This document shows positions 1 to 64,000 of a stretch of DNA of 64,000 bases, piece by piece. A model generated the notes under the pieces. That model saw only the letters and a program-made list of their open reading frames with translations, searched no databases and was not told the DNA's origin. Source of the stretch: Amblyomma americanum (taxonomy: Eukaryota > Arthropoda > Arachnida > Ixodida > Ixodidae); contig NC_135497.1 of NCBI RefSeq assembly GCF_052857255.1, forward strand, positions 187,641,127 to 187,705,126, read 5' to 3'. How positions within the stretch are numbered: the first letter of the stretch is position 1; each line of letters starts with the position of its first letter. The position numbers and the translations under genes are program-made.

Positions 1-601
1 CTGCATACATCTCTAGTGAAGGCATGCATGAAATCGTACATGATGGATTACACATAAAAGCTGTAAGTGCAACAAATGCCACAATTGATGACACAACCAA
101 AATCGAATGCGAAAGGACATCTTTGCACAGTGTTTGGTGATGCTTAAATGCAATCTACAGGGCATTCTGCATAAACATGCAAACACCCAAAACATGAACT
201 CACTGCACTCATAAGTCAAAGAGTGCACAAAACTATAACTATAACAAAACTATAACAGGGGCATATTATACAATGTTACTAGGCTGTTGGAAAAATAGCT
301 AGTGAAAAGAAAATGGCCGAGGATACCACATAAGAAAGCGCTCTTTCATCATGGCAAAAACTATATAGATCAGGTTGATTCCCTACCTCCTATACTTTCC
401 TTCTGGCTCCATCCCATTTCTCCTTGTTTGCAAATATGAAAATCTTACTCACTGGGAAAAATCCTCTTCTAAAGAAATTTCATCACTGCCCTCAATGTGT
501 ATTTCACTGTCTTTGACAATGACTACCTTTACTGATGGAATGAAAATTTGAAAACTTGGTGAACAAATTGCATATTTTTGTTTTGCCAAAACACAGTGAC
601 C
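1..601. other. AT-rich non-coding DNA, no gene seen
   Basis: No open frame with recognisable protein character and no repeat I can name is visible here. It probably lies in an intron or flank of the leftward gene whose exons are at 6480-12383. Confidence 0.4.
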
Positions 602-897
602 CGCCACGGTGGCTCAGTGGTTAAGGCACTCGTCTACTGAGCCGGATTACCCGGGTTCGAACACGACCGTGGCGGCCACGTTTCGACGGAAGTAAAATGC
701 GAAAGCTAATGTCAGTGCACGTTAAAGATCCCCAGGTGGTCCAAATTATTCCCGAGACATCCACTACAGCACCTCTTTCTTCCTTTCTTCTTTGAATCTC
801 TCCTTTATCCCTTCCCTTACGGGGCAGTTTGGGTGTCCACCGAGATAAGTGAGACACTTAATGTGTCATTTCTTTTCCTCAAAAAAAAACAATTTTC
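602..897 (+). mobile_element. Ruka-type tRNA-derived SINE, tail A
   Basis: The head carries a pol III A box (TGGCTCAGTGG) and B box (GGTTCGAAC). It is followed by the conserved core (GATGTCAGTGCACGTTAAAG-like) and the pyrimidine-rich tail ending in TTTCCTC plus an A run. A target duplication AAACACAGTRACC flanks it (589-601 and 898-910, one mismatch). Many substitutions against the younger copies near 55 and 57 kb show that it is old. Confidence 0.85.
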
Positions 898-1324
898 AAA
901 CACAGTAACCCTATTTTAGCAATATTAGCACCATGTGTATAAACGACAAACTATGCACAATAAAGTGGTGTATCATGTTCATATATTACCTTCATAAAAA
1001 CATTACTCACACTGTATGCATGCAATACATTGACACCATACAAAAACAAATTCTTCCCTTAAGAATCTAACATAACTATAGTAATAAAACACGCCTGCAA
1101 AATAGACTGAACAGAATAAGCAAATGAACTACAATAATGAGAGACATATTGCTCTTTCACTGTCTAAACAATTTCATACTAGACAATAGCTGTGACTTTT
1201 AGAGCATAGCAAGGAAAATTCACATTCAGTGCAAGAATGATAGCACTCATAGAAGGTGAACAAAAAAGCAGCAGTCCCAGAACACCTTTAACACCGCATT
1301 AACACATGAAACGGACTCAATACT

Positions 1325-2215
1325 TTTTGAGAACTGTAACGGGTAACGTACTTTCGTTAACATTTTTCGGTAATGTGAGGTGTCACGTTACTAGTTACCT
1401 TTGTTGCAGTTGACCCCCACTCCGCCCCCTTTCTTTAGAAAAAAAAAAGTGCAGAGCACCTAAATTGATGTTGCAAATAAACAAACAGATGCTCTCGACG
1501 ACCTTTGTTGCGGATCGCATGCATGCGAGAAAACACCTGCTGTTCACGACGCACCCAACTAAAAAAAAAAAGACGGAATAGCCATAAAGCACAAAACACG
1601 TGCACGAACACACATTCACACACTTGCCTTCACCTACCTCCCCTTCCCGATACACTCACTCACACAACTCTACAGAGTGGAAGCATGCCAAGCATTTTGG
1701 AACATCTTATTTTTCAGAGTTACCTGAAATTTATTGAGAGTTCAGTGGTGTTTTCTTTATGAAGTTAGAATTGATCATGAAGTGTAATTTTGTGCTTAAT
1801 GTCACATTCAGAAAATGACTTCACCATGTGCCACAGAGTTAGAATCTATCACTTGTAAATCTACAGGCAACTTTAGGCCACTATAGCATTGCTAAACTCC
1901 TGCACATTTGTGCAAAGTATTCTCGTTAAATCAGGATTTCACATACAATCGTCCTTTGGGCTAGCAGTTTTGTGTTAAATATGAGCTGTATGAAATTGTT
2001 ATCGTGAGTTCATAAGGCGAAGACGCACTAATTAAAATTTATGGCCATGAAGTAACGGCAAAGTAACGTGCGGTACTTTTTTTTCGGTAACGGTAACGCG
2101 TTACTTTTCTTTTTTGGTAACGTATGGCGGTAACGCGTTCCTTTTTTCTTAGCGTAACGAGTAACAAATTTAGTTACTTTTTTTCGGTAAAGCCTACAAC
2201 ACTGGAAACAGCACC
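1325..2215. repeat. GTAACG-motif-rich repeat
   Basis: Variants of GGTAACG and GTAACGCGTTAC are concentrated at both ends of this stretch (about 1335-1410 and 2045-2195), in both orientations and between T runs. The middle lacks them. This looks like an inverted, possibly non-autonomous repeat, but I see no clear target duplication. Short open frames inside are not protein-like. Confidence 0.4.
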
Positions 2216-3692
2216 ATTTTTGTGGTTACAAATTTGCAGCATCTATTTATGCCCAATAAAATACAAATCAGGTGGTGTTTTTTTTACTGCTCCAGTCAGC
2301 AAAGCCTACATATTAACTTAATAGAAGTGCTGAGCAGATACAAACCAAGGTCAAGATTAAGAATATGAACGCTAGCTTTGTATTATTTGTGCCCCTACTA
2401 GACAGGCACTAAAAAGATATTAAATGACAAAAAATTTCATCCCTGAACATCATTAAAACCCTGAATAGCATTATTCTTAAGGTTCGTGACACATGCTATG
2501 ATTCGTTGCAAATAGTGAAACAACTTTTCTGATGCCATTCTGTGGTGCAAACTGGTGGCCCAATATGCATTACAATGAGTACACCATTGTGGACAAATGT
2601 CAACAGGACGCACAAGTGCTAACTGTGGTGCGCAAGTACAATATCTGCAAGAGCTTGCCTTCTTTCAACAAGACAAAGCACGTTTCACAACAACACACAT
2701 TTGTACAGCTTGGTCACCACTCACGCAACCTTAAGACTTATGCCTCAAAACAGTACACTGCTAGAATTAGTCCTTCACAGAATGCTCGGCACAGCACATT
2801 CTTGGTGCAAATGTTGCTTCATGTATTACAGATTTCTTTGGCTAACTACTTTAAAGAATACCTGCAAGAAGTGTCAGATGTGTAGTACTACACAGCGCTA
2901 CTAGAGCACTTTTGCAAATGGCAGACATGAAGTGTAATGTAAATACAGTAAAACCCAGATATTCGTGAGTTTCAGCCTATAGAGGGAGCCACCAGCCATG
3001 CAATATGGCAAACAACTGGATGATCTCAAGACAACCCACAGCTTCATTGCATTCGTTTAGTAAAGGGTTATCTGGCTCAATGTCAACTGCATGAGAATTT
3101 TAGAGCCCCAGCTAGTAGGTTGAGTGGTGTCTGTTGCCATCAGCATCGGCCTCAGTGTAACTGGCAGAGTGAATCAGCAGCACAATTGAGGATGAAAGAG
3201 AGCGAACATAGAGCGCAGCAGAGGATAAAAGTATGGCAACAGTGATGAGAGTGTGAGGAGGAAAGCGAAGTAGGAGGTTACGACGGCAGCCAGAAAACAG
3301 GCTTCAGAGTGGTAATCCGCTAAGGGATGGTGCCAGAGTAGCATGTGCCGTCATCCGTTCTCCCGAGGAGAAGCTCAGCGGCGGCAGACCGCTGTGCACT
3401 GCCCAAACCCAGAGCTGCCTCCGTTCAGCGATGCGTGTTCGGTATGCAGTTGCCTACAGTCCATATACTGCAGCGACTAAGCTCAAAAATCACATTACCA
3501 AGAAGTGCAATCGTTGGCCAATTTTATTTTTTTTCTGAGGCACATTGAACTCGCTGATAATGACTTAAGTGTTGTGCTTCTGCATGAAAGAGAAAGTGCC
3601 TAAGAATGTCAATGCAATGCCTAATGCCAGATACACTACCAATCATAAAATCCAGCAGGTTGACTACGCATAGATACTGACATTCAGGTAGA

Positions 3693-3799
3693 GAGGACAT
3701 AGTAGTAGCGCTAAATAACAGGGACGAAAGGAGAGAAGACAACATAAGTGCTAGTTCGCTCCTTTCGTCCCTGTTATTTAGCGCTACTACTATGTCCTC
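3693..3799. repeat. 41-bp perfect inverted repeat (hairpin)
   Basis: Positions 3693-3733 and 3759-3799 are exact reverse complements, separated by 25 nt. The arm contains AGCGCTAAATAACAGGGACG. Perfect arms in otherwise degraded DNA suggest recent formation or insertion. The arm resembles sequence often found at ends of Penelope-like elements, which is only a recollection. Confidence 0.8.
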
Positions 3800-3924
3800 C
3801 CTATCTAAACAACAACTAGTTCAGCTTTCTGCCTCAGTTGCAGCCCTAGATCGGTAGCTTTAGGCATTCTGGTACTTCTGAAGTGTGGGTGGCAAGTTCT
3901 ATTTCTAGCTGCATGGACTGCACA

Positions 3925-4040
3925 CACATAAGGACAAGGCAAACTCGCATGCGTGCAGTATGATATCAGTCAGTGCACATTGAAGAACCACTGGTGGTCA
4001 AAATTAAGAGACTTCCACTCTGATGTTTTCATACTCAAGG
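3925..4040 (+). mobile_element. Very old SINE core remnant
   Basis: The stretch ATCAGTCAGTGCACATTGAA followed by GAACCACTGGTGGTCAAAAT matches the central domain shared by the SINEs in this window. The tRNA-like head is absent. Confidence 0.4.
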
Positions 4041-5855
4041 CACAGCTTCAGCACATGACACTCAATCTACAGTAAGTCAAAGTCACACATTTACCATAAC
4101 TAAATGTAGGCTGGCGTCCCAAGAACAAAGACTTCAAGCTTCGATGAAATACATATCTTATTCATAAAACAGAATTGATCACTTACTTTTACCTATAGAA
4201 ACCAAGCATAATTTGAAGCTAAATTAAAACACTGATAGAACACAAGACATAAATCTTAAACCCACCAGATATGCTGTTTTCCTCAGCATAAACTGAAAAT
4301 AGACTGTTATGCTGCATTAGAGCTTCAAACCTGCATGATATTTCATCCATATGATCTTGTTTAGTTACAAGTTCTCTACTACTGCACTTCATAACACGGA
4401 AAGAGCAGGCTTCACATTCACAACTATCATCTCATGCTAGAACCTCTCATTAACAACACAAGAAAGAATTATGTCCAAACAAAATCTTAGCGAAAATTCT
4501 GCAGTACATGGGGGTCAGACATCTTTTACCAGATAAAGTTCATTCGACACTGGGCATCTGAAAGGCATTTGATTTGCTTCCACCTTCTATCAGAAATCAG
4601 TGGAGCGTTTGTCATGAGCATATTTGAGTCTCTACGTGAACAGCTTACTAAAACACTCTGTTCAATAAAAAAGTGCCTTATTTTTCCTATAACATATTTG
4701 GTGGCTTTCAAGTTGAAGCATGAAATGGCATCGTCTACCCTAAAAAAGATCCAAAAAAGAGGCGTGCCGATATGTTACCTATGGGACAGAGATTTTAATA
4801 CACACGCACCACTTTCCACTCTCAAAACATCGCACAAGATAACCACAGATGGCGATCCGCTCATGATTACACAGCATCTATGCGCACTGAATCATAAAAC
4901 TGAAGCCCTTTCATCCGCCTTACGATTCCTGTCACTGGCAAAGATGCTCTCACAGTATCCAGACTGCTGGATCAAGTGTAAACGTTTCACACGGAATTAA
5001 TATTGAACGTTAGTACAGAAAAACGAACTGCCAAAAGCCACCACCAGCCACTGACACTACTGTTGATCATCAGAGATAGGGACCCCTTTTGCCATGCGGT
5101 GGCACATCATTCTGTGAAACTTGTGGATACAGAACTCGAAGGGGATCGCAAAAAAGTTTGGTATATTGATGATTCAATACATAAAAAATGGCAAAAGAAA
5201 AGCTTGTCTACAACCTGGAAGCAAGAGTACATTGTACCCAAGCTAGTGACGCGTTTCCAGCCGCAGCATGGCGCCTGCCAGCGTGCTAGCAGCGCACCGC
5301 GCGCTAGGCGTTGCTAGGCATAGCCTGCTTTGCTTTGAAGCTTTAGCGGATGATTTGGAGCCCACCGCTGCCTACCATCTACTCTTGTTACCAGTACACC
5401 ATAAGAATGATCTCATTAAAATTAAGGTACAGATGGTTTGTGCAAACCCTTCGGCAGCGAGTGAAGCATGCCAGGTGAGGGCCGCTGCTAGGTTTCAATT
5501 AAGTTGGCTTCACTGCAAAGATGTGGGGAAAACGAACACATCAGACTGAAGGCCACCCTCAAGCACATCCCACATTCACCTTGTCACTCGGTTTCAAAGC
5601 ACTAGAGCTGCCAGCAGGTGCTCAACACTGTGCAGACGACCCGTCTTCGCACGCGAAAAGTGACCGAACAGTGACATTAGAAGCACCACTTGCAGGGGCT
5701 CAGGGAATGCTCCACTGAACATCAGTTCGATAAATGCAACACAACAGTGCTATATTTTTACATGGCATTTTCAAGGGAATGTTCTGACTATTCAATATAT
5801 GCAATAATTCGATATATTCTTGTTCGATATATCCAGGCTCGATTGTAATACTTTA

Positions 5856-6479
5856 CAGCTATCTTTTGCACACAAAATGTGACCGTTATGCAGAAAGTAC
5901 CCCTCTTTCCACTACGAGACCCGCTTGGTTCTAGTTTCTTTTTACATCAACAGTAGTATAAAGGACTGTCTCCAAGTTCTGCAGCTAAATCAGCCAAACA
6001 GAGATCAGAGGAATGTAAAAAAAATATCTGGGGCACGACACAGGACTCAAGTTAGCAAACACAGTGTCCAGGACAACCTCCTGTATCTACTGCAGTAGAA
6101 AGCCAATCTGCAGTGTCACCTTTTTCCAGGTTAAATATCTTGGCAAGTAACTCCTGCATCTAAAGCAAGCTCCTTTGTCCATTGCGCCAATCTGCAGTAT
6201 CATATTTTACAGGGTTAAAAACCACAGTTACGAGGCTATCGCATTGTTAAGTGCCTATACAGAGCCTACACGGGCACGGCAACAGGTGGTTCCTGCTGGT
6301 TTCTGGTGGTTCTAACAGGTTACGAATAGAATAGACTGCGCTAATAAAAACCAGTAGGCTCCAATCACGTTTTTCAGCTGGCCTGATGAGCAGGCGAACT
6401 ACATTGCACATAAAAGCAACATAAATAAGTGGTTACACCCTCACAACGGCGATTTCCCGAGACAAAAAACGGCCCTTAC
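5856..6479. other. Non-coding, no gene seen
   Basis: Presumed intron of the leftward gene. I see no repeat or RNA gene I can support. Confidence 0.35.
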
Positions 6480-9400
6480 TTGATAAAGAGGAGATAGGAA
6501 GAACGGGTAAACAGGATGTGTTCCACTGTGGCTGTGCCTGCAGTGGCAATTGCCCCTGTGAATGCAGCATACCTGCATAAGTAAAATTCCATTTCAGGGC
6601 AGCTTACAAGTCCAGCTGGTCACAGACAATCTGTTTTCATTTAAGGCTAATGCACACAAGCAGGTCATGCCTCAAGAAGATGATAGCCAATCACCACAGC
6701 CTCAACTCAGCACATAATCTGCAAAAACTGCAAATCAGATTCATACTGATACTCGATACAATCACATAGGCTACAAAATGAAGCTGAAATTTGTGTACCT
6801 TGGATGCTTCACAAGGCTGCTTACAGCTACAGCATCAGATGGTCCTATATGCAGCAAACAATGGTCTGTGAAAATGCTAAGTTAGACACAATGAAGTCAC
6901 AAACACAGTGCATAAGGCCACTGTTCCAAATGAACGCTAGAGTACTTTTGTGTAAAATTATTTTTCAAGAGCTTTGACTTGAAGTCGTGACATGAAGTCT
7001 ACCAGAAGGCGCAGAAATAAACTATCTTTCAATTAGACACATCATATACCACAACGACTGCGCTAATAGAAGCACTGTGCAGAATTAGTAGAAATCGCTC
7101 TCTGAGTTGAAGTCCTCGCATTTGGTGGACCACTGCCAGGGATGTAAAGATTGCAAGCCGGGTTGTGTGCCGGAATGTAAGCCAGTGTGGAAGAAAAATG
7201 TAATCCCCTTTATGCACAAGCTAATATTTTATCAACTCATAAAGAACGACTTCAGTGCGAAGTCACTGAGGCTTTTTATATTTCAAGACAGGGAAATACA
7301 TGCATAAATGCATTGTCAATTTTTTTAACAGCAAAAGAACTGGCATTCCTGGACCACAACGTGGAACTAATTTCTTCCATCCTTTCCCTCCATTTTCGGT
7401 TTTTCATGGTTTTTTGGTTTTTGTTTTCCGTGATTGTGACAACGAAGTTTCCTGCTTTTGCACCATTTATCATATTACTCAGCATCCCCATCTGATGTAT
7501 CATGCCCTACGCTTTTCTTGATGTTATCATGTATGTTTCTTTTGATTTACTTTCACGAAATGGGTATATATCATGTATTTTTTCTTAAAACTTTTAGTTG
7601 CGAAAAAGCACTTGTGTTGTGTCTTTCTCCCACCTTGGTCCTCGTTTTTGGCGCTAACTACATCATGAATGTAAAAGCTTGGTTTCAGGTTATGTTAGGA
7701 ACACCTGGATAGATGGTGAAGTTGAGCAGCCATGCTGTGGTGGGTATTATGGCACACAAGTGTCTAAGGCTATCATGCCCCAAACACAAGATTAAATATG
7801 TCTGCTTTTGTGTTCATGCAGCTATACAGTTCAAAACATCATAAATTACAACTTTTGCTCTTTTAGGAACACAAAAACACACAAACAATAAATAAGTGCA
7901 TTTTCTCCCTCCTAGAAGCATGCTAACATGAAAAGGAATGAGTCATAAAATTGTGTGGAACGCTTACTTCCAGAGTCCCCAAATTTTGTGCATAAAAATA
8001 AAATATGCTTTACTGCACCCATTACTCTGCATATTTCACATCTACCTAGGCTTTTCTTGCTCATGTAAGGTGCGTGTCTAATGGGGAGTAATAAAATTAC
8101 TATGATAGAACATTGTTGGTGTCCGCATGGAACAAGACATGCTTTACCAGGTGCAGTTTCTTGTGTACTTCATTATTACCTGAAGAATGCTACTTATACC
8201 TGGATGGCAAACCTCCAGGTGGCGTCGAAGGCCTTCCCCAAGTAAAAGTTTGTCGGACTGAATTTCGAAAGTAAACCAGACTATAAACTGCAGATAAAGC
8301 TTTTTTCAAACCCATACTGGTGCACATCCACAAGATGATGGGATTAGAAAACCAGACTTAGTATGACATTCAAAACATTTTCAAATGATCTTGCCGTAAG
8401 GGCTGTGAGCCTATACTTATTAGGAGAGGCTGGCAGCTGTCCAGCTTTCAAGAAAAGAACAGTAATGGCCATTTTTCATGCGTAAGGAGTTTTTCCTTTT
8501 ACACGTATTTTGTTAAATAATTTGAATAGGGCCTGCACGCAGGATTCATAGAGATGTGCAAGCATTTTCTAATATAGTATTTGGTCAGACCTTGGTGCTG
8601 TTTACTAGCAGACATCACTCAATTAATTTCATGAGATGTAATTAATTATTTTAAGGTTTGTTTGTGCTGTCAATTATCAGAAGTATTTGTCTTTCAGCAG
8701 TGCTTTTGTTCCTTAAAAATGGTTCCGCGAGACATAAAGAACTGGGGAATCTGATAAAATGCTTGCAAAATATATGCACTTGTTCCTCTAGACTTGCTTG
8801 CATGCCAGTGGCTGTCAATAAAAGTGTGAAGAGAAAGCAGTTCCCATTAAAATGGCGGACCTGTTGCCGGATTTTCTATTATAAGATAAAAGTATTAATA
8901 GGTGACAGAAAACATTCACATGATGCTCCAGTCTTGCAGGAAAATAATGAGCTTAAGCACTGGCCTTTTTAAAGTTTAAAAGGCTATCCTGCATTCAGCA
9001 ATTGCCAAAAACAACTCATGGTTTATTTTTCTTCCTCTCATTGCAACCTCATGTCCATCATGCTCTACAGTTCTGTCTTACTGTCTTGGAGCAATAGCTA
9101 ACCGAGCTGCAGTGAGCATGCAGGCTGCAAACAGTGCAAAGTCAGCTGTACAGAGTTCCCAGTGCAATAATTTACTAGGGATTACTAGAGGTGAGGACGA
9201 CAACCTTACGAGTAGATGATCATCTCCATGCAGTTATTTGAAACTACCCTTTACATTTAAATTGATGACAAGAGAGTGCAAATGAAATGACAAATCTATA
9301 CAGCTCAGTTTTTATGAGCTAGCGGAACAGTATGCAGGTTCACCTGTACTCAGTAGACAGGCATTACTGCACAAAGCAAGATCTTTTTTTCTTTGTTCAC

Positions 9401-12383
9401 TCCCCCTAAAACATAAGTGAGCACTTAATTCCCAACTAGCAAATACGATTAGCTGCTCTAAAAGTTCACCTTTGAAGAGTTACTTCTAGCTATGCTCCAA
9501 GATATCTGGGGCCTCCTATCACCATTTTGAAACTAAAAAAAATAATAGGTAACAGGCAACAGCTTCCAATTTTGTTTTAAGCTTAACTTCACAAGCTGCG
9601 ATGCCACTTCGCATGACAATAGCAATGCCTCCCAAGAGCAAGCTAGCCTGCTTTTGGCCGTTACGAAAGCTTCTTGAGAACACTTTCATGCTGTGGCCTT
9701 TGTCTCCTGCAAATAAAGAGCTACAAGGGACAGTGAGCTTAAGATATCTATTACATCCCTGTAGTTACTTACTAGTCCCCTGTAATTTCACTGCACTGCA
9801 AATGCCACATTTTATTGATTTTTTGGATGCAGGAGAAAAAGGCAATGTGATTAAGTTTTTTTCCACACAAATGATTTAGGCCCTCTTCATTCAGGCACAT
9901 GCTTCCACCATGTGCTTGGGACCATGGTGTTGCAATTCACCATCACTTGCACATGGCAGACACCACTGCACGGACCGCCATGCTAGCCAGACTGGTGACT
10001 GCACCTGTGTGGGTTTTCTTGAATTACCCACTTGCATTTAATTTTTTTAAAACTTGACTAATACCTGCATCAAAGCCTGTCCTGGCCATGGCTCTGTAGG
10101 GAATGGGTGGAGGAATGCTGGGGCGAGCCACTGGGAATGGTGCTGTGGTCATAGGCGTTGCCCAGTGTGGTATGGTAGCCATGGCAGGATTGGCTGCACG
10201 ATAGAGTGCTGCAGCCTGAGCGCCAAACTGTTGATGCTGCTGTTGCTGCTGCTGAGGACTGCACGATGCCAGGGCTGCACGAACCAAGGCACTAGGGGCT
10301 CCTTGATTAGCCAGGTTGAGGCTGCAGCAAGTCATTCAGAAACAAATGTGAGCAAAGACTGCTAAAACTCATAAGCACTAATCTAAGCCAAGCAGCAAAT
10401 ACTGTGCTCACTGAACACCATTTTTAAAAAACTGTAGAGTAAAGGAAGACAAAGCGGCAAAACGAATATCAAGACATGGCTTTTCATAATGCAGCACACA
10501 GGCCATTTACAATTCTCTTTGCCCAGACCAGTAATTGCTGCAATTAACCAATATGCCACACAATTCACACACAACAGCAACACAAGCTGCACTCCATAAT
10601 TTCCAGCACAGCATACACCACAGCATATGTACTGATAGAGCTAAACAGCAATGCTTGGATGAAAATATATCGTCTGAAATCTATCTCACGAACTTTGTCT
10701 TGACGAGGGCCACCGCAAGGGTGTGTAATGGAGGCCAGCTTTCCGGTGTCCTCACCACAGCATTGGCATCAATTTGGACGGGTAAAACATTCACGCACTG
10801 TCCTTGATTGCAGCTAATTACTTATGCAAGCTTAAAGGATAGGCGTGAAGAAAGAAATTTAAAAGAACAAAAATTAAATTTTAATACCTGCAACCTTATT
10901 TCAGCGGTTTTTATATTTTATCAACAAGAAAGCAGTTCGAATGATTTCTTTATGAACAAGCTCTTCATGCCCTTATTTCATTATAATAAAATTTTGTTTT
11001 ATAGGGTTTAATGTCTCAAAGAGACTAAGGCTATGAGGGATGCCTTAGTGGAGGGTTCCGGATAATTTCGACCACCTGGGGTTTTTTAACGTGCACTGAC
11101 ATCGCATAGCACATGGGCCTCTAGTATTTCACCTCCATCCAAAATGTGACGGCCGCAGAGGGATCGCTCCTGTGCCTTTCGGGTCAGCAGCCGAGCACCA
11201 TAACCACTCAGCCACAGCAGCAGCAAAATACAAAGTGAAGCTATGATTTTAGTAGATTCCTAACATACTAGCCGGCCTGCCTTTGTCCTTATCTTCTTTT
11301 TCAGTGCCACGGACAACTGTGTCACAGAAAACAAAGAAACAGTAACCAACAACACCACACTAAACATTTCACGGCTTCATCACTGTAACCGGCAGATTCC
11401 TTCATTAACTGTACTCAAAATTGTTTCAAATTCTGTCATTCTTTTATCTGTTTTTGTTTTTACTACTCTCAAGCAACTCTTCGATTCTTTCTCTTTTATT
11501 TCAATGTTGCTCAAATACGCATAAATCGTCCCTTTACCTTTAAATCACTGTAATCATTTTCTTTGGAACTCACCACGAAACCCTGGCCAATTCTTCCTTG
11601 TGGGTATGTGTAATGTCAGAAGAGATCCTTATGTAATGACCCCTATTGGGAACTTTAGGTAATAAGCTGAACGAAACTGAACAACATAAGCTAAACATTG
11701 TAGGCATTTCAAAGAAAACATAGGCCGATGTTCAATATTTCCAAGGACTAAAATTAATGAAGCCATGATGAAGCCAAAGCACCACAAACAGCATCACAAT
11801 AAACGTCTCCGCGCCATGTCCAGCATGCACTCATCATGAAGCCGTGCTGCCTTGAATTTCCCATATTATAAGCAAGATTACAGTTGCGAAAAAATTTCGA
11901 TCCTCTTTATGATGATGGTTAGACTGCGCGATCAAACAAAGGGTATAATAAAGTACGGCACGAGCATGGTGTCACGCTTCCATATTTTATGTATACGCTG
12001 CTTTTCGCGCTGTTTAACAATAATACGAAACAAGCACCAACCAGCTGAGCTGGCTGACAGATCAGGTAATTTAATTACAGCTCACCCTGTAGACACGCCG
12101 TCATTCAAGGAAAGGTTACGACACTTAGGATCGAGCCATGGTAGCTACGGACATGAGGCCAAAGACGTAAACGCAGTGGAAAATTAAAGTACAACGAACT
12201 CCTGAACCAGCAAGCATGAAAGCTTGTAGTTTATCGGCAAAGATACATGACTTCCGAGAACTGTTGCTGCAATGACTTTAGGAAAATGTCTTGGCGCCAA
12301 GCAACAACTCGAGTCGTCAGAAATTGAGAGACTTACCTTGATGGGTGCATTTCTGTCTTAACTATACAAGTTGCTTCGGTCAT
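6480..12383 (-). CDS. Partial spliced gene, Gln/Ala/Pro-rich protein (function unknown)
   Basis: Three exons on the minus strand join in phase: 12383-12337 (ATG, 47 nt), 10321-10065 (257 nt) and 6572-6480 (93 nt). Donors are AAG/GTAAGT, CAG/GTATTA and CAA/GTAAGG, and each acceptor ends in CAG. Exon 1 gives MTEATCIVKTEMHPS, in which VKTE fits a SUMOylation consensus. Exon 2 is Ala-rich with a QQQQQQHQQ run, then a Pro-rich stretch with PSIPPPIPYR. Exon 3 starts GMLHSQGQLPLQ. The composition suggests a low-complexity nuclear regulator, but I recognise no domain. The gene continues leftwards, and later exons were not found. It starts 0.74 kb from FSAF1 in the opposite direction. Exons 1 and 2 are well supported by splice signals and phase; exon 3 is less certain. 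Confidence 0.5.
6573..10064. other. Intron-like non-coding DNA
   Basis: This lies between exons 2 and 3 of the leftward gene. It is AT-rich with scattered short frames that lack protein character. No clear mobile element could be assigned. Confidence 0.4.
10995..11225 (-). mobile_element. tRNA-derived SINE, tail B variant
   Basis: Read on the minus strand, it has a degenerate tRNA-like head and the shared core (GTCAGTGCACGTTAAAAAAC, GGTGGTCGAAATTATCCGG). The tail runs CTCATAGCC..AGTCTCTTTG to TTAAACCCTATAAAAC. This tail differs completely from the CCTTCCCTTACGGCGCGG tail of the other SINEs. The copy lies in intron 1 of the leftward gene. Confidence 0.7.
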
Positions 12384-13119
12384 GAGTTCCTTGAAGTTAA
12401 CATTACAAACGCCGGGAATGTCCCCACAAGATTCGAGCAACAGCGATTTGCTTCGCAGAATTTTTTAAAGAATTTTTTTACCAACATCGCAGCTTAAGCT
12501 TGAAGCGCGTACACGGATTCCAGAATAATCAGCCGCAAGCAAAATGTCCAGACGCGGTTAACAAAGGCGAGAATGGTCACTGCTCCACGCAAGCACCGCG
12601 GGCCACTGGTACTACCACTAGCGCCCTAGCCAAGGTAGATGCCTTGTGGTGTCTGGAAGGGGACACTGCCCTAGCGCGCTAAACAAGCCTCCATGCCGCG
12701 GCTTCTTTATCATTCTTGGCTTGGCATCGAGTGAGCTGCATGCGACAAGGAGACGAAAACGCCGCCAAAGCTGGTAAAAGCAAAAGAAATAATAATTTTG
12801 TCACAAAAACTATGCTTTATTTTATTTAAAGATGTTTATTGCTTGTTACTAGATAATCAGAATAGTTATGATAAGGTAAGAATAAAGATAATGATCTGAC
12901 ATTAAGTAAAAATATCACTATCACTAGATCATAACAACTAGCGATCACAATCACTAAAGTGATCACTGCCACTAAAAGATGATAGAACTATTCAATTTGG
13001 TGATAGCTGATCACGCCGTATCGCCATCGCTGCACGTGTGCAGCTAGCGGTGGCTAGGGGCAACCGACCATGTGGTGATTGGTAGCGTGGTTGTGGAGTT
13101 TGCATCTCTACTTACTGCA
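12384..13119. promoter_or_regulatory. Head-to-head intergenic region, probable divergent promoter
   Basis: Two coding starts face away from each other across this 736-bp interval. It contains a G+C-richer part (about 12520-12780). A stretch at 12895-13025 repeats ATCACTA and GATCACT motifs in both orientations. No TATA box is obvious at either start. Promoter function is inferred from gene arrangement only. Confidence 0.45.
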
Positions 13120-16100
13120 ATGGGGTTGTCAAGTAGAGTGCTATCTAAGCTGAAAGCTTACGGTGAGACGCATCCTGCTCACTGCTACTGCAGAACTTGA
13201 TTTAAAATCTCCTTTAGTATGGATGTGTTCATGCAGTTGTTGTTTCAGGTGACAGTTTTCTGGACGACAGTGATAAGACCGCCAAGACAGATGCCTCGAA
13301 ACTTGTTTCAAAAAAGTCAAAATGTCATGACAGAGATAAACGCAGAACGTGCTCCACGGCCTCCCCGAAGCTTACCAAGATAGATCGCATGCGAATTGAG
13401 CTGGATCTTGGGGACGCTTGCGATGAACGGGCCGACGAACAGCCTGAGCCACCACGGCAAGGTTCTGTGTCTGTAGTGCTCTTCCAGGACCCATCTAAAC
13501 GTAAGGTCTGTTATTTTTTCACACTCTCGAGAATGATATTCGCGCGCTTTCGAGAGATTCGCCTGATTTGCCGAGTATCCTGCGCTCGCGCTCGGTCCTC
13601 TAAAAGTACTCTGGTCCCCCGCTATTCGCAATGTATACTACGACGACCCGAGCGAAGAGGAAGAAGTCATGGTGGTTTTGATGTGCGCCGCGCGATTTTT
13701 TTTTTTATCACTCGGCTACAAATCCCACAGTGACCATCTCCTACATGCGTTTATCATTCCCCGTTTTAACTCGGTGTTTCTTTTTGTTTGCTTCTCTCTT
13801 CCCCAGCATTCATTTTATTTTCGTCCATGTCAAAATTCATCTGAAAAATTCCAGGGGTGCACTTAAGTCTGCTTAGGTGCAGTAATGCAAAATCATTTCT
13901 CTGGTCGCGTCCTTCCTTACTCATAACCGTCCGCCATCTCGCCTACGCGCACGCCATGTGCTTGGTGGCTTGGTTGGTTGGAAGATTGGGGTTACGATGG
14001 ATGGATGGATGGATGGATGGATGGAAGGTAGGAGCATCCCCTTTGAAACGGGGCAGTGGTTGTTGCCACTATGCTCAGTTTTTTTTCCTTTATTTTTGTT
14101 TACTCTGCTGTAAGTTGTTAATACAATTCGCCATTTCCTTTAAAAAAACGTCTTCCTACACTTTAAAACTTACGTCACCTCTCTGCTTTTGTACCACCAA
14201 TCCTCCAATCGCTTTTTGCTAATTTCCACCGCAGATTTATTTACATGACTATTGTTATTTCTAAGCCCTAAGGCCTCGGTAAGAGTGACTGTGCCTCCAT
14301 CGACATCGGGATGGATACCATCGCATTTTAGGATGAGGTGTTCTATTGTTTCTTCATATTTACCACACACAGCACATGTGTCATCTTCGTTAAATTTTTT
14401 ACGGGTGCGGTATTTAGCTGCCCTCTAGGGGAACATGGCACAGCACCCGGGAGGAGGGATTGGGAATAAGGGTAGTGAGGAAAGGAAGGAGAGGGGTCCG
14501 AGGTCCGAGAAGGGCAACACGGCACACACGATGCGGGCGCACTCAGGCACTCGGTGGGCAAGACTTGAGTGTGGCAGGGACTGAAGCTGGTGATCTTAAA
14601 AGGAACTTAGCGCGACGCGACATCACCGCACCTTAGGGACATTGGTCTGCTGAGGAGGGACATAAATGGCAGGTCTGCCATACAGGGACTGTCATGATGC
14701 CGCGAAGCGGCTGAGGGCATGAAATGCTCGCAAAGAGACCGATAGTCTGCCCTAGGCGAGAAGGAGAGGGGGGGGGGGGGTGCGAAAAGCGCCCGACGTC
14801 GAAGAGAGCGGGAGGGCAAGGGAAAATGTGCTGGACCAGTGCGGTACATTGCGAGGGGGGTTTAAGTGGGTGACGCATGATGGCGCTACGACTGCACTTC
14901 AGTTCAGTTCGTGCGGCCATGCTAAAGTGCACTTTGGCCATGCTCTGTCCGCAACTTCCGTCCACAGCTTCCGGTGACGCCACTCGAGCCAAGAAATGCC
15001 TTCGCATTAAAACTGTGTACCCCAATTCTTGACCGATCCTCTGTGTGTTCACGTGCCATTGTATGAAGATAACAACAACGATTGAAAACATCTTCATTGG
15101 CGCAGAAACTTTTTTAGAGCATGTGGGTGGACCGCCTAGTCCGGCAGTCCACTGGTCCTCCCCGCCTGCCAGTGCTGGTGGTCAGGGTCACCGCTGAACA
15201 GAATGGCCTCTCACTGCTTCTCCGATGGGTTTGGAATGGGGTCAGCTGTGGGATTGAATTGACATGCCCACACCATGTGGTATAGGTTAGCGGGCACTGC
15301 GGACAGTATAATGTGGGATACCACTGGTGTAACCTAGCTAGTGTTGGACACACATTTCTTTGTATTCTCTTAAGGGTGTCTCTTCTGACTTATTGAGGGA
15401 TTTATGGGGCGTTAGGCATGCTTGCCTGGATGTTGTGTGGTGCAAGATAGTCGACATATGTAAAAAAAATACACTAGTATATCTTGTTCGCGTTCATACC
15501 ATGCCGTGGGATAGAGGAATGTTAGAAATTAATCAATTTTGAAGTTTGTTGGCCAATACCGAGTTGGATAACAGCGATACAAGCAATTTTACAGTGCGGC
15601 TCACCTGGCATCTGTTAGCTCCGCTGCCGACGGAGTCTCACAAATCGAGCATATCTGTACTTTATTAAGAGTTGGGGTTCACAATAAAATGGTGACAAAA
15701 GTAGCACCTTTATTACAGCGCTGGCCAGCTCTGAAGCGCCCTCAGGTGCAGCATCAATGTAAAACCGGCTAGGCTCAGTGACGACTAGAACAGCCAGGGA
15801 GCAGCGCGGTTCGTCATTCAGCGTGTCTACGAGCGGTAAAACACTGTACAGACGGCGTTGTTGAATGCTTGGCTCGCTCGACGATTGGTTCAGCAGTTTT
15901 CTAGTCGCAAGGCAGGAAAATCGAGCAGCACGCGATTGACCTGCGACAGTCACTTTTCAACCAAAACTGCGGCATAGCCTTTGTGACTCGCAAGTGTGAA
16001 TGGGTCCCAAGAGCATATTGTGCTTCGGTGGTTTTTCAGACAAAAAAGCGTCTGTCTGAGGAAAAGGATGTTCCCAATGATGTGCAACAGAGTGCCAATG

Positions 16101-16708
16101 AAATAGACTTCAAGAAAGCCAGATATGATGTCCTGAAGTTTGGAATCAAGGGCTTGGAAAAGCCCAAGCAAGAAGCGGCTAAGATAGCCCTAGCTGTGCA
16201 GCTTGGAGCCAAGGTAGGTGCGATTACTTCCACGCCTGTGGAAACATGCTTTATACAGAAGACTTGTTCTTTCTTAAGCCGCCCAAGAAAAAGTATGTGA
16301 ATTACAAGGAGCTCATTCATGAAAGGAAAGAGCAGAAAATAAAGGACAGAGAAGAAAGAATTGTGGTAAGTTGTTATAATTGAGCTGCATTGTAAGTATA
16401 CTGCATACGCATTTTCAAAATTTTCAGAATGCGAAAACGGGAGTGAAGCCAAAACGGCAAGGAAATACCATGCATAGGTAAGATGCCAACTTTTTTTCAT
16501 TTCAAGCCTATTATGGCCCACATGTGTAAGTGACCTGTATATTTCTTGAAACCTTTAACAGAAGGCCTATTGTTGCTTGTGCATCCATATTTGCTAATGC
16601 AAAAAAAACTGTGCTGTTCGCAGGAAAACACACCATGCACGACATGAAGGTGTACACGTCGTGAGCAAAGAGCTTATATCGAAGGTACGGCGAAAAAAGA
16701 TAAAATAA
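13120..16708 (+). CDS. FSAF1: FSAF1 / C1orf131 homologue, 40S processome assembly factor
   Basis: Six exons join without a stop: 13120-13162, 13249-13505, 16040-16213, 16279-16365, 16428-16477 and 16624-16708, giving 696 nt and 231 residues. All introns are GT-AG. The second donor is the weak AAG/GTCTGT; the stronger GTAAGG at 13501 would shift frame and hit TGA in the next exon. Diagnostic matches to the C1orf131 family (DUF4602) are VVLFQDPSKRK near residue 90, FKKARYDVLKFGI near 124-136, and LGAKPPKKKYVNYKELI around 155-171, followed by a charged helix. The C-terminus EGVHVVSKELISK fits the short conserved end of the family. Known family members act in the nucleolar small-subunit processome during 18S rRNA maturation; that role is inferred here. 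The size is near the family's usual range, and intron 2 (2.5 kb) carries LINE fragments. Confidence 0.82.
13997..14425 (-). mobile_element. LINE 3' end with (CATC)n tail
   Basis: On the minus strand, RKKFNEDDTCAVCGKYEETI followed by EHLILKC gives a CCHC-type knuckle typical of the C-terminus of non-LTR ORF2 proteins. It ends downstream in a (GATG/CATC)n tract at 13997-14025, a common LINE tail. The copy is 5' truncated and sits inside intron 2 of FSAF1. Confidence 0.65.
15090..15360 (-). mobile_element. LINE ORF2 C-terminal fragment (I-clade-like)
   Basis: The minus-strand frame YHMVWACQFNPTADPIPNPS closely parallels FHMVWACPSN in the LINE at 34.4-36.6 kb. The frame contains stops. It is inside intron 2 of FSAF1. 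Confidence 0.55.
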
Positions 16709-16709
16709 A
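16704..16709 (+). terminator. AATAAA polyadenylation signal of FSAF1
   Basis: AATAAA overlaps the TAA stop codon (16706-16708). This implies a very short 3' untranslated region. Confidence 0.55.
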
Positions 16710-18642
16710 GACAAGCTTGCAACTCCAGTTGTAATGTAAATAAATAATGTTGATTTCATTTGTACAATGACAAAAGTCTCTGGTCCGCATACTTTGGAAA
16801 CGAAGCAGGTAATAAAAATTATCAGCTTTGTTTCCGGAGCACATTTTCCAGAGACATGTCCCCAACTGCACATGTACTGCAACTCTTGAATCACTCGGTC
16901 CGAAACCTGTCCAGGACAGTCTTCGGCGTTCTCTCCATGTGGTCTTTTCATTCAGCCTTTTTCTTTTGCTGCAGCTGTTTTATGTGTTCGTGCACCAAAA
17001 AATTTTTTTTTTCACACTACTGTACTGGTACTTCAGAATTCAACGACATGCATGACATAGGTACTATCCACGCACACACAGGAAAAAAAAGCAGCCATTA
17101 AACTGACTGGTGCTTTCAAATAAGTATGCATGTGGAACATGATCCATGTGTGCTAATTGAAATTGAATAATCCCAATGGACTCGCGCAGTTTATACCCTT
17201 TCTGTTCATCATGAACCAACTAGCCCGCCAGAACGTCCTTCTTGACTACACCTTACCATTTTCACAGGTAAAAGTCTGGGAAACCAGCTGCTTATAAACG
17301 CTGATTCTACTAGTGCAAGTGTGTTTGGTGCTACCCTATATTTTGTCATTGCTATAAAGCAAGAGGTTATTCTAGTGTGAGGAAATGTACAGAATAACTG
17401 CGAGTACCACCATATCACAAGAAATTGTTTAGGTCGACTTAACAGCACAGCATCAATTCAACAATTAAATGGTCTTGGTAACACCATCAAATAAAAATAA
17501 TAGTGAACACTGCAGCTTTAGAGTCCCTAATACACTCTAGCAGTGTGCTCTGCACTGCACCAGTCTCCAAGCGTGTAGTGTGTGCAGCCTTACTGTTTCA
17601 CATCCCAATGGCTGCCATTTCCTGTGTGCTCTGTTCACTGCCAAAGGCGCTGTTCTGTGATGGGCAGAAGCAGCAATGTGCCATGCCTATTGCATGTGAT
17701 AACAGCACAAACTGCATACCAATAAATGGAGTGCACAGCATCTAGAGGCCATTGGGATGCAAAACAATAGGGCAACACACTTCCTAAGTGCTTGAGAAAA
17801 ACTTATCTTTAACCCAAACGCCAACAGCAGGTGTAGTTTATGCACTACAGAGCATAGACAAGTATGCAGACAAGTGATTGCATTCACATTACCCTTCCTC
17901 CTCGTGAACAAGACCAAGAATCTCGGCACAAAAAGATTCACTCCTTGCAATGAAACAAGTATTCTTTTCAAAAGACTCCTTTGGCGACAGCCTCCGTAAT
18001 AGGCCTGTTATCTCACAAAACGCTCCAGATGAAAAACGTACCAAAAATTGGAACTCGCAGGCATATCAAGTTTTTGAATCCTAATGGTTCCACATGCTCT
18101 AAAGAGGGCAACAAAGTATAAAATTTCACAAGATGCTTATGTTACAGTGCACAGTCAAATTTTTTTTGTAGCTTTGACAGCAAATGTGGACACTAAAGTC
18201 GGATAGAGGTCAAAAACTAAGTTTAAGTACCTCTTCAAAGAAGCCCTCCAACAAATGGCATCAGCATTATGGTCAACTGCCTTACACCTACTAAAAGCAC
18301 CGTACACCTACAGCGATTGGAGGGCCTCTGTTCTTGAGTTTTATCAGACTACGACATACTTTGCAGTAGGAACATGCCCAAGTGCAATCGAGCAGATATC
18401 ACAATGTGTCTCGAAATCACCCCCACAATCGAAAGAAATTTTTAAAGCCACCTTCACACTTTGATCCTTCAAAGCTTGCTTTAGTTTTGAAGACTCCTTC
18501 TGACCCTTGGAAGTGTCAGTTGTCTTTGGCTTCACCCCCTAGAAGCACACAAAAAGAAATGCTAAACACAACAGGTTCCGCAAACTCAAAAGCCTCATGA
18601 GTGTAGACATCTGGCACTTCACAGAGTATGAACTACCAATAT
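16710..18642. other. Non-coding DNA, no gene seen
   Basis: AT-rich sequence with T runs near 17007 and no recognisable coding or repeat signature. Confidence 0.35.
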
Positions 18643-19401
18643 TGTTACGTGACGGCAAGCAGGTGAAGGCAGGACTACATGACAGGTGGCGATAGAATGA
18701 TTTAATGGCGGTGGGCCTAGCGCGAGCGCTCCATGCCAGGCCACTGCCCACTTTGTCGTCTTCTAGTCCGTGATGCTACCCGGGGCTGCCGAGCGATCGC
18801 GCGAACTAGAACGGCAGTGAAGATGAAACGCAAGACGTGACGATGTGCGTGACAGGAGGGATGAACACAGAAGAGAAGAAGATGCAGGGCTTGCCGTCAC
18901 GATGAAAGAGATGAGCAGATGATCGAATGAGCACTGGTCCAGGAAGCTTCCGGGCCGTAGCTAGGTCACCTTGAGCCGACGGCCGAGGCCCATGAACACA
19001 CCGAACGGCATGGGCAGGGGCTGTGTTCGAATATGTTGGCGGCTTCTCGGGTCGGTGGAATCATAAGTTCGAGTTGAGGCGGCGGCGTCAAGTTGTGGTG
19101 TCTTCTGGTCGGGGTGGGGGACGGGGCCGGGGTAAATGGCGTGGTCGGTTCTGGTCGGGCGGGCTGGGGCACAGCCGGGCGGTGCGAACAGGAACTCACG
19201 ACCACGGCACACGCATGCGCTGGAGCTCCAGGACCAGGATGGGGATGAACTCCACACCTCACACCAAATGTTACGTGACGGCAAGCAGGTGAAGACAGTA
19301 CTACATGACAGATAACGTTGGAATGATTTAATGGCGGCGGGCCTAGCGCGAGCGCTCCATGTTGCGCCACTGCCCACTTTGTCGTCTTCTAGTCCGTGAC
19401 A
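18643..19401 (-). mobile_element. TRIM-like element with two 133-bp terminal repeats
   Basis: Direct repeats at 18643-18775 and 19269-19401 are near identical. On the minus strand the right copy begins TGTCACGGACTAG and ends GTCACGTAACA, giving TG..CA termini. Two bases inside it (minus strand) is TGGTGTGAGGTGTGGAGT, shaped like a primer-binding site starting TGG. The interior (about 490 bp, G+C rich) has no retroviral frame. Short LTRs and no coding capacity fit a terminal-repeat retrotransposon in miniature. I could not find a clean 5-bp target duplication. Confidence 0.55.
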
Positions 19402-19483
19402 TCTAAAACTAATCATCTGCACTGGTTACTAGCCACTTACTGGAACCAGTGTTGAAGCGTTTCGAGTAGGAGTACGTGACCAC

Positions 19484-19714
19484 TGATGGTTTATGGGGCT
19501 AACAATCCAAAGTGACTCTGGCTATGAGGGACGCCGTAGTGAAGGGCTCAGGAAATTTCGACCTCCTGGGGTTCTTTAACGTGCGCTGACATCACACAAT
19601 ACACGGGCCACTAGAATTTCGCCTGCATCGAAATTCGACCGCGGCCCCTGTAATCGAACCTGCGTCTTTCGGGTCAACAGCCGAGCGCCATAACCACTGA
19701 GCCGTCGTGGCGGT
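19484..19714 (-). mobile_element. tRNA-derived SINE, tail B variant
   Basis: Minus strand: CCGCCACGACGGCTCAGTGG head and the shared GTGCACGTTAAAG core. The tail B sequence CTCATAGCCAGAGTCACTTT ends in CCCCATAAACC. It is the best preserved tail B copy in the window. Confidence 0.8.
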
Positions 19715-20048
19715 TGGTACGTGAATACTGAAGTTTTCAAGCATGAATCAGAGGAAAACTTATTTTGAATATTGAAGTAAGTATCCGCTCAGCATGAAAA
19801 GAAAAATTTGGGAAAAGATAAATACTCAAACATTGTTGTCCTGATATTTTTCTAAATATAATGCATGGTTTTTGCTGCCGAAATTTAAAAAACGACCGAC
19901 TCAGCACTATAAAAAAAATGCAACATGCATGGAAATATATGTTACTTCACTGACAACACAACAGTGTGCAACCAGTAATGTTGTCATGCAGAGTTGGTGA
20001 CATAATGAAATCCATGAAGTGACATGACTGGAGCTAAAAAAAAGCATA

Positions 20049-20084
20049 GACATTAAAACCTCATTAATTCGGATTTCAAGAGAC
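20049..20084 (+). repeat. Possible pogo/Tigger-type terminus
   Basis: CATTAAAACCTCATTAATTC followed by GGATTTC resembles the CAGTNNAACCTCGTTAATTCGGATTTC ends of pogo-like transposons. No partner end was found. Confidence 0.35.
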
Positions 20085-20330
20085 CAAAAGAGAGAGCAAA
20101 CGTTTATTTCCAACAAAAATGTGGCAGGAGTCTGCGGGGTGCAGCCTCGTAGTGTGGCCTTGAGCCCTTGGCGTTCGGCGACCTCTACGGCTCAGCCCAC
20201 GACCCAGTTGGACATGTAAGTTGGAGCTAAGCAAAGCGGCCTCCCACTGTTCGGAGCTTGACAGCTGCAGGCCCTCCTGCAGAATGTCCCGAGGGCACTC
20301 GTATACGGGCAAGTGTGCCAGCCCCCAAGC
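20085..20330 (-). mobile_element. LINE 3' end with AATAAA
   Basis: Minus-strand frames read SSSEQWEAALLSSNLHVQL, then GCTPQTPATFLLEINV. These resemble the terminal coding segment of tick I-clade LINEs. An AATAAA follows (TTTATT at about 20102). The copy is 5' truncated, and a palindromic element abuts it. Confidence 0.55.
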
Positions 20331-20334
20331 AGCA

Positions 20335-20441
20335 CAGGTCATCGGCCCAATATTGCAACAAGATGGTCCCATCCTGGTCATTTGTAGGGCCAGCTTTGCC
20401 AATACAGTTCCAATGTTGGGCCAATTACCTGTGCTGCTTGG
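20335..20441. repeat. Palindromic 107-bp repeat (MITE-like)
   Basis: CCAAGCAGCACAGGT at 20335-20349 is exactly inverted at 20427-20441. The complementarity extends imperfectly inwards through GGCCCAATATTG-like blocks. It lies against the LINE 3' end. Confidence 0.55.
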
Positions 20442-21780
20442 GCCTTGGGGTGACCATACAGCTTGCAGGAGGGGGTGTATTCGCCTTTCAACAGGTGTTT
20501 CATGTAACTTGAACCGAGGATTTAGAAAAAGTGGCGCACCGGAGCTGGGCGAAACCAACGACATACTGTTTCCAGTCATGTGGCACTCCTCCAAGTATTG
20601 TTTAAATTCCACATAAATGGTAATTAGCTAAGATTAATTATGCACAATTTTTAATATTCGCTTTAGGGTCACATGCATTTCATTAGGTTCTAGCGGGGGA
20701 CACGAAACAACAGTTTTTGTAGCAATGTATCTTCTTAGCGGTCCTTTTTTCTAGCATTTAACACGTTCGCTGCGTCATGGGTCACCGGTGGGTCACATTG
20801 TGTATTCCTGATGTGTGGCACGAATACAGAGTCCCAGAATGAAGCCACAAAGCAGCTCAGATTTTTAAAGGACCCTGCAAAAAGCACACATGCTAGGTCG
20901 CAATCGCCATCTGTTTGAGGTTTGAAGAAGTTGGCCTCGCCGGTAGCTAAATGGAGAATCTCTGTACCCCCAAAAATTTAAGGGTGGCCCACCGGTGGGC
21001 CGCGACGGCAGGGATTAGGGCTCTGCAAATTGCTGCAGCAGTGAACATGTTAAAGAGCCCACGAAATATGAAAAACGCGTGATTACACGTTTTCGCTACT
21101 GTATTGTAGCGCTGCCAAGCGCGTTCTGAATGAATGAAGCATGCATGCTCACTGTCTTGAAGTGAGCAGCCAATGTCGATCTCAGCATAGTCTTGAAAGT
21201 GCTTGAGCACATTCTTCCTCAACATGGATAGCACGTGCTGTGATATGCAATAAATGATGGGCAGGCCACTGACAGCCGATTCAGACGGAGTTCTTATTGA
21301 GCCATCGCACAGATAAAAAGAATTGGAGGATGCTTATCTCCGCCTTCAAGAGTAGAACACGAAAGCGTTATCGGGCCGCTATCGGCAGCCGCGTGCGAGG
21401 AGGGGGGGGGGGGGGGGGGGCAGTTCCGCGTGTTGACGGAGCAGCTGCGCGAGGCCTCCGCCGTGGGTGTTCCTGGGATTTTTCACCATGCGCGACGCGA
21501 CACGACAGCACCCAAGGTCAGCCGCGGCAGCCTTCAACTGTCGCGAAGCCGGCTGTTCTGCCTCACAAGCTCCTTACGCTTTCGCGTAAAAAAAAAAAGG
21601 AAAGGAAAGCATCGAGGTCCCGTATTTCAACGCAGCCTCAGTTTCTTTTTATTTTTACCATTTTGAACCATGTCAAATTGAGCGGCGGCCACTCACTTGG
21701 GCGGAGTCAGGGTGCTCGTTTCCTGCGTTCAAAATGCTGTTGGGAGCACTGGAATATGCTAGCGCAGTCAAAAGCATTTT
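20442..21780. other. Non-coding DNA with G run
   Basis: No supported gene. A run of about 18 G lies near 21403-21420. Open frames across it are low-complexity artefacts. Confidence 0.35.
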
Positions 21781-21782
21781 TA

Positions 21783-21900
21783 AAGCGAAAGCTTTACTAC
21801 TCCCCTCTGTAGCTTCTTCACCATGTGCGCGAGTTTGACCTTGAACCGAGGAGAAACTACGTGTCAGGTATGACGTCACTCAGCTGCCGCCGCCGAAACC
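21783..21900 (+). repeat. GCGAAAGCTTTACT-family repeat, divergent copy
   Basis: AGCGAAAGCTTTACT and a GACGTCAC block with intermediate spacing match repeats at 50750-50915 (minus) and 54955-55080 (plus). The function is unknown. Confidence 0.4.
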
Positions 21901-23464
21901 GAGCGTTCGCCTGTTTCTCTTTTACCCTCGCACGCAGGCTGCCGCGGCGCTCCTACTCTCTACACCAGCCGCCATCTGTCGGCGCGCGCGGCACGTTGGC
22001 CTGCAGGCGGGTCGCGCCGGCGGCGCGCAGAATGCGTGTTTACGTGTTATTCGCGTTCGTCGGTGATGCGCTCTATGTCCTAACGTATGTGGGTGTGTGC
22101 TGTGCATCACTAATCACATTTCTCCAGGCCGTTCTGCAGTTATCTGACACACATTGTTACACACACATCCGAGGGTAGTCGACCACGTAGGGTGCGGACT
22201 GGAAACAGGTACTTACAAGCACATTTCTGCTCCGGTGTGTCGTTTGTTGCCGTCTTTTACGTACGATACCATCTATGATAATTTTATGCTTCAGAATGTA
22301 TATTTATTGATTTGACTCGACGGTGCAGTGATGTGCAAGCGGTAACCGGATCGGGGATCGGCCACCTGCAGACCGACGGTTGTCCAAGCGAAGCGCGTGT
22401 TTTCGATCACCAATACGTTTTCGACATCCGTGCGCTGAGCTTGCTATTGTTCCTGTTAAACACATTTCGTGCACGGGGATGTAAGCACGACCGCTACCAA
22501 TTTAAGTTGCTATTTCCGCGTGTATCTCAGAGGGATCGGCGGGGTAAAGGGCTGACCGTAGTATCTCTCTGCTTTTGGTAGCTGTCTGAATCACAGCAAT
22601 ATATGCGCGATTTTATTACATTCCATGACCAATCTTGGCCGAGTGGCTACGCGACGCTGTCACACGCGCCGAGAGCTTCCGAATAAAATAAACGCGACTT
22701 CTGGCCGCAGAATTTGTGAAAGCTGGCCTCTCTGCTGATATTGATTGGTTCAATCTTTGATCAATTAAGAGAAAATACGTTTTTGTGCGCAGATAGCATA
22801 CACCATGACCAAAATTGTTTTCCCTGCGACTCAGTTGAGCTCACAACGATAATTTGTTGATGTAACTGTCGCACCATGTAGCTGGCGACAAGAAAGCTTT
22901 AAACGTGGTGGGTGTTTTATGGCTGGCAGGAAGGATTAAGAGCGCATGGGAATTGAAATTGCATGCTAGATGTGCACATAATGCTTGATACTGACCACAA
23001 ATGTTTTCTCTGTGATGGAGCACCAAGGTGGTAGCGATATAAGCGCGAGCGCGTGCTAAGAGCCGGTACAATTAACGTGAATGCCGAACTAAATGTCACG
23101 ATTAACACATCAATTTCACCATTCTGATAACGTAAAGACTTTCTGCATTACAACCACGCTGTGGAAGTATGCTGAACAACGTTCTTTTAGCGCCCGCAGT
23201 GCAGTAATTCAAGGCTGTATGCAGGCGCGGCCGCGGAGCTGCCGCAGCCCCGCAGTCCCCAGTGAAAAGCCCGCATCGCGGCGCGCCAGTCGGTGGAAAA
23301 TGGCCGCGCCCGAGAGCGGCTCTGGATTCTGGCCATCGCTGTTCATTGTGTTCGTTGGTGTTGACAACGTTCTAGACTCCGATGATTTTGAGGAAAGGAA
23401 GGGCGCATAACTGGCTACGTGGCAGCGGCGAGAGAGAGATGTGGGCTGCATGCATTAGCATCCC
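21901..23464. other. G+C-rich then mixed non-coding DNA
   Basis: The first 200 bases are CpG-rich and could be a promoter-like island. I see no exon that can be supported on either strand. Confidence 0.3.
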
Positions 23465-23899
23465 TACACTGCGCGTCTGAGGAAATACGCGAACCGCCTC
23501 GCATTCCGCGATGCCCCCCCCCCCCCCCCGGTTTTTTTTTTTTGCATTCTCGATGGCACCGAAGCCTCGCGGGTCTCCGCCGTCTGACATTCCTGCGGCG
23601 AGCCAGTGGATTAGTGGTCCCGCCAATTAGCTGAAAGAAAACTTTTCATCCTTCGAGAGACGAAGCGCGGTGCGGCAGGGAAGGGGAAAGCATCAAGCAA
23701 TAAGGGCAAGAACTCCCCCCGGTGAGAGGGTTTTCAGAATGTTTTCAGTACGTGTTTCTTTTTCTTTTTAGCCAAGCCCTGGGCTCGAAGTTGGGTCCAA
23801 CCTTCAGGGGCTGTGGCTACCTCCATTGGTTATCGAAGCTTAGGGCGGGCCTCGAAATATGACCGCCCCAACTTCTTTGTTTGCAAAAGCTTTAAAATT
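23465..23899 (+). repeat. Long direct repeat, copy 1
   Basis: This matches 24950-25372 over nearly its whole length. Both copies contain a short frame starting MAPK(P/R)RGSPPSDIPAA and, about 150 bp later, a strong acceptor-like pyrimidine tract ending TTTTTCTTTTTAG. Copy 1 stops matching abruptly after AAAATTG at 23899. It may be a 5' part of an unidentified spliced mobile element. Confidence 0.65.
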
Positions 23900-24049
23900 G
23901 CATGTAAAATCATTGGAGAGCAGTCTTGTCTAGTTTAGCTAGAGGTTCCGACTCTAACCTCTAACTAGACTCTAACCTCGGGTCGATGAGTAAGGTCTTG
24001 TCGAGTTTCTCTGTGTGAGATCTTTTCTTTTAATTTACAGTTTGTCTGT

Positions 24050-24760
24050 GTGACTCAACTTGTAACGCAGTTTGGCAATGTACGTCCTGTAAATATATTT
24101 TCTCTTTGTCTCCATCACCTGGCATCAATCATCGTCTGCTCCTTCAGCACCGTCGAATGCACGTTTGGAGAGGTCCTGTGCCCCTCCGAAGAAACACAAA
24201 GAACCATCTTGAATTTACTTTTCCCCCTAAATTTACACCCTCATGTCTTAAGATGGTTAGAACGATTTCTTACTAATCGTACTCAATCTGTGCTCATAAA
24301 CAGCCAGTCGTCTAGCCCCCTACCCGTAACCTCGGGTGTCCCACAAGGACCCGACCTGTCCTGGGTCCTCTTCTTTTTTTGATATATATTAACGATTTAC
24401 CCTTGCATGTGTCTTCCTCAATCTGCTTGTTTCCTGACGACTGCGTCATTTATCGCACAGTAACTAACATCCCAGACCAAAACGCTCTTCAGACTGACCT
24501 TAACAGTGTACAAGAATGGTGCGATCAGTGGCTAATGACTCTTAACCCTAACAAATGTAAGCTCATGTCATTCACCTGAACTCTTAGACCTTTTCGTTCT
24601 ACTTACACAATAGACAACCTACCAATAGAATCTGTGCTAACATTTAAGTACCTAGGCATCACACTAACAACTAACCTATCCTGGAATGCGCACATTTCCA
24701 ACATAATTTCATCAGCCAACAAAAAACTAGGTGTAAGGTCGCGCTTCACCAACGCGTACA
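24050..24760 (+). pseudogene. Non-LTR retrotransposon RT fragment (Jockey/CR1-like)
   Basis: The RT palm is recognisable: SGVPQGPDLSWVLFF (normally SGVPQGSVLGP), YINDLPLHV, LFPDDCVIY, WLMTLNPNKCKLMSF and LTFKYLGITL followed by NLSWNAHI. The catalytic FADD box has become FPDD. There is a frameshift at about 24380 and a stop at 24577. Both ends of the LINE are missing. It lies between the two copies of the long direct repeat. Confidence 0.75.
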
Positions 24761-24949
24761 TTTTTTTTATTCCCTTGGCTTGCGGGCCTCCGGTCTACGC
24801 TCCCCCCCCCCCCTACCCCCGCAAGCAGTGGCAAAGGCGCAGGAGGAACTGGCTGATTGACCACTGTGACGGCCGAAGACACCTGGCTTTGTTAAGCGCG
24901 CCAAGAAAGCATGCGAGGCGCATACAACGAGCACGTGGCGGCGCTTGGT

Positions 24950-25372
24950 CTTAGGCAGCATTCCCACTGCGGCAGAATGCGGACCACCTCGCTTTCCGCG
25001 ATGGGCCTCTTTTTTTTCTTCTTTTTTTGGCATTCTCGATGGCACCGAAGCGTCGCGGTTCTCCGCCGTCTGACATTCCTGCGGCGAGCCAGTGGATCAG
25101 TGGTCCCGCCATTTAGCTGAAAAACAACTTTTCATCCTTCGAGAGGCGACGTGCGGCATCAAGCAATAAGGACGAGAACTCCTCCCCCCCCCCCCGGGAG
25201 AGGGTTTTCAGAATGTTTTTTGTATGTGTTTCTTTTTCTTTTTAGCCAAGCCCTGGGCTTGAAGTTGGGTTCAACCTTCAGGGGCTGTGGCTACCTCCAT
25301 TGGTTATCGAAGCTTAGGGCGGGCCTCAAATATGACCGCCCTAACTTCTTTGTTTGCAAAAGCTTTAAAATT
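24950..25372 (+). repeat. Long direct repeat, copy 2
   Basis: This is homologous to 23465-23899. The match continues through ..GGGCTGTGGCTACCTCCATT and TGCAAAAGCTTTAAAATTG, but unlike copy 1 the sequence then runs on as an open frame to 25486 (KIDHLRKSFCASVVKAQ). Copy 2 may therefore preserve the original arrangement, and copy 1 be truncated. Confidence 0.65.
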
Positions 25373-25959
25373 GACCATCTGCGGAAAAGTTTCTGCGCAT
25401 CTGTGGTGAAGGCGCAGGCTGCGCCCTCTAGGCGGTTTGGTTTTTGGTTGGAAAACATGAGCCGGCCGTGCATTCCTGCGCTGTAGTGCGACGACTGATG
25501 TGAGCTGTAACTGTCACGTAACTGACATGTAACTGCAACGCGTTTTATCTAAGCTAACCACGCGTTTTGCAACAGCGGGACTTGTATGTAATAAAGGCCG
25601 CGACGAGATACACAAGGCGCAAAAGACGAACCCGTTGATGGGACCAGTAATGCGCACATCCAGCACGTTTCGAAACGGGTGTTGCTACTTTATTTCGCGC
25701 TTGCTGCCAAGTACACACTGCTCGGTCGTTCTAGAAGAGTTTTGCCACCGACGCAGGAAAACCGAATTATATAAACTAGTGTGAGCATTCACCATAAATG
25801 CTACAATGTGCTACCTGGACAGCGGGAGCACGGCCGACCGCAACTTCGCGCCCGTTAGCACGCAAAGCAACGCTCTGCCGTATCAGCACGAGCCGGGATT
25901 GAGATAGTACAACGGGTCGTTTACTAATCAGCTAAGTGTGCCCGCAGGCAAAAGGTGTG

Positions 25960-26035
25960 TTAAGTTAGCAGAAACTCCCGAAAAAGGCTGGTCTTCCAGC
26001 CGAAACGTCGTGAATTAAATCCTGCTATGGTTCTT
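25960..26035 (+). ncRNA. Hammerhead-like hairpin, decayed
   Basis: GGCTGG-TCTT-CCAGCC (25986-26001) forms a perfect 6-bp stem followed at once by GAAACGTC (26002-26009). The sequence just upstream (CTCCCGAAAAA) is where a hammerhead needs CUGANGA; it is degraded. Such motifs are known in Penelope-like elements. The copy is unlikely to be active. Confidence 0.35.
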
Positions 26036-26087
26036 CAATTTTTGGTGATTGTATATGATATTGACCAAATCAGCTACCAGAAATCAC

Positions 26088-26205
<118 letters not shown>

Positions 26206-26346
26206 CAAATGAAGTGAGGGGCTCGTGCCAACAGTCACCGAAACGAAGGTGCATAGGGGAATGTTTCAATTTTTTTAATATCTAGTGCCAATCAATTAGT
26301 TTTTTTTAAAGAAAATTACTTATCAAGCAGCAGAAAAAAACAACCA

Positions 26347-26420
26347 TGCCGCCGGTGGGATCCGAACCCACGACCTCCGAATATCGCGTCCGGTGCTCTT
26401 ACCAACTGAGCTACGGCGAC
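26347..26420 (-). tRNA. tRNA-like gene or pseudogene
   Basis: On the minus strand the 74-nt sequence folds as a cloverleaf. The acceptor GTCGCCG pairs with CGGCGGC (one G-U), and the D arm is GCTC/GAGC. The anticodon stem is CCGGA/TTCGG, and the T arm is GTGGG-TTCGGAT-CCCAC. The anticodon loop CGCGATA lacks U33, so the decoding identity is unclear. A run of seven T follows the gene on the minus strand (26334-26340), a pol III terminator. It lies between two (TA)n tracts, which suggests a dispersed tRNA-derived repeat more than a functional tRNA. Confidence 0.5.
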
Positions 26421-26481
26421 GGCTGTCCAATCTGCTGCTTTCGTGGGTATTTATGTTTAGCGTAAGCGAACCTTGAGAGTT

Positions 26482-26484
<3 letters not shown>

Positions 26485-26547
<63 letters not shown>
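26485..26547. repeat. (TA)n microsatellite
   Basis: Pure TA repeat of about 60 bp. Confidence 0.97.
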
Positions 26548-26549
<2 letters not shown>

Positions 26550-26626
26550 TACGATGAAAAACTTCCTCGATTGCTGATATCATAAGAAGAGAGTTGAAGT
26601 ACACTTGAAACTTTTATTTAGTAACG

Positions 26627-26655
26627 GTTTCGAACGGTGGACTGTTCATCATCAG
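26627..26655 (-). ncRNA. Hammerhead-like motif
   Basis: The minus strand reads CUGAUGA (26655-26649), then U, a GAAC/GUUC stem around an 8-nt loop, then GAAAC (26631-26627). CUGANGA..GAAA is the hammerhead core. The unpaired U after CUGAUGA is non-canonical. It lies between a (TA)n tract and the complete P element. Confidence 0.35.
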
Positions 26656-26720
26656 GGTAAGATAATTGGGAACACCAAGGTCCAGACTCCTCTCTTCGAC
26701 TGAGGGAAAGGAGGAGGGTA

Positions 26721-26727
26721 GTCAAAG
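26721..26727 (+). repeat. Target-site duplication of P element 1, left
   Basis: GTCAAAG is identical to 30860-30866 and directly abuts the element ends. Confidence 0.85.
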
Positions 26728-27078
26728 CAACACCCTCTAAATACTTTCTTCAGGCCTCTCCAGGCCCTCCTTTCCACACGCGCTACGTCACGCCAAGTGT
26801 CCGGTCAGGCTGCTCACCAAGCGCGGCTCCGCTCCGCTCGGTTGTCTCCCTCGATGTGCTCGCGCTTGCCCGGGCAAGCACAGACACGAACGCAGTCTTG
26901 CAGTGAGCGTCTAGCTGCTGCTTGAGTCTTTCAGCCTGGCGTTGGGTGCATTTCCGTTCGCTCCTCGCACGGCTGTGTCTGTTTCGTGTGGCCGTTTCTT
27001 GTGTGGCGTGCGTACCTGTGCTAGCGCACGAATGGGAAACTGATTGCCTGCCGTGTAGCGAGTGCAACTTCGTGAAAC

Positions 27079-30000
27079 ATGGGCCGGTGCTGTGTTCCCG
27101 GGTGCCGCGGGAACTACCAGAATGGTCCCAAAGTACGTGTTTATTGCTTCCCAAGAGACGAAGTACGAAGAAAAGCCTGGTTGCGAGCCATTCCACGGAA
27201 GGATTTCACACCTACAGAGCATTCGAGGGTAAGACTGAAATATTGCTTAATAGGCGCTGGTAATTATCTTAGTTGTGAGCTGTCGCTCCCGGAAAGGCAT
27301 GCTGTCTTTGTAGGCAATGATATCACTTCTTACACTTATGTATGAATTGTCCAGGAAGCATTTAGTTCTGTGGATGTGCATAAGGCTTGTGTAAAAGCTG
27401 TGTAAATATGTAAAAGCTGTTCACTATTCAGACTCTTTTTACTTAGTGTTTTAGGCAATGGAGAGTCATGGCGAATGGCCTTGCTTCATTTTCTCGTGCA
27501 GGTGTGTGAACTGCACTTCCACGCAGGCGACTTCATTACGACGTTGTCACACCAAGATGAACTGACAGGGAAAATAATAGAGGTGAAGCGTGACAGGCTA
27601 CAGTTGAAGATTGATGCTGCGCCTTCTGTTTTTCCAAACTGCCCAAAATACTTGTCCTCAACGCCTGGACGGAGTGAATCGCCAGAGACGAAAAAAGCAA
27701 GAAGGGAAAACGCTGCTTTGCAGGAGGCTATGAGGAAGTCACTTCAGTCTAATGAGCTTGAACAGAAAAGAAACAAAGTTTCATCTTACGAGGAGTTCAA
27801 ATCTAAGTTGCCTGGAATCTGCAACACGAAATTCTGGACCGTTTCTGTCGATGAGCAGTGCGTTAGGTTCCTTCTCATCGAGAATGATCCTTCACCTAAT
27901 GTGAAATGCGCCTTGGTAGTTCTCCCTGATCTGTCACTTTCTGTTTTCTTGAATGGAGTGAAGCTTCTGTCGCTTCCTTCAGGCAGGATTCTGCCAGCTC
28001 AAGTATGCGACACCTCCAGCCTGTCCTTGCTGCTAGAAGAACTCGAGATAGGCTTGCATAATATACCTGAGGTGACGAAAGAGTCGAAACATACTAAAGT
28101 ATTGCAGTTTGTCGGTTCACTGCTTGCAGACCTCATTGAGGACAGTGATACGACGAAAGAACAGTCTTCTTTGCTGAAATTTCTGGTTGAGCAGATAGAG
28201 CTTCTCCTCGCGAAACAGCATGTGTATAGCGCAGAGCTGCTGGTATTCGCCAGTATTTTGAATTCAATTTCTCCTCACGCATATCACTTCACAAGAGCTG
28301 CATCAAGAATCATTCTGCCCCATCCTTCCACACTGCGCCGTGTTTGCTCAAATTACAAAGCTGACCCTCTTGTGGAGCAAAATCAACCGCACTGTCTCTC
28401 CTACATCCGAGAACGAGTCAAATCAATGAAAGACCACGAGAAGACAGTGACCCTGATGATCGATGAGATCCACATAAAACCATACTTCGACTACAAAGGG
28501 GGCACAATAGTAGGATCGTCGGTTCATTCAACGGAACCAGCAACAACAGCCCATGTGTTCATGGTACAATCACTCCTTTCTGCAAACAAGGACGTCATTC
28601 ACATATTACCTGTGAGCAAACTGAGCGCAGAAATTTTGCACGAGCATGCTAAGAACATAATCATTAATGTTGAGAAAATGGGGCTCAAAATTATCGCTGT
28701 GATAACGGACAACAATGCTCTGAACCGCAAGATGATGTCGTTATTTGCTACAAGTCCTCAGGTGAGCATTGTCTATCCCCATCCAGCCGATAACGCTCGC
28801 CCTCTTTTCTACGTGGTCGATCCTGTGCATCTCTTGAAGTGCATTAGGAACAATTGGATTAACCAGAAAAACCCTGGAACATGCCTCTATTTCCCTGAAA
28901 TGGACTTGAGTGGAGCAATGCCCGAAGGGCCTCCTCGTATGAAAGCTGCTTCTTTCGCAGCTGTGCGGCAGCTTTATTCTTCAGAGAAGACGTCGCTTGT
29001 GAAGGCTGCTTACAGACTGAACGCAAAAGCCGTGAATCCAACCTCAATGGAGCGGCAAAATGTAAAGCTCGCTCTCGACGTCATTAATCAGTTTGTTTCA
29101 AATGCCCTCAGGACACATGGTTCCGCGTTCAAGATTCCTCAAGCTGAGTCGACTGCTCTTTTCATTGACGTTATCCTCACATGGTGGCAAATAGTCAATG
29201 TTAAGACCCCTTGCAAAGGCCAGAGGCTAAGGGACAGCATGCAAGACCCTGTAAGGTCTGTTGATGACACACAGTTAGCTTTCCTGAGCGGCGTTGTGGA
29301 CTGGTTGGACGCTTGGGCAAGAATAAACATCACCAGTGGCTCGCTGACGAAAGAGACTCACAGTGCTTTGCGACTGACATGCTATTCTCTGGTAGAACTC
29401 TCGCGCTACTGCTTAGAAGAACTTCACTTCAAGTACGTACTGCTGGGCAAATTTCAGACGGATGCGCTAGAAGACCGGTTCGGCCGTTACCGCCAGCTGG
29501 CAGGATCACAGTACCACATTTCCGTGCGTCAGCTCTACGAATGTGAGAAGAAGCTTCGTCTTCAAAAACTTTTGACATTTCCACGCGAGGAAACAGAGTT
29601 TGAAGACGTAAGTGAGGATCTTGTCCCATGCAACTTTTCTGTGGCTGTCAGCGACGACGATATTACACACGCCCACTCTGACATGGATGCTATTGTCTAC
29701 ATTGCAGGATACGCTGCTCATGCTGCTTTAAAGAAGCTTTCATGTTCTGCTTGCTTCAGCACATTGGTGATTGAAAATCGAGAGATCGAAGCGGAAAATA
29801 CTGCCATGATAGCTAACCTGTCGAGAGGAGGGCTGAAGTTTCCCCAGCCATGCACAGTTCACATGGTACTGATGACTAAACTAGTTGCAGAGAAGTTGTC
29901 TTTTGGAGCAACCGCGGAAGATTTTCTCTCCTGTAGAAATCAACGTGGTGTCGTGATTTCACAGACGATTTCCCTCCTGGACGAACACGACATTGAGACA

Positions 30001-30162
30001 TGTGAAAATGGCCACACTGCACAAACTCTCCTGCGCTTGGTAGTACGCGTTGCAACCAACGTTGTTCTAAACAACTTTTGCAAACTAAGAAATGATGCCA
30101 TACAAGACAATGCGCAGCAGAAGGCCGCAGCCCGGAAAGCAGCAACGCTTAAGAAGAAGTAA
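27079..30162 (+). CDS. THAP-domain P-element transposase, 936 residues
   Basis: Exon 1 (27079-27228) and exon 2 (27502-30162) join in phase across AGG/GTAAGA and GTGCAG/GTG. The N-terminal THAP zinc finger is split by the intron: C4/C5..C9 in exon 1, then C52-E-L-H55 in exon 2, with the family's AVPTxF box as AAPSVF near 89-94. A charged, probably coiled region follows (about 105-140). The RNase H-like fold shows MIDEIHI (D371) and ITDNNALN (D453). The GTP-binding insertion shows VVDPVHLLKCIRNNW (D490). ALEDRFGRYRQ (E707) supplies the final acidic residue. It should bind the element ends and cut and join DNA in the nucleus, with GTP as cofactor as in Drosophila P; that is inferred from family. 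AATAAA lies at 30178. Confidence 0.92.
27229..27501 (+). other. Intron splitting the THAP domain
   Basis: The 273-nt intron has a consensus donor GTAAGA and an acceptor after a TTTTCTCGTGCAG tract. If retained, the frame from 27079 stops at 27343-27345 after 88 residues. An in-frame ATG at 27475 lies just upstream of exon 2. Retention would thus give a truncated finger protein, or a transposase lacking the first THAP half. Confidence 0.75.
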
Positions 30163-30177
30163 GTTTTATTCCCAAGC

Positions 30178-30183
30178 AATAAA
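30178..30183 (+). terminator. AATAAA poly(A) signal of P element 1
   Basis: AATAAA lies 16 nt after the stop codon at 30160-30162. Confidence 0.6.
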
Positions 30184-30859
30184 AATGCTTTGCGCACACT
30201 TCATTGCTGGTGTCTCGTCGTTTTTTATTGTAAGGGTCAGATTAGCTGTACAAATACTCAACAGCGCAACATTATTGTGAGTGTCATTATTGCTGTGTGT
30301 GAAAGCTTTAAGCAAAACACAATACAGAATAAAACTAACACAATGCGCAGTAGACGGTGTTTTTTTTTTCAATGTTCACGAACTTCTACTTTAACAACTA
30401 GATATACGCATGTGCGGTCTGTGCGGATGGATTTTACCGCACGGCAGACATCATGTACGTGATAGAACCTAATAATTAGATGATTAATTGAAATTAACTA
30501 ATCAATTTTTTATTATAATGACCAATAATGCGAAATTGGCGGCCGTATGCTAAATTGTTTATTATAAAAAACTGTATTAGCAGCTCGAACTTTCTTGACA
30601 ATAAGGTGTTCTGCAATAAAAAAAATATATAAAGCAGATAAAATGATAGCCTAAGGCGCGCACAAACTAGCGAATTTCTTTTCTGCAGCAACGACAAAAA
30701 TGAAAATGAAGGAATCACTTATAAGGCAGCTACGTACGGCAGTACCCGAATAGTGCAGACGGGCGCGGCGCGCTGAAATCGCGGAGCGCGGGGCCTGCAC
30801 GGTCCCTTGGCGTGACGTCACGCGGCCGGTGGAGAGGCCTTAGCATTGAGAGGGTGTTG

Positions 30860-30866
30860 GTCAAAG
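30860..30866 (+). repeat. Target-site duplication of P element 1, right
   Basis: GTCAAAG repeats 26721-26727. Confidence 0.85.
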
Positions 30867-31145
30867 GAACAGACGAGAAAAAAAAGGGGGGGGGGGGGGG
30901 GAGAAAGGGGAGGTTAAAGACAGTGGGGGCAGAGAGGGGTGAGTTGTCCACAAGGAAAAAAAGGTGGTGCATGGGGCGCCGACAAGAATTATTATTGGGG
31001 GAAGCCTCCTTCGGCGGAAGCGAGAGGTTCGAACACGAGGAAAGAAAATATCATACACAAGAAAAGAACAAAGAAACGGAAAACAACACTGCGCGCATAT
31101 GCCTAAGAGCGCGATGCGTTCCCAACGGGTGTGGCTGTTAACAGT

Positions 31146-31450
31146 TAAAATGTAAGTTACGGAGGCGGTGCGGGCCGGCCAAACGCCGCGCAGAAACCCG
31201 ATCCCGCAGCCGGGCGCCGCGAAGTGCCCAAGGGCGCCTCCGCCCCGCGTTTCGTCGCGGAGACAAAAAGAGGGCTCCTTCCTATAAAAAATGTTAAATG
31301 TTAAATGTTAAAATGTAAGTTACGGTGGCGGTGAGGCCGGCCAAACGCCGCGCAGAAACCCGATCCCGCAGCCGGGCGCCGCGAAGTGCCCAAGGGCGCC
31401 TCCGCCCCGCGTTTCGTCGCGGAGACAAAAAGAGGGCTCCTTCCTATAAA
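31146..31450. repeat. Two-copy tandem duplication, unit about 167 bp
   Basis: 31146-31288 and 31313-31450 are almost identical G+C-rich sequences (GTAAGTTACGG.. to ..AGGGCTCCTTCCTATAAAAA). They are separated by a short AAATGTT repeat. The near identity implies a recent duplication. The function is unknown. Confidence 0.9.
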
Positions 31451-31822
31451 AAAAAAGGAAGGAAACTGAGAGAAACTGAGAAAAGAAACTGAGAGACAGG
31501 AGAGTAACAGAAAGCAAATGGGGAACGAAGGCGCGAAATCGCCCAAGTGTACGTTATTGCAATGGGTTACTGTCCTATATGGAGCATCACGCTCTACTAT
31601 CTTCAAAGGAAAAAAGAAATAAAGAAAAATAAAATATATAAAATATATAAGAAGTTGAGGGGGGAATATGCAATATGCTTTGCTGTCAGCACTGTTTTCT
31701 CTGGTCATGAGCAAGAAAGAATGGCAGGGGGAGGAGAAGGGCGGCATGTGGAAGCAGGCACGCAAATTGGCATGACCTCAGGCGATGCAGTCGGGGTGCT
31801 GTGAATTTCAGTAGGGCTAGGA

Positions 31823-33933
31823 CTATGATCTCTGAAGTGTGGAGAGAGTACCAGGGTTTTCATTTATACCGGCCTGCACAGTATTAAACTGATATATAAA
31901 GTATGATTCTCGTTTCTCACGCTCACGGGTATTTTGGAAGCCGCTATGTAGCAGCGTAACTTTTAGTTTGTGAAACTCGTGACCATCCTGGGAAAGATGT
32001 TTCGACAGGGGGAGGAGAGGAAGAGATCTAGTGTTCGCGCGGTGGTTGTTGAATCTAATTCGGAAGGAATTCTCGGTTTGGCCAATGTATTGCATCTGAC
32101 AATCGCCACACTCGTGCATGTATACTACGTTACTACTGTCACATTTCAAGTTAAGTTTTCACGGATGGAGTGTTTGAAGTTAGAGTTTGTGCTTTGAGCT
32201 AGTGTTGTTGTCCGCATGTGCTGGCAAACTCCTGCAAGGTAGGCAACCCGCACGCTTTCCCTTATTGACAGAGTGAACTACATAATTATGTATGATTTTT
32301 GGTAGTCTGTAGGTAACCCGTAGAACTGTTGGAAAAATTTTTGACAGTCGATCGTTTTGTTCGATTATGTTGAAATGTTTTTTCAGAATTTTGTTGACAT
32401 TAGGAAGGTTGTTTGAGAAGGTTAAGACGAGATTAAAGCGGTGTTCATTTGCGGTTGCTGATGGGGGATCCCAAAACATTTCGTTACGATTTTTTGCTTC
32501 TGCTTTCCTAATGGCATCATCAATAATAGAGGCCGGATAGCATTGGTGCCTCAGAACCTCCCGCATAGGTTAGAATTTTCTTTGAAGTCTCCTGGTCGTG
32601 AGTAGATCCGTTTGAATCTGATGGCTTGGGAATATAGAATTAAAGTTTTGCAGTGGCGTGGGTGGCAGCTCTTGTAATGAAGGTACAGTTGCCTGTCCTT
32701 GGGCTTTCTATAGACACTGGTGATTAAGCTACCCTTCTCCATTCGAATTGAGACGTCCGAGAAATTAATTTGACTGGTGGAGTAAGTGTGTGTGAAACAG
32801 AGGTTTGGATGTATGTTAATTGTTAAATGCTGAAATAAACTGGATGAGTTGGTCCTCGGTTTTCGTCCATACCATATGTCGCCTAGGAAGCGTTTGTAAA
32901 AAGCCCTTTTTGTTGGGTATGAGCGGTGTTGTGATCGGAGGCCCCGACAGCGGGAACAGACGAGCCCGGCAGGCGCCATCGAACTATGTTTGACCAAATG
33001 TGCTGTCGTCCTGAGAAGAGAATTAGGAACGGCTCCTGGCGACGGCTAGCTGTGACGAAAGGCCTCTAATCCCTTCGTCCGGAGTATGGAATGCGGCATT
33101 TCTCCCGAACTGCGCCCTCACGTGGACTGGCAGAAAGGCCCGAACAAAGGCGCCGGACCCTCCTCGCTCGCTTGCACCTGCGCGGCCAGACAAAGCGGGG
33201 GCGGACACGGCTGATTCATTTTACCCTCTGGAATTCACTGGGACCGTCAGGACGCATCTTTCCACGGAGGGGATCACCGCCTAGAAAGCCAACGACCTTA
33301 TGCACATGGTCAACCCGTTGGAAACCACATTCCAGGACCTCAAGGCGCCAGGATTCCTTATCGCCTGTGCACGCGTTTGTGAGGGCGGAGCGGTCACGGG
33401 GTTAGGGCGGAGACTATGAAGAGTGTATCTTCCCATTGGACGCTTGATCAGCCACCGGTTTCCCTAGCTAGGTGCCTAGGGAATATCCACTGTATTTAAG
33501 CCGCAATTTGGCTGGTTTCACAGCACTTCATCTGACTTTTGGTCTCCCTGCTTCTGTTGTAAATATGTAAATAAACCTTCAAGTTTACCAACCCTCCTGA
33601 AGGCTTCCCTCCGTCGTCTGCAGAGTTCATCGTCATGCGGTGAAGACCACGGTCCCGATACCCAAGCAAATCAACGGATAAACTCCGATTCAATGCTATG
33701 CATACATATGTTGGCATAGTTTGGCGCCAATTTCGTTCCCATAGCGGTACCACTCGTTTGTAGGTAAAAGGAGTTGTTGAATTCGAAAGGGTTGAGTTTG
33801 AGGACCAGGTTAGTAAGTGCAGCGATGGTACTTTGGCTAGGAGCATCAGCGCTTTGGTGTTTTCCATAGGATGCGACCAGAGCTCGGATGCCATCATCAT
33901 GCCGTATGTTAGTATACAGAGACACTACATCAA
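31823..33933 (-). pseudogene. Penelope-like element: RT and GIY-YIG, split by an LTR
   Basis: On the minus strand, 33933-33669 encodes RT segments [12 protein letters not shown] and [16 protein letters not shown]. After a 758-bp LTR insertion (33668-32911), the RT resumes as FYKRFLGDIWYG (normally FLDDIW) and LTINIHPNLCFTHTYS, ending in SVYRKPKDRQLYLHY. A linker follows, then the GIY-YIG nuclease VVYMHECGDCQMQYIGQ, up to the stop at 31823. Several frameshifts and the loss of a catalytic Asp (DD to GD) show it is dead. The 5' end is cut at the (TA)n tract at 33939, so the first part of the RT is missing. RT followed by GIY-YIG is diagnostic of Penelope-like elements. Confidence 0.85.
32911..33668 (+). 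mobile_element. Solo LTR inside the Penelope-like element
   Basis: The insert starts TGTTGGGTAT and ends ATACCCAAGCA, near-perfect inverted termini of TG..CA type. It holds a TATA-like TGTATTTAAG at about 33492 and AATAAA near 33574, consistent with a + oriented U3-R-U5. It exactly separates two parts of the Penelope RT. I see no matching target duplication, as can happen after recombination between copies. Confidence 0.6.
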
Positions 33934-33935
33934 GG

Positions 33936-34046
<111 letters not shown>

Positions 34047-34084
34047 AAGTTGAGAAACGCTTCATTTAGACAGATTTATTTTCA

Positions 34085-34125
34085 GTCGACGTTTCGGACA
34101 GAGCCTGTCATTTCTCAAGACTGAA
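34085..34125 (-). ncRNA. Hammerhead-like hairpin beside (TA)n
   Basis: Minus strand: GACAG-GCT-CTGTC stem (34109-34097), then C and GAAACGTC (34095-34088). The upstream element is CTTGAGAAA instead of CUGANGA. The CCGAAACGTCG string is shared with the motif at 26000. This is probably part of a Penelope terminal region. Confidence 0.4.
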
Positions 34126-34424
34126 GTTACAGTGATTTTGCTCCCCTTCTTAAGAGTTGGAATTGGCACACATGTCCGCCACATGAACAGAGCAACAAAC
34201 AATCGGATGCTGGAAAGAAGATGGGAACAAAAGAAAAATACTAAAACAGGGAGAAAGAAATAAAGAGAAAAAGAAAAACGCGCTGTCGCCCCCTGTCCAC
34301 CGAGCAGCCGCGGGGAGCGGGCAGGAATTGTCGAAGCCGCAGTTCTTCGCAAGTTCGCGTAACTGAGCAACATAAACCTCGGACAGGCTCACCAGGGTTC
34401 TGTAAACATATCTTGAACCGCGAT

Positions 34425-36575
34425 GGTTGTGGTGGTAAGCATTTATTATTTACAAGGAGGTATTCGGGCCTAGGCCCTATGGCCCAGGTCCTCACAAATC
34501 TAGGTGGAGCTCCTATTCCGGAGCCCCAATGGCGTCTAGCGCCGCTCGCGCCCTGGCGACCAAGGTCCGTTGGGACTGCAGGTCATGGCAGCGGAGCAGC
34601 GCCTCCGCCCTAGAAGGGTGGGAGATGAAGGATTGGGAAGGGTGGGCATTGGAAGGGCAGGCCCAGACCATATGGAAAACGTCCGAGAACGTCGCTCCGC
34701 ACATCCTGCAGCCACCATCAAATTCTAAATTGGAGTGTTTCAATACTGCCGGGCACAGCATTGTATTTGTAAAAATTTTGAGATGAAGCCGTTCGTCTGC
34801 TCTCCGGAGACCCTTACAGGGTTCCGGAAAGCGACGATGACTGTCCTTATAGTATGTAGTGATGTCTTTTAATGTAATTAGCGATTGGGTAGGCCCGTAG
34901 TAGGCTTCCTGAGCATGTGTGAGTGCCCGGGGAGAGAGCGCGCGGGCCGCCTGATCGGCTGACTGCCCTGGAGTCCCTGGTGGCCGGGAGCCCAGATGAG
35001 TTTACAGTTTGGAGGGGCGCTGGACCGACAGCAATTTTGTAGGATGCGCCAGGCGAGAGGAGGTATCCAACCCAGCTCATAGCTCCGACAGGCCTCCTTC
35101 GAGTCGGTATAATGTGTTTTACTTGTGGGAGGGAGAGTGCGAGCGCAATCGCGATTTCCTCCGCGTGTGTAGTGCTGTAGGCGCGGAAAGTGAGTCCTGC
35201 CACTGTGGTGTTGTCGTGGACCACTGCTGCGGTGAACCACCCTCCACGGTACGTGGGGACCGGCAATGTCCACGTAGTACACGTGTTGTTGTCGACCATA
35301 ATGTCGCTCCAGTGCTTCCGCACGCGCCTGGCTACGACCATTGTGGTCAGAGTGACATGTAGCGGGGAATGAGTCGGACCCTGAGGACGCGTCTCCAGGG
35401 TTCCGGCGCTCGTACCCGTTCCTCAAATGTGATGGTGTGTTGGATGTGGAGTCGGTCAAGAATGCAGCGACCGGATGGCGTTTGTGATAGGCGCGTATAT
35501 TGGTTGACGAGATGGGCATCTTGGAGTTCCCGATAGGTGTTGACCACCCCCAGGTCCAACAAACGCTGGTTGGATGTGGTAATCGGAAGGTCAAGAGCCC
35601 GTTTGATGACTTTGCGGTGCATGACCTCGAGTTGGCTCTCGTCGTGTTTGCGCATGTGAAGGTAGGGGGTTGAGTAGAGAATTCTACTCGTTACAAAGGC
35701 ATATGCCAGCTGCAAGGGATCTTTGCTTCGGAACCCCCCCACGCTTGTTGGAGACTCGGCGGACCATACGGCCCACCTGATCACCATACATGCGGAGTTT
35801 TGCCAGTGTTGTGACCGGTCTGCGTTGTTGGTGAATAAAGAGACCGAAGATGCGGATCTCCTTGGCCTCTCTAATCGGACTCGAAGGGAGTGTGAGGTGA
35901 ATTGAAGTGTCGTCCCGAGGAGAGGATCGAATAAGGACAAATTCTGATTTGTACCACAGTATGCAGCGTAAGTGTCCACTGCTACTGCTGCCTGTTGTAG
36001 GCAGGCCTCCATGTGTCCGAGATTGCCTTCTGTTGCCCAGATAGAGATATCATCCGCATATAGGGCATATTGGATGCCGGGCATAGAGCTTAATTTTGCG
36101 GGAAGGTCTTTCATTGCGAGGTTGAAGAGGAGGGGAGATAAAACCGCACCCTGTGGTGTACCCCGGGATCCGATGGTATAGGGTCCATGTTCCTTGTCTT
36201 GAATTCGAATGTAGGCCTGACGACCCGTGAGAAATTGGCAGATGTATCGGTATGTATTCTGACCACAGTTGGTATCTTGCAGGTGGTTAAGTATTACTTC
36301 ATGTTTCACATTATCAAAGGCTCCTTTCAAATCCAAGGCCAGGACTACCTTGTAATTGTGATGGAGTTCTTTGGGCTCTAATATGTCATGATGGAGTTGT
36401 AGAAGGACGTCTTGTGCGGATTTCTGTGGTCGGAAACCAAACATAGTGTCTGCAAAAGTGTGACGTGTTTCGAGGTAAGTGGACGGCGTTCTGTCGTTGC
36501 TGAGAACAGGGGGTCGCAAGTGCTGAGCGCGGTTTGAAACACATCTTCGCCTTTCGTGACTTCACTCAATCGAGG
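34425..36575 (-). pseudogene. I-clade-like LINE: RT, RNase H and CCHC, 5' truncated
   Basis: The minus-strand 390-residue frame (36519-35347) shows FGFRPQKSAQDVLLQL, LALDLKGAFDNV, RGTPQGAVLSPLLFNLAM and ALYADDISIWA, a full RT palm with YADD. Shifted frames then give an RNase H-like region (AVVHDNTTVAGL, HAEEIAIALAL, IWAPGHQGLQGS). A final knuckle reads CRMCGATFSDVFHMVWACP. The stop at 34513 precedes an AATAAATGCTTACCACC tail near 34430. Endonuclease and ORF1 are absent. At least two frameshifts after the RT make it inactive. Confidence 0.8.
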
Positions 36576-37064
36576 TCCCTGCTCCTTCGTTTTAAAATTG
36601 CGCTCGTGGCGGGAGGCGTTCCGGAACGACGCTGACCTACGACGCCACGCAAATGCAGAAGCATAGCTTTGCGCCGGGATGCAGCAAACTCAGGCGCCAG
36701 ACGCCTCTAAGTAGGTAGAAAACAGTGCCTTCCACTGGTTCCATATTATTGGTGGCTGGCCCGGGGTTTCCAGGAATGTACGAGGGGGTGTAAGATTCCG
36801 TGAAACTCATAGTAAAGGTTTACCTCGTCGGCACGTTGTTATATTGTAGATGCAAGATCGAACGACACGCCGGAGCGAGCGATGTCATGTTGACTCCAAG
36901 TTTCCGACGACACCACCCTCTACTTTTCCTGCGTCACGTATGCGTGGTGTCAAGCAGCATGCATGTGACTGAAACTGAAACTCTGAAGAAGCGGAACTGA
37001 AAGAAAGAGAACCGAACTGAAAATAAGAGAAACTGAAACTGCCGCACAGTTCATTACCTGATGG

Positions 37065-37706
37065 ACACAACAGCATCAGCATCATTGCTGAAGACGAAAC
37101 ATGGTGTTTTCAATACGATCCTCAAACAAAGAGGCAGAGCGCCAAATGGCGGTCCACAAGCTCTCCGGCGTCGAGAAAGGTGTACCGACAGAAGACCAAA
37201 ATAAAGACGATGCTGATAGTTTTTTTCGATGCCAGAGGTGTCATACGCCACGAGTTCGTCCCACAAGCGCAAACGGTGAATCAGTAGTTTTATATCCGCG
37301 TGCTCCAACACATGCGTGATGCACTGCGACGCTGTCGCCCTGACTTATGGGCATCTGGACAATGGAGCTTTCTCCGCGATAACGCAAGGTCGCACAGGGC
37401 TCTCAGCGTGACAAAATTTCTCGCCAAGCACAGCATTACTGTACTTCACCATCCGCCACACTCGCCTGATCTCTCCCCATGCGATTGTTTCCTGTTTCTT
37501 CGTGTGAAGAGAGCCCCAAAAGGTCGCTGAATGGGGAGCGTGGAGGCCATTCAAGACGCCGCGACAAAGGAACTGGCAGCCCTGCCAAAAGAAGCGTTTT
37601 CCAACTGTTTCCAACACCTCAAGGATCGTTGGAAGCTGTGTATAGACTGCAAGGGAGACTAATTCGAACGGGTGCTGCACGAATGATTTCAATGTTAAAC
37701 GCATTT
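37065..37706 (+). pseudogene. mariner transposase 3' half (DD34D)
   Basis: One frame, interrupted by TAG after QTVNQ and TGA after APKGR, reads AEDETWCFQYDPQTKRQSA, LIVFFDARGVIRHEFVP, WSFLRDNARSHRALSV and HHPPHSPDLSPCDCFLF. Thirty-four residues separate the DNA-box Asp from the PCD Asp, the mariner DD34D spacing. It ends KDRWKLCIDCKGD and stop. The N-terminal DNA-binding half and the terminal repeats are missing. Confidence 0.85.
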
Positions 37707-37783
37707 TTTTAATGGACTCAGTCTCGGAACTTTACGGACAAAGCTTGTAGGTATACACTGTGCTGTTGGGATGGGGTAGCGTC

Positions 37784-37801
37784 ATCCCACCGCTGCCACC
37801 A
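37784..37801 (-). other. Primer-binding site, tRNA-Leu type
   Basis: The minus strand reads TGGTGGCAGCGGTGGGAT, complementary to the 3' end of a tRNA-Leu ending in ATCCCACCGCTGCCA plus CCA. It lies 2 nt inside the end of the LTR at 37804-38551. A second copy of the string is embedded in the LTR at about 37829-37846. Confidence 0.65.
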
Positions 37802-37803
37802 GT

Positions 37804-38551
37804 TATTGGATCTCAGGTAGCAGCATCCCACCGCTGCCACCAGTCGTTGGATCTCAGGCAGTGTGACTGGGCCGGAGAAAAGACGAGGACGATCGGAGGA
37901 AGAAAACTGGGAAAACTTTATACAAGGACTATCTACAGTATGTACAAGTACGGGCAACTGAGAGTGCTTCTCAGTAAAGAGAGCTTCTTAGGAGTCGGGA
38001 GTCTCTGATACCTCTCAAGAAGGGGCTCTCCCTGGCATCAAACCAGCAGCTCCTTAAATACTCCTCGTATTCCCCAGATCCCTAGCTGGGGAATACAGTT
38101 CGAAGAATCATGTCCAATCACACGATGGCACTGAGGTACCACCCACGGTAGGGCGGTCCTGATGCTTCTTCGCAGCTCGGTCGAGGGAAAGGGAACAGGA
38201 CCCGGTCACGTTGTCGTCCCGGCGGCTTCCAGGTGGCCGCGCACGTGCATCGGGAGTGCAGCTGCATGACACAGGAATGCAGGCTGTCTCCCCGCAGGTG
38301 TCGAAAGAGCTTGACTGATGACCGGAACGCGGAGGCTCTGTCGCATGTGCGGCACTCGGGCAATTGTTCAAATCCAGCGTGACTAAAGGGGACCACTGGG
38401 CGAGGACCGGAACGAATACGCTTATGGTCGTCGCTGGCATTCCTGTTGAGCACTATCGTTGCTATGGGGCGCTATTGTCGTTCCCTCTGGCAGTGCTGCA
38501 GTCACGTCTCTTCGCCGAATTCCACAGCAGGAAGTAAGCGCGATCACAACA
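37804..38551 (-). mobile_element. LTR (748 bp) with adjacent primer-binding site
   Basis: On the minus strand it starts TGTTGTGATCGCGC and ends GAGATCCAATA. It is homologous along its length to 59213-59969. A TATA-like TATTTAAGG lies at about 38054-38062. The neighbouring primer-binding site marks it as the 5' LTR of an element whose body is otherwise lost within about 80 bp. Confidence 0.75.
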
Positions 38552-38569
38552 ATGCGGGGTGTTACAGGG

Positions 38570-39240
38570 AAGAGTTTAAATAATTTCCAAAACAGGACTT
38601 CTGAGGCAAAAATACGGCATTCGTGGCACGGTAATGCCAGCATTGGCGCACACCAGAACACCGGTGAATCATCTTAGCTACTAAGCTGGTTAAACAATTT
38701 CTAATAATTAACTTTTAAATAATATATTTAGGCTCCTGATTGCAATTAGAGATCTGTAGCCGGTCGTTAGTAGCCGCCATACCAGTTTTTACAATTTCGA
38801 AAACGCGATTGCCCTCTTCGCTGGAGCTGGAAAAAAAAACTGTTTAAATAAACCACTGCTACTACTATACTACTACTTGATATCAACACGCGCCGAGGTA
38901 TGGCAAAAGAGCATTCACATGGGCTGACAACAATGCATCACAACTTTAGAATACATAGCTGCATGAAAGATGACAGTGAAAGAGAAAAGCGCATAACATC
39001 ATGAAAATATGGATAACAACACGAAAAAAAAAATATGAGGATGAAAAGAAATGAGAGATGGGGATAAAAACCGTGCAAAGAACGGCAAAAGAACAAGATA
39101 AAAAGCACATTAAGTGTGGCGCGAGTCTAATCTCCGCTTGTCTTTTAACTTGTTTTATCTTTCTGCCCCCCCCCCCCCTAACTAAACTAGGCAATTATAG
39201 AAACTTAGCTGAGGCCAATATGTAGGCACGGGTACACTTC
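38570..39240. other. Non-coding DNA, no gene seen
   Basis: Mixed AT-rich sequence with a short C run near 39165. Confidence 0.35.
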
Positions 39241-39244
39241 CATT

Positions 39245-39390
39245 TTTAGAGGCCCGTGTACTGTGCGCGCGATGTCAGTGCACGTTAAAGAACCTCGGGG
39301 GGTCGAAATTCCCGGAGCTCTTTCCTACGGCATCGCTCATAGCCTGGGTCGCTTTGGGACTTTAAACCTCTTAAACCATAAACCAAACTT
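39245..39390 (+). mobile_element. SINE fragment, core plus tail B
   Basis: It lacks the tRNA head. The core GATGTCAGTGCACGTTAAAG and GGGTCGAAATTCCCGGAGC are followed by CTCATAGCCTGGGTCGCTTT and TTAAACCATAAACCAAAC. Confidence 0.75.
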
Positions 39391-40340
39391 CCAGTTTTAT
39401 TTCCTTGTAATGTGAATGCAGAGGACGCAATGCAAGTGTTGTATCGGCCACAAAAGCTAAAATTTTTTATCACAGAAAGGGCGTCTTGGGTATCGTTCTG
39501 GCAGTCAGTGCACCACTACTGCTAGGCTTCCACGACAACATTTAAACTTATCTCGCCCCCTTTAAAAAATCCTATAAAGCTGAGATCCTCTACGCTACAC
39601 CAGAACAAGCAGTCCCACTGTGGACTTTCACCATCCATATTCATCAATACCATATTCTCCTTTTCATGATGAATTCGCACACATGGAATATTTGGTTTCT
39701 TGTAGAGGCTGTCGAGAGTGCAAGAATAACGAAAGCTGATTTGCAACCTCTTTGGATACCCCTTAATTATCATAGCCATAGTGAAATAGACATCCCTACC
39801 GGGTACCTGGTCTATATGCGCTTAATCTGGCTGGTATCACATATGGCGAATGCAATGTAACGCTTTCGAAAGTAAAGTTGTGACATACCCAGAAACTCCG
39901 GAAAAACGAATTTTTAACGGGAAATTGTTTATTAATGGGATGCAATTTTTTCATATATCGTAAAATAGCACTACAACCATCAATTTATCCTTAGATATCC
40001 TATCGGCAGGCTTGAGTTTTTTTCCCTATCGTCAGAAACATTCTCAATTGATTATCTACGGCAGTTCTAACTACTCATTGCGAGCGGTACCCAAACTTTA
40101 GAAGGAAGGTTTTTCTACACAAAAACAATAAAAATTGCCAAAATATTCCACTAACTTTGTAGCAGAAAGACTAGTCGTAAATAAAGCAATACATTTTATT
40201 TAGTCTAAAAGTTAACGCTAAAAGCTTGAAATCTTTGCCGGTAGCTTGTCGGCAGCTAAAGCCAGAAAGAATCCGAGCAACACTAACCCTATTTTCAGAT
40301 AGTCAAGAAAAAGCTGCAAAGACTGCAGCGATACCAAATA
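39391..40340. other. AT-rich DNA, no gene seen
   Basis: An 85-codon minus frame at 39522-39779 has no recognisable domain. Confidence 0.35.
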
Positions 40341-40344
40341 TTTT

Positions 40345-40770
40345 AACTTATGTCAGGGGATGAAATGGAAATACCGGCAATAGAACAGAAGATCGCCTGG
40401 CGAAGGAAGCGCAAGATACTGGACAGAAGGAAAAGCTGCCGATAGCTACGCAGTTTGTAAGAAAGCAACTGCAAATGGAACTTGGACATAAATGAAATAA
40501 CATCTGGCAGAACGAAGGAAAGAGTACATTTGCATTTCAGTGGGTTACGAGCGCTAAGCAAATACAAGGAACATTTCCTACAAATCACTACCTATCACAA
40601 GCCATCACTGGACACACACGATTTGCATTTTTCTTCCAGCGAGTCAACATTAGTGGAGAGAGCAATTGCCGCTGTGATAAGTACAAGACTTCGACCGTTA
40701 CCTGCAGAATTTTCCCTTAACGGACCACGAAAGAAACATATTGACAGGAAAGCTGGAAAAAAAAAACAGG
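40345..40770 (+). mobile_element. LINE ORF2 C-terminal fragment with A-rich tail
   Basis: Shifting + frames give IAWRRKRKILDRRK, then FPTNHYLSQAITGHTRFAFF and SNCRCDKYKTSTVTCRIFP, the TGH..F..C.C terminal pattern of non-LTR ORF2 proteins. An A run lies at about 40757-40766. Confidence 0.5.
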
Positions 40771-40879
40771 CAAAGAAAACGTTAGAGAATAAAAGATCAA
40801 AAGCCAGTTAAAATATTACTGGACGTGGTGAAGAATATACTAGAGAAATCATACGAATAACATAATACCTGCGTTGACC

Positions 40880-43140
40880 TCCACTGTCACTCCTGTGGCT
40901 GCAAGGCAGAGGGCTAGCATTCTTTCACGGGGCCAACATACCCTAGGAGATGTGTCATTTATAACTGTGTAATATCCCGTAAGGGTAGGCTGTGTGCCTG
41001 TTTCTTGTAGACAGATCACGTCCGGAGTTATTGTAGCGTTTTGAATGAAGGATTTTAGGGAACTTTTTTGCGGTTGAGGTTACGACAGTTCCACTGCCAT
41101 ATCTCTAAACTTTCTTGATGGTAGGTATTTCTATGCTGCGCCATCCTGACTAAGGACTGATTCGGAATCGCTTACGTCGCCTGAGACGGTCGAGCGACGG
41201 TAGGCTTTCATTCTTGTATTTTCAAGCGTGGCTGAACGCTTTCGCGGTCCGTGTTCAAGTTCACATACAGTCCTGCTGCGGAGATCATCGTGAGCGGTGC
41301 CAAACTGTTGCAGTTGAGAGCCGAATTGCTGTAACTGCGTAAACATTTGCTTTTGCTGTGTTAACTATATTCTGAAGGATTTCTTGCATTGTACCAAAAT
41401 TAGCCATGGGCACATATTGAGGGGTGTCTGATAGAGGTTGGGCGGCAGCGGCCACGCTCCGCGTCGGACTACGGGAAGCTGAGGCGCCGCATTTTTCAGG
41501 GAAAGTGGGAGTGGCGACGCTTTTTGCATCGGACGTTGACGGCAGTGGCGGCTGGACACATGCTGAGGGCTGAACCGTGTCCGGGTTCATAGGAGATGCG
41601 GAATTGGCATTTTCTAAGCGTTTGAGTCTTTCATGAAGCGCGGCTATTTGGAAGCTGAACTCTCGGTTAACGCGTTCTAAATGGGTACAGCTAGTGCACT
41701 GTGTATTACTATGTGTTTGAGCTGAGGAGGCAGCAACCTGATTCCAGCCTACCTTGGTATTGTTGCTGCTGTCGTGCTGCGCCACCTTGATATGTTTGGA
41801 GTTCTTTTCCTTTCCTTGGGAAGTAGCGTTCTTGTTCTAAGGCTCGTGCTGCGCCACCTTGATATGTTTGGATTTCTCCTTTCCTTGGGAAGTAGCGTTA
41901 TTGTTCTGAGGGTCCGAAGGTAGGTTGTTGCTGCTCCGAATTAATGAGCGGGTTCTGGATCGGGACCGGCTTCTGCTGGGGCGTCCGGAATCTTCCTCCG
42001 AGCTTAGCCAGCGCTTGCAAGAACCTTTGCCGATTGCAGGGCCATCGGCTGGGCTGAAGCGAACAGCTGCTTTCCTGCTCGCCTGGCCTTGGTCTTGCGG
42101 CTTACTCGATGACGGTCTAGTAGGCTTCAGCTTGCCCTTGCACTCCCTGGTTCCGGTAGGGTGGGCTTCAGCACACAGCACACACCTAACTTCGCACGTG
42201 TGGGTTTGTTCAGGATTGTGTTCACGACATGCACGGCACACACGGACGTTTGGAGTTGGGCACACGTCTGATCGATGACCTGTGCGGAGGCACACATAAC
42301 ATACTTGTCGAGTAGGCCTCTCTGGGTGGCATTATTCTTCACCGCCGTAATAAATGACGAAGCGTGGGATTGTAGGGCCGTCGAATGTCAGTACTGCCGT
42401 CTTTGATTTTCCGAGCATTCTTGCCTGTAGAATTTGCACTCCTTGTGTGCGCACACGGAGATGAGCCATCAGCTCTTCCGAAGTAGTGCCAGGCTCTACG
42501 CCATGAATAACTCCGCGGGTAACGTCGTCTGGGGCTGCCACATAGGCATTGACGTCATGTGCTTCTCCGCCAAGAGTGAGCTGGTTAATTCGACGTACTG
42601 CATGCATCAGCAGCTTCATCGTAGGGTGTGCTCACTACGATTATATTTGATCCCGGATGAATGCGAACCAAAAGTGTGGTGTCGTCACATTTACCGGCTG
42701 TCCCGCATGCTGCGGTAATCGCTCTGGAAATTTGAAAAATGGTGAAGTTTTTAACCGACAAGCCTTTCTTGGGACGTATAATGATTTTCCAGTCGTTTTT
42801 GGGGAGCGGTGGCAGGCGACGTCGACGCGCCGGCTGTTTTGACGTGGCAATGTCCATACTGGTGGCGGGTTGTGATATCGCGGTTCCCGCTACCACGATC
42901 GTCTCACCTCTCGCTAGCCGTCGCTGATTCTTCTTAGTGAGGTTTACCGTCCAGTTGGAGTATAGACCGTTCAGCGTCCCCGCCCGACCGTCTCCGCTCG
43001 AAGGTTTGTTTGTCGAAGGTTTGTGAGTCGCCTGAATCCTGGCAATCCATGGCGCTTCCGTTGTCCGGCACAGCCGATGGATCAGCGGTTGCTTGTTTCA
43101 GTCCGCTGGGACCTGCCGTCGCTTGTAGTAAGTCTGCCAT
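40880..43140 (-). pseudogene. LINE 5' part: gag-like ORF1 with zinc knuckles, then endonuclease start
   Basis: The minus ATG at 43140 opens MADLLQATAGPSGLK. Frames then run through KNDWKIIIRPKKGLSVKNF, RINQLTLGGEAHDVNAYVAA and a knuckle set (CLRTGHRSDVC, CRACREHNPEQTHTC, CVLCAEAHPTGTREC). A Ser/Arg-rich stretch and a Gln-rich end finish at 41131. ORF2 then begins with an AP-endonuclease start (IWQWNCR, then TPDVICLQET) and is cut off near 40880. Stops and frameshifts interrupt ORF1. A 73-bp tandem duplication (about 41773-41918) repeats the KHIKVAQH segment. Confidence 0.7.
41773..41918. repeat. 73-bp tandem duplication inside LINE ORF1
   Basis: GTGCTGCGCCACCTTGATAT recurs 73 nt apart, with flanking sequence also repeated. 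Confidence 0.85.
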
Positions 43141-43411
43141 ACTATGTTCGGCGGCGCGCGCTCTCTGAGGGAGCTCCCCGGTGCGCAAGGCTTAGCGCGG
43201 CCGCTCCGATACAACTGTCGTAGCCCGAAAATGCAAACTGTAGGCACTCACGGGCTCCGAAAGGTGTCGGCAGGTTCTGCTTGATGTTTCCTGGCTCCTC
43301 GTTGCGAAGATGCAGGCCAAAAGCGCGTAAATCCGGGAAAAAAAGGCTGTTGAATACGGAGCCCATGCGAAGCATAACTGCTACGCCTCGGCGTCGTCTT
43401 CTTCCCCACAT

Positions 43412-44010
43412 AACCTGAAAAGAATTGCAGCAAAAGCCGGTGTCAGAGTGATCTTTTCTGCCCCGAACAAACTGCAGCGCTTGTGTAAAACCGTAAACCG
43501 TGAAGAACCTCCCCCTGTCGATTGCGGAAAATATCACGAATCACCCTATGTGCAGTGCCGTAAAAATGTTGTCTATAAGATAGAGCTATCCTGTGGGCGA
43601 TTTTATATTGGCCAAACAGGGCGCTGCCTCAATGATCGCCTAAGTGAGCATAAACGCTCCCTAAAACCACCCCCCAAAAGCAATTTGGTTATACATTGGC
43701 TACCCTGTAAATGCACTTCTTTTTTCGGCCGTACTAAATTACTGTATAAACATAAGGACCAACGTACGCGGGAAATCGTGGAAGCTCTTTTAATTCACCG
43801 GGCACTTGACAACTGCGTAAGCAAACCTTCCGTCGCGCTAACAAAAAAAGAAATTGACTATCTTAACAGTTAAGTTCGCTTGTGTAGGTTGTGATTGTGC
43901 GCTTTTTTGTTGTTTTTTTTTGGCAATCATCGCTGATGCTGTTCTTCTGTTGATTGGGCTCCTTTTCGCCTATTTATTGCGTGAGAGCAATAAAGCCTTT
44001 CAGTCGTAAG
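43412..44010 (+). pseudogene. Penelope-like element 3' part with GIY-YIG domain
   Basis: The + frame gives FSAPNKLQRLC, then VVYKIELSCGRFYIGQTGRC followed by NDRLSEHKRSL, and ends IDYLNS with stop at 43871-43873. This is the C-terminal GIY-YIG endonuclease and its upstream linker. The RT is absent (5' truncated). AATAAA lies at about 43990. The domain frame is uninterrupted, and it differs strongly from the copy at 31.8 kb, so it is another family. Confidence 0.8.
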
Positions 44011-44049
44011 TCAGCGCTGTGTTTGTCTCTTTCTCAGTCCCGCCTTTCG

Positions 44050-46120
44050 TGCGCTGTGCCTTCATTTAGTACCATGTATCGACTAGCCCAGACAAACACC
44101 TTATTGTTTACATCCCTCTCACTGGGAAAGCCCGGATTTGTGCTGCGCAGAAGACGACGATGAGCGGGCAGTGCCGCGGGACGGAGCGGATAGAAGCTGA
44201 CGAAGACGACGCTCTGCAATCTACAGAGCAAGAGCGCGATGGAGTTTGATACGGCGATACCCTCACTTATAGCATCACAGGCTAAACTTAGGACGTTTAT
44301 GACAGAACGGACTTTCTACCGGACTGATTTTTGAGGCGGTGTCTATGTTTGCTGCCGTTTTAGTTGGGTTGCCTTTTGTCAAGCTTCTGCTGTGCAGCCA
44401 CTAGCTGAGTGCTTAGTAAATAATTTATATATAGCACCTTTCTATACACACATAACCTCGTGCAGCACGTTGGAAAAAAAATACGGTGGTTGATAACCAC
44501 CTAGTCTTGCACAGCGGCGTTTGTTCGCGTCTCCGCGGGCTCGACTCCCATTCCTGGATATTAGTGATTTCCTTTTCTTCCTTTTTTTTTTCTATGCTCG
44601 AGACGGGGTGGACACACACCGGCAAGAGACGATCTTTCTAGGCTCTGAAGCTCCGGATTAGTGCTTTCGGACATACACATGCCGATGGAATAATTTCAGA
44701 CAGCCCAAAGGACAGCTCAAACTAAGCATTTGTAGAAATCCGCGTACCGGGCATGGCTACGACTTGAGGTGAGAACGTATCTATAGCGTGGATGATTAGC
44801 AGCTACATTTTTATAGTGCGCTGCTGGCAGTGGTGAAAAGGAAGAAGTGGATGGTTTGAGCCGCCATCACCCCTCGCGCTCTCCTAACAACGTACCTTAA
44901 TTCCCTGCTCCTTATGGGCGATAGAGTTATATATGCTGCATTCTTGTTCATAAAATCTAGTTGTAACGAGGCTGAAAACAAGGCAGCTGTGGTTGACTGC
45001 AAGCGGAGTTAATTCGTTTCTTTTCGAGTTGAGCGATTCGCGGATGAGTTGTCGCGTATGATGTTATCGAGACGAACTGCTGACGTACGGATAACATTTC
45101 TTTTTATTTTAAAGTTCTATAATTTAGCGACTAACGAGCGTAGTTCATAAAGACGCGGTTGCGTCTGAGCCCTGACAGCCTGAATGTATTCTGCGGGAAA
45201 AGGGAAAACAATTTATTACAGCTTTCAGTATATTTCGGTTTCTTGCAGGATTGTTATAACTCAGAGAGTCAAGGAAAACTGTATCATGACGTGACTTCCA
45301 TTTGATCAAGAGCCGACTAAAATTTATAGTTGCAGGTTTAAAGATTTCATCTGCAAGAGTGAAGACTCGGAGCGGGTGGTAGGCCCTTGGGGAAGAACTA
45401 CATCTCCACTTGGCAGCAGCAAGCAACCCAATAAAAAATATTGAAATAATTCATAGCAGCCGTTTTGATCACCGGGGGGTACTGGTAAGGAAACCAGTAA
45501 AATAAACCGGTTTTCGCCTCTTTCAGATTTAGTAGGAGTGTAAGCGCATACTGAACCATAAGCACTAACCTGAAAGACATGCAACCAATAGCGTTTTATT
45601 CTTTTCACGTTTTCCGCTTCTGTTCTATTTTTTTATATCATATGGGTGCGGTAATTGTTTTCTGTTTTGTCAGCGTTACTGCGCGTTTCTCCTAGTTTCC
45701 TGGCACCGCTCTGCCTTGAGGCTTCTACTTTACACCACGCTGACCGCGCTTTTCATTTCTTGACGCGCCGTGCATTCTCCCGGGCGTTTGCTAGGAGAAT
45801 GCCTCAGTTGTGTCGTTTATCGTTTGTAGCAAGTTCTTTTTGTTTTCTTCATGTTGTATTTCCACCTGTTAAGTGTACTTGGATGTGGCAGTTAGAGGCC
45901 TTCTCATGTGTGCATAATTTTAACCGAGAGTTTGTGCTCATGCTGATTCATATCTGCTGAGCTGTTGTTTTTCTGTCAATCGTCCCTGACTCCTATGTGT
46001 TTCATGGAAAAACCTGAGGTCTATGCCACAGATTTAAAACTTGGACCTAAGTCTTACTTGGTTGTCTGGGTTAGTTTTACTGGACTCACAAAGAAAAGTA
46101 TTCGGTGATCCTAAATTTTT
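44050..46120. other. Non-coding DNA, no gene seen
   Basis: No coding region, tRNA or named repeat can be supported here. Confidence 0.35.
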
Positions 46121-46121
46121 C

Positions 46122-46256
46122 TTACGGCGCGGTACGGGTGTCCAGCGAGAATTGAGACAGGCGTCATTTCCTTTCCTTAAAACCAATTTTCATTTCAATT
46201 TCCTTCCCTTACGGCGCGGTTCGGGTGTCCACCAAGATATGTTTCCTTTCTTTAAA
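46122..46256 (+). mobile_element. Two SINE tail-A fragments in tandem
   Basis: CTTACGGCGCGGTACGGGTG (46122) and CTTACGGCGCGGTTCGGGTG (46208) each continue into a GTGTCCA..TTTCCTTTC tail. No head or core is present. Confidence 0.65.
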
Positions 46257-46332
46257 TTGTCCGGGCAAGGGGTCGAACCGAAGGACGATGGCGTTCCGTG
46301 GATTCTTTGGCAATGCTGCAACACGCTGTTGC

Positions 46333-46339
46333 GTCCTGC
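46333..46339 (+). repeat. Target-site duplication of P element 2, left
   Basis: GTCCTGC is repeated at 50706-50712. Confidence 0.75.
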
Positions 46340-46590
46340 TATGGTGGCTAGAAGGAGAGGTGTCAGCATCGTTGCGGTCGCGCCGTGTTCGGAGGCGCGC
46401 TGGTATTTCATGCCGCCGCGGGGCGGCGCGCACGTCGCTACCGAGATCCGTCGAGAGCACCCGCCAGCCGCCGTCGCCGCACATTTCGTCGCCTACAGGC
46501 AGGTACAGGCACGTGTTCCCGCAGCGTCTGCGGGGTGCTGGTTTTAAATTGTTTGGGATTGCTACGCACCGACGTGGCCATGCCACAGTG

Positions 46591-49435
46591 ATGTCCAAAC
46601 AACAAAGACACTGTTTCGCACCTGGATGCAAAGCGGGGTATGTTTCGGCCCGCAAACAAGGGAAGAAGGCGTCTCTCTTCGCTGTTCCCGTCGACGATGA
46701 ACGACGCAGGGCCTGGGAGCGCGCAATTCCTCGTGCTGACAAGCCATTGGAGAAGAACTGCGCTGTGTGCGAGGCTCATTTTGACGAGAGATTCATCGTC
46801 CGTAGCTTCAAGCATGTCGTCAACGGCGAGTCTGTGGAAATCCCTCGTGATCGCCCTACACTGACAGACGATCCGATTCCCACGATATTTCCAAATGTGC
46901 CTGCTTACCTCACAAAAAAGCTGCCTCCAAAAAGAAAGACGGTGTCGTCCAATGGAGGTGCAACTTCAAAGCGAAGAAAGGTTGACTCCATTCACGACGA
47001 ACCGCTGAGTGCTGAAACCGACGTTCTGTCAAGTTCGAACTGTAGCGGCGGCTACAATATCTTGGAGGGTATGACGCAAGACGACCTTCCAAGTAAGTAC
47101 TGGGCGAAACACGTAATCCCAAACGATACGGACGTTGTGGCGTTCTCAGTGTGTGCTTCAAGTGGTGGAACTCTGTGCTTTGAAAAGTTACTTTTGTGTT
47201 CAAGTAATGCCTCAACCTTTCATTGCTCGGCATATGTACAGGGTGTTCTTGTAAAAACAGTGGATGTCGACAGCATTAGTGATGTTAAGGACCTCCTGTT
47301 CGAAATGGATGCCATGATTCCTTGCGAGGGGTTTGAAATGGAAACAGGAATGCAAAGTGGGCAAATAAAAACAAAGCACAGACTCCATGGAGGGAAGCTG
47401 CACAGCCTCACGTGTTGTGGGACAGTGCAAAATAGAAGTCGATGCTTGCAGTGCAAATACCTTCGTAAGCTGTTGATAAATCAGGCATACTATAAGCGTA
47501 CAAGAGCGAGAAAGGCAAGAGGTAACCTCACACAGAAGCTAACGCGAAAAAATGCGCAGCTGCGACGGCAAAAGCGCAGCATTGCAAAGTTGAGTGAGAC
47601 CATGGAAAAGATGAAGCAGGACAACGAAGCTATAAGCAGCTCTAGTTTTGAAGCGAAGTTGCAAAGCCTGCCAAAAAAGCAGCAAGTGCAGGTACGTGAA
47701 TGCTTTGAAGCATCTAAAAGGAGAAAAACCAATGGAATGGTATTTCAGCAAGAGTGGATCCTTGAATGCATTGTGATGAATATGAAAAGCGCCCGTCTTT
47801 ACGACCACATTCGTAAGCTCAGGATCATGGTTGTGCCAAGCCCTTCGTGCCTGCGTACTTATGTCCGTAAATATAGAAGTGGTTTTGGCTTTAATGAAGA
47901 AGTGCTCACGGCTGTTGCAGAGAAAGCACGCACTATTGATCCGTATCACCCACACGGCGGCATACTCGTGGATGAAATGAAACTCTGAAAAGTTGACTGT
48001 AGACAGCAAAGGGCATGTCCAAGGGTTCGTTGACCTCGGCAAGTACACCTCACCAGGGCAAGAAGGTGCTCAATGTGACCATGGCCTTGTAATTTTCTTT
48101 CAGCCATTCACAGGCACATGGAAACAAATTCTCGGTGCGTTTGGTGCACGAAGCAATGTAAAGGCAGATGTTCTGGCCAAAATCATTGTTGACGCTGTGA
48201 TTTGTGCCGAGAAATCGGGGCTCTTCGTGGATTTTGTGACATGCGACGGGGCTGTGTGGAACCGCAGCATGTGAAAAATTTTCGGTGTAAGTGGGAAGCT
48301 CGAAAAGACAGTGTGCAAAGTAAAGCACCCAGTGGATCCAAGCCGGTATTTGCATTTTTTTGTCAGATTTCCCCCACCTGGTGAAATGTGTGCGTAACGC
48401 TGTAACCTCCAAAGGGCTGTTAACACCAGATGGTCGAGTTGGCAACGAATATGTAAAGGAGGCCTGCAAATGCGACACTTCAAGTTCAGTGACACTCAGG
48501 GCAATGCCACACGTCACCATGGCTGTTTGTCAGCCTAATGGCTTCGAAAAAAATGCGGGTCAACTTGGCGTTCACCTTCTTCAGTGATGAAGTTTTAAGG
48601 GGCCTGTATGTCTACAACCGCCAAGTGGAACACTGCTATGGCACTGGCTGTACCAAGGCTACTTCTGCATTTGTCTCTATGATGAGAGACCTCATCGATG
48701 CCATGACATCGAGATACTCAAAGCGAGGTTTAAGACCAGACAGTAAAGAAGTAGCAAGCATCAAACGCTTTCTGGAGTTTTTAGCGACCTGGGAAAAAAC
48801 TTTGCCTATGCAGGGTGGGTTCTTGAGCGAATCAACAGCCGAAGGACTCCGTGTTACTCTTACCAGCACACTTTCCATCCTGCTCTATGTCACGAAAACC
48901 CTGGGGTTTAAGTACTTGATGACTTCTCGTTTGAGCCAAGACGCGCTTGAAAACCTCTTCGGGATACTGAGGCAAATGTCTGGCTCTAACGACCACCCTA
49001 CACCGAAACAATTTTTGATATCTCTGAATTGCCTCAGTTTTTACAGCTTAGCGCAGTCCCCCTCCAGTGGATCACTTATTACGTCAGTGGCTATGTGGCC
49101 CGGAAGATGTTGAAAAAGACGAAGTGCAGCGAATGTAGCAGGCTGTTGCTTCACACGGAGGACTCGAGCTTGCTTCCGGCAGAGTCGTGCCTCGCACGTT
49201 ACATTAATAGGGGTGGCCTCCTGTACCCGTCTGAGTCCCTAGCAGACCTGGTCAAAGCTATGGAGGATGCTTTTACTTACTGCTTCAGTTTCAACAAGTT
49301 GAAAACTGATAGCATCATGGACCTCATCTCTTGCCTGTCTGTGAAGAGGTTAAATATGGTCGGCTGTGAGCAGCAAAAAGTGGAAGTGTCGAATCAAATC
49401 TTTCGCTTCTTCACATTGACATAATAATAATAATT
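46591..49435 (+). pseudogene. P-element transposase pseudogene (THAP type)
   Basis: The likely start is MSKQQRHCFAPGC at 46591, because THAP proteins begin just before the first Cys pair; an upstream Met at 46225 lies outside the element. The THAP finger is C8..C13, then CEAHF and IPTIFPN. No intron splits it. A coiled, basic stretch follows (ARKARGNLTQKLTRKNAQLR). The RNase H core shows GGILVDEMKL (D461), then CDGAVWNRSM and ALENLFGILRQ. Lesions: frameshift with TGA at 47986, Trp-to-TGA at 48272, slips in the T run near 48355 and the A run near 48548, and another near 49030-49075. A SINE inserted at 49422 replaces the last codons. The copy cannot make transposase. Confidence 0.85.
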
Positions 49436-49758
49436 GGTTTTTGGTGGAAAGGAAATGGCGCAGTATCTGTCTCATATATCGTTGGACACCTGAACCGCGC
49501 CGTTAGGGAAGGGATAAAGGAGGGAGTGAAAGAAGAGAGGAACAAATAGGTCCGTAGTGGAGGGCTCCGGAATAATTTCGACCACCTGGGGATCTTTAAC
49601 GTGCACTGACATCGCACAGCACACGGGCGCCTTAGCGTTTTTCCTTCATAAAAACGCAGCCGCCGCGGTCGGGTTCGAACCCGGGAACTCCGGATCAGTA
49701 GTCGAGCGCCCTAACCACTGAGCCACCGCGGCGGGGCAACTTCTTCTTCACATTGACA
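49406..49758 (-). mobile_element. Ruka-type SINE, full length, with 16-bp target duplication
   Basis: The SINE body is 49422-49742 on the minus strand, head to tail A ending in (AAT)n. CTTCTTCACATTGACA occurs at 49406-49421 and 49743-49758. It was inserted into the 3' end of the P element 2 gene and is therefore younger. Confidence 0.93.
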
Positions 49759-50705
49759 AGGATGCATTTTCTTGTTGCTGGAGAAAATGCGTGCAACCAA
49801 AAATAGAGGGAAAAGATGAAGTTCTTGAAGTTGAGACGTACTACATAACTTTCATAATGTTAACACAGCCAACAAGGTTTTCTTTTTTCACGGTGTTGTA
49901 CATTACCCACATTGTGTCATCTGTTGTGACTTTTTAGTAATGTCTTATTCGCATTGTTACAAAGGTAACATTAGTAAATTTGATGTCACAATTTGACTGT
50001 GTTTGACACAGGTAGAAATCAATTTTTGTAAGCTGGTTTATGACTGCATCTGTGTTTGCCAATCAAATCTCAATGCCATGTGTGTATGCCTATTTTAGCA
50101 TTGCATATTGACTTCTTTTTACTTGCCTTGTTTACTTTTTAGCTCAGTTTTTGTATAACTTGCAGTTCTCACCTACATTGATGCGTATTTTCTGTTCATT
50201 TTCTTTTGATGGTGTTTTTGACGTTTAATTGTGTGTGTCAAAATAAATGTCTTGCTACACCTTGCTTTTCGATGAAGTCATCAAAATAAAGCGTTCAAGT
50301 ATGGTTTCTAATGCTTCTACTTGAATTGAGACGTCATGGATAACACTGCAGCATCAAATCTAAACTGCACGGACGTTGTTCTGGTGACAAACTCATGGCA
50401 AGTCATTCGATTCGCCATCTTCCAGCGCTTCGGGGTGCCAGCGGCGCACGCAGCGAATATACAGGGAAGCAAGTTCAAACATGGTTTTCAGTGCCTAAAC
50501 ACGATTTGCTTCGAGCCGTCAGAAAAGTGTGCCAACTAGCCTTTGTTGTAATCAGCGCGGTATCCTGAAATAGCTGCGACAGAAAGCGGCTGCTACGGGC
50601 GCGCGCGGGTAGCGTCTCGGAGCCGACAGCAGCGCCGCCGCGTCTGGATGAATTCTCGCTCCTCCGGCGCGCCGATGCTGACACCTCTCCCTTCTAGCCA
50701 CCATA

Positions 50706-50712
50706 GTCCTGC
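50706..50712 (+). repeat. Target-site duplication of P element 2, right
   Basis: GTCCTGC matches 46333-46339. Confidence 0.75.
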
Positions 50713-50719
50713 TCTTAAA

Positions 50720-50920
50720 GGCGAAGCTTAAGCGTCCTCCAAGTTTTTTGTATTGGAGGATGTCTCTATTTCGCGCCGAGTGCGCCAGCCGCCGCCGGCC
50801 CGGCCAGACCGGTTCGGCTCCGCGGCGAGACGCGCGTTGTAACGTCACATGCCTCCTCGGAGCACCGCCACGGTGAAATCGCAAGTTCGCGGCCAGTAAA
50901 GCTTTCGCTATAAAACCTTG
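50720..50920 (-). repeat. GCGAAAGCTTTACT-family repeat
   Basis: On the minus strand, AGCGAAAGCTTTACTGGCCG and CGAACTTGCGATTTC, then a GGTGCTCCGAGGAGG block, match 54955-55035 closely. Confidence 0.7.
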
Positions 50921-51030
50921 TGCACGATAGGATTGAAACCACCATCCTTCCGTTCCGCAGCTGAGCGTGCTAACGACTACGCTACTTCCTGAAGCTGCGT
51001 GCTAACGACTACGCTACTTCCTGCCAACGC
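50920..51030 (-). repeat. tRNA-like sequence with internal duplication
   Basis: Minus strand: an A-box-like TAGCGTAGTCGTTAGCACG and a B-box-like GGTTTCAATCC. The A-box part is tandemly duplicated (CGTGCTAACGACTACGCTAC occurs twice). It is probably a tRNA-derived SINE remnant of another family. Confidence 0.45.
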
Positions 51031-51689
51031 ATATGTAGTTCTCCTTGTTTAGGACGCTGGAGTGTGTTTGCAGAAAGGCAAACACACTCCACCAGCATTT
51101 AAGATTCACAAACAATTGTGTACTTCGTTCACATCTTAAGCACACATCAGAGACACAAGCAGCAACACCGCGCTAAAGGCTTTCGCCTCACCGCTCTTTA
51201 GGTCAACAAAGTTCCCCCTGAATTTTTTATTTCTCACGTACCCATGGACACACCGTGAAGGAAGGGAGGAGTGCACCAATGTGTGGTACCATTCTTATTT
51301 TGGAATTTCATAAAGGGGGCTGGCGCGAACGCCGAGCCCCGACTACCAAAAATTAGTGCCCCATCTACTCCATTTAGGAGTAGTGGCGTGCTTCAGCCTT
51401 CCGCAGGCCTCGGCACGGGGCCCCGACCTTGCTGATCGCCGGTGACCCAGCACCAGGTAATTATGGACTGAATGAAGACTGACTGAAATCGGATGTCATG
51501 CGATTCATACCTCTGTTCAGTACCAGTGGCCAATACACTTCTTAAGGAGTTCCTTTTTCGGCATTAGGCACAATTTTGTTAAAAAAGCTACAGCGGGACA
51601 GGGAGGGACCACAGACAGGAAGGAGTAACTGAAGTTGACCTAATAAATGATTTTAACAACAAGAAAAAAAATTAGGTGTTAGATGTGTT

Positions 51690-51812
51690 CGCACCTTGCA
51701 ACGAAATCGAGTTGCGCGTGGGGCAGCGACCATGTAATTCGCAGCTACCTGTCTTCTTTTCCTTCCTTTTTACTATTATTTTTAATAAAACCACTACCAC
51801 CACCACCACCAC
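51690..51812 (+). repeat. Repeat ending in AATAAAACCACTACC(ACC)n
   Basis: CTTTTCCTTCCTTTTTACTA and TTAATAAAACCACTACCACC recur inverted at 55774-55830. It is possibly the 3' tail of a LINE or SINE family. Confidence 0.5.
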
Positions 51813-51842
51813 CTGTCTATTTTTTTTTAAATTTCATTTCTG

Positions 51843-51985
51843 AGGAAATGAAATGGCGCGGTATCTGCCTCACATATCGGCGGACACCTGAACCGCGCCG
51901 TAAGGGAAGGGATAAAGGAGGGAGTGAAAGAAGAAATGAAGAAAGAGGTGCCATAGTGGAGGGCTTCGGAATAATTTCGGAGAGA
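51843..51985 (-). mobile_element. SINE tail A fragment
   Basis: Minus-strand core end (CCGAAATTATTCCGAAGCCC) plus the full tail A. The head is missing. Confidence 0.75.
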
Positions 51986-52822
51986 AGGGCTAACGCGGGC
52001 CTAGCATTTTTCGGTTTTTGGGGCCGCGCCTGGTGACTGGGACTGTCTGAAGGAGCAGTGGCGTCACCATTGCGCCGCTTCTAGTCGAGCCCTTAGGGCT
52101 CGCGTCTCAGCTGAGGTGCGTGTAGTGACGGCGAAGCTGCGTATAGCTCAGCGCACCCCGTCGCCATCGTCCCTTATGTGCGCATGGAGAGAGAGGAGCT
52201 TTCGGAGCGTCTACAGCGTCTTTTACGATCATCCTCTTTGACAGCGGCGGCATGGCGTTGTCGACGCTGTCCAACTGCTCATCCTGAGGTGCTTCGGTTA
52301 GCGTGCCAGGAGCTCTTGTGTCCTCAAGGTGCCCCTGCTTTTACATCTTCCGCCAGGGCTGTGGCCCAGCCAGTTGGCAAGAATTTCAGAGCGTTTTTCG
52401 TCCATTTCCGGGATATTGCTCAGTCGCTCCTTTTGGTTGATCGCGATGACGTTTCCGCACACCCATTTTTGCAGGCTTGCCGCAGGTTGCCGCTGAACTT
52501 AATGACGGCTTTAGGGCTCGGCCAAAAACAGGTGAAATCAAGGAGGCGTTAGATTCCATGAAACGACGCTCAGTGCCTGGGCCAGATGGTTTTCCGGTGG
52601 AGTTCTATTTACAATTCTGGCGTACTGTAGGCCACGTTTTCTCAGATGTGTCAAAAATCTGCTTCACTCGGCATGTCTTGCCTGATTCATTTAAAAGAGG
52701 CTGCATTGTCCCTATTCCTAAAAAGTCTCCTTTCTCGACATGTACGGCAGATTGGAACCCTATCACCCTACTAAATTCAGATTACAGAGCATTAGCAAAA
52801 TTACTCGTTCGCCGTCTACGGG

Positions 52823-53066
52823 GCGGCTGCGTTTTTATGGAGGAAAAATGCTAAGGCGCCCGTGTGCTGTGCGATGTCAGTGCACGTTAAAGATCCCCAG
52901 GTGGTCGAAATTAATCCGGAGCCCTCCACTACGGCACCTCTTCTTCCTTTCTTCTTTCACTCCCTCCTTTATTCCTTCCCTTACGGCGCGGTTCAGGTGT
53001 CCAACAATATATGAGACAGATACTGCGCCATTTCCTCCCCCCCCCAAAAAAAAACAATTATTATTA
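52823..53066 (+). mobile_element. Ruka-type SINE, 5' truncated, inside LINE RT
   Basis: It starts in the GCGGCTGCGTTTTTATGG part after the B box and ends (ATT)n. TCTACGGG flanks both sides (52815-52822 and 53067-53074). Removing it reconnects the RT frame, so insertion followed LINE decay or arrival. Confidence 0.88.
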
Positions 53067-54344
53067 TCTACGGGCTTTCCTCCCGTCCCTCATTTTCTGC
53101 CACCATGTTTGCTCCATCCCCGGTCGTGAAATACATAGTTTATCTTCCGTAACGCAAGATATCCTAGAGTATACTATACGGCGGCGCGCACAGAGTCTTC
53201 TTGTTTCCCTCGATCAAGAGAAGGCGTTCGACTATTTAGTGCATGAGTATATTTACGGTACGCTGGATGATTTCGGTTTCCCACCTCCTTTCGTGCTTCT
53301 CATTAAAGAGATGTACAGACATTTCAAGCGCTCTGCTCCTCGATGGCCGGGAAAGTACCGCATTGATGTTGGCCGCGGCATCCGTCAAGGTTGTCCGCTC
53401 TCCCCCCTTTTGTTTGTGTTAGCATTAGAGCCTTTCCTCTTGGCAGTCAATCACCACTCTCTTTATTATTAGAGTTCTGGCTTTGCTAGACAGTGAGGCA
53501 TGCAGTACGCGTCACCGCTTATGCAGATGACATCCCACTCTACTTAGCTGATGAACGCAGTCTGCTCGAAGCTTTAAACGTTTTTCGTGAGTACGCCTCC
53601 TTGTCGGGGGCTGCTCTTGATTATTCGAAGAGTCGTTACTTTTTTGTTGGGTCTCCTCAGACACGTATTACATGTGCGATAGCTTTGCAGTGGTGCGCGC
53701 AGATGCGCATTTTAGGCGTGACCTACGACTGTGCTGGAATATGGGATGGTATGTGGTCATCGGTCGTAGAGGGCATTACAGCTCGTGTGCGGAGGGCCCA
53801 GGCATTTGACCCGCCTCTGCTTGAGAGGCGCTACCTGGTTCAGTCGGTCGTGCTGGGTGCCTTCTGGTACCTTTTCCAGATTGTTAAACCACCCCTGCGC
53901 GTCATAAAGCGGGTGCAGATTACAGGTTTTTTTTTTGGTCGGGCGGAACCGAGCTTGTGGCTCGTGCTGTTCTTGGACAACCACGGGAGAGAGGAGGTTT
54001 TGCCTTTCCAACTTTGTCCATCACGTCCTCGCTGTTAGCTTTGAAGTGCATTCTGCGTATCCTGCCAGGGAACGCGTCTCCAGCGCGAACCCTGGTGCGG
54101 TTCTTTTTGGGCCCTTCTTTGCGCTTTTTGAATCCCTCCGCCACTGTTAATCACGGACCTCAATTAGAGCGGCCCACCGCTTTCTATGCTACGTCAGTGG
54201 CCTTTTTCAGACATGCAAGCGCAGTAGCACCTGATGTCAACATCGTTGTAGACCGTGTGGTCTCGCTTTTGCTGCCAAATGTGCCGGCGGCTCGCCGTTC
54301 ACCGATGCGCCGCGTTCAATGGGCGCGCATAGCGTCGACACCTC

Positions 54345-54707
54345 TCCCAGACCATCTATTAATAATTGGTGGTTTTTGGGGAAAGTAAATGGCGCAGTAT
54401 GTTTCATATATCGTTGGACACCTAGTTGGGCATAATAATTGGTTTTGGGGGAAAGTAAATGGCGCAGTATCTCTCATATATCCGGAACCGCGTTGTAAGG
54501 AAAGGGATAAAGGAGGGAGTGAAAGAAGAGGTGCCGTAGTAGAGGGCTCCGGAATAATTTCGACCACCTGGGGATCTTTAACGTGCACTGACATCACACA
54601 GCACACGGGCGCCTTAGCGTTTTGCCTCCACAAAAACGCAGCCGTCGCGGTCGGGTTCGAACCCGGGAACTCCGGATCAGTAGCCGCGGCGTGTCCCAGA
54701 CCATCTA
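54345..54707 (-). mobile_element. Ruka-type SINE with 14-bp target duplication and doubled tail
   Basis: TCCCAGACCATCTA occurs at 54345-54358 and 54694-54707. The body between them is minus-oriented. The tail end (GGGGAAAGTAAATGGCGCAG) appears twice, at about 54376 and 54450, so the 3' tail was partly duplicated. It lies inside the LINE. Confidence 0.9.
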
Positions 54708-54954
54708 CGCGACTTTGTTTGGAAACTTGGTTGGGCAGTGCTGCAGACTTGTGATCAGCTAGAGCGGTGGGGTACCTGTCGAATTGCCCGCTTCCGGAAT
54801 CTAATCGCTACGCTATACAGTCACCTGCGTGGTAGCGCGTGTCTTTTGGCGAGCGGTTCATGCGGGGATTCCGTGGACAGGGCATTTCGAGCTTTGTCTC
54901 CCGCGACCGCTTCCCCTGCGGCCGTTTTGCTCGCCTGTTAATTTTTGCGGGCCA

Positions 54955-55080
54955 TTTAGAGCGAAAGCTTTACTGGCCGCGAACTTGCGATTTCGCCGAG
55001 GCGGTGCTCCGAGGAGGGACATGACGTCACAACGCGCGCCTCGCCGCGGATATTTCTCTCTCTCTCTCGCTCCATAGTGA
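54955..55080 (+). repeat. GCGAAAGCTTTACT-family repeat
   Basis: It matches 50720-50920 in opposite orientation, including the CGAACTTGCGATTTC and GCGGTGCTCCGAGGAGG blocks. Confidence 0.65.
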
Positions 55081-55181
55081 CTACTGCGCATGTGCCACTA
55101 TAGTAGCGCCGAGCCACAGGTGTTCCGCCGCTGCTCAGCGCCGCGCCGTTCCTGAAAATCCAACTTCCAATTTTCTCTTTG

Positions 55182-55507
55182 CCCCGCCGCGGTGGCTCAG
55201 TGGTTAGGGCGCTCGACTACTGATCCGGAGTTCCCGGGTTCGAACCCGACCGCGGCGGCTGCGTTTTTATGGAGGAAAAACGCTAAGGCGCCCGTGTGCT
55301 GTGCGATGTCAGTGCACGTTAAAGATCCCCAGGTGGTCGAAATTATGCCGGAGCCCTCCACTACGGCACCTATTCTTCCTTTCTTCTTTCACTCCCTCCT
55401 TTATCCCTTCCCTTACGGCGCGGTTCAGGTGTCCAAAGATATATGAGACAGATACTGCGCCATTTCCTTTCCCCAAAAACCAATTATTATTATTATTATT
55501 ATTATTA
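55182..55507 (+). mobile_element. Ruka-type SINE, full length
   Basis: Intact A box TGGCTCAGTGGTTAGG and B box GGTTCGAACCC, full core and tail A, ending (ATT)n. TTTCTCTTTG at 55172-55181 and 55508-55517 is a 10-bp target duplication. The copy looks young. Confidence 0.93.
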
Positions 55508-55517
55508 TTTCTCTTTG

Positions 55518-55628
55518 TTCTTTCCCTCCATCCTTTATCCCTTCCTTTACTGCGCGGTTCGGGTGTCCACCGAGATATGTGAGACGGTTACTGTGCCATT
55601 TCCTTTCCTCAAAAACAAAACAAAACAA
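55518..55628 (+). mobile_element. SINE tail A fragment
   Basis: CTTTATCCCTTCCTTTACTG, then GTTCGGGTGTCCACCGAG, ending in CCTCAAAAACAAAAC. It is older than the SINE inserted next to it. Confidence 0.75.
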
Positions 55629-55773
55629 GTCAGCCCACGGAGTTCATAGAGCTCATTGGCGGTGACAACTTTGCAAAGGCCATTCATTTTCACGAAAGGA
55701 AAGGCGCACAACCGGCTCCGTGGGTCAGTGGACACCTCAATCTCGCTTTCATGTACGCGGCGTTGGTGTCCAA

Positions 55774-55990
55774 CTGGTGGTGGTAGTGGTTTTTATTAAA
55801 ATAATAGTAAAAAGGAAGGAAAAGATTTTTGCTAGCCCCGGCATCTGCCATCGATACTGAAGCACCTGAACTTGGGCAGCGGAAATAAAGGATAGCAGGC
55901 AGAATGGAGAAATGAAAGAGGTGAGGGGACAGGAAGAGAGGATAGGGGGAGAAGTAATATATACAAACTATTTACACAATAAGAAATGTG
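55774..55990 (-). repeat. Inverted copy of the AATAAAACCACTACC repeat
   Basis: The minus strand reproduces CTTTTCCTTCCTTTTTACTA and the CCACTACCACC end of 51690-51812. Confidence 0.5.
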
Positions 55991-56023
55991 TCAGAAAGCT
56001 TGCTTTGATTGCGTTCCACATGG

Positions 56024-56275
56024 TTCGAACCCGACCGCGGCGGCGGCGTTTTTGTGGAGGAAAAACGCTAAGGCGCCCGTGTGCTGTGCGATGTCAGTGC
56101 ACGTTTGAGATCCCGAGGTGGTCGAAATTATTCCGGAGTCCTCCACTACGGCACCTCTTCCTTTCTTCTTTCACTCCCTCCTTTATCTCTTCCCTTACGG
56201 CGCGGTTTAGGCGTCCAACGATATATGAGACAGGTACTGCGCCATTTCCTTTCCCCAAAAACCAATTATTAGTAT
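56024..56275 (+). mobile_element. Ruka-type SINE, 5' truncated at the B box
   Basis: It begins GGTTCGAACCCGACCGCGG and continues through core and tail A to CCAATTATTAGTATT. Confidence 0.88.
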
Positions 56276-56279
56276 TGCC

Positions 56280-57222
56280 TTCCACACTGGATAGGCGGAG
56301 CGCCCTCCCTGCCACCCTGGAAGGTGGCATGCAGTTAATGCTTGATCGCGAGAGACAGATCTCGAAATGAACGCTGCAGTGCCGCCTGTAAGCCACAACG
56401 CTGTCATGGCTAATGCATTCAGGCCACATCTCTCTCTCACAACCGCCACATGCATGAAAGCACGAATGAAGCGTCCGCATATCCAGGGGACAGTTATGCG
56501 CCCTTCATTTGCTGAAGTCCATCGTCGTCTAGAACATCGTCAGTCCCAACGCCAATGAACACGGTGAACGCCGACATCTTTCGCGTTGTATATCCTGGAT
56601 TTTAGTTGAGCTAATCCACATTAATTTTTTAGTTTATGGTGCAATCGATGCACCGCGGTCGCTGGTGGCTTTCGACGCCGCGCTGTGTGGCCAATACTTG
56701 GCCGTCTTCGAAGGGAGCTGATCAGTTTCTTGTCAGAGGAACTCTTTTTCTTGGGAGAGGAAGAGTTCCTCCTGCAGTGGTCGTGCCCATTCATTTCTGT
56801 TAACAACGATCGTCTTGTTCTGGTCTTTAGAACCAACTGGCGCTAAGGTCTCTTTTTTTTCTGTGTCAGGTTATTGCTGTTTCACTGTTTTGTGAATAGG
56901 CACGCTATCCCGTCTTAAATCTCTCACAAGCAATTCCTCTCAGTTGCTCAAAGATCCTTATGGTACCTCTTTAATTGGCTCTCCTTACATGCTTAGCGTC
57001 ATGTCTACTTGTGAATGTCAATGTATCCGGTAACCTTGACATCTGTACATATGTAAATAATTTTTTCTAATCAAAAAACAAAATATTTACAGAACACTGA
57101 ATTTCTCTCACCCTTCAACCCCTCTGTATTCTGCCTTCTGACCCCTTAGTACGAAAAGCCCTAAAATTTCAACCAGTTTACCAAAGAAGGCTGCAGCGAA
57201 ATAGCTTTTTAAATTTGTTTTT
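56280..57222. other. Non-coding DNA, no gene seen
   Basis: No supported coding region or repeat. Confidence 0.35.
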
Positions 57223-57223
57223 T

Positions 57224-57539
57224 GCCCCGCCGCGGTGGCTCAGTGGTTAGGGCGCTCGACTACTGATCCGGAGTTCCCGGGTTCGAACCCGACCGCGGCG
57301 GCTGCGTTTTTATGGAGGAAAAACGCTAAGGCGCCCGTGTGCTGTGCGATGTCAGTGCACGTTAAAGATCCCCAGGTGGTCGAAATTATTCCGGAGCCCT
57401 CCACTACGGACCTATTTGTTCCTCTCTTCTTTCACTCCCTCCTTTATCCCTTCCCTTACGGCGCGGTTCAGGTGTCCAACGATATATGAGACAGATACTG
57501 CGCCATTTCCTTTCCACCAAAAACCAATTATTATTATTT
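57224..57539 (+). mobile_element. Ruka-type SINE, full length
   Basis: Head, core and tail A are nearly identical to 55182-55507. It ends CCAATTATTATTATTTA. No clear target duplication was found. Confidence 0.92.
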
Positions 57540-57540
57540 A

Positions 57541-58960
57541 GCTTTCCACGCCGCCGCCGTCGTCGAGAAATGGCCTTGCGCCCCCGACTAGAAACGACCG
57601 CCACGCCGCCGCCGTTCGAAACCGAGTGGGGTGGGGGGGGGGGGGGGGGAGAGAATGCACGTCCAGGGACGAAGAGGAAGGAACGCCCAGCGAAACAGAG
57701 CGGCGAAAGACGGACTTTGCAGTTCTACTGAGCGAGTTCCACTCGGCCAGCTGTAGCTATCGCGTCACTCGAGGTTTAACCAGAGCTAAGCCACAGCCAT
57801 TTTTATGGTTTAGTGCTCAAGAGTTCACTGACGAATTTGGGCAACCTTTAGAACATAGATAAACATTGCTTTTGGTGTTTCAATATTTTTGCCTATTTTG
57901 TCTTTTTGTTTCTATGCTGTGCTACCCTTTCTCAAGAATTAATCCTATTATCAAGCCTTTAAATCGGGCTGTATCTCTGTTTCAACCATATATTACGCCC
58001 TCTCTCAAGAGCAGCGAGGGCCTCCCGTAAGGACTTTAGAACTGCTACGTTACTGTTATTTACATTATTGCTGTATACTTGCTATAAATTGGTTTTCCTA
58101 TTATACAGCTTTTCTCCTCTGCGACCCTTCTCCTTTATTATCCCTTCACGAATCCCATGTGGAGTATATTGTTTAGCCTCATTGTCATGGTTGCGTCCTC
58201 TGCCGTTTTTTTTCTTATCCGCACTTCATGGAGGTTAATAAAAATTGTGCCTTCTAGGGAGTGATCAGTCCACCAAACACCTAGGGTCCAAGCTTCACCA
58301 ATTCACCACGGACACACAACGCTTGCGCAGCGGTGCGGCTCGCACACATCTGCAGGTAGGAGAGAGGCGAGGCTCGCCTCCGAAAACAGGCCCCCTAGTT
58401 TACAAAAGTTATGCGGAAACCTAAGCAATTCTTACGATGCGTAAAAGCGAGAGCACTGCTTGTCTCTTGAGTTTTTGACGGGGACTTGGGAGGTGAACGT
58501 TGTTTCGCTGCAGCAGCTCACTTCGTACGTTTCGCTGCGTTGGTCCCGTACTTAATCGGCAATGAACTTCTGCCTCCGGTCACGCTTTGCTGTCCCGCCT
58601 GATGGTGTAGACACGAGCGGTTCAGCTGAAGGCCAAATCACCGCGGCGGCGAGTATACTTCCCCTTTTGTGTAATCTCTAGCCATGTTTACATGAATACA
58701 TGCATATGACAGGGGCGCATCGTATTTCCTAGTGTATCTCGCAGAGGTGACACGCCACTGTATTCATGTACATTAAGTCATGCGCAACAGTGGTATCTCA
58801 CCCATGCGGCGGAGGGGGTCAGCCGCTCCCATCTTGAGCCAGCACCCTCTGGAGATCTTTGCTTGAGCTTGGTCTGTTTTGTTATCTGAGTGAGGGAGTA
58901 TTGTACCCCAGGCAGGAGGAGGAGCGCCTCCAGACCTGTTTCCATTCATCGGGGAAGTCG
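57541..58960. other. Non-coding DNA, no gene seen
   Basis: A CCG-rich start and a G run near 57630-57650 give spurious frames. AT-rich sequence follows. Confidence 0.35.
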
Positions 58961-58966
58961 TCTTGC

Positions 58967-59005
58967 CTAGAGTCACTAAATAAAAGTTTTATTTAGTGAC
59001 TCTAG
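58967..59005. repeat. Perfect 39-nt palindrome
   Basis: CTAGAGTCACTAAATAAAA, one G, then its exact reverse complement. AATAAA occurs on both strands, so it could hold back-to-back poly(A) signals. Confidence 0.8.
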
Positions 59006-59212
59006 TGGTGACGTCACTCGCGCACGTGCGGCGTGTCTGCCACGAATTTCTGCCACGGCTTTCTGGCTACGACCTGGTTTTCGCACAAACGAAGTAATGC
59101 TCTAGCTTCAAAAGACACGTTTATTGCGGTCTTCCTCGAGCGAAACAGGCAATCACCCTGTTCCGGAGACGCGTAGCAAGCAAGGCGCCACGGCGCGCTC
59201 AGGGTGACATGG

Positions 59213-59969
59213 TGTTAGATCTCAGGTAGCAGCATCCATCGCTGCCACCAGTTGGGATTCAGGTAGCGTGACTGGGCCGGAGAAGAGACGAGGACGATCG
59301 GAGGAAGAAAACTTGGAAAACTTTATACAAGGACTATTTACAGTATGTACAAGTACGGGCAACTGAGAGGGCTTCTCAGTAAAAAGAGATTCTTAAAAGT
59401 CGAGAGTCTCTGATACCTCTCAAGAAGGGGGCTCTCTTGGCATCAAACCAGCAGCTCCTTAAATACTCTCCGTATTCCCCAGATCCCTAGCTGAGGAATA
59501 CAGTTCGAAAAATGATGTCCAATCACACGGTGGCACTGATGGTACAACCCACGGCAGGGCGGTCCTGATGTTTCTTCGCAGCTCGGTCGAGGGAAAGGGA
59601 ACAAGACCCGGTCACGTTGTCGTCCACGCGGCTTCCAGGTGGCCGCGCACGTGCGTCCGGAGGGCAGCTGCATGACACAGGAATGCTGGCTGTCTCCCCG
59701 CAGGTGTCGAAAGATCCTGCACTGGTGACCGGAACGAATACGCTTATGGGTTGTCGAAATATCCTGCACTGGTGACCGGAACGAGTACGCTTATGGTCGT
59801 CGCTGCCATTCCTGTTGAACACTATCGTTGCTATGGGGACGCTATCGTCGCTGCTTCCGGCATTCCTGTTCGAACACGTGGGGACGCTATTGTTGTCGTT
59901 CCCTCTGGCAGTCCTGCAGTCACGTCTCTTCGCCGAATTCCACGGTAGGAAGGAAGCGCGATCACAACA
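59213..59969 (-). mobile_element. 3' LTR (757 bp) of the Ty3/gypsy-type element
   Basis: Minus strand: starts TGTTGTGATCGCGC and ends GAGATCTAACA, with TGTT/AACA inverted ends. A purine-rich GGCGGCGGGGGTGC precedes it. The same family occurs at 37804-38551. It carries an embedded copy of the primer-binding-site-like TGGTGGCAGCG near its end (about 59241). It follows the pol region in the same orientation and is therefore read as its 3' LTR. Confidence 0.7.
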
Positions 59970-59984
59970 GCACCCCCGCCGCCA
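59970..59984 (-). other. Polypurine tract
   Basis: GGCGGCGGGGGTGC lies directly before TGTTGTG of the LTR, where plus-strand priming of an LTR element would occur. Confidence 0.5.
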
Positions 59985-60695
59985 GATATTGCGCCTGGAA
60001 GATGAACTGCTCGCACGTAGCTCGGCTGACTGGGCGTGGCAGGAACCAGATGCTCTTTGGGAGTCTTCTGATGACCTTCAGTGCCGAAGCTCGGCATCGC
60101 TTCTCTTCGTCAGATGGCAGTTTTGGGAAATTCTCTGCAATGCTAGCCAAAAGGGATCACAGACGCCAAACCACACCTGACAAAAGCACGTGCCCTCAGA
60201 ACCCACTCATACCGCCAGACCAAAACTCAGGGCCAAAACTGAACTTAGCAAAAAAACTTCAACTAAAACTTGAAGAGATCAAATATTTTGCCTGAATGAA
60301 CACATGGTGTCTCCCGACGAGTAGTATTGACAGGGCACCTGTCCAAGGCGTATGCTCCCGCTCGAGGCGCACTTGGATAGGAAAAAAAAAATCGCTAAAT
60401 TAAATCAGGTTGGTGCTTAGAGGGCACGCGGTACGGGAATAGGTGACTTGATTTGGCCGACGTGGCGTTCAATTTTGCCCGCCGCAATACCTAGAGTCAA
60501 GGTACGTTACACCACTCGTTCTTACTTATTCGTGGCCGAAATAAGGATACGTACTCCTAGGTATGCTACCTGATTATGAACAACATTACTGCGAAGAAAG
60601 TGGGAGATATGCGCTCTCCATTAGGAAGAGAATATGAAATAAACCTCCAAAACTACAAATTTGGGGAACATCCCCTTTTGTAAAATCTTTACTAG

Positions 60696-62062
60696 CTAAA
60701 AGGCTCGGCTTAGCCCGTCGGCATTTGTGTGGAGCGTGCCTTTCTTGTAGCGAACCTCGAAGCTGTGGTGCTGGAGTGCGAGGCTCTACCTCAGTATACG
60801 ACCATTTTTGGGCGACATATTGTGCAGCCAAGTCAAAGGGAAATGGTCCGTTTCTACTGTGAAACGGAACCCGGAGACGTAGCATGCCAGTTTGTCTATC
60901 GCCCAAACGAGGCATGCGCATTCTTTTTCAGACATGCTATACGCCTCTTCCCGCGTGCTGAGCTTGCGGCTCAAGTAAAGGACAGGCCGTGTGCGCCTGC
61001 CATCGCTTTCCTGGCAAAGAATAGCGCCTAACCCGCGGTCGCTGGCATCACATTGTATGATAAAGGGTTTCGAGAAATCTGGCGCAGCCAGTATTGGGCG
61101 CTCGCTTAGGGCCGTTTTCAGACTCTGAAATGCCTTCTCTTTCTTTTGGTTCCAAGAAAGATTGGCAGGCTCACTTTTTCTCAGCGCGTCGGTCAGGGGG
61201 CTGGCTAAATCAGAGCAGTCCTTTACATAATGCTGATAATAGCCTGCTAGGCCAAGAAAAGCCCTGAGTTCCGATTTTGTGGTTGGGCGACGGTACTCCA
61301 CCACGGCAGCCACTTTAAGTTCTGCAGGTCTGCGTTGGCCTCGTCCAACCACGTGCCCAGGATAGTTCCCTTCGGCGCACCCCAGGTGGCATTTTCCCGC
61401 CCTTACCGTTAAGCCAGCCTCAAGCAATCGGCTCAACACAATATGCAGGTGTTCAATGTGCTCCTCCCAGTTTTATGAGAAAACGGCCACGTCGTCAAGG
61501 TAGGGGAGAGCGAAGTTTGCAAGTCCCCGCTGCACTTGGTTCATTAACTTTGAAAAACAGTACGGAGCATTTTTCAAGCCGAAGCTCAACATTACAGGGC
61601 GAAACGTGCCCGCGGGGGACACGAATGCTGCGTACCTGCTGGCGCGCTCAGTGAGTGGCACCTGCCAGTAACCACGAACTAAATCCAGTGTGGATATATA
61701 TTCTGATTTAGCGACTGTTTCAACCCTCTCCTCGATGTTCGGAATGGGGTAGGTCTGGTCCACTGTGATTGAATTCAGTCTCCGGTAGTCCACGCAAGGT
61801 CTCGGATCCTTGCCTGGAACCTCTACAATAATGATTGGTGACGTATAGTCACTTTCACAGGGCACTATGACGCCAAGTTCGCACATACGGCGGATCTCCG
61901 TCTCAATGATTTCTTTTTGTCTTGGAGAGACACAGTATACGGTTTGCTCCTGATTGGCTGTTCGCTGGACAGCTGAATGTCGTGTTCGACGAGGGTTGTT
62001 TTTCCTGGCTTGTTTGAAACGCAGACGACGTTTTTCATGTCTCCTAGTTGATTTTCCGACAA
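60696..62062 (-). pseudogene. Reverse transcriptase and RNase H of the Ty3/gypsy-type element
   Basis: The start PGKTTLVEHDIQL, then MCELGVIVPCESDYTSPIII, DPRPCVDYRRLN and the catalytic LPYLDDVAVFS mark the RT. NWEEHIEHL, the thumb and GYYQHYVKDC, then FIIQCDASDRGLGAIL, SEKECACLVWAI and VETDHFPLTWL, mark RNase H with its Asp-Glu-Asp set. Stops at 61473 and 60786 and one frameshift near 61900 interrupt it. Confidence 0.85.
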
Positions 62063-62113
62063 ACGTGGCTCTTTGTTGATTGAATTTAGCAGCTCATTCG
62101 CTGCTGCTCGTCC

Positions 62114-63433
62114 TCATGTATGACATAAGGTGTGTCTGATGATTTCTTCCTCTGGCATGTTCAGCGCCATGTTAACCATGGCCTGACGCTGCACATAAGG
62201 CTTCATCAAATTACTGTGGACTATCCGATTGTGTTTGTTCTTAAATTTGACCTCATAGTTGGTGTCCGAAAGCTTGGACACCACCTTAGCTGGCCCTTCC
62301 CATTGCACCCCAAGCTTGTTCCTTTTTGATGGACGCAGCAACATCACCTGGTCACCAGATTGAAAGGTGCGCTTGCGTACAGATTTGTCGTAGTACACTT
62401 CAGACAGTGGCTGCGCTGCTCTGACATTTGCTTCCACGAGATCTCTGGTTTTCGCAAGTCTTTCCAGCAGTTTCAGGACGTATTCAACTACACAGGGAAC
62501 CTCTCCGTAACCCTCCCATGACTCCCTTAGCATGCGCAATGGGGTCCTCAAGTCACGCCCGTAGACTAGTTCAGCAGGGCTAAATCCTGTGCTTTCGTGG
62601 GGGACGGATCTCATTGCAAAGAGTGCTGCTGGAATGCAGCCTTCCCAATCTCCCTTATGCTCAAAACACAGAGACCTAAGTATCCGCTTTAGCACTGAGT
62701 GCATACGCTCGACTGGATTTGACAGAGGGTGGTGAATGGAACTGCGGATTATTTTAATCCCACACCGTTCAAAGAACGTTGTTGTCAAGCAGCTTGTGAA
62801 CACGCTCCCGTTATCGGTTTGAATATTTGCAGGGAACCCCACGCGAGAGCAAATTGACAAAAGGGCGTCTACAACGCATGCGGAACTTAGCTCCTTCAAG
62901 GGAATGGCCTTGGGAAATTTGGTTGCCACGCACAGTGAGGTCAGAATGTAGCGACAGCCAGAGTTGGACGCTGGCAGTGGGCCGACCGTATCTATTACAA
63001 GACGCCGAAAGGGCTCTGTAATTATGGGAACTAGTGTCATGGGTGCTTTCCATTTATCCGTCGACTTGCCGACCCGCTGGCAGGTGTCGCAAGATCTAAC
63101 AAGCTGTTCCACATCTTTCCAGCAGCGAGGCCAGTAATATTAGAGGACTAATATAGCTTTTGTTTTCTTTATGCCCAGGTGGCCCGCCCATGCATTTCCG
63201 TGTGCGAGCTCTAGAAGCTGCCGCCGGTACTTCTCAGGCACCAGGAGTTGCTCATATGCGCGTCCCTTTGAGTCGCAGTATTTCCGGTACTGAAGGCCTG
63301 ATTTCTCATGAAAGCTGATGTTCTTTCTGGCGACTCCCTCGCTCACTTTATTGCTTAGAGCTCTTAACGATGGGTCGTTTTTCTGCTCTGCAATAAGTGC
63401 TTTCCCATCAACCTTAGTCAACTCCTCCAACAA
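62114..63433 (-). pseudogene. Integrase region of the Ty3/gypsy-type element
   Basis: The zinc-binding part shows LELAHGNAWAGHLGIKKTK, then SCDTCQRVGKS. The core shows LVIDTVGPLP (first Asp), IQTDNGSVFTS (second Asp) and SNPVERMHSVLK (Glu), followed by a C-terminal GDQVMLLRPS and GVQWEGPAKVVSKL domain. One TAA at 63140 interrupts it. Catalytic residues are otherwise retained. Confidence 0.85.
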
Positions 63434-63999
63434 GTCGAAGCAGGTGTTAATGTCGAACCCTTCGCGTTGGTTCCTGTTGCCCCATTCTCTACGGAATCGG
63501 CAGTTCCTTGCATTTCATGAGCTACCGCTGGTTCGGGAACACCTTCATGGTCATGCTCATGCGGTTTAGACGAATCAGTTTTTCTGCAAGGATCCCCCGG
63601 CTGGTCGGGAGAGTGTTTCGGTTCTTGCACATTTATCGGAGCGCAGTCGAGTTTCTTTGCGAGCTCTGGCGCTCGAGAACGTGTTAGCGCCATGCAAGCC
63701 AGGCCCGAGGTGAAAGAGAGACCTTTCTCTTTCAGCAGCTGCTCGGATTTGTTCGAAAACAGGTAGGGCAAGTGTGTCGGCAAGCTTGCGCTAACTGCCG
63801 CTTCTGTGTCTAGCCTGACAAAAGTCCCCTCTAGGGTCACCTTCGCTATAGGCAAGCATGCACTCTGTTCTTCGGCGACCTGCTTAATCCAGGCGCATTC
63901 GCCGGTGTAGTCCGTGGAGGAAACACAGGACGGGTGAGCAACATCCATGGTAGCCGCTGAATCCCGCAGTGCCCTGAATTTCTTGCCATTTATAACCAC
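63418..63999 (-). pseudogene. Retropepsin-like and linker region, truncated by window edge
   Basis: The frame opens in VINGKKFRALRDSAATM, in which RDSAAT occupies the place of the protease D(S/T)GA box. An Asp/Glu-rich linker follows (GVPEPAVAHEMQ). The frame is lost near 63450, just before the integrase zinc finger. Confidence 0.5.
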
Positions 64000-64000
64000 G

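Follow-up and report, generated by a model that had tools for sequence, protein, structure and literature searches.

This locus raises the question of whether a tick genome carries a complete P-type transposon that could still move by means of its own product. The P-type element spans positions 26728-30859 (4132 bp) of the window, the whole 64-kb stretch of Amblyomma americanum DNA that was analysed, and it is very probably a complete P-superfamily DNA transposon of the autonomous, cut-and-paste type. This identification is based on its ends, its duplication, a frame that is open after removal of a modelled intron, a P-type order of domains and the catalytic residues (Table 1).

Ends of the element and target-site duplication

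Inverted termini, two additional inverted subterminal blocks and a perfect 7-bp duplication had been described in a sequence-only reading of the window, and all of them were confirmed. The left terminal inverted repeat (TIR), CAACACCCTCT, is matched by its perfect inverse, read as AGAGGGTGTTG, at the right end, the blocks AGGCCTCTCCA and CGTCACGCCAAG recur near both ends, and GTCAAAG is found on both flanks. The duplication is 7 bp and not 8 bp, because the match ends one base further out on either side; an 8-bp duplication was rejected, as adding one base at either side broke the match. Perfect 11-bp TIRs with a 7-bp duplication agree with the P superfamily, in which TIRs are accompanied by duplications of 7-8 bp, and depart from the canonical 8-bp duplication made by the P elements of Drosophila, Anopheles and zebrafish, as given in the available text of PMC7776569, PMC1562414 and PMC10983969.

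Table 1. Coordinates of the features of the GTCAAAG-flanked element in the window
Feature	Position	Strand	Description
Left target-site duplication GTCAAAG	26721..26727	.	7 bp; read in sequence and by flank scan
Left TIR CAACACCCTCT	26728..26738	+	11 bp perfect; 89% over 18 bp
Left inverted block AGGCCTCTCCA	26752..26762	+	Offset 25 from left end
Left inverted block CGTCACGCCAAG	26786..26797	+	Offset 59 from left end
Transposase exon 1	27079..27228	+	Coding, aa 1-50; start and first half of THAP (C4, C9)
Modelled GT-AG intron	27229..27501	+	273 nt; joined product also in public annotation
Transposase exon 2	27502..30162	+	Coding and stop; remainder of THAP (C52, H55), HTH, RNase H, insertion domain
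AATAAA	30178..30183	+	Begins 16 nt past stop; likely polyadenylation signal, from its sequence
Right inverted block CGTCACGCCAAG	30806..30817	-	Offset 43 from right end
Right inverted block AGGCCTCTCCA	30830..30840	-	Offset 20 from right end
Right TIR, read as AGAGGGTGTTG	30849..30859	-	11 bp; perfect inverse of left TIR
Right target-site duplication GTCAAAG	30860..30866	.	Read in sequence and by flank scan

To gauge chance, the window was scanned, after filtering of low complexity, for perfect inverted pairs of 11 bp that lie 0.5-10 kb from each other and have identical outer flanks of 7 or 8 bp. Six pairs were detected, comprising the GTCAAAG element, a second P-type element at 46340-50705 and four others, and the same scan detected none in 30 sequences of 64 kb generated by a first-order Markov model. 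The four other pairs consist of CCGGGAACTCC with the flank GTTCGAAC, 49681 or 54663 being paired with 55237 or 57280. We read these four pairings as tRNA-like repeats, with the qualification that 54663 itself has no tRNA-like match. An unfiltered scan of the same kind produced 6052 pairs, and TA runs made up all of the 30 listed among them.

The transposase and its likely mechanism

The claim of a two-exon, 936-residue THAP transposase held: once the modelled intron is removed, the two exons join into a reading frame of 936 residues with a single, terminal stop, identical over its full length to LOC144094883, a publicly annotated A. americanum gene product. The protein starts with a C2CH THAP zinc finger (Pfam THAP, aa 4-94, E 1.5e-15; C4, C9, C52, H55), followed by an HTH at aa 275-330 and an RNase H domain at aa 347-464 plus E707, between which lies a helical insertion domain, at the GBD position within RNase H as in the P superfamily. 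D371, D453, D490 and E707 are present as had been claimed; D371, D453, E707 and D490-x2-H493 align with D230, D303, E531 and D339/H342 of Drosophila, a second alignment giving the same columns, and a DDE triad with D(2)H is a P-superfamily signature (available text of PMC8230255 and PMC4168063).

These features suggest how the element would transpose. Its mRNA would be spliced across the modelled intron and translated, and the THAP domain would, by homology, bind the subterminal blocks. The two ends would be paired before cutting, again by homology, and the RNase H triad D371/D453/E707 would excise the element and join it to its target, where a stagger of 7 bp, as the duplication suggests, would be filled in as GTCAAAG.

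Comparison with known P-type elements

The Drosophila P transposase (structures 6p5a and 6pe2) has in common with the tick protein the THAP domain, the HTH, a split RNase H with an insertion domain and the equivalents of D230/D303/D339/E531. The subterminal blocks of the tick element are unequally spaced between its ends, and spacing is also unequal in Drosophila P (9 and 21 bp; available text of PMC7776569). In contrast, according to the available text of PMC7776569, Drosophila P is smaller (2.9 kb versus 4.1 kb), has TIRs of 31 bp instead of 11 perfect bp, makes an 8-bp instead of a 7-bp duplication and splices together four reading frames, whereas the tick element has one modelled intron.

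Galileo, a Drosophila member of the P superfamily, shares the THAP transposase (905 aa in Galileo), the DDE and D(2)H residues and usually a 7-bp duplication (available text of PMC4168063), but its TIRs, unlike the short ones of the tick element, are long and Foldback-like, and it shows a marked preference for certain targets. In zebrafish Pdre2 and THAP9, short TIRs of 13 bp likewise enclose a P-type transposase, and the subterminal repeats are distant, but Pdre2 makes an 8-bp duplication and has other termini (available text of PMC10983969).

Age and mobility of the copy

To estimate how readily the transposase frame stays open, its neutral decay was simulated. With indels, at an assumed rate of 0.12 per substitution, 15% of the simulated frames were open at 0.5% divergence and 3% at 1%; without indels, 40% were open at 1% and 16% at 2%. 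An open frame was thus hard to keep in simulated neutral decay, which indicates either a young insertion or selection, two cases that the simulation does not separate. Under this model the copy is probably young or was under selection until recently, and on balance we favor the view that its insertion, or its last period of selection, is recent enough for the frame not to have been broken. Recent mobility, which the sequence-only reading took to be implied, may be real, though the open frame falls short of showing it. The element may be able to move today with its own product, a prospect that we lean slightly against.

Alternatively, the element could be an old, fixed and now silent P-type insertion whose frame is open by luck, an explanation that we take seriously but doubt. 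It is consistent with the 16% of frames open at 2% divergence without indels, with the identity of only 63-66% to the nearest separate A. americanum proteins (best 120 of 157 matches) and with the lack of a near-identical shorter A. americanum derivative among the matches listed, whereas the 3% of frames open at 1% divergence with indels at the assumed rate, and the perfection of both the 11-bp ends and the duplication, argue against it. When the joined flanks were used as an empty-site query, no related empty site was detected in the rest of the 64-kb window, the query matching 73 and 66 bases at its own outer edges and otherwise giving short matches only. The element DNA itself detected no second copy in the rest of the window, giving two matches of 20-29 bases (E 0.78).

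Relatives and history of the lineage

The full-length protein search found 157 proteins, the best 120 of which were used. P-type relatives occur in Dermacentor, Haemaphysalis, Rhipicephalus, Ixodes and Ornithodoros, the tick matches listed being 36-86% identical; these matches were compared as proteins, many with THAP and RNase H and several partial. The closest separate protein among the matches listed is from Dermacentor andersoni, with 86% identity over 72% of the query and 89% over a 405-aa middle piece, and a quick tree groups it with the window protein (SH-aLRT 100). The nearest separate A. americanum proteins represent sibling lineages. Searches with the 405-aa piece (best 120 of 321 matches) and a 214-aa piece (all 11 matches) gave no A. 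americanum protein near 90%, the best A. americanum match listed being P0139 at 53%, and no near-identical shorter A. americanum protein was among the matches listed. The cluster of P0001 has five member sequences of unspecified source species.

The closeness of D. andersoni relative to the same-species siblings among the matches listed, together with the well-supported grouping of the two proteins, would fit a recent horizontal transfer into Amblyomma from some other lineage of ticks. We consider such a transfer improbable, as the lineage is also present in Haemaphysalis longicornis (82% over 93% of a C-terminal query) and Dermacentor silvarum (82% over 51% of it), and a piece from Hyalomma asiaticum is at 74% (405-aa search, best 120 of 321), a distribution that vertical descent in hard ticks could explain. 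Judged from these identities, hard ticks have probably hosted the lineage for a long time, which accounts for the identity pattern so that horizontal transfer is not required.

That the locus is a host gene of the THAP9 type under selection, and not a mobile element, is highly improbable: the locus is annotated as a gene, and human THAP9, a P transposase homologue, has enzymatic activity and bears no hallmarks of an element, but THAP9 has no flanking TIRs (both points from the available text of PMC7776569), whereas the tick frame is enclosed by exact TIRs and a target-site duplication, and sibling lineages of the transposase occur in A. americanum itself, as judged from the protein search and tree. 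A viral or bacterial origin was rejected, the host being a tick; viral contigs and bacterial and archaeal genome contigs, searched with the 936-aa protein and with an alignment, gave no confirmed relative, in keeping with DNA from a tick. One P-type transposase (P0115) is assigned to a metagenome-assembled genome of Spiroplasma ixodetis, where it most likely represents host DNA in a Spiroplasma bin.

The P-type identity, structural completeness and tick host proposed in the sequence-only reading were supported, and its suggestion that such an element would be notable in a tick is weak. The gene already has a public annotation, tick relatives are numerous, and a survey (PMC6327564) that has Ixodes scapularis among the species analysed reports, in its available text, the P superfamily in all species investigated. 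Since P-type elements are widespread in arthropods, the tick element is an ordinary specimen. Titles and the beginnings of abstracts showed no paper devoted to a single P element of a tick, and an earlier description may still exist. The term "P element" does not occur in the available main text of the tick genome papers PMC10561763 and PMC12341941, and the available text of PMC6562904 names P elements three times and Ixodes not at all. As a clean, coding-complete copy from a hard tick, the element is a candidate for an excision test.

A divergent nucleotide-binding pocket

The Pfam model of the GTP-binding insertion domain did not match the 936-aa protein, even at E 1. In the fly P transposase, GTP is contacted by K385, K400, V401, S409, F443, D444, N447 and D528 (available text of PMC7776569), and the tick protein has R555, N570, V571, N579, W612, Q613, N616 and D704 at these columns, an assignment that two further alignments reproduced. 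Three of the eight contacts are therefore identical to the fly and five are changed, a departure from canonical Drosophila P.

We aligned 115 proteins of at least 600 aa, taken from the best 120 of 157 matches, together with the fly piece; letters were present in 112 of the 115 at the first seven contact columns and in 109 at the D528 column. The named proteins are from ticks, spiders, insects and a prawn, and because the sample was drawn by likeness to the tick protein, its counts describe one clade and not the P superfamily. At the D444 column, D was found in 9 of 112 proteins, K in 37, N in 17, S in 15, R in 11 and other residues in 23. The K400 column contained N in 103, D in 7, S in 2 and K in none, and the F443 column W in all 112; K or R occupied the K385 column in 21 of 112, and S the S409 column in 14 of 112. 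Three columns were kept, namely V401 (105/112), N447 (108/112) and D528 (109/109). A looser count over 227 proteins including fragments, from the full-length and 405-aa searches, detected the motif in 188 proteins, 35 of them with D and 51 with K, D at the 444 site being commoner there than in the aligned set. On a quick tree, D-bearing proteins lay on several branches and the fly piece formed a very long branch.

According to the available text of PMC7776569, the GTP contacts are conserved in the P element family and the use of GTP is unique to P transposase. The fly D444C mutation abolished excision and integration, and human THAP9 retains the residue as D519 (available text of PMC8230255). 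The available text of the Galileo paper PMC3688188 contains nothing on the GTP residues. Loss of the base-specific GTP contact in the clade of the tick protein is possible from these alignments. GTP held through other residues appears likelier at present than loss, because the V401, N447 and D528 columns are strongly kept. Tentatively, the tick transposase could belong to a large arthropod P-type clade with a remodelled pocket that uses another cofactor, or none, for positioning the ends, so that GTP dependence would not be general; we regard this as rather unlikely. A clade in which most GTP residues differ makes it possible to test directly whether the P-type mechanism requires GTP.

A second P-type element and other features of the window

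The second P-type element, found with the 936-aa protein, is 4366 bp long and is flanked on both sides by the 7-bp sequence GTCCTGC. Its termini, beginning TATGGTGGCTAGAA, match over about 31 columns with one inserted base. Its transposase is broken, lying in several frames with several stops and frame changes, and Pfam detected THAP (E 2.4e-12), the C-terminal part of RNase H (1.2e-10) and, just at the cut-off, the insertion domain (E 3e-05). It represents a distinct lineage, its best piece being 34% identical over 130 columns, and its piece retains D at the 444 column and S at the 409 column. Both P lineages of the window have duplications of 7 bp, a hint, from these two cases, that in ticks a stagger of 8 bp is not the norm.

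Three stretches that resemble tRNA-Ser and share an anticodon (act) are present at 49659-49733, inside the second P-type element, and at 55185-55259 and 57228-57302; they are likely parts of a tRNA-derived SINE. Another tRNA-Ser-like stretch (cga) at 26347-26420 lies just left of the GTCAAAG element. Near the right end of that element, a 162-bp unit occurs in two tandem copies at 31136-31453, and the right flank alone, used as a query, also matched this adjacent repeat.

Pfam covered 20 of the 55 open stretches of at least 130 aa, and 10 of these 20 gave no reverse-transcriptase piece. Remains of an LTR-type pol lie in separate frames at 60789-63139 on the minus strand, along which integrase (62117-63139) is followed by reverse transcriptase (61476-62093) and RNase H (60789-61472). 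Integrase ahead of reverse transcriptase and RNase H is an unusual order for a Gypsy-like pol, and the arrangement represents either such an order or two abutting elements. Reverse-transcriptase pieces (Pfam RVT_1) were found at 35350-36561 (-) and 52915-54035 (+), the piece at 53490-54035 being under the curated cut-off. A full-length match to the U1 spliceosomal RNA (98.1 bits), either a gene or a pseudogene, is located at 51314-51464 (-).
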